The notes under the pieces: model-generated
Database searches by the model: none
Told to the model about the DNA's origin: nothing
Seen by the model: only the letters and a program-made list of their open reading frames with translations
Shown here: one piece after another, positions 1 through 24,622 of the stretch
Numbering within the stretch: position 1 is the first letter of the stretch
How the letters are laid out: each line of letters opens with the position of its first letter
Position numbers and translations under genes: made by a program
IMG/VR virus record: IMGVR_UViG_3300046010_003661
Location: 1-24,622 of that record
DNA from: a virus
Direction: 5' to 3' (one strand)
DNA length: 24,622 bases

Positions 1-1305
1 TATATCTTCGATGTGTACGAAAGTGGCACGGCAAATAAGATAGCTGAGTACCGGGTACTACCAACCTACGGGACGGGGTACGGGGAAGTTGACTTGAGCA
101 AGTTGTTAAGTTCAAAAGTATCAATCGATTTTGACCCGACTAACTATTCTGAAATTGACACCCCAAACACGAGATACAAATACGATGTCGAAGTAGGGGA
201 AGAATACATAGTCACTTACTCTTACACCGCCTCACTTGTTAACAACGGAGGCAACGTGAAGATAACCCCAACCACGGCACACACGTTTCAGGTAGGCGAC
301 CAAGTAGTTGTAGACGCAGGAACGAATTTATTGATTACGGGACTTTGGACGGTTCTCGCAATTACGGGAACGACTGACTTTACAATATCGGCTTTGTGGT
401 CGAACGTAACGGACGCAACGGAAAACGGCACGGTCACTTATGCGGACAAGCGGAAGACGGTTACCCGTGACATTGAGCAGGAACTAAACAAGTGGGTCTT
501 CAACGGGGCTTTACCATGGGCGAAGTTTCCTTCCTACCTTTTAACTGACTACCTATTGGACAACACCTCTGCGCTATTTCTTACTTCGATGTCCTACCGA
601 AATATGACCATAGCACCTAACCAAGAAGTTTGGTTTAACGGGTTCAACAACGGGGTGACGGGTCGAGTAGTGTTTAACAATAGCAACGGGGATTCGTTTT
701 ACTACGACGTTTTAAACACGGAAATAACTACTCAGTTATGCGTTGCAAGTCCTAACCTTAACCTAACCGTTATTAGTGGGTCTTTGCCTTTGATTAAGGA
801 CGACACTACTTACTACGAATTTTATTTTATTGATGCGTCAGCACCTCCCGACTCACAGACGTACACTTTTACCATTGACCAACGATGTGCCATTAACGAC
901 TACTATTTAGTCTTCCTTGACCGCATGGGTTCGTGGGGTTCGTTTAGTTTTCCTTTACGTTCTTACGAGACGGGGACGAGTACAAAGCAATCATTCAACA
1001 AAGTAGTTGAGGGGTTTGTAAGTGGTACGGAGTGGACTTACGGAACGGATGAACGAGGGCTAACAACTTACTCAAGCGTTGTTGATAAATCAATCCAACT
1101 AAATACCAATTGGATGAACGAACAAATGGCTGCCTACTTCCAAGAGTTGATTACGTCACCAGAGGTTTACTTTTGGGACGGGACTAAATACCTTGCTTGT
1201 GTAGTTCAAGAGACTGCCTTCGAAGTGGAAAAGCAACGTAACAAGAATCTAATCAAAAAGACGGTTAACGTTAAGTTGGCGAACCAAGACAAGGTAAACA
1301 TATGA
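1..1305 (+). CDS. Phage distal tail / baseplate-type structural protein (5' end outside window)
   Basis: The frame is open from base 1 (Y-I-F-D-V-Y), so the gene is probably cut by the window edge; the GTG at 13 is not a convincing start. About 434 residues are visible. The protein is rich in beta-prone segments, Asn, Thr and Tyr, and has no signal peptide or membrane segment. Around residues 75-150 there is a compact Gly/Thr/Val-rich segment (HTFQVGDQVVV ... TYADKR) that looks like an inserted beta domain. Near residue 305 a motif LDRMGSWGSFSFP resembles one I know from tail proteins of Bacteroidota phages. The stop overlaps the next start (ATGA), so the two genes are translationally coupled. 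A role in the tail tip or receptor-binding apparatus is inferred from position and composition; no enzymatic motif is seen. Confidence 0.6.
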   Translation, partial: YIFDVYESGTANKIAEYRVLPTYGTGYGEVDLSKLLSSKVSIDFDPTNYSEIDTPNTRYKYDVEVGEEYIVTYSYTASLVNNGGNVKITPTTAHTFQVGDQVVVDAGTNLLITGLWTVLAITGTTDFTISALWSNVTDATENGTVTYADKRKTVTRDIEQELNKWVFNGALPWAKFPSYLLTDYLLDNTSALFLTSMSYRNMTIAPNQEVWFNGFNNGVTGRVVFNNSNGDSFYYDVLNTEITTQLCVASPNLNLTVISGSLPLIKDDTTYYEFYFIDASAPPDSQTYTFTIDQRCAINDYYLVFLDRMGSWGSFSFPLRSYETGTSTKQSFNKVVEGFVSGTEWTYGTDERGLTTYSSVVDKSIQLNTNWMNEQMAAYFQELITSPEVYFWDGTKYLACVVQETAFEVEKQRNKNLIKKTVNVKLANQDKVNI

Positions 1306-3953
1306 GTGTAAGAATACAACTTGAGACGGGCTACCTAGACGTAAAGGACGGGACTGCCTTCCCTTTAAATTTTGGTGTAGCTGATATTCGTGATGTGAGT
1401 AAAAAGTCGGGTGCGTTTAGTAAGACGATTACTTTGACGGGTACGGATAACAATCACAATTTACTGAACCATTACTACGACATAAATATCCAAGCGGGTA
1501 CGTTCAACATAAACACCTTGACTAGGTGTTCGATTATTCAAAACGGAATACCAGTTCTCGAAGCGGGCTACCTTCAACTTATTGCTGTTAATAAAAATCA
1601 AATCACTTCGGACTACGAGAACGAGGTCGAATACGAGGTGCTAATAAAAGACGAGTCAAGTGAGTTCTTTACTAGGCTCGGGAATAACGAACTTACCAAC
1701 TTAGACTTTAGCGACCTTAACCACGAGTACCGGGCAGAAAATGTTATAGCCTCTTACGCACACACCCAAGCGGACGGGTACAAATACCTCTTACCTTTTA
1801 AGGATTCTAATAACTACCTTTTGCAGGAGATGAAACCTGCTATCTACGCTAAAACTTATTTCGACCGCATATTTTCCAATGCAGGGTTTTCGTACACATG
1901 GGACACGTTGAGCGCAGCACACTTTGACAAACTCATAATACCATTTAACGGGGAAGGTTCACTCGTAGATTACAACGACTATTTAGTTGAAGCGGACACA
2001 ACGCTAAACGTAACGGGCGGCGAGACAACTTACAGCGACGACCTTGTAGGATGGACTGAGACACAAGACAACTTTAGCTTATTCAATCCCACTACGGGAA
2101 CCTATGACGTTCCTTTGAACTTACAAGGCGGTGAAAATATAGCGTTTGAATTTACGTTCACAGCTGACATTTATTTAACCAACCCATTAGCGACAACCTT
2201 AACTTACTACGGACAAACTACGCAGTTAAGCCCTACATTTATTTTGTACGTCAATGGTGTTTTATATTCCTTTGGATTCTCGAGTAGCAATTTAACGCTT
2301 ACCAATTTCTCAAATACTATTGCGTCAGGAACAAGCAACGTGGCGACACTGACGGGTACGGTTACTGTTTTAGCAAGTAACGTAATTACCACGGATGCTA
2401 TTACTTTAAAAGGTGGTTTATCATTTGGAGCAAATTACGGGGTTTGGAGATTTACGCCCTTCACAGCACCAACGCCTATAACTTCGGAAATAGATTTTAC
2501 TTCCATTTCTTTAAGGGTACTACCTTCGTCAAACATACTCGGGTATGGTGCGCTTATTGACATGAATAACGCCGTGCCTAACAAGGTAAAACAAGCCGAC
2601 TTCATTAAGTCAATTTTTACGATGTACAACCTTTACACCGAGCAAGACAACGAAGTACCTAACAACTTGGTGTTAATGCACCGAGATGATTACTACGACG
2701 CAGGAGCCGAGATTGATTGGACGTACAAGTTAGCAAAGGACAAAGACCAAGCGTTACAATTCCTTCCCGAGTTGAGCGCAAAGAAATTAATCCTCACTTA
2801 CAAAAATGATTCTGACGACCCGAACAAAATCTACTTCGAGGCTACTAAGGAAATATACGGACAACTAGAATTCATCTTTGACAATGAGTATGTAAAGGGA
2901 ATAGACACGAAAGAAATAACCTTTAGTCCGACACCAATTGACAAGACGACCTTTAACGCTTATGTGCCTACTTTGTCAGGTGCGCCAAAAGTAAACATAC
3001 GAATACTACAAGACGGAGGGGAGGGAGTTTGTGACGCTTACAATTTATACAATTATGGTACTACGGGTGAGACCAACGTAACGACCTATCCAATATTTCA
3101 CCATTGGGACAACCCGACAAACCCGACGTTTGATATTTTATTTGCACAACCCGACTACATGTTTTATGAGGGTTACTCGATTACGAATAATAACCTATAC
3201 AACCTTTACTGGAGACGCACCGTTAACCAAATCAATGTGGGTAAAATGTTGACGGCTTACTTCAATCTACGGGAAGACGATATCCAAAGCCTCAAACTAA
3301 ACTCGAAAATACGAATAGACAATAGTTGGTGGACAATAAATAAAGTAATTGATTACGACTGCAACGCACAAAACCTGACCAAGGTGGAGTTGATGAGTGC
3401 GGACACTGAAATAGACTTAGCCCCATTTAAAAAAGGCAACGTCACCCCAACAACCGTTGGAGACTTGTCTAGTCACACGGGCAGCATACATTGGGACAAT
3501 AGTTTTGTGGGGAACGTAGTACCAGGTACGTCAGTCAGTGCCATCTACGGACAAGGTAACGTTATCCAACCCAACGTTAACGGAATAATTGTAGGTAATA
3601 ATAAGATGCTTGACCAAACGGGAATAGTTACCGAGCGGATAGCTGCGGACGTGGCGAACATTCGAGCGTTAAACTTGTCGGGAGGTGTTACGGGTAATTA
3701 TCGTGAACTTGGTTTAGACGGAAATTATTACTTATCCAATAATGACTTTATCCTAAACATAATTACGGGAAGTAATATTTACTACTTACCACTTACAAAT
3801 ACAGCAGGTCAATTAATAACTATTAAAAATTCGGCAGGAACTAATGACATTAAAGGTCAAAGTCAATTAATAGATGGCGGTGCTACGGTTACTCTTACGG
3901 GTACTAACGTTTTGAGGGTAGTTAGTGACGGGTCTAATTGGCTTATCATTTAA
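1302..3953 (+). CDS. Large tail-tip / fibre protein
   Basis: An 883-residue protein starting at an ATG that overlaps the previous stop by 4 nt. The N-terminal half is beta-rich and resembles the baseplate or hub-like large tail proteins of Bacteroidota siphophages (YLDVKDGTAFPLNFGVADI near residue 12; SWWTINKVIDYDCNAQNLTK near residue 680). The last 160 residues change character to Gly/Asn/Thr-rich repeats with many GNN and TG turns, ending in WLII, which is typical of a trimeric fibre or needle. The likely role is the distal tail structure that contacts the host surface. The stop codon overlaps the first half of the putative late promoter that serves the next gene. The structural role is fairly secure; the exact part is not. 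Confidence 0.6.
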   Translation: MSVRIQLETGYLDVKDGTAFPLNFGVADIRDVSKKSGAFSKTITLTGTDNNHNLLNHYYDINIQAGTFNINTLTRCSIIQNGIPVLEAGYLQLIAVNKNQITSDYENEVEYEVLIKDESSEFFTRLGNNELTNLDFSDLNHEYRAENVIASYAHTQADGYKYLLPFKDSNNYLLQEMKPAIYAKTYFDRIFSNAGFSYTWDTLSAAHFDKLIIPFNGEGSLVDYNDYLVEADTTLNVTGGETTYSDDLVGWTETQDNFSLFNPTTGTYDVPLNLQGGENIAFEFTFTADIYLTNPLATTLTYYGQTTQLSPTFILYVNGVLYSFGFSSSNLTLTNFSNTIASGTSNVATLTGTVTVLASNVITTDAITLKGGLSFGANYGVWRFTPFTAPTPITSEIDFTSISLRVLPSSNILGYGALIDMNNAVPNKVKQADFIKSIFTMYNLYTEQDNEVPNNLVLMHRDDYYDAGAEIDWTYKLAKDKDQALQFLPELSAKKLILTYKNDSDDPNKIYFEATKEIYGQLEFIFDNEYVKGIDTKEITFSPTPIDKTTFNAYVPTLSGAPKVNIRILQDGGEGVCDAYNLYNYGTTGETNVTTYPIFHHWDNPTNPTFDILFAQPDYMFYEGYSITNNNLYNLYWRRTVNQINVGKMLTAYFNLREDDIQSLKLNSKIRIDNSWWTINKVIDYDCNAQNLTKVELMSADTEIDLAPFKKGNVTPTTVGDLSSHTGSIHWDNSFVGNVVPGTSVSAIYGQGNVIQPNVNGIIVGNNKMLDQTGIVTERIAADVANIRALNLSGGVTGNYRELGLDGNYYLSNNDFILNIITGSNIYYLPLTNTAGQLITIKNSAGTNDIKGQSQLIDGGATVTLTGTNVLRVVSDGSNWLII

Positions 3954-3981
3954 CCAAAACACGAACACACTACTTTAAAGA
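3950..3981 (+). promoter_or_regulatory. Putative phage late promoter, copy 1 (TTAACCAA-N13-TACTTTAAAG)
   Basis: TTAACCAA at 3950-3957 is followed after exactly 13 nt by TACTTTAAAG at 3971-3980. The ATG of the next gene is at 3984. The same two boxes with the same 13-nt spacing occur at 6000, 8522 and, slightly diverged, at 18966. The constant spacing places the box starts 21 bp apart, about two helical turns, as expected of a two-part promoter. The promoter role is inferred. Confidence 0.6.
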
Positions 3982-3983
3982 TT

Positions 3984-4457
3984 ATGGAAGGCTCATTCAA
4001 GATAAAGTACAAAACCCGTTTTAAGCTACAAAAGGCTATCCAACGAACCATTACTCAAATAGGGTTTAATGAGTCAGGAGAGGGAACGGGAACGATGCAC
4101 GATTCAATTAGAATTTCAGCTGCAACGGGTGACCTCAATAAATTATACGTTACGATTAACGCCATCTTTTACTACATGTTTATGGACAAGGGTGCGTTAC
4201 TTACAAATGGTGGTGTTATTCGTCCGCAGTTCATTACACAAAAAGCAATTGAAAGCCCACTGGGTCAAGAATTTATTAGTGATGCAATAGGTGAGTACTT
4301 AGTTTGGATGCAAGCAAACTACCCAATTTTGGACGTGGCTACAATTAACGTAACACCTGACAATGTCAAGTTAGAAATTACCTACAATCTATTCGGTGCT
4401 GATGGCGGTAAGTGGAACGGAGAATTTGACTACGCTACTAATTGGAATAATTTTTAA
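3984..4457 (+). CDS. Small neck / tail-completion-like protein
   Basis: A 157-residue protein with a basic start (MEGSFKIKYKTRFKLQKA), then a segment TGTMHDSIRISA followed by YYMFMDKGAL near residue 65. This arrangement, a T-G-x-M/L-x-x-S-I segment followed by an aromatic-rich stretch and D/E-x-G, recalls HK97 gp10-like head-tail completion proteins; that is a similarity by eye, not a search result. It is the only gene between the tail-tip gene and the leftward operon, has its own putative late promoter directly upstream, and its stop codon overlaps the stop codon of the convergent gene (TTAA). It could instead be a minor tail protein. Confidence 0.5.
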   Translation: MEGSFKIKYKTRFKLQKAIQRTITQIGFNESGEGTGTMHDSIRISAATGDLNKLYVTINAIFYYMFMDKGALLTNGGVIRPQFITQKAIESPLGQEFISDAIGEYLVWMQANYPILDVATINVTPDNVKLEITYNLFGADGGKWNGEFDYATNWNNF

Positions 4458-5188
4458 TCTTTATTGAGTTGTAACTCTTCGACCATTGACAGCATGTTAA
4501 ACACGAAGACTAGATTTAAGTCAGTGACTGCGTCTATTTTTGTGAGGTCTTGGTTTGACAAGTCGTAGAGTAATTTTTCCCAACTCCATTTAGTGAATAC
4601 CTTTTCTTCGGCTTCGGCTTTGAGGTCATCTTCATCTAGTTCGGTTTCCTCTTCCTCAATGACTGGATTAAATAGATTCTCGTATCGTTTCTTAAAGTCG
4701 TTAGAATAGTCGATATAGTTCTTTACTGCACCATAAACCTCGTTTATACTTACCTCTTTAAATATGTCTTTGCGGCTCATTATACTATACGTATACGGCT
4801 CAAATACTAATGTACCCCACTCGTCAGTTTTCCAACGTTTGTATAATATACTAAGCAAAATATCAAAATTCTGCACGAATTGCATAGCATAGTGTTCGAG
4901 GTCTATGAACTCCCCCAACGTAAGCGCACCCAACGGCTTTAACTTTAAGCCCTTCACCAGTTCTTTTGGTTTATTGGATGGCTCACGCTGAATAAAACTA
5001 ACCTTTCGTGCGAGGTCAATTAGTTCTTCAGGGTCGAGGTCTTCCAACTCTTCGGGGTCTGTATCGGAGAGTATGGAAAGAGCCTCTATTGTTTGTAAGA
5101 AAACGGAGTTATATTCGAGTTCGTCAATGGTGTTTAGTTCCAACCACTGACTTACACTAACTTCGTTCCAATTTCTAGGTAAATCCAC
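4454..5188 (-). CDS. Unknown acidic protein, paralog of the adjacent upstream gene
   Basis: A 244-residue acidic protein, last gene of the leftward operon, starting 2 nt after its neighbour's stop. The N-terminus reads LPRNWNEVSVSQWLELNTID; the neighbouring protein has IPNHLNELTVQQFDELNKIE, and both reach an ILYKR/ILFKR motif about 110-130 residues later. This suggests duplication and divergence. Residues 175-195 form a very acidic stretch (EEEETELDEDDLKAEAEE). There is no signal peptide or membrane segment. I do not recognise an enzymatic family. Its place within the virion cluster and the resemblance to small siphophage assembly factors make a tail-assembly chaperone one possibility, unproven. 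Its 3' end overlaps the convergent gene by 4 nt. Confidence 0.7.
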   Translation of the reverse strand: MDLPRNWNEVSVSQWLELNTIDELEYNSVFLQTIEALSILSDTDPEELEDLDPEELIDLARKVSFIQREPSNKPKELVKGLKLKPLGALTLGEFIDLEHYAMQFVQNFDILLSILYKRWKTDEWGTLVFEPYTYSIMSRKDIFKEVSINEVYGAVKNYIDYSNDFKKRYENLFNPVIEEEETELDEDDLKAEAEEKVFTKWSWEKLLYDLSNQDLTKIDAVTDLNLVFVFNMLSMVEELQLNKD

Positions 5189-5190
5189 CT

Positions 5191-5739
5191 TTATTCTGTT
5201 ACTTCGGTGTTAGCCTCTTCGACTTTCTTTTCCGAAATAACGGCTATCTTTTGCAGAATTTCCATAATGTACGGGAAGGCTACTTCGGCGTTTTGTTTCT
5301 TCATCACGTTCACTTTGAATTTAAGGTGTGCGGGTGCGTAGTGTTCGGTACGGGTGAGGTCAGTACGTTTAAAAAGTATGGCTAACGTTTGAGCGCAGAA
5401 ATTATCGTCTTGTCCTCGGTAGATTTTCTCAATAAGCCCCAAGTCTTTTACTCCTATTGTCTCGTTTGCTTGGTATGTATATTTATCAATGACTAACTCG
5501 GTCACCTTTTCACCTTGCGGAATTTCGGACTTGTTAAATTCTTTGATATAATTTGTAAACTCGTCAAGTTCCATTTTGTCAAACGCCTTTTCTGGCACTC
5601 CTAAATAGATAAACTTTTCAATCCACTTTTCAATGGTGTCTAGTTCTTGGTTATTCTCAATTTTGTTGAGTTCGTCAAATTGCTGTACGGTTAACTCGTT
5701 AAGGTGGTTGGGTATTTCGACCCCGAACATTTGTATCAT
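5191..5739 (-). CDS. Unknown protein, paralog of the adjacent downstream gene
   Basis: A 182-residue soluble acidic protein, second gene of the leftward operon; its ATG overlaps the stop of the first gene (ATGA). It shares with the 244-aa neighbour the N-terminal pattern P-x-x-x-N-E-(L/V)-(S/T)-V-x-Q-(W/F)-x-E-L-x-x-I and a later I-L-x-K-R segment (AILFKRTDL near residue 122). The C-terminus is charged. No catalytic or DNA-binding motif is visible. Two related proteins encoded side by side inside a capsid/tail cluster suggest assembly partners, for example a pair of chaperones or a heteromer. This is inference from arrangement only. Confidence 0.7.
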   Translation of the reverse strand: MIQMFGVEIPNHLNELTVQQFDELNKIENNQELDTIEKWIEKFIYLGVPEKAFDKMELDEFTNYIKEFNKSEIPQGEKVTELVIDKYTYQANETIGVKDLGLIEKIYRGQDDNFCAQTLAILFKRTDLTRTEHYAPAHLKFKVNVMKKQNAEVAFPYIMEILQKIAVISEKKVEEANTEVTE

Positions 5740-5957
5740 TTTTCTACGGTATTTAAAAAGTTATAAATTGATTCAGCTTCACCTTCCTTAAAAGGAATAA
5801 AAAACATTCTGTCGTGGTATTTAGTAAGTAGGTCAATTCTTTGTTGCTTTTCCATTTCTTTAGCTTTTTCAAATTCATTAGCTAAAAGTCTCATCCTATC
5901 CTTGCCTAAAGAAAGACCTAAATACTCTTCTAATTGTTCAACTGCCGTTTGTATCAT
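5736..5957 (-). CDS. Small helical protein, first gene of the leftward operon
   Basis: A 73-residue protein beginning MIQTAVEQLEEYLGLSLGKD, with a helical middle (EKAKEMEKQQRIDLL). Short proteins carrying an A-V-E-x-L-E-E start and an AKEMEKQQ core are common in Bacteroidota phages; their role is unknown to me. The gene is more AT-rich than the two that follow it. It begins 15 nt after a good host-type -7 element read leftward (TACCTTTG, 5980-5973), so it probably leads the transcript for all three leftward genes. Function unknown. Confidence 0.65.
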   Translation of the reverse strand: MIQTAVEQLEEYLGLSLGKDRMRLLANEFEKAKEMEKQQRIDLLTKYHDRMFFIPFKEGEAESIYNFLNTVEK

Positions 5958-5967
5958 TGTTTAGATT

Positions 5968-6012
5968 TTAACCAAAGGTATAAAAATTATGTTTAAAAAT
6001 TAACCAAAAGTA
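5968..6012 (+). repeat. Direct repeat TTAACCAAArGTA, two copies 32 bp apart
   Basis: TTAACCAAAGGTA at 5968-5980 and TTAACCAAAAGTA at 6000-6012 differ at one position and are 32 bp apart, about three helical turns. The second is the upstream box of the putative late promoter for the capsid genes; the first overlaps the leftward -7 element. This fits a DNA-binding protein acting at the divergent region. That role is inferred. Confidence 0.55.
5973..6008 (-). promoter_or_regulatory. Leftward host-type promoter for the minus-strand operon
   Basis: On the minus strand, TACCTTTG (plus 5973-5980) matches the Bacteroidota -7 consensus TAnnTTTG exactly. A TTTG box lies upstream at plus 6005-6008, with 24 nt between, slightly longer than the usual spacing. 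The start codon at 5957 follows 15 nt downstream. The upstream box overlaps the TTAACCAA box of the rightward putative promoter, so the two divergent promoters may compete. Confidence 0.45.
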
Positions 6013-6031
6013 ATTTGAGTTACTTATTAAG
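6000..6031 (+). promoter_or_regulatory. Putative phage late promoter, copy 2 (TTAACCAA-N13-TACTTATTAAG)
   Basis: TTAACCAA at 6000-6007, exactly 13 nt, TACTTATTAAG at 6021-6031, and the protease ATG at 6035. The downstream box is identical to that at 8543-8553. It would start the protease-capsid transcript. If the second box acts like a -10 element, the transcript would begin within a few bases of the start codon. Confidence 0.65.
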
Positions 6032-6034
6032 TCA

Positions 6035-6970
6035 ATGGAAGGACTACCGACTTACAAAATTACCATAGACGAAGCGTACAACGACGGCGAACAACCGCTA
6101 GGTGTAGATGCAATAGCGTTCACGTCAAACCCTGCCGTATTGGTTAAGGGTGTTGCGTTCAAGTCTCAAGCAAAGAGCCACTTCGCAGACGAAAAGAAAT
6201 ATAGAATTACTGCACCCGCCATGATCCCTATGGATATTTATCGTAACGACGATGACATGGGCGAGTACTACGTTCAATTTACCGAGACCGAAATAGACAC
6301 AATCTTCAAAGAGTTCATGTTGAATTTAAACAACCAAAACTTGTTTAACCTCGAACACGAAGTAGATAAATTAGTTCCTGCCTATATTCTCGAAGCTTGG
6401 CTAGTAGACAATCCCGAAGCGGACAAGGCAATGAGTACGTTCGGTATTTCAGTGCCTAAAGGTACGCTAATGATGACTGCGCAAATCACAGACTCCGACT
6501 ACTACAACAAGTTAGTCGAAGCGGGTCAAGTCGGCTTTTCTATTGAAGGCTTTTTAGGTCTTAAACTAAGTAATCAAAAACAAACATATATGTTACCAGA
6601 CGGAAAACACACGCTCGAAGATGGTACGGTAATCGTTGTAAAAGACGGAGTTGTCGTAGAAGTTCAAGAGCCGCAAGCCGAGGAAGTAGCAATGGGAGTT
6701 GAAGCGTCTACGGAGGTGGAAATGGCAACGGAAACAGAAACACCTGAAGAGGTTGTAGAAGTTGAGGCGGCTATTGACCCTGCGGCAGATGCAGAAGCTA
6801 TCCTTGCAATCGTAAACCCTGTTTTAGAGCAGCGTGTTAGCGAAATTTTGCAAGTCATTGCAGACCTCAAAAACGAATTAACTGAAACGGAAGAAGTCGC
6901 ATCCGTTGAAGAAATCGAAATGTCAACAGCGCAAAAATTCAGTAATGTAATTAACTTCTTAAAAAAATAA
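6035..6970 (+). CDS. XkdF-type prohead serine protease with C-terminal scaffold-like region
   Basis: A 311-residue protein whose first 175 residues match the XkdF-type capsid maturation protease family: MIPMDIYRNDDDMGEYYVQF (63-82), LEHEV with likely catalytic His108, E120, FGISVPKGTLM (136-146), and AGQVGFSIEGFLG with likely catalytic Ser169. Residues 188-212 carry a Lys/Asp/Gly/Val segment that is frequent in such proteins from Bacteroidota phages. Residues 213-260 are a Glu/Ala/Val/Thr-rich acidic linker, and 260-311 is a predicted helix or coiled coil. Protease fused to scaffold is a known arrangement, in which the protease degrades the scaffold during head maturation. It is coupled to the major capsid gene 3 nt downstream. 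Confidence 0.85.
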   Translation: MEGLPTYKITIDEAYNDGEQPLGVDAIAFTSNPAVLVKGVAFKSQAKSHFADEKKYRITAPAMIPMDIYRNDDDMGEYYVQFTETEIDTIFKEFMLNLNNQNLFNLEHEVDKLVPAYILEAWLVDNPEADKAMSTFGISVPKGTLMMTAQITDSDYYNKLVEAGQVGFSIEGFLGLKLSNQKQTYMLPDGKHTLEDGTVIVVKDGVVVEVQEPQAEEVAMGVEASTEVEMATETETPEEVVEVEAAIDPAADAEAILAIVNPVLEQRVSEILQVIADLKNELTETEEVASVEEIEMSTAQKFSNVINFLKK

Positions 6971-6973
6971 GAA

Positions 6974-7909
6974 ATGGCTAAAAAATTAAAATTCGACTTG
7001 ACAGTTGACGCTAGTGCGTTACTACAAGCAAACCCATCCGAGTATTTTTCTATCCTTTACGGAATGGAAAACGCAGTAACTAACTACCGAGTTTTACCGG
7101 GTATTAAAAACAAGACTAAAATTGCAACGGTACTTTTTGACGAAGTTCTTGCAGAAAGTGGCTGTAACTTTTCAGCTCAAGATGCTGACCTTAGCGCAGT
7201 AGAAATTGATGTGTGTGCATTGACTTCTCAAGCGTCTGTTTGTCAGTTTGACCTAGAACAATCTTTCCTTGCTTTGGAAATGGCTAAAGGTTCAAACTCT
7301 GACTTTTCAGTTGCGTCTTTCATGAATTTCTTTTATTCACAAATGGCGAAGAAAGGTCACCAAGAACTTGCTAAATTGATGTGGAGAGGTGACACGGCTG
7401 TTGAAGGTGCTTTGGGTCTTTGTGATGGTTGGTTGTTGCGTTTGTGTACGGCTAACGACTTCATTACTCCTGCAGGAACTTACGCTGCTATTACTTCGGC
7501 TAACGTACTTGACAAAATGGCTGCAACTTTGACAGCTGCAACGGGTGAGATGTTGGTTAATCCTGCTCAAATGCAATTCAAAGTAGCGCCTAACGTGGCT
7601 GCTGCTTACCGCATTGCTACTGCTGCAACCAACACTGCAACTAACGTAACGGTTGGTTTGTCTTTGACTTACTTGGATATCCCAGTTGTTGTTGAGTACG
7701 GTCTTCCTGCTTCAACTATCATCTTGTCTGATTATACAAACTTCATCTACGCATTGGATGCAGAAGGTGACCAAGACAATTTGCAAATCGTTGACTTTAG
7801 CAAGACAACACTTGATCGTCGTATCGGTGCAAGAGCTGACTTCAAAGCAGGTTTCTATGTAGTGAATACACCACAAGTTGTTTGGTACGGAGGGGCACAA
7901 TACTGCTAA
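6974..7909 (+). CDS. Major capsid protein
   Basis: A 311-residue protein directly after the protease-scaffold gene, the usual position of the major head protein. It has no signal peptide; the sequence is Ala/Thr-rich with mixed helix and strand, and ends in an aromatic strand (YVVNTPQVVWYGG). Codon choice shifts clearly from its neighbours toward GCT, ACT, GGT and TTG, as expected for a very highly expressed gene. It starts 3 nt after the protease stop and is followed by a strong terminator, so protease and capsid likely form one transcript. The HK97 fold is assumed from context; no fold signature can be proved by eye. Confidence 0.8.
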   Translation: MAKKLKFDLTVDASALLQANPSEYFSILYGMENAVTNYRVLPGIKNKTKIATVLFDEVLAESGCNFSAQDADLSAVEIDVCALTSQASVCQFDLEQSFLALEMAKGSNSDFSVASFMNFFYSQMAKKGHQELAKLMWRGDTAVEGALGLCDGWLLRLCTANDFITPAGTYAAITSANVLDKMAATLTAATGEMLVNPAQMQFKVAPNVAAAYRIATAATNTATNVTVGLSLTYLDIPVVVEYGLPASTIILSDYTNFIYALDAEGDQDNLQIVDFSKTTLDRRIGARADFKAGFYVVNTPQVVWYGGAQYC

Positions 7910-7917
7910 ATTATAAC

Positions 7918-7940
7918 GGGGGTGTAATAACCCCCTTTTT
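7918..7940 (+). terminator. Rho-independent terminator after the major capsid gene
   Basis: GGGGGT (7918-7923) pairs perfectly with ACCCCC (7930-7935) around a 6-nt loop, followed by five T. It lies 9 nt past the capsid stop. No clear new promoter is visible before the next gene at 7965, so partial readthrough may set its level. Confidence 0.85.
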
Positions 7941-7964
7941 ATAAACCTTTAAATACTAAATAAT

Positions 7965-8471
7965 ATGGCATGTACAACTTTAGAAACAATCCTTAAAGGA
8001 TGTGATTCAAATATTGGAGGGATAACTTCGATTTATATTAACGACCAAGACAACGTGGTAGGTCCAGTTGACGTAACGGCTTATGTTGTTACTGACTTCG
8101 GTACACTTACTGACCAATTTGTTGAGTTTGAGTTCAGACGTAACACGGGAATGTATACCGAAGAGGCAGCAATTGACCTCGTAAACGGTTCGTCTTACTA
8201 TACACAAACGGTTACTTTAATTTTCCACCGAAGAGAGGCTGCGAAATCTAAGGCAATTAAAATCTTAGGCGAAGGTCAAAGAGATTTAGCACTTGTAGTT
8301 GGTGACGCTAACGGCAAGTATTGGTATTTTCCAAACGCTCAATTGACAGCCGTAACGGAAGGTTCGGGAACTGCTAAAGCGGATGGCTCAAAGTACAGCG
8401 TTACGTTCGTAGCGGAAGCGGAAAACCTTGCATATGAGGTTGCGTCTGCTGAAATTCCAAACATTATCTAA
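7965..8471 (+). CDS. Probable major tail tube protein
   Basis: A 168-residue beta-rich protein (MACTTLETILKGCDSNIGGI at the start). The middle contains EFRRNTGMYTEEAAIDLVNG followed by a strand-rich segment (YYTQTVTLIFHRREA) and YWYFPNAQLTAVTEGSG. This order, a long loop then a tube-like beta sheet, is typical of tail tube proteins in Bacteroidota siphophages. It sits between the capsid gene and the portal group and is enclosed by two strong terminators, which suits a highly expressed structural gene. Its upstream 24 nt contain TACTAAATAAT just before the ATG, similar to the second box of the putative late promoter, but no TTAACCAA box at the correct distance. Confidence 0.65.
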   Translation: MACTTLETILKGCDSNIGGITSIYINDQDNVVGPVDVTAYVVTDFGTLTDQFVEFEFRRNTGMYTEEAAIDLVNGSSYYTQTVTLIFHRREAAKSKAIKILGEGQRDLALVVGDANGKYWYFPNAQLTAVTEGSGTAKADGSKYSVTFVAEAENLAYEVASAEIPNII

Positions 8472-8492
8472 TAAGATAAACACGAATTGAAG

Positions 8493-8519
8493 AGGGGGTT
8501 TTAATTAGCCCCCTTTTTT
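8493..8519 (+). terminator. Rho-independent terminator after the tail tube gene
   Basis: AGGGGGTT (8493-8500) pairs with AGCCCCCT (8507-8514) with one T-G wobble, around a 6-nt loop and followed by a T run to 8519. The putative late promoter begins only 3 nt later, marking a transcript boundary. Confidence 0.85.
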
Positions 8520-8521
8520 AT

Positions 8522-8553
8522 TTAACCAACTTTTCTAAATACTACTTATTAAG
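8522..8553 (+). promoter_or_regulatory. Putative phage late promoter, copy 3 (TTAACCAA-N13-TACTTATTAAG)
   Basis: TTAACCAA at 8522-8529, exactly 13 nt, TACTTATTAAG at 8543-8553, ATG at 8559. It follows a strong terminator immediately, as expected of a promoter. No further terminator is seen until 16778, so it could drive portal through exonuclease in one late transcript. Confidence 0.7.
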
Positions 8554-8558
8554 ATAGT

Positions 8559-8906
8559 ATGATATACCTCGAACAAAACGAAAACAATACAATAGCCTTA
8601 ACGCTAACGGAAAGTGCTACGATCACTGCGCCGACATGGTTGTTTAAATTCGTGTGGGAAATGGACGAGACACTTGCACCCGTTTACTGGGTAGGTGTTG
8701 ACTATTCGCAATATGTAAATAGATATAATCTTTTCTTTTTGGAGGAAGGTGTAGACGTTACGTTCAGAATAGGTCAATACCGCTACGAGATTTACGAAAG
8801 TCCTGACCCGATAATTGTCGACCCAAACACGAACGCTAACGGCTTAACGTTAGTTGAGGAAGGGCGTATGGTTGTCGAAGGTATATCAAATTCAATTTAT
8901 GACTAA
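8559..8906 (+). CDS. Small virion-module protein of unknown role
   Basis: A 115-residue beta-rich protein starting MIYLEQNENNTIALTLTESA and ending in MVVEGISNSIYD. Proteins with a start of the form MIYL-x-x-N-x-x-N-T and a GQYRYEIYES-like segment (residues 72-81) are familiar to me from structural clusters of Bacteroidota phages, without a settled function. It is the first gene of the long late operon, and its stop overlaps the portal start (TAATG). A head-associated or assembly role is likely from position. No membrane or catalytic motif is seen. Confidence 0.6.
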   Translation: MIYLEQNENNTIALTLTESATITAPTWLFKFVWEMDETLAPVYWVGVDYSQYVNRYNLFFLEEGVDVTFRIGQYRYEIYESPDPIIVDPNTNANGLTLVEEGRMVVEGISNSIYD

Positions 8907-10195
8907 TGGGATTATTTGGAAAGTTTAAAAAAGACGAAAGTGTAAGCGTGGTGGACACGGGTTACCAAACATTTAGTACGCCATTTTTGCGTGTGCCTGA
9001 AGGAAATTTGTCGTTGCCGTTTGTAGATGTACGTTACACTGTGCAAGGTTATGTACGTTTTGGAAGTGATAACCTTTATCCGCAGTACATGAACCAAATG
9101 TACTACATGTCACCACTTCACGGGTCAATTGTCGACTTCAAAACAAACGCAACTATCGGAGGGGGCTATACATTTGACGAGTCGAAGTTAACGGACATGG
9201 AAAAGGTAGTACTTTATGCCTTCGGAAAAAAGATAGGTTTCAAAGACACGCTTAAGACAATCACGAAAGACGTTATTTTACACGGACGTTGCTACTTTAC
9301 CATCGAGTTAAAAGGTGGAAAGACGCACAATGTTAAACGAGTAGCCCCCGAAAAGGTTAGAATTAACCAAGCGAAAACATTATACGCTGTAAATGAGGAT
9401 TGGCAGTTCGGAATGCAAATTAGAACCTTTGAACCATACCACCCGGAATGTAAAGACGGTACTTACCTATACGCATACGAACAAAAGAGCGTTGGACAAG
9501 ACTACTATCCACTACCGCAGTACACCAGTGCGTTAAACTTTGCTTTTTTGAGTGGTGAACTTAGCTACTTGCAGAAATCGAACATTCAAAATAGCATCTT
9601 CCCTTCGTTTGCCATGATGTTCCCGAAGAAACCACAGGGACCAGAAGAAATGCAGTTAATCAAAGACACGGTTAACAAGCTGAAAGGGGCGGAGAACGCA
9701 GGAAAAGCGGTTGCTTTCTTTGCTAATAACAAAGAGTCACTTCCTGACTTGGTGAACGTACCTACAAACTCAAACGATGAATTGTTTAGGGGGGTTAGTG
9801 AATTGAACACCGAGCAGATATGCTTTGCGCACACCATTGACCCTATTCTTTTGGGTGTACGTACTTCGGGGGCTTTGGGTAGTGGTTCGGACATTAAACA
9901 AGCCTATGTTATCTTCGAGAAAAACACGATTATTCCTTTACGTGAAACCATTACGGACGTAGTTAACGGACTCTTACGAGCGGTTGGTATTAATGCACAC
10001 GTAGAAATCACCAACTACCAAATTGTCAACGAAACTATTACAAGCGTAGACGAAAAAGGAAAGGACATTATTAACGCACTCAACGCAATGAACCCGACAT
10101 TGGCGGCTAAAGTTTTGGAAAACATGACAGCAAACGAAATTCGGGAACTTGCTTCACTTGCTCCGTTACCTGACACTCAAACACCAACAGCATGA
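8906..10195 (+). CDS. Portal protein
   Basis: A 429-residue protein of the length and pattern of HK97/PBSX-type portals. The N-terminus is basic (MGLFGKFKKDE), followed by YVRFGSDNLYPQYMNQMY near residue 49 and the helical SPLHGSIVDFKTNATIGGGY. A DVILHGRCYFTIELK strand pair near residue 122 and a C-terminal helical segment with TSGALGSGSDIKQAY near residue 321 correspond to the stem and crown part of portals. The last residues are Thr/Pro-rich. It begins in a TAATG overlap with the upstream gene and ends in an ATGA overlap with the connector gene, giving tight translational coupling. The product forms the dodecameric ring through which DNA passes. Confidence 0.8.
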   Translation: MGLFGKFKKDESVSVVDTGYQTFSTPFLRVPEGNLSLPFVDVRYTVQGYVRFGSDNLYPQYMNQMYYMSPLHGSIVDFKTNATIGGGYTFDESKLTDMEKVVLYAFGKKIGFKDTLKTITKDVILHGRCYFTIELKGGKTHNVKRVAPEKVRINQAKTLYAVNEDWQFGMQIRTFEPYHPECKDGTYLYAYEQKSVGQDYYPLPQYTSALNFAFLSGELSYLQKSNIQNSIFPSFAMMFPKKPQGPEEMQLIKDTVNKLKGAENAGKAVAFFANNKESLPDLVNVPTNSNDELFRGVSELNTEQICFAHTIDPILLGVRTSGALGSGSDIKQAYVIFEKNTIIPLRETITDVVNGLLRAVGINAHVEITNYQIVNETITSVDEKGKDIINALNAMNPTLAAKVLENMTANEIRELASLAPLPDTQTPTA

Positions 10196-10707
10196 TTTAT
10201 TTCGTAACCGAGAACTTCCTAAAAGTAAACACGCCAATCACTCGTAACGTCGATGTGACGGATGTGTTTCCATACGTTAAGCCTGCTAGTGATATGCGCT
10301 TACAAGCTATCCTAGGTAGTTATTTCTACAACTATTTACTGACTCAATACAACGACGAAGTTTTAACACCTGACGAAGTTACGCTAGTGGAGAAAATTCA
10401 ATTTGTTGTAGCGTGGAGGGCAGCCGAACAAGCCGCATTCGGACTAACATACCAACTTAAAAACAAAGGAATTCAACAACAAAGCGGTGACTACTCAAGT
10501 TCAGTAAGTCAAAGTGATACCGCCTTTGTTATGGACCACTACGGACAAATGGCTGCTTTCTACGAGAAAAGATTAATCAACTATTTGCTAGAATACAAAG
10601 CACTTTACCCAGAATTTACGAGCGACCTTAACCGAGACTCGGATATCAAACCCGTAGGTGGTTGCGGAAATAGAGGTGACTACGACAACACCATGATGGT
10701 TATATAA
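10192..10707 (+). CDS. Head-tail connector / adaptor-like protein
   Basis: A 171-residue, mostly helical protein: MIYFVTENFLKVNTPITRNVD, then DMRLQAILGSYFYNYLL, EKIQFVVAWRAAEQAAFGL and a long C-terminal helix, ending in a polar Gly/Asn tail. Position directly after the portal and the helical pattern match the small connector proteins seen in many Bacteroidota phages (I believe annotated as DUF6712). It would bind beneath the portal. ATGA overlap upstream and TAATG overlap downstream. The exact ring position is inferred. Confidence 0.6.
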   Translation: MIYFVTENFLKVNTPITRNVDVTDVFPYVKPASDMRLQAILGSYFYNYLLTQYNDEVLTPDEVTLVEKIQFVVAWRAAEQAAFGLTYQLKNKGIQQQSGDYSSSVSQSDTAFVMDHYGQMAAFYEKRLINYLLEYKALYPEFTSDLNRDSDIKPVGGCGNRGDYDNTMMVI

Positions 10708-12689
10708 TGGCTGATCAGGAAATAAATATAAAACTCAACGGAATTGCACAAATCCGTTCGGAACTTAAAGCCTTAAAAGGGGAACTTGCCAACGCAACCG
10801 ACCCCAAACAAATGGCGGAACTCGGTGAAAAGGCGGGTGAACTTTCGGATAAGTTAAAAGACGCAAACGAACAGGTTGCGGTCTTTGCTTCGGGTTCACG
10901 CTTTGAGCAAACAAGTAATGCGTTTGGCTTGATGAAGTCCCAATTAATGGACATGGACTTTGAAGGGGCTGCGTCAAGTGCTAAATTGTTCGCTGGAAGT
11001 CTTGGGAAGATTGACGGCAAAACTATTTCGGCTTCACTAAAAGGACTTGGTTCAACTATTGCGTCAGTGGGTGGTGCGTTCCTTAAATTAGGTGCGCAAC
11101 TTTTACTTAACCCTATCTTTTTACTTGTTACACTTATTGGTGCGGTGGTTGCTGCATTCGTTTATTTAGGAAATAAATTAGGGTGGTTTGACGGAATAAT
11201 TAAAATGTTGACTGCGGTATTTAAGCCTTTAGTAGATTTAATAAAATACTTTTTGGACTTGCTAGGTTTAACCAACTTTGCGGCGGAAGAGTCAATGGCA
11301 AAAACTACCGCCTCACTCGAAGAGGAAAAGGAAAAGCGTCAAGAAATCATCGGAAAGATGGATGAAAAAATTGCATTACTTGAAGCAGAAGGTAAATCAA
11401 GTTTGGCAGTTAGGATTGAACGTAATAAATATTTTGCTGAAGAAATAGCAAACCAAGAAAAGTTGCTGAAATTTATGGACAACAATTTCTTGAACCAAAC
11501 AAAACTATATAAAGATACCGTTGCTGAAAATAAGACCAAAGCACGAGACATAAAAGTTGAGGAAGTTAAACTCAATCAGGAAGTAATTGCCGAAGGTCAA
11601 AAGGCAGCGGACGCACAAAAGCAATTTTTAGCGGATAGGTTAGCAGCTACACGTCTTATTCAAGACTTGACCCTCGGGGTGATGGAAGACGGGGTAGAAA
11701 AGGAACTACTTGCCAATGAATATAAATACCAAAGACTACAAGAAGACCTTTTAAAGAACGAGAAATTTAACAAAGACGAACGTGCTAAACTTAACGCTTT
11801 GTACGTTGCCGAAGCACAGCAAACAGCGAACGCAATAAACAAAAAATACATTGATGCCGAAGTAAAGAAACAAGCCGACCTTGCCAAAATAATCAAAGAC
11901 GCTAAACTTTTACAAGCCCAAGACGAGGAAGATTTTGCCGCACTATACGACCAAAACACACGCAGCGCAGCACAACTTGAAGAGGACGCAGTTCGTGAAA
12001 AATACTTTAACCTAATTACTTTAGCTGAACAATACGGTCTAGATACAGTTGAGTTAAAGAAACGTCAGGAAGACGAAATTGCCAATATTGAAAAGGAGGC
12101 AAGAGACAAAAAAGCCGCAGAAGAAAAAGCCGAGTTTGACAAAAAAGTTAAGATGGCAGAAGACTACGCTAGTTCGGTTAATAACCTTGCGGAAACGGTG
12201 TTTACTTTATCAAATCGTTTTGGAAAGCAAGACGAAATAAGCAAAGAAAAAAGAGCAAAGCGTCAATTTGCAGTTCAAAAAGCAATGCAACTTTCACTTG
12301 CTATTATTGACGGGTTTAAAGCGGCTCAAGCGTCTATTGCACAAATGCCACCCGTAACACCTTTGGGTATTGCTGCGCTCGTTGCTACTATATCGGCTTC
12401 GGTTGCTAACGTTGCTAAAATTGCAAGTACTCAATACGGCTCAAAAAGTTCGGGCGGTGGTGGCGGTGGTGGTACTGACGTTACAAGCATGGCAGGAAAT
12501 GAAGCTGCGGGAGGTGGTGCGCCATCGTTCTCACTTTTCGGACAAGGTAACAACCAAAATACAACGGGATCAGCGCAAGACGTAGAAAATAAGAGCAACC
12601 AACTCACGGTTAAAGCTATTGTAGTCGAAAGTGACGTAACAAGCACCCAAAATAAGGTTAAGAAAATGCAAGAAAACGCTACACTATGA
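10707..12689 (+). CDS. Tail tape measure protein
   Basis: A 660-residue protein with the usual tape-measure architecture: a helical charged N-terminus (residues 1-60), a hydrophobic stretch of membrane-spanning type at about 127-154 (NPIFLLVTLIGAVVAAFVYL), then about 300 residues of Lys/Glu/Ala-rich coiled coil (195-500), a second hydrophobic Ala-rich part (545-570), a seven-Gly run and a low-complexity C-terminus. At about 0.15 nm per residue it predicts a tail near 100 nm. It lies between the connector and the tail-terminator-like gene. Coiled-coil and hydrophobic segments are visible; the family assignment rests on these and on context. Confidence 0.8.
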   Translation: MADQEINIKLNGIAQIRSELKALKGELANATDPKQMAELGEKAGELSDKLKDANEQVAVFASGSRFEQTSNAFGLMKSQLMDMDFEGAASSAKLFAGSLGKIDGKTISASLKGLGSTIASVGGAFLKLGAQLLLNPIFLLVTLIGAVVAAFVYLGNKLGWFDGIIKMLTAVFKPLVDLIKYFLDLLGLTNFAAEESMAKTTASLEEEKEKRQEIIGKMDEKIALLEAEGKSSLAVRIERNKYFAEEIANQEKLLKFMDNNFLNQTKLYKDTVAENKTKARDIKVEEVKLNQEVIAEGQKAADAQKQFLADRLAATRLIQDLTLGVMEDGVEKELLANEYKYQRLQEDLLKNEKFNKDERAKLNALYVAEAQQTANAINKKYIDAEVKKQADLAKIIKDAKLLQAQDEEDFAALYDQNTRSAAQLEEDAVREKYFNLITLAEQYGLDTVELKKRQEDEIANIEKEARDKKAAEEKAEFDKKVKMAEDYASSVNNLAETVFTLSNRFGKQDEISKEKRAKRQFAVQKAMQLSLAIIDGFKAAQASIAQMPPVTPLGIAALVATISASVANVAKIASTQYGSKSSGGGGGGGTDVTSMAGNEAAGGGAPSFSLFGQGNNQNTTGSAQDVENKSNQLTVKAIVVESDVTSTQNKVKKMQENATL

Positions 12690-14227
12690 CAAGTTATATT
12701 ACACTACTTAGTAAGATTGAGCAGTTTTGTAACGCTCACTTGCAAATTAAAAAGTACGGGGGTGAATTTCGGGAGCAGATGCCGAACTTTAGCACCAAAG
12801 ATGAAAAATACCCCGTTGTTTTTGTCGAACCCGTTAGCGACTTGGAAGACCTAAACACGAACCAATTTTCTATTAACGTTTATTGCGTTGACATTATACA
12901 AAAAGACCGAGCAAACCTAAACACTATTGTAAGCGACTGCCAACTTATTCTTAAGGATATGTACGTCTATTACATTAACGACATGGACGCTCAACTAGAT
13001 GTAGTAGGAACGTCGACCATGACACCCGTAAACAATTTTGACTCGGATTATGTAGCGGGGTGGGTGATGAGTATAACTTTTGAGGTCTCGACTTACGGAG
13101 CGTGTGAAATTCCAATGAATCCAATTGAACCCGTTGAAGTAGAATGTGAACCGGGTACCGTTGAAAACTCGGACGGAAGTTACCAAGACGTTGCACCAAG
13201 CGGTGAAATTTTAGTACTTCCTGACGTACATTTAGTAGTTTACGATGAAGACGGAAATGTGCTCAGTGACGAAATGTACCCGAGTGTTCAAGACCAAGAC
13301 ATAACGGTAACTATACCACCATGCGCCGACGCAACCTACGATGTTTATAACTCCGTCCCTACTTTATTATTTAGTGGAACTATACCGAGCGGAGACAACG
13401 AAATAATTACCGCACCTGACGCAACTATACATTTAAGAAAAGAGAGCAACGGCACTATCCACGTTGAAGCCGTACCGAGTGGAGTTACTGAAAACTACAT
13501 TGTAGCCGATAACGACATAACCGTTAACCAAGTTAACCCGTTTTCAATTCACGCAACCGACCCGTTAAACATACGACTTCATAACCAAAGCGGTGGCGAC
13601 ATTACACCGCAGTCCGTAGTTTACCAAGGCAACTCAAACCACGTTACGATAACGGTTAACACGGCTTCATTTACACCCGTTGGGGCTACCTTAATGAAGA
13701 CGGGACAAACGACCTCTTACCGCACTGGAGACGATGGCGACCTTGAAGCGGGACGTGCCACTTCGTTCACGGTACTTGCCTCAAACAATCCTTTCGGAAA
13801 CACGAACCGATTTACGGATGAGTTAGGCGGTCAAAACTACGTTAAAAACATAGTCATTGATTGGAGTACTTATAACGGGTCAAATGTGCTAGGCTATTAT
13901 CGAACCGTTAGTGCTACTAATATAACGTGGAACGCTGCCATTGATGCCGCACTTGCTTTATCTATTACTGGATTTACAACTGGGTGGAGACTACCGAACA
14001 AAAAAGAAATAGAAAACATTTTTAACTACTCTCTTTCCTTTGGGATAAGCTATTCACCTTTTAATTTTCCAAATGCTCAAATATGGACATCAACAACATA
14101 CACAGCGTCGACAACTTTAGCCTATGTACATGTAGGTAGTTGGATAAATTTAGGCGGTAAAACGGGCGCAGATGCTCGTTGGATAGCATGCAGAACATTC
14201 ACAGTAACTGGCACAACTTTATCATAA
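12686..14227 (+). CDS. Tail-terminator-like protein fused to a C-type-lectin-like (DUF1566-like) adhesin
   Basis: A 513-residue protein with three parts. Residues 1-148 resemble tail completion/terminator proteins of Bacteroidota phages (YPVVFVEPVSD near 46, then DYVAGWVMSITFEVS near 121), which are normally about 140 residues long. Residues 150-370 are repeated beta segments with GTVENSDGSYQDVAPSGE and NEIITAPDATIHLRKESNG, of the kind found in phage decoration or fibre proteins. Residues 389-508 match the DUF1566/Lcl pattern: TGWRLPNKKEIENI, IWTSTTY, RWIACRTF. That domain has a C-type-lectin fold and is also found as the variable part of diversity-generating retroelement targets; no reverse transcriptase is in this window. 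The fusion would place an adhesin at the head-proximal end of the tail. Confidence 0.6.
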   Translation: MTSYITLLSKIEQFCNAHLQIKKYGGEFREQMPNFSTKDEKYPVVFVEPVSDLEDLNTNQFSINVYCVDIIQKDRANLNTIVSDCQLILKDMYVYYINDMDAQLDVVGTSTMTPVNNFDSDYVAGWVMSITFEVSTYGACEIPMNPIEPVEVECEPGTVENSDGSYQDVAPSGEILVLPDVHLVVYDEDGNVLSDEMYPSVQDQDITVTIPPCADATYDVYNSVPTLLFSGTIPSGDNEIITAPDATIHLRKESNGTIHVEAVPSGVTENYIVADNDITVNQVNPFSIHATDPLNIRLHNQSGGDITPQSVVYQGNSNHVTITVNTASFTPVGATLMKTGQTTSYRTGDDGDLEAGRATSFTVLASNNPFGNTNRFTDELGGQNYVKNIVIDWSTYNGSNVLGYYRTVSATNITWNAAIDAALALSITGFTTGWRLPNKKEIENIFNYSLSFGISYSPFNFPNAQIWTSTTYTASTTLAYVHVGSWINLGGKTGADARWIACRTFTVTGTTLS

Positions 14228-14231
14228 AATT

Positions 14232-14459
14232 ATGACTTACAAATTCCCACAATTCAACGTCGAAATAGTTAATCCAAGAATCGAGGTTCTTGTTATTCAC
14301 GACACAATAGCAAAACGAACTTGCAGCGTTGACGTTCTTTTAACTACGGAAACGGCTAACTTCGGCTTGAGCCTTGACGGCTTTACTTATGTAACTGATT
14401 GGAACGACGAAGAGGTCGAACTTTGGACTTTAACCGAACTTTCAAAATACGAAGTGTGA
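14232..14459 (+). CDS. Small hypothetical protein before the lysis genes
   Basis: A 75-residue acidic protein with alternating hydrophobic residues (VEIVNPRIEVLVIHDTI) that suggests a small beta fold. No signal peptide or membrane segment. It begins 4 nt after the adhesin stop and ends in a GTGA overlap with the holin start, so it belongs to the same operon. Not recognised. A small tail-associated or chaperone role is possible from position only. Confidence 0.6.
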   Translation: MTYKFPQFNVEIVNPRIEVLVIHDTIAKRTCSVDVLLTTETANFGLSLDGFTYVTDWNDEEVELWTLTELSKYEV

Positions 14460-14869
14460 AATATATAATCACGGCACTCGTAGCGGTCTATTCGTTTTTT
14501 GCACCCATCCAAGTTATTCTATTAGTCATTGGACTTGCTATTTTTGTAGATACTATTGTAGCTATTCGGTTAACGACTGAAAAGTTTAGCAGTAGGAGAT
14601 TAAGACAAGGCTTAGTAGGTAAGATGATAACCTACCAAAGTGCGGTTATTCTTTTCTTCCTCATCGACTACGCAATGGTTAACGACATGGTTAAGACCGT
14701 GTTCTCAGTTGACTACACACTTACTAAATTGGTCGGGTTATTCCTTGCCAGTATTGAAGTGGTCAGCATTGACGAAAAAATCAGAGTTAAATACGGAGAT
14801 GACAAAGGTTTTATTGCTAGGTTTAAGAGGTTTATTTCCAACGCAAAGAAGATAAAGGATAGTTTCTGA
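14456..14869 (+). CDS. Holin (holin-4-like)
   Basis: The chosen start is GTG 14456, which overlaps the previous stop (GTGA) and puts the protein at 137 residues; an upstream TTG at 14399 would add a charged out-of-place extension. The protein has three or four hydrophobic segments (about 3-14, 17-37, 58-75, 88-104), a D-T-I pair at the end of the second, the sequence SSRRLRQGLVGKM (45-57) and IEVVSIDEKI near residue 99. This order (DT, SS-R-GL-K, IE-SI-E) matches the holin-4 / phi105-type holin family. The C-terminus is strongly basic. It is followed by spanin and endolysin genes, supporting a role in membrane permeabilisation. Confidence 0.75.
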   Translation: MKYIITALVAVYSFFAPIQVILLVIGLAIFVDTIVAIRLTTEKFSSRRLRQGLVGKMITYQSAVILFFLIDYAMVNDMVKTVFSVDYTLTKLVGLFLASIEVVSIDEKIRVKYGDDKGFIARFKRFISNAKKIKDSF

Positions 14870-14884
14870 CGGTTTAATCCGACT

Positions 14885-14949
14885 TTATATATGTTTTTTC
14901 GTATAATTTACACAATTAAAACACTTATATATGCTTTTACGTATAATGT
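14885..14949 (+). repeat. Two 25-bp direct repeats, 40 bp apart, at the spanin start
   Basis: TTATATATG-TTTTTT-CGTATAAT (14885-14909) and TTATATATG-CTTTTA-CGTATAAT (14925-14949) differ at three positions and are exactly 40 bp apart. The second contains the spanin start codon, the first an ATG in another frame. It looks like a local duplication of a translation start region or a repeated binding site. Confidence 0.6.
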
Positions 14950-15392
14950 TTGCCCTATGTTTAACGTCTTGCTCTGTTAATTACCACCTCAACAAAGCAA
15001 TTAAAAAGGGTTATCGGTGCGACACGGTTAGCGACACCATCCGGGTAACAAAAGTGGATAGTTTCCTTGTATGGAAACACGACACTACGTACTGGGTGAA
15101 GGTAGTAAGTTCAAAAGATACTATTATCTATTACAACACTTCCTACTATCCAAAGACACGCTACGAAACGAGATTCGAATACAAGCGTTTTAACGACTCT
15201 TTGCGGACAATTCGATTAATGTATAAGGACTCACTACAAAGTGCGCTTAAAACGGCTAAAAACGACCTTAAACGTGAACGAGTAGTGCAACGCAACAAAC
15301 CCGTGAGACAATTTAAACAACTATTTGTTATTTTAGGGTTTTTGCTCACTGTGTTTTTTGTTTTTGTGATGTTAAAAAAACGTGTACTTTAG
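14931..15392 (+). CDS. One-piece spanin (u-spanin)
   Basis: A 153-residue protein with a lipoprotein signal at the N-terminus (MLLRIMFALCLTSC, lipobox LTSC, Cys14) and a single C-terminal transmembrane segment at about 130-148 (QLFVILGFLLTVFFVFVML) followed by KKRVL. The middle is polar with a likely helical part at 85-125. An outer-membrane lipid anchor at one end and an inner-membrane helix at the other is the defining layout of unimolecular spanins such as T1 gp11, which join the two membranes to complete lysis. It lies between holin and endolysin genes. ATG 14931 gives a complete signal; ATG 14946 would shorten it. Confidence 0.8.
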   Translation: MLLRIMFALCLTSCSVNYHLNKAIKKGYRCDTVSDTIRVTKVDSFLVWKHDTTYWVKVVSSKDTIIYYNTSYYPKTRYETRFEYKRFNDSLRTIRLMYKDSLQSALKTAKNDLKRERVVQRNKPVRQFKQLFVILGFLLTVFFVFVMLKKRVL

Positions 15393-15405
15393 TCAAAAAA
15401 ACCTT

Positions 15406-15969
15406 ATGAACTTAGAAACGTACGTAAAATTTATTAAAAAGTGGGAAGGCGGCTTAAGTGGCGACCCTTCGGACTCTTGTTCAGCTATGTATTGCCCCGT
15501 GCTAAAAGACGGAAAACGATACCACACAAACATGGGGATATGTTACTCGTCTTGGGTAGGTGAGTTCGGACACTCAAACAATGTTCGATTCTTAAACATG
15601 AGTAGTGAGGATTGGTTTAAGATTTTCCGCAAAGGATATTGGGACAAGTGTAGAGCCGACGAGTTCAAATGTTTTTCCATTGGTGTAATTGTTACGGGCA
15701 TGGCATGGGGTTCAGGTCAACACCGGGCAATTATAACCCTTCAACAAGCACTCAATAATTTAGGCAAACACGTCGTAGTGGATGGAGATATCGGAATGAA
15801 AACTTTAGCAGCTGCGAATGAGTTAGATGATACTATCCTATTCGACGAGTTAATCCGACTTAGACACGCTTTCTTTATTGCCATTAGTAAGCCCGGTAGC
15901 AAAAACGCTAAATTTCGCAAGGGTTGGTTAAATAGATTAGCCGACTATACTAAAACATTCAGACCATGA
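15406..15969 (+). CDS. Endolysin, GH108 lysozyme with C-terminal peptidoglycan-binding domain
   Basis: With ATG 15406 the protein has 187 residues and begins MNLETYVKFIKKWEGGLSGD, the GH108 catalytic start with likely catalytic Glu14 in WEGG. A GTG at 15382 would add eight unrelated residues. The C-terminal part VVVDGDIGMKTLAAANE (about 125-141) and the following helices match the peptidoglycan-binding-3 domain that usually follows GH108. There is no secretion signal, so release through the holin is expected. Compared with typical GH108 enzymes, the segment after EGG has an insertion with two Cys (DSCSAMYCP). It overlaps the next gene by 4 nt. Confidence 0.85.
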   Translation: MNLETYVKFIKKWEGGLSGDPSDSCSAMYCPVLKDGKRYHTNMGICYSSWVGEFGHSNNVRFLNMSSEDWFKIFRKGYWDKCRADEFKCFSIGVIVTGMAWGSGQHRAIITLQQALNNLGKHVVVDGDIGMKTLAAANELDDTILFDELIRLRHAFFIAISKPGSKNAKFRKGWLNRLADYTKTFRP

Positions 15970-16739
15970 CCCGCAAAAGATTGTTTTTCGACATTGAGAC
16001 AAGCCCGAACATAGTTACGTCTTGGAGGATTGGTTATAATCTAAACATATCACCTGACAATATAATTCATGAAAGAGCAATTATTTGTGTTTGTTGGAAG
16101 TGGGAAGGTGAAGACGAAGTACACTCTTTGACTTGGGACAAAAACCAAGACGATAAACACCTATTAAAAAAGTTCATTAAGGAACTCAACAAAGCCGACG
16201 AAATAATAGGTCACAATGGGGATAGGTTCGACATTAAATGGTTACGTACACGCTGTATTTACCATGATATTGACATGTTCCCTACTTACCGTACTATTGA
16301 CACGCTTAAATACGCTAAAAGTGGGTTCTATTTCAACTCAAATAAACTAGACTACATTAGTAAGTTTCTCGGAGTGGGTGCAAAGACGGACACTGGAGGC
16401 TTTCAAACATGGAAAGATATCCTATTTGACAAAAGCGAGTCTGCTCTTAATCACATGGTCGAGTATTGCAAAAACGATGTCGTAATTTTAGAAAAGGTTT
16501 ACGACAAATTACGCCCTTATTCTAAACATAAAGTCAACTACGCTACTTTACGAGGTGGTGACCGTTGGAACTGCCCGAACTGCGGAACGGAAGACGTGAA
16601 GCTTCGCAAGACTTACACAACTGCGGCAGGTACGATAATGCACTCGTTAGGATGCAAGGCGGGATGTCGGTCGGCTTACTCAGTAAACAATAAAGTGTAC
16701 ATTGATTGGATTAAGCATAAGATGATAAACAATATTTAG
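15966..16739 (+). CDS. DnaQ-like 3'-5' exonuclease (DEDDy) with zinc ribbon
   Basis: A 257-residue protein with all three exonuclease motifs of the RNase H-like DEDDy group: FFDIET (D9, E11), GHNGDRFDIKWL (D89), and EYCKNDVVILEK (Y167, D171). The C-terminus carries four Cys in two pairs, C203/C206 (NCPNC) and C230/C234 (GCKAGC), probably a zinc ribbon for nucleic acid binding. It is the last gene of the late operon, overlaps the endolysin stop (ATGA), and is followed by a strong terminator. A role in genome processing or host DNA degradation late in infection is possible; polymerase domains are absent. Confidence 0.8.
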   Translation: MTRKRLFFDIETSPNIVTSWRIGYNLNISPDNIIHERAIICVCWKWEGEDEVHSLTWDKNQDDKHLLKKFIKELNKADEIIGHNGDRFDIKWLRTRCIYHDIDMFPTYRTIDTLKYAKSGFYFNSNKLDYISKFLGVGAKTDTGGFQTWKDILFDKSESALNHMVEYCKNDVVILEKVYDKLRPYSKHKVNYATLRGGDRWNCPNCGTEDVKLRKTYTTAAGTIMHSLGCKAGCRSAYSVNNKVYIDWIKHKMINNI

Positions 16740-16777
16740 TATCTTCGTACCACTTCTTTTTTTCATGTTAGGTTTAG

Positions 16778-16813
16778 ACGGGGTAATCTTAAGGGGTTAC
16801 CCTGTTTTTTTTT
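16778..16813 (+). terminator. Rho-independent terminator ending the late operon
   Basis: ACGGGGTAA (16778-16786) pairs with TTACCCTGT (16797-16805) with one G-T wobble, loop of 10 nt, followed by nine T (16805-16813). It is 39 nt after the exonuclease stop. Confidence 0.9.
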
Positions 16814-16830
16814 GCCAAATTTTAAGGCTA

Positions 16831-16878
16831 TACCCCCCAAGTATCCCCCCAAGTTGCCCCCCAAGTTACCCCCCAAGT
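16831..16878. repeat. Four tandem 12-bp repeats with C6 tracts (G-quadruplex-capable on the minus strand)
   Basis: Units TACCCCCCAAGT, ATCCCCCCAAGT, TGCCCCCCAAGT and TACCCCCCAAGT lie directly end to end; the last ten bases are identical in all, only the first two vary. The minus strand therefore has four G6 tracts with 6-nt loops. Such C-rich sequence stands out sharply in this AT-rich genome. Confidence 0.9.
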
Positions 16879-16926
16879 GTTACATTTCCGTCACATATTT
16901 AGAATAAGTTTGTGACAAATGTCACG
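16878..16926. promoter_or_regulatory. Two TGTGAC-type dyads, probable operators
   Basis: Dyad 1 is TGTTAC-ATTTCC-GTCACA (16878-16895) and dyad 2 is TGTGAC-AAAT-GTCACG (16911-16926), which contains the perfect palindrome GTGACA-AA-TGTCAC (16912-16925). Centres are 32 bp apart, about three helical turns, and a TTGACA box follows 32 bp further on. Binding by a dimeric regulator is inferred. Confidence 0.55.
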
Positions 16927-17050
16927 TTTTTTAAGTAATAAACTTGACAAAATTCAAATTCTGAAAAGTTTTTTTTCACTCTGAAACCCTTACTACCATT
17001 GACTTTTAAAATAAACTTTAAATTATTTTGTTAAAAAAGTGTGCAAAAGA

Positions 17051-17080
17051 TTGCGTATTAAAAATAAAGCAGTAGATTTG
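17051..17080 (+). promoter_or_regulatory. Host-type (TAnnTTTG) early promoter
   Basis: TTG at 17051-17053, 19 nt, then TAGATTTG at 17073-17080, an exact match to the Bacteroidota -7 element with normal spacing to a -33 box. The first small early gene begins 36 nt downstream, so this likely starts the early operon. Confidence 0.7.
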
Positions 17081-17116
17081 TAAGGTCAATAAGGCACAAA
17101 CGAAAAAATAAACGAC

Positions 17117-17284
17117 ATGAAAACTTTTAAATTTGATATTTACTACACAATAGATGGTGTTGAAAATCACAAAGTTATAACAACAGTAAGTAAAGAAAAT
17201 GCTTGGGAAATCTTTAAACAATGGATGGATGCGTTTGGAACTGGCAAAGAGAAAAACATTGAAATTTATAGACAATTTAAATAA
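17117..17284 (+). CDS. Early mini-protein, paralog of the gene at 18178
   Basis: A 55-residue protein starting MKTFKFDIYYTIDG, with TTVSKENAWEIFKQW (22-36) and ending NIEIYRQFK. It shares with the 48-residue product at 18178 the pattern M-K-x-F-K-x-x-x-Y, then T-x-V-S-K-E-(N/D)-A, then W, then I-x-I-Y, suggesting a common beta-beta-alpha-beta mini-fold. It is the first gene after the early promoter, where phages often encode small host-takeover proteins. A longer frame in another register (17199-17393) overlaps it and is judged spurious because of this similarity. Function unknown. Confidence 0.6.
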   Translation: MKTFKFDIYYTIDGVENHKVITTVSKENAWEIFKQWMDAFGTGKEKNIEIYRQFK

Positions 17285-17343
17285 ATCAAAACGGGGGGTG
17301 CGCATCCACAACGCACATTTACAAAACATCAAAAACAAAACAC

Positions 17344-17457
17344 ATGAAAAACTTAATCAACTACTTCACACCACGCAACTCAGACGAGCGTAACGCCTTA
17401 GGCGGTCTTTTCGTCGGAATCGTAATCATTTTATTAATCATCATCTTAATACCTTAA
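17344..17457 (+). CDS. 37-residue single-span membrane mini-protein
   Basis: Starts MKNLINYFTPRNSDERNALG, then a hydrophobic segment of about 17 residues (LFVGIVIILLIIILIP) reaching the C-terminus. The soluble part is N-terminal, and the gene fits in the colinear early operon, 3 nt before the next ATG. Its leader holds a G6 run and a GTGCG/CGCAC hairpin (17292-17316). A membrane-acting phage peptide is plausible, such as one modifying host envelope or blocking superinfection; nothing in sequence proves it. Confidence 0.55.
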   Translation: MKNLINYFTPRNSDERNALGGLFVGIVIILLIIILIP

Positions 17458-17460
17458 ACC

Positions 17461-17676
17461 ATGACAGCTTACGAATTTAAACAAGCAGTAATTATCGAAC
17501 AGAAAAACGATAAAATAGATGCACTCATCGAGGGCTACAAAGAAATCATGCGCCAACTAAACCACAACTTTAAGGTCGCAAAGACGGACGCAGAAAAGAC
17601 GGCTTACTACACCGCAAGAGACATTGTAGAAACGACACTATTAGACATTACACAAGAAAACATTTTAGACTTATAA
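17461..17676 (+). CDS. Small helical early protein
   Basis: A 71-residue protein, mostly helical and charged (FKQAVIIEQKNDKIDALIEG), likely a short coiled coil or helical hairpin. It starts 3 nt after the membrane mini-protein stop and ends 2 nt before the next start. No recognised domain. Function unknown. Confidence 0.65.
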   Translation: MTAYEFKQAVIIEQKNDKIDALIEGYKEIMRQLNHNFKVAKTDAEKTAYYTARDIVETTLLDITQENILDL

Positions 17677-17678
17677 CC

Positions 17679-17846
17679 ATGTACGAAAAGCAACTAATAG
17701 AATGTGACGAATGCAACGGCTTAGGTGTCGTTGAAGGTCAAACCGACGAAGGGGATTATTCTCGAATGGGAATGTTCCGTTGCAATGAGTGCGAGGGATC
17801 AGGTGAAGTATATATTTATGTAGAAGACTATGAAGCAGAAGAATAA
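17679..17846 (+). CDS. Mini-protein with two DnaJ-type CxxCxGxG zinc motifs
   Basis: A 55-residue acidic protein with CDECNGLG (residues 9-16) and CNECEGSG (35-42). Two such motifs form one zinc site in the DnaJ zinc-finger domain, and the 18-residue spacing suits a stand-alone zinc ribbon. The C-terminus is acidic (EDYEAEE). The end overlaps the next gene by 17 nt. It might bind unfolded protein or a host partner through the zinc knuckle; no J domain is present. The gene is real by its dense motif content and its exact fit in the operon. Confidence 0.7.
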   Translation: MYEKQLIECDECNGLGVVEGQTDEGDYSRMGMFRCNECEGSGEVYIYVEDYEAEE

Positions 17847-17988
17847 GATAAAGTGCAACCTAACGCACTTTCAAGAGCAATTTAAACGGCAGTTAGCAAT
17901 CACCCACGGTGACCGAAAGAACTGGTGGACGAATTACAACGCAGAATTAGTAAACCGAATCAGTGAAATTAAAAAAGCAACGACATGA
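17830..17988 (+). CDS. Small basic early protein
   Basis: A 52-residue basic protein (MKQKNKIKCNLTHFQEQFKR ... KNWWTNYNAELVNRISEIKK). It overlaps the previous gene by 17 nt in another frame and its stop overlaps the next start (ATGA), which supports it as a coding region. A WW pair is followed by a helix. Basic charge suggests nucleic acid contact, but no motif is recognised. Confidence 0.5.
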   Translation: MKQKNKIKCNLTHFQEQFKRQLAITHGDRKNWWTNYNAELVNRISEIKKATT

Positions 17989-18191
17989 AAACACCAATTG
18001 AACAATTAATTGAAGACCTAATAAAACATGATTTAATCAAAGCGGATGGATTTACAACCACGCTAATGTTAAAGGCAAAGCAAGTTGAATACGAACAAAT
18101 ACTTAATACTCATAAATTGGCTAAATTTTTTACAAGTGGTGATGAGTATTACAATACAACCTTTAAAAACACGAACGATGAAAAGATTTAA
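17985..18191 (+). CDS. Small early protein of unknown function
   Basis: A 68-residue protein, MKTPIEQLIEDLIKHDLIKA at the start, then a predicted helix (LMLKAKQVEYEQIL). More AT-rich than the genes around it. Starts in an ATGA overlap and ends 14 nt inside the next gene. Not recognised. Confidence 0.6.
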   Translation: MKTPIEQLIEDLIKHDLIKADGFTTTLMLKAKQVEYEQILNTHKLAKFFTSGDEYYNTTFKNTNDEKI

Positions 18192-18324
18192 AGTAATATA
18201 CAAAGGCTACGCACACAAAACATGGATAGAAATGTTTAAGATAGTGACCGCAGTAAGCAAAGAAGACGCACGAAAAAAAGCGGATTTATGGGAAGGTGTA
18301 ATAATTGATATTTACGAAATATGA
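18178..18324 (+). CDS. Early mini-protein, paralog of the gene at 17117
   Basis: A 48-residue protein, MKRFKVIYKGYAHK, then TAVSKEDARKKADLW and IIDIYEI. The start at 18178 is preferred over an ATG at 18085 because it gives the MKxFK beginning shared with the 17117 product and a short overlap with the gene before it. It ends in an ATGA overlap with the next gene. The S-K-E-(N/D)-A segment before a helix resembles small phage domains where V-x-A-x-S-x-E-x-A leads into a helix. Function unknown. Confidence 0.6.
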   Translation: MKRFKVIYKGYAHKTWIEMFKIVTAVSKEDARKKADLWEGVIIDIYEI

Positions 18325-18575
18325 CCAACGACCTAAAACTCATAGCCTCGACGGCAATCCTCCCGGTACTTGCCGACTTCCTCGAAGACCTAAACGAAGA
18401 CAAAGCCTTTAGAACCGATATGAAGGTAGTTACACTAAACCTCATCAGTCAAATACGAAAACTCGATGAAAGGATCATGAAACACGCATCGAACGAAACA
18501 AGCGAACAACAAGTAAACATACAAATAGCATTTAGGCAATGGTTAAAGTCAGCGCAATCTACGGAAGAAAATTAA
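18321..18575 (+). CDS. Helical early protein of unknown function
   Basis: An 84-residue protein, largely helical (LASTAILPVLADFLEDLNED-type hydrophobic/acidic spacing near the start; NLISQIRKLDERIMKHA at about 40-56). It starts in an ATGA overlap and its end overlaps the DnaA-like gene by 37 nt. Not recognised. Confidence 0.65.
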   Translation: MTNDLKLIASTAILPVLADFLEDLNEDKAFRTDMKVVTLNLISQIRKLDERIMKHASNETSEQQVNIQIAFRQWLKSAQSTEEN

Positions 18576-18979
18576 AGGACATAAAGTCCTACCTACCGAA
18601 AAGGAACTTTTACACCATGCACGAGTTCTTTTTAGTGTGTCCGTGTTCGCATGAGTCACTAAAGGAAGCAAACCGACTTCGTCAGCTCATGCAGTGGCGA
18701 CAAGTTGGTATGGTTTGGGCTACGCTCTCAGGCTTTTCACTAACGGAAGCGGGGAAAATGTTTAACAAGAACCACGCAACGGTTATACATTCCCAAGAAA
18801 TGGTTAAGTTAGCACTGGAAGGTTACCACCCCGAACTATTAGAAAAGCTAAACGAGGTTTTGGAGTGCATCGAAATCACGAACGCTCACGCCAATGATTA
18901 CAATACGGCTTTGATTATTTCGGCACGTAGGATTGAGAACTTGTTGAAAACTCGTTACAAAAGATTAAACCAAATTTAG
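18539..18979 (+). CDS. DnaA domain-IV-like DNA-binding protein
   Basis: A 146-residue protein. Residues 58-90 (MVWATLSGFSLTEAGKMF, then NKNHATVIHSQE) match the helix-turn-helix of the C-terminal domain of DnaA, including the signature H-x-T-V-I-H-S with His79. The AAA+ domain of DnaA is absent, so it would bind DnaA boxes or phage iterons without ATP-driven opening. It stands at the end of the early small-gene cluster, before the initiator and helicase genes. ATG 18539 overlaps the preceding gene by 37 nt; ATG 18617 is a possible shorter start that keeps the domain. Its 3' end contains the first box of a putative late promoter. Confidence 0.75.
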   Translation: MVKVSAIYGRKLKDIKSYLPKRNFYTMHEFFLVCPCSHESLKEANRLRQLMQWRQVGMVWATLSGFSLTEAGKMFNKNHATVIHSQEMVKLALEGYHPELLEKLNEVLECIEITNAHANDYNTALIISARRIENLLKTRYKRLNQI

Positions 18980-18998
18980 AATATAGTACTTATATTAG
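18966..18998 (+). promoter_or_regulatory. Putative phage late promoter, copy 4 (TAAACCAA-N13-TACTTATATTAG)
   Basis: TAAACCAA at 18966-18973 (one change from TTAACCAA), exactly 13 nt, then TACTTATATTAG at 18987-18998. No start codon follows at the distance seen in the other three copies; instead a structured segment ending in a terminator follows. This supports a transcriptional rather than translational role for the element. Confidence 0.55.
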
Positions 18999-18999
18999 T

Positions 19000-19096
19000 A
19001 GACAAGTTCGCTTCCACATTATAGAACTTTAAGGTGTTATTTAGCCCTATTAATCAGTAGCGACGTGGAAGCCGTGAAAGTTAATGGGGCTTTTTT
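19000..19096 (+). ncRNA. Candidate structured small RNA, about 97 nt, with interleaved stems
   Basis: Between a promoter-like element and a T run lie GCTTCCAC (19010-19017) pairing perfectly with GTGGAAGC (19065-19072), and AGCCCTATTAA (19043-19053) pairing with TTAATGGGGCT (19081-19091) with one wobble. The order of the four strands is that of an H-type pseudoknot. A smaller hairpin is possible at 19021-19027 with 19034-19040. No open frame of note fits inside. The 5' end is estimated from the promoter and is uncertain. It may instead be only an elaborate terminator or leader. Confidence 0.5.
19043..19096 (+). terminator. Terminator closing the candidate small RNA unit
   Basis: The 11-bp stem AGCCCTATTAA / TTAATGGGGCT (one T-G wobble) has a long 27-nt loop and runs straight into six T (19091-19096). 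The ATG at 19084 lies inside the 3' stem strand, which argues against it as a gene start. Confidence 0.75.
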
Positions 19097-19116
19097 ATTT
19101 ATTTAAAACTTGCATT

Positions 19117-19320
19117 ATGGCAGTTAGAAAAATTTTTACGGGTAGTGACGATAGTACTACTGGAGATTATGAGTTATGTGTTTATGAAGCGGAAGGAAGT
19201 ATTTTAATTGAAATAGATTCTAAGGATTTGCCACCCGCATACATTAACTTGGATTTAGATACTTTGAATGAATTAATTATTGAACTGAAACGCATAGAAA
19301 TTTTAATAATGAAACAATGA
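19117..19320 (+). CDS. Small protein of unknown function
   Basis: A 67-residue acidic protein from ATG 19117 (MAVRKIFTGSDDSTTGDYEL). The upstream ATG 19084 is inside a terminator stem and is rejected. The sequence alternates short strands (YEAEGSILIEIDSKD) with a C-terminal helix (LNELIIELKRIEILIMKQ). It ends in an ATGA overlap with the initiator gene. Small proteins of this type often lead phage replication operons. Not recognised. Confidence 0.6.
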   Translation: MAVRKIFTGSDDSTTGDYELCVYEAEGSILIEIDSKDLPPAYINLDLDTLNELIIELKRIEILIMKQ

Positions 19321-19991
19321 ACGGATATGAATTAAGCCGAAAGTGGTTTGACTGGTGTTTTGAGAACCCTGAGCGCATTTCCCCAAACCATACAGCACTT
19401 TATTTTTTTATTATTGAACACTGCAACCGATTGGGATGGAAGGCTAAATTTGGTCTTCCTACCACAATGGTTAAGGAAGCAATAGGAATACGCTCATACA
19501 ATACATACATAAATACGTTGAATGATTTAGTTGATTTCGGGTTTGTAGTAATGATTGAAAAAAGTAAAAATCAATACTCAAGCAATATAGTTGCCCTATC
19601 AAATTTTGACAAAGCACATGACAAAGCACTTGATAAAGCATTAATAAAGCACACGACAAAGCAATGTGAAAGCAATAGTAGTATAGTTAAACAAGAAACA
19701 ATAAACAAAGAACAAGTACACCCACTCGTTATTTATTTAAATACTAATTGTAAACAAGTGCAAGGTTTAGCCTCACCAATAAACAACTTGGACGCTGAAC
19801 GTCTGCTAGTTGAATTTGACAAACACGACCTAGTAGAAGTGTTTATGGCTATGGAAAATACTAAAGACCTTAAAAAGAAATACAACAGTGCTAATTTGAC
19901 GGTTAGGTCTTGGATAAAAACACGACAAAAAAACAATAGTACCTTCGGACAAATTAAACAACAAGACAAATTCAAAGCAGCATGGCAATAG
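19317..19991 (+). CDS. Winged-helix replication initiator (lambda O / DnaD-like)
   Basis: A 224-residue protein. Residues 1-95 look like a winged-helix domain of phage replisome organisers (ALYFFIIEHCNRLGWKAKFG, PTTMVKEAIGI, TLNDLVDFGFVVMIEKS). Residues 97-116 (FDKAHDKALDKALIKHTTKQ) come from a DNA repeat array. The C-terminal part (LDAERLLVEFDKHDLVEVFM to TVRSWIKTRQ) resembles the helical C-terminal domain of DnaD-type loaders. It overlaps the helicase gene by 10 nt, the usual initiator-helicase pairing. The expected role is binding the phage origin and loading the helicase. Confidence 0.7.
   Translation: MNGYELSRKWFDWCFENPERISPNHTALYFFIIEHCNRLGWKAKFGLPTTMVKEAIGIRSYNTYINTLNDLVDFGFVVMIEKSKNQYSSNIVALSNFDKAHDKALDKALIKHTTKQCESNSSIVKQETINKEQVHPLVIYLNTNCKQVQGLASPINNLDAERLLVEFDKHDLVEVFMAMENTKDLKKKYNSANLTVRSWIKTRQKNNSTFGQIKQQDKFKAAWQ
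19607..19665 (+). repeat. In-gene iterons, five units of about 12 bp (TGACAAAGCACx)
   Basis: Units TGACAAAGCACA, TGACAAAGCACT, TGATAAAGCAT, TAATAAAGCACA and CGACAAAGCAAT follow each other without gaps; a degenerate sixth may follow. AT-rich sequence lies downstream. Iterons inside an initiator gene mark the origin in lambda O, so this is an origin candidate. Confidence 0.75.
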
Positions 19992-20965
19992 AAGGATTTA
20001 AAATAACTCAACCCGAAGACGTATTTAACCAACTCAAAACATACCGAGACAAATACCACGACAAGGGTAAGTATTTAGGGTTTGAAAGTTTAGATAAACA
20101 CTATTCAATGCAGTTAGGAAATTGTACGGATTGGACGGGCTTTCCGATGAGTGGTAAAACACAAGTATTAATGGAGGTGCTAGTTAACTCGTCAATGTTT
20201 TATTCGTGGAAACATTTGCTTTACTTTCCTGACGTTGGAAACAATGTCGAAATCATTGCAGACCTATTGCACAAAAAGACGAGCAAGTCATTTGACCCAA
20301 ACAAGCCAAACACGATTACGGACAAAGAAATTGAAATTAACTTGGAATGGGTTCTATTACATTTTTACGTACTAACCAAAACGGACGTAAAAGCAAAGAT
20401 GACACCGATGGCATTTTGGGACTTTGCAGCTGAACTAAAAAAGACCGTTGGACTTGAGACGGCAAGTATAGATAGTTGGAAAGATATGAACCACCCTTAC
20501 GACCAATTTGGAGGATATGCGACTTATTTGGAGTTTGTCCTTCCGTATCGTAACCACATTGCCGAAGAAAACAATTTGCACCTTCACACGATTATACACC
20601 CAAAGTTGACCGAGAAAGAAAACGGAAAAAGAAACCCTCCCGGGCCCTACGACCTCAAAGGGGGCTCGGAATGGTTTAATAGTGGCAAGTGCATGATAAC
20701 TGTACACCGACACGATGTAATGGAAAACAAGGCTACGATAATTTTCAATAAGATTAAGCCCCGTTCCGTTGGTTCAATAGGTGAAATAGAACTTTTCTTC
20801 GACTTAAATTCACTTACTTACTACGAACTGGACGCAGTTAACCCGAGTAATTTACAAAAGCGTTACGCATCCCCAAAGGGTCAAACAATAAGCAGTAAAT
20901 TAGTACCCGAACTTAATGTGATTATACCACCAACGAACCTATTTATTAACGACTTACCTTTTTAA
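19982..20965 (+). CDS. DnaB/Twinkle-like replicative helicase (RecA-type ATPase)
   Basis: A 327-residue protein with Walker A GFPMSGKT (53-60), a Walker B-like ASIDSWKDM (D164), TIIHPK (203-208, Lys208 after His-Pro) and YDLKGGSEWFN (223-233), then a TVHR segment with a possible arginine finger. This order matches the helicase domain of the DnaB/Twinkle superfamily 4; the primase part found in T7 gp4 is absent and no separate primase is visible. It overlaps the initiator gene and is followed 1 nt later by the GIY-YIG-like gene. The likely role is unwinding at the phage fork. Confidence 0.75.
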   Translation: MAIEGFKITQPEDVFNQLKTYRDKYHDKGKYLGFESLDKHYSMQLGNCTDWTGFPMSGKTQVLMEVLVNSSMFYSWKHLLYFPDVGNNVEIIADLLHKKTSKSFDPNKPNTITDKEIEINLEWVLLHFYVLTKTDVKAKMTPMAFWDFAAELKKTVGLETASIDSWKDMNHPYDQFGGYATYLEFVLPYRNHIAEENNLHLHTIIHPKLTEKENGKRNPPGPYDLKGGSEWFNSGKCMITVHRHDVMENKATIIFNKIKPRSVGSIGEIELFFDLNSLTYYELDAVNPSNLQKRYASPKGQTISSKLVPELNVIIPPTNLFINDLPF

Positions 20966-20966
20966 C

Positions 20967-21320
20967 ATGAAAAAATCAGGACTATATATTTGTAAATGTT
21001 ATCAATTAAACATAAACACAAATAAGATGCATCCAGTATTAAAGTTTGGAATGACAAATAATATTGACACGAGAATGTACTACTATAATCGAGATGGAAT
21101 TAAGAAAAAATTAATTGCTTTTTTCCCTTGTGATAATGCAAAATTTCGTGAAGATTTATTTAAAGAATTTTCATCTTTTGCAGATAATTTAAGAGGTCAA
21201 AAACACGAATACATTGATTTTGAAAGTAATTATTTTAAAAGAATGTACAATGATTTGACACATTGGTCAAAAGTAACTTGGATAAAAACACCGCAAGGTA
21301 TAGAATTTAATGAACTATGA
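20967..21320 (+). CDS. GIY-YIG-superfamily-like protein (T5orf172-like)
   Basis: A 117-residue protein: GLYICKCYQLN at the start, KFGMTNNIDTRMYYYNRDG (26-44, with Arg36), REDLFKEF (Glu62) and KHEYIDFE (79-86). This matches the order of a GIY-YIG/T5orf172 nuclease domain, where K-I-G-x-T ... R ... E are key, although the first GIY motif is weak. The gene is visibly more AT-rich than the helicase before it, with AAT/GAT codons where neighbours prefer AAC/GAC. It may be an acquired or mobile gene. It lies in a 4-nt overlap with the next gene. Activity unproven. Confidence 0.55.
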   Translation: MKKSGLYICKCYQLNINTNKMHPVLKFGMTNNIDTRMYYYNRDGIKKKLIAFFPCDNAKFREDLFKEFSSFADNLRGQKHEYIDFESNYFKRMYNDLTHWSKVTWIKTPQGIEFNEL

Positions 21321-21589
21321 AAGAACTAGACATTTTAACCGCACAAATAAACCTTCGTACACTTGACCAAGCGTTAAGCATGAGCATTGAAGACTTGAAG
21401 ACGAAACACGCACACCGAGTTGACTTGATTAAGCCGATGGAAGAAAGACAAATCGAACTAAAGGAAGCCATGTTAACCTTTTACCGAGTTTGCGAAGACC
21501 ATAAACAAGTGGTTAAGAAATACTACTCAGTTTACGAAGAGAATTTAGAATTGAAAAAACAAGTAAACGACTTAAAGATTTTATTATGA
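21317..21589 (+). CDS. Coiled-coil protein of unknown function
   Basis: A 90-residue, almost fully helical protein, Lys/Glu/Leu-rich with heptad-like spacing (RQIELKEAMLTFYRV; VYEENLELKKQVNDLKILL). Overlaps both neighbours by 4 nt. Not recognised; a dimerising accessory factor is the simplest reading. Confidence 0.65.
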   Translation: MKELDILTAQINLRTLDQALSMSIEDLKTKHAHRVDLIKPMEERQIELKEAMLTFYRVCEDHKQVVKKYYSVYEENLELKKQVNDLKILL

Positions 21590-22572
21590 AACACAAATTT
21601 AACTACAACTGGACACTTAAAGATGCAGTATTCACCAAAGACAAAGGGAAAGTATTTAGTTGCTTTGCTTGTGGTGGTGGCTCAACAATGGGTTACAAAT
21701 TAGCCGGGTTTGATGTTATTGGACACAATGACATTGATAAGAAAATGATTGAAGTATACAAGGAAAATCATAATCCTAAATTTTCATTTTTAGAAAGCAT
21801 TACGACATTTGCCAAACGAAAAAACCTACCAAAAGAACTTTACGAATTAGATATTTTGGACGGTTCACCGCCTTGCAGCAGCTTTTCAATGGCAGGTAAT
21901 AGAGAGAAAGACTGGGGAAAAGAAAAGGTATTTAGAGAAGGACAAGCCGAACAAGTACTTGATACTCTATTTTTTGATTTCATTGATTTAGCAAAAGAAC
22001 TGCAGCCAAAAGTAGTTGTAGCTGAAAATGTAAAAGGATTGCTTTTAGGAGCAGCAAAAGAGTATGTCATTAAGATTTACAAAGCATTTGATGAAGCTGG
22101 TTATTATTGCCAACACTTCCTACTAGACGCTTCAAAAATGGGAGTACCTCAAAGACGTGAACGTGTATTTTTTATTGCATTAAGAAAAGACTTAGCAAAA
22201 GATTTTTTATATTGGCAAGATATGTTTACAGAAATTCCAAAAATTGAAATGGAATTTAACGAGAAAGAGATAAAAATTAAAGATTTTGCAGAATTTAAAC
22301 AAAAAAAAGAAAAACAAAATTATTCAGAAAAAAGATTTGGTGATGTAATATTAGATATAAATAGGCCTGCAAATACAATCACTTCTGGGGTAAGATTTTG
22401 GAAAGATGAAAATTTAATTTTAAAATCAATTTCATATAATTTAATAGGTTCGTTTCCTTTAGATTATAAATTTAACACAGATAACGTTTATATTATTGGT
22501 ATGTCAGTTCCTCCAGTAATGACCGCACAAATAGCAAGTAATATTTACGAACAATGGTTGAGCAAGTTATGA
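21586..22572 (+). CDS. DNA cytosine-5 methyltransferase
   Basis: A 328-residue protein with the ordered C5-methyltransferase motifs: motif I CFACGGGSTMGYKLAGF (26-42), motif IV GSPPCSSFSMAG (93-104, catalytic Cys97), motif VI ENVKG (147-151), motif VIII MGVPQRRER (185-193), and late motifs RPANTIT (260-266) and VPPVMTAQIASNIY (298-311). The target recognition region between about 200 and 260 is short and strikingly AT-rich and Lys-rich compared with the rest. No partner restriction enzyme is visible, so it probably protects phage DNA from host restriction. It ends in an ATGA overlap with the NinG gene. Confidence 0.9.
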   Translation: MKHKFNYNWTLKDAVFTKDKGKVFSCFACGGGSTMGYKLAGFDVIGHNDIDKKMIEVYKENHNPKFSFLESITTFAKRKNLPKELYELDILDGSPPCSSFSMAGNREKDWGKEKVFREGQAEQVLDTLFFDFIDLAKELQPKVVVAENVKGLLLGAAKEYVIKIYKAFDEAGYYCQHFLLDASKMGVPQRRERVFFIALRKDLAKDFLYWQDMFTEIPKIEMEFNEKEIKIKDFAEFKQKKEKQNYSEKRFGDVILDINRPANTITSGVRFWKDENLILKSISYNLIGSFPLDYKFNTDNVYIIGMSVPPVMTAQIASNIYEQWLSKL

Positions 22573-23090
22573 AGTCATGTAAAAAATGTGGCGAAACCTT
22601 TACACCATTTTCCACGTTGGACAAGCACTGTTATGTGTGCAAAAAGACGGAACAAGCGTTAAAGAACCTTGCCAAAATGAAACGGGACAAGGTCAAGAAA
22701 CAAAAGGAAGAATTACTAACCGTTTCGGATTATCTTAAATTGGCGCAGCAAGTATTCAACAAATGGATAAGGCTAAGAGACAAAGACCAAGGTTGTATAA
22801 GTTGCGGCAATACCCTCGGAAGTAAATACGATGCTGGGCACTTTTGGAGCGCAGGAGGTCACTCTTCGGTGCGGTTTGACCCTGACAACGTACACGCTCA
22901 ATGTGTTAGCTGCAATCAGCATAAACACGGAAATTTAATAATATACCGAGATGGTTTACTAAACAAAATCGGAGTTAGTAAGTACGAAGAACTTGAGAAT
23001 ATAGCCCATAGAACCAAGAAATGGGACAAGCAAGAACTGAAAGAATTAATAGCAACCTACAAAAATTTAATCAAAAACGAATTGTATTAA
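22569..23090 (+). CDS. ninG: NinG/Rap-like recombination nuclease
   Basis: With the ATG at 22569 (ATGA overlap with the methyltransferase stop) the protein has 173 residues; an ATG at 22554 adds five. It has an N-terminal zinc knuckle (C4, C7, C21, C24), a basic helical region, and the NinG core: GCISCGN (C76, C79), YDAGHFWSAGG (H91), VRFDPDNVHAQCVSCN (C112, C115) and KHGNLIIYRDGL. NinG (Rap) of lambda acts on branched DNA with Holliday-junction preference. Its position before an ERF annealing protein and an exonuclease completes a recombination set. Confidence 0.85.
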   Translation: MKSCKKCGETFTPFSTLDKHCYVCKKTEQALKNLAKMKRDKVKKQKEELLTVSDYLKLAQQVFNKWIRLRDKDQGCISCGNTLGSKYDAGHFWSAGGHSSVRFDPDNVHAQCVSCNQHKHGNLIIYRDGLLNKIGVSKYEELENIAHRTKKWDKQELKELIATYKNLIKNELY

Positions 23091-23108
23091 AAATAAAACG
23101 TATATTTG
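23082..23108 (+). promoter_or_regulatory. Host-type (TAnnTTTG) promoter for the recombination genes
   Basis: TTG at 23082-23084, 16 nt, TATATTTG at 23101-23108, an exact -7 match; the spacing is slightly short. The ERF gene starts 24 nt further on. It lies in one of the few gaps within the right-hand operon. Confidence 0.5.
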
Positions 23109-23131
23109 CATAAACCAATAAGAAAAACAAC

Positions 23132-23683
23132 ATGAAAAAAGAAGAAGTAAAAGTTGAAGAACTGGTTAAGGTCACGGGACTTTATCCAAAACTACACGCT
23201 GCAAAGCAGAAAATCGGGAAGGTAGTTAAGAACGCCAACAACCCCCATTTCAAAAAGTCTTATGCGGACATTAACGCATTGGTCGAGACGGTCGAACCTA
23301 TCTTACTTGAACAAGGTTTGTTGTTATTGCAGCCAATAGCCGAAGGAGTAGTTAGTACGTTAATCATTGACATTGAAAGTGGCGACAAAGTAGAAAGTTC
23401 AATGCGCCTACCCGAAATTCAAGACCCTCAAAAGATAGGTTCTGCGGTCACTTACTACCGACGTTATACCTTGCAGTCGTTATTGAGTTTACAAGCGGAA
23501 GACGACGATGCTAACAGCGCAAGTGCAACCGTCAAAAACACGAAACCAAGCATTGACCAAGTAAGATTCGAGAACGGACTAAGCCAAATTGAGGAAGGCA
23601 AGTTAACACCCGAAGCATTTAAGAAAGCACTAAGCGGGTTTCAATTGACAGACTTACAAACAAAATCTTTACTACTACTATGA
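23132..23683 (+). CDS. erf: ERF-family single-strand annealing protein
   Basis: A 183-residue protein with the ERF family core: NPHFKKSYADINALVETVEPIL (37-58, split here as NPHFKKSYAD and INALVETVEPIL), a strand pair (VVSTLIIDIESGD), and GSAVTYYRRYTLQSLLSL followed by QAEDDDAN (103-128). ERF proteins anneal complementary single strands during phage recombination and genome circularisation. The C-terminal 50 residues are a variable helical tail. The exonuclease gene follows with a 4-nt overlap, the usual pairing of annealing protein and resecting nuclease. Confidence 0.85.
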   Translation: MKKEEVKVEELVKVTGLYPKLHAAKQKIGKVVKNANNPHFKKSYADINALVETVEPILLEQGLLLLQPIAEGVVSTLIIDIESGDKVESSMRLPEIQDPQKIGSAVTYYRRYTLQSLLSLQAEDDDANSASATVKNTKPSIDQVRFENGLSQIEEGKLTPEAFKKALSGFQLTDLQTKSLLLL

Positions 23684-24351
23684 AAATTCGCTGCAGCTCG
23701 TTAGGTAAGATAATGACTTCCCCCAAATCAAAGGGGGAGGTCTTGTCTCAAACCGCAAAAACTTACATTGAAGAATTAGCACTTGAAGCAAAGTATGGTA
23801 TTAAACAAGAAATTTCAAGTAAACATACTGAAAAAGGTATAGAACAAGAAGATATAGCTATTGAGTTAGCATCTAAGGTTCTTAATTTACCATTTGCGCT
23901 CAAAAACACGGACTACTTTGAAAACGAATTTATCAAAGGTACACCCGACTTAATACTTGAAGATGAAATAATCGATGTCAAATGTCCTTTTGTTGGAAAA
24001 AATTTCCCTTGGTTTAAAGATGAATTACCAAACAAAGATTACTATTGGCAAATGGTTGGTTATATGTGGCTCACTGGAAGAAAGAAAGCACGTGTAGTGT
24101 ATTGCCTTGTAGATACACCTGAAAAAATAATACAGGACGAAATTAGACGCACTTCATGGAACAATTTAGAAATAGAAGTTAGTGACGAATTAGAAAATGA
24201 AGTAAGATTACAACATGAATTTGACCGTATAAACGAAAATAAGCGTGTTAGAGCGTACTTAATAGAGTTAACTAACGAAGACATTGACAAGGTAAAAGAA
24301 AAGCTGTTACACGCAAGGGAATACTACAATGACTTAATCACTAAATTGTAA
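23680..24351 (+). CDS. PD-(D/E)XK recombination exonuclease (lambda Exo / YqaJ-like)
   Basis: A 223-residue protein: a Ser/Lys N-terminus (RCSSLGKIMTSPK), EKGIEQEDIA (51-60, Glu55), FIKGTPDLIL (Asp90), EIIDVKCPF (Asp99, Lys101) and YYWQMVGYMWLTG (121-133, Gln124). This is the order of the YqaJ/lambda-exonuclease-type nuclease core, with D-V-K in place of the common E-x-K. The C-terminal 80 residues are helical. More AT-rich than the ERF gene before it. It probably resects double-strand ends to provide substrate for the ERF protein. Confidence 0.75.
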   Translation: MKIRCSSLGKIMTSPKSKGEVLSQTAKTYIEELALEAKYGIKQEISSKHTEKGIEQEDIAIELASKVLNLPFALKNTDYFENEFIKGTPDLILEDEIIDVKCPFVGKNFPWFKDELPNKDYYWQMVGYMWLTGRKKARVVYCLVDTPEKIIQDEIRRTSWNNLEIEVSDELENEVRLQHEFDRINENKRVRAYLIELTNEDIDKVKEKLLHAREYYNDLITKL

Positions 24352-24409
24352 ACGAAAAGTGCATTATAGCGCACAAAACACGAACAAAAAGTAATTTAAA
24401 AGACAAGTT

Positions 24410-24610
24410 ATGAAAGTAGATAGAATAGTTATCCAAGTCCTAAACCAAATAGCAGACCGAAGCGAGAAGGGGCTAGAGAAATACGGAACGAACCTCGAAA
24501 GAACCGACCTCGAAACCTTAGACTGGCTACAACACGCCCAAGAGGAGGCAATGGACTTATGCCTATATTTAGAACGACTTAAAGAGCAAATCAAAAACAA
24601 ACAATTATGA
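24410..24610 (+). CDS. MazG-like small helical protein
   Basis: A 66-residue protein with the sequence DRSEKGLEKYGTNLERTD, then WLQHAQEEAMDLCLYLERL. The R-x-x-KG-x-x-KYG and E-E-x-x-D-x-x-x-Y-L pattern recalls short MazG-like nucleotide pyrophosphohydrolase domains encoded by many phages. It is shorter than a full MazG domain, so activity alone is uncertain; a dimer or tetramer could complete the site. Its stop overlaps the start of the next, cut-off gene (ATGA). The 58-nt gap before it shows only a weak GTGC/GCAC dyad. Confidence 0.55.
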   Translation: MKVDRIVIQVLNQIADRSEKGLEKYGTNLERTDLETLDWLQHAQEEAMDLCLYLERLKEQIKNKQL

Positions 24611-24622
24611 GAGTGTACAACA
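24607..24622 (+). CDS. Start of a further gene, cut by the window end
   Basis: ATG 24607 overlaps the previous stop (ATGA), the coupling used throughout this genome, and reads M-R-V-Y-N before the window ends. Product unknown. Confidence 0.45.

Follow-up and report, generated by a model that had tools for sequence, protein, structure and literature searches.

The early operon of the lambdoid phage HK022 opens with a leader, the put RNA, which makes RNA polymerase ignore downstream terminators. Attenuators that use an intrinsic terminator, and ribosomal-protein leaders such as the L10 leader (RF00557), place a terminator in the 5′ leader ahead of an operon. The onset of replication is a central decision in phage infection, and its control in Bacteroidota phages is little known. 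The DNA analyzed here (the window), a 24,622-nt stretch of IMG/VR record IMGVR_UViG_3300046010_003661, is part of a Bacteroidota phage and carries portal, Erf, NinG, and DnaA-C-like genes. A sequence-only reading of the window had described a 97-nt noncoding unit at 19000–19096, between the DnaA-like gene and the replication genes, as a candidate small RNA that could be expressed late and act on replication genes. The unit is present there. It resembles put in being a predicted structured RNA of two hairpins with which an early transcript into replication genes would begin, and it resembles the attenuators and the L10 leader in having a putative terminator in a 5′ leader position ahead of an operon.

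Comparison with related phages indicates that the 97-nt gap holds a kissing-loop pseudoknot, and we consider the structure real because the comparative evidence is decisive. The whole element (19000–19096, + strand, as are all features below) was delineated from a covariance-model match and counted structure, and it reads as a kissing-loop leader RNA with an intrinsic terminator at its end. A promoter −7 box, TATATTAG, lies at 18991–18998, and the 5′ end of the RNA is expected at about 19001–19004. The first hairpin, P1, is formed by AAGTTC (19004–19009) and GAACTT (19024–19029) and encloses in its loop the 5′ arm of the kissing helix (GCTTCCAC, 19010–19017). An A/U-rich junction, J (TAAGGTGTTATTT, 19030–19042; 13–15 nt in the majority of relatives), leads to the terminator hairpin P2, in which AGCCCTATTAAT (19043–19054) pairs with GTTAATGGGGCT (19080–19091). 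Beneath the apical loop of P2 is a short stem, P3, made of GCG (19060–19062) and CGT (19073–19075). The P3 loop carries the 3′ arm of the kissing helix (GTGGAAGC, 19065–19072), which pairs with the 5′ arm over 8 bp. A T run, TTTTTT (19091–19096), comes directly after P2, giving the G/C-containing hairpin and U run of a predicted intrinsic terminator.

Much of this anatomy had been anticipated. The perfect 8-bp stem of the sequence-only reading is the kissing helix, its 11-bp stem is P2 (11–12 bp as found here, with TTTTTT after it), and the third hairpin for which it had left room exists as P1. The two stems that it had placed in pseudoknot order, the kissing helix and P2, do interleave, and both are conserved by covariation. 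P3 is a fourth stem that it had not described. In a descriptor scan, the site had the best score in the window (61), and none of 20 dinucleotide-shuffled versions of the window scored above 54. The covariance model matched 19005–19094 with 81.7 bits and an E value of 3.7e-13 (E values are rough, and the window is among the sequences used to build the model). Single-strand folding of the site was unremarkable (z = −1.0) because such folding cannot model a pseudoknot.

Relatives were retrieved using the neighboring ATPase and DnaA-like proteins, so that gaps were picked by synteny and not by structure. The majority of gaps 3′ of the DnaA-like gene have the same architecture with altered sequence. 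The sequence-only reading had staked its proposal on homologous gaps keeping both pairings, and these synteny-chosen gaps do so through compensatory changes, including changes in the loop–loop helix. Examples of kissing arms in relatives are CTTCCAC/GTGGAAG, CATCCTAC/GTAGGATG, GCTCTCAC/GTGAGAGC, CTCTCCAC/GTGGAGAG, GTGCAG/CTGCAC, GGGCAG/CTGCCC, and GTAGCGG/CCGCTAC. Across the four helices in an 18-sequence alignment, 96.6% of cells are paired and double changes occur at 22 of 28 pairs, counts that come from related sequences and are not independent events. The covariation score of this alignment, which was drawn partly from matches of our own scanner that requires a kissing helix, was 0.725 and fell to 0.23 on shuffling and to no more than 0.13 on sliding. 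P1 has 92.8% of its cells paired and double changes at all six pairs in the 18-sequence alignment. The kissing helix has 99.3% of its cells paired, double changes at six of eight pairs, and no G-U pairs. In an independent pattern-scan set, where P1 is largely fixed by the search pattern, P2 and P3 covary strongly, and P2 has 97.6% of cells paired with double changes at 10 of 11 pairs. For P3, 100% of cells are paired.

The scanner's bias toward kissing helices is shared neither by the synteny-chosen gaps nor by a covariance model from which the pseudoknot had been left out. Across 87 sources, this pseudoknot-blind model gave 55 strong matches, every one of them on the expected strand, and it retrieved homologs that keep the pseudoknot. 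An exact pairing of 7–9 bp was present in 42 of 43 distinct type-A matches (6 bp in the other), mostly as the P1-loop/P3-loop helix, whereas chimeric controls mostly reached 4–5 bp. Mutual information calculated without an assumed structure ranks pairs from P1, P3, P2, and the kissing helix at the top, and it revealed no other well-paired covarying columns within the element, meaning no alternative antiterminator pairing. In an independent pattern scan of IMG/VR, all 73 loci taken to the model search, among the matches listed, match over the full length. Several subtypes share a common topology with unlike sequence. There are 44 kissing sequences, as scored, among 117 distinct elements, all of which keep the T run (at least 5 T in the 8 nt after P2), and the unpaired letters are only moderately conserved. 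Two loci (L028 and L044) retain the structure with an interrupted T run. As read on the + strand, P2 includes G-U pairs and therefore fits an RNA rather than a DNA structure. A DNA-level structure such as a single-strand origin is disfavored by these pairs, the promoter, and the T run.

The motif TAnnTTTG is the primary-sigma promoter motif of Bacteroidota (PMC7366714). It is the family consensus, TATATTTG, of the −7 box, lies 4–6 nt before P1 in the majority of relatives, and is found in 69 of 74 pattern-scan elements among the matches listed. No −33 box stands out upstream of the element when the upstream regions of relatives are compared, and the stop codon of the upstream gene is usually 13–30 nt before P1. 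The sequence-only reading had rightly noted a promoter-like element before the unit, at 18991–18998. It had also described that element as one otherwise found before virion genes, and this does not hold: the extended form has a single match in the window with up to three mismatches allowed, none elsewhere before virion or other genes, and shorter versions occur at chance frequency. A shared late-promoter element was thus rejected. The late expression that had been proposed also lost its basis, with the extended element occurring once in the window and the −7 box of relatives being an ordinary primary-sigma motif.

Downstream of the T run, a 20-nt gap (19097–19116) precedes the ATG of the next gene; it is an A-rich translation start region with no TAnnTTTG. 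This distance is 17–21 nt in the majority of 131 distinct elements, and an A is present at −11/−12 in 84%–88% of them, as in flavobacterial start regions. A promoter-like motif was found between the T run and the ATG in two of 76 cases (first set), both of which involve a skipped small open reading frame (ORF) or a long gap.

The gene upstream of the element (18539–18979) codes for a DnaA C-terminal-domain-like protein (Pfam PF08299, above cut-off). The first gene downstream is a small ORF (19117–19320; 67 amino acids from the ATG at 19117) that matches no family. It is followed by a replication-initiator-like gene (19317–19991) and a RecA-fold primase/helicase-like ATPase (19982–20965; phrog_5482 and primase/helicase phrogs), which served to find relatives. 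In relatives, the first large gene downstream usually encodes a replication initiator, with the RecA-like ATPase coming next. The N-terminal types of these initiators are unrelated and include DUF6291, Lin1244-like, Phg_2220_C, and others, and a PrimPol/helicase-type protein is found instead in four contigs (L142, L173, L140, and L186). The element is sometimes followed first by a small ORF, an HNH gene, or (in L186) a gene for a DNA methylase. Placement of the element is independent of initiator type. Where genes are inserted between the DnaA-like gene and the initiator (L084, L101, and phage Danklef), the element remains at the head of the initiator operon, and we therefore assign it to the replication module and not to the DnaA-like gene.

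Other features of these neighborhoods were recorded. About five to six 12-bp direct repeats (TGACAAAGCACA-like) lie at 19607–19674 inside the initiator-like gene; by their resemblance to the origin iterons of lambda O type, they are likely a replication origin. Four 12-bp tandem repeats (TACCCCCCAAGT) occupy 16831–16878, in a noncoding gap after an exonuclease-like gene. Initiators with unrelated N-termini (the gene at 19317–19991 and those of L060, L010, L059, L055, L007, and L066) have a common short tail, KAAWQ, KAPWS, KFAWQ, KAPWD, or similar, possibly a peptide onto which the RecA-like ATPase or a helicase docks. In six contigs (L006, L013, L018, L127, L170, and L194), genes starting MxEIWKxxPxxxxYQVSNLGRxKS are found directly after the element and look like HNH/NUMOD4 homing endonucleases, as if borrowing its expression signals.

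Homologs of the element were identified in well over 100 Bacteroidota phage contigs. Among cultured phages, it is present but unannotated in Flavobacterium phage FCL-2 (Ficleduovirus), at about 37482–37585 of NC_027125 and before an initiator-like gene; in Polaribacter phages Danklef_1 and Freya_1 (Forsetiviridae), with the Freya copy before an initiator-like gene; and in Polaribacter phage P12002L (Incheonvirus), before a gene annotated "replication protein." In Flavobacterium phage FCV-1, inspection by eye revealed a similar structure, whose T run is weaker, upstream of the initiator region. When whole records were searched with a model that misses other subtypes, 15 of 20 had a single copy and none had two. 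Two copies are present in L013 and in L186. Those in L186 are of different subtypes (810–899 and 2587–2666), one before a methylase-type gene and the other before a primase/helicase-like gene. No such element precedes the initiator in L032, L068, and L075. Three loci with a related ATPase were found in bacterial genomes, and one of them, a Chlorobiota metagenome-assembled genome (MAG) contig, has a plausible element. A relative of the window phage's ATPase occurs in a MAG labeled Robiginitomaculum sp. (L122), possibly a mis-binned phage contig.

We propose with moderate confidence that the element is a cis-acting 5′ leader of the replication operon, whose built-in terminator (attenuator) would gate the operon and release an RNA of ~95 nt. 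This is our first choice because of the element's fixed place at the operon head, the 17–21-nt spacing to the ATG, and the near absence of promoters in between. Across homologs, the fold, promoter, and T run are conserved, and the element keeps a fixed place heading the replication modules. Its position is that of a 5′ leader, and it may control the operon that follows.

For such a leader, we infer termination, read-through, an effect of the kissing loop on termination, and control by a factor. Transcription would start directly before P1, which would fold first. As the P2/P3 region emerged, its apical loop would pair with the P1 loop over 8 bp; this contact would pre-organize an otherwise large terminator loop and may speed its closure. 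With P2 closed, the polymerase would stop at the T run and leave the ~95-nt RNA. Transcription of the replication genes would have to pass the terminator, whether it began at the element's promoter or farther upstream, because the T run and stem are conserved and no promoter of their own follows. The initiator or PrimPol/helicase genes, which start ~20 nt on and lack a promoter, would thus be transcribed only by polymerases reading through. By terminating a share of transcripts, the leader would limit or time the replication proteins and thereby set, or conditionally gate, the dose and timing of replication initiation, and perhaps those of transcription toward a likely origin inside the initiator gene. 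On the lambda model, the same transcript may also activate this origin. A factor that breaks the kissing contact would, we conjecture, switch the operon on. With no covarying antiterminator fold within the element, a classical two-state riboswitch or attenuator is unsupported, and a protein, kinetics, or a fixed leak would have to account for any regulation.

Several points count against a leader. A plain terminator needs no kissing loop, and the element is not indispensable, as a few relatives have none before the initiator. In a few cases, the gene next to the element is of another kind (HNH genes, and the DNA methylase gene in L186), and compact phage genomes could put a stand-alone RNA gene this near to the next gene. 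Such a gene is possible, and we entertain it tentatively: the terminated product of ~95 nt would itself be the functional molecule and act in trans on a protein or an RNA, of either phage or host, to which it binds. Expression of the genes that follow would depend on leaky read-through. Its own promoter, a 5′ end locked in P1, and its own terminator would suit this role, as would one stable fold for which no alternative pairing was found, the structure kept despite the interrupted T run in L028 and L044, and the presence in contig L186 of two copies that belong to different subtypes. The fixed distance to the next ATG and the constant attachment to replication modules speak against a trans-acting RNA, as does the only moderate conservation of unpaired letters. 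The loops that might act as seeds are engaged intramolecularly and vary freely, with 44 kissing sequences.

A leader that acts on stability or translation, in which the 5′ pseudoknot shields the mRNA of the replication genes against degradation and the T run carries little weight, appears improbable. P1 begins 4–6 nt after the −7 box, so that the 5′ end of the RNA would be base-paired, and the translation start region comes directly after the element, but the T run present in 117 of 117 distinct elements would be needless for mere stability. We consider it highly improbable that the loops pair between molecules to form an RNA dimer, chain, or ring, as in phi29 packaging RNA (pRNA): every copy has two mutually complementary loops, the kissing helix is strictly Watson-Crick, and an estimated straight P1-kissing-P3-P2 rod (about 29 bp plus an internal loop) would make the 13–15-nt junction tight within one molecule, but a bent complex or a side-by-side arrangement of the helices would leave the junction enough length, there is no linkage to a packaging gene, and rod and junction lengths are uncorrelated either way (some P1 lengths were over-extended by the scanner).

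We tentatively suggest that kissing-loop terminators of this kind form a new class of regulatory RNA in phages. They would gate the replication modules of many Bacteroidota phages whatever their replication proteins, with the loop–loop contact itself deciding between stopping and reading on and possibly sensing a host or phage factor. An RNA that stays put while initiator types are swapped suggests a general layer of control. The proposal is testable now because the element is present in cultured phages of Flavobacterium columnare and Polaribacter. For RNA biology, the element is also a naturally occurring, compact kissing-loop fold in which covariation is abundant.

We searched databases and the open literature for described counterparts. 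Rfam 15 gave no matches at the curated cut-off for the window and 17 related loci, and the best matches at permissive thresholds were far below cut-off. No tRNA or tmRNA was found in the window, and no described RNA of this kind and no infection transcriptomes were found in the open literature. By these searches, the element is undescribed and absent from Rfam. A type III toxin-antitoxin RNA, which consists of tandem pseudoknot repeats beside an endoribonuclease toxin gene, was rejected: the site has a single copy and no tandem repeat, and its neighbors match no toxin family. Like the Pistol ribozyme, the element has a 5′ hairpin whose loop pairs to one strand within another hairpin, but its 3′ arm is in the apical loop and not between P2 and P3, and it has no Rfam match. 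The 6–8-bp kissing loops of ColE1 RNA I/RNA II are likewise near replication functions; the loops of the element are both in one transcript, and no antisense partner is encoded at the site. The phi29 pRNA, another phage RNA roughly 100 nt long, likewise has loops that complement each other, with variable sequence and conserved topology, whereas this element is linked to replication instead of packaging and ends in a predicted terminator. In contrast to attenuators and ribosomal-protein leaders, no competing antiterminator fold was found within the element, which scored 15.6 bits with L10_leader against a cut-off of 44. It is set apart from HK022 put by description: put has no terminator end, whereas the second hairpin of the element is the predicted terminator, and loop–loop pairing defines its fold.
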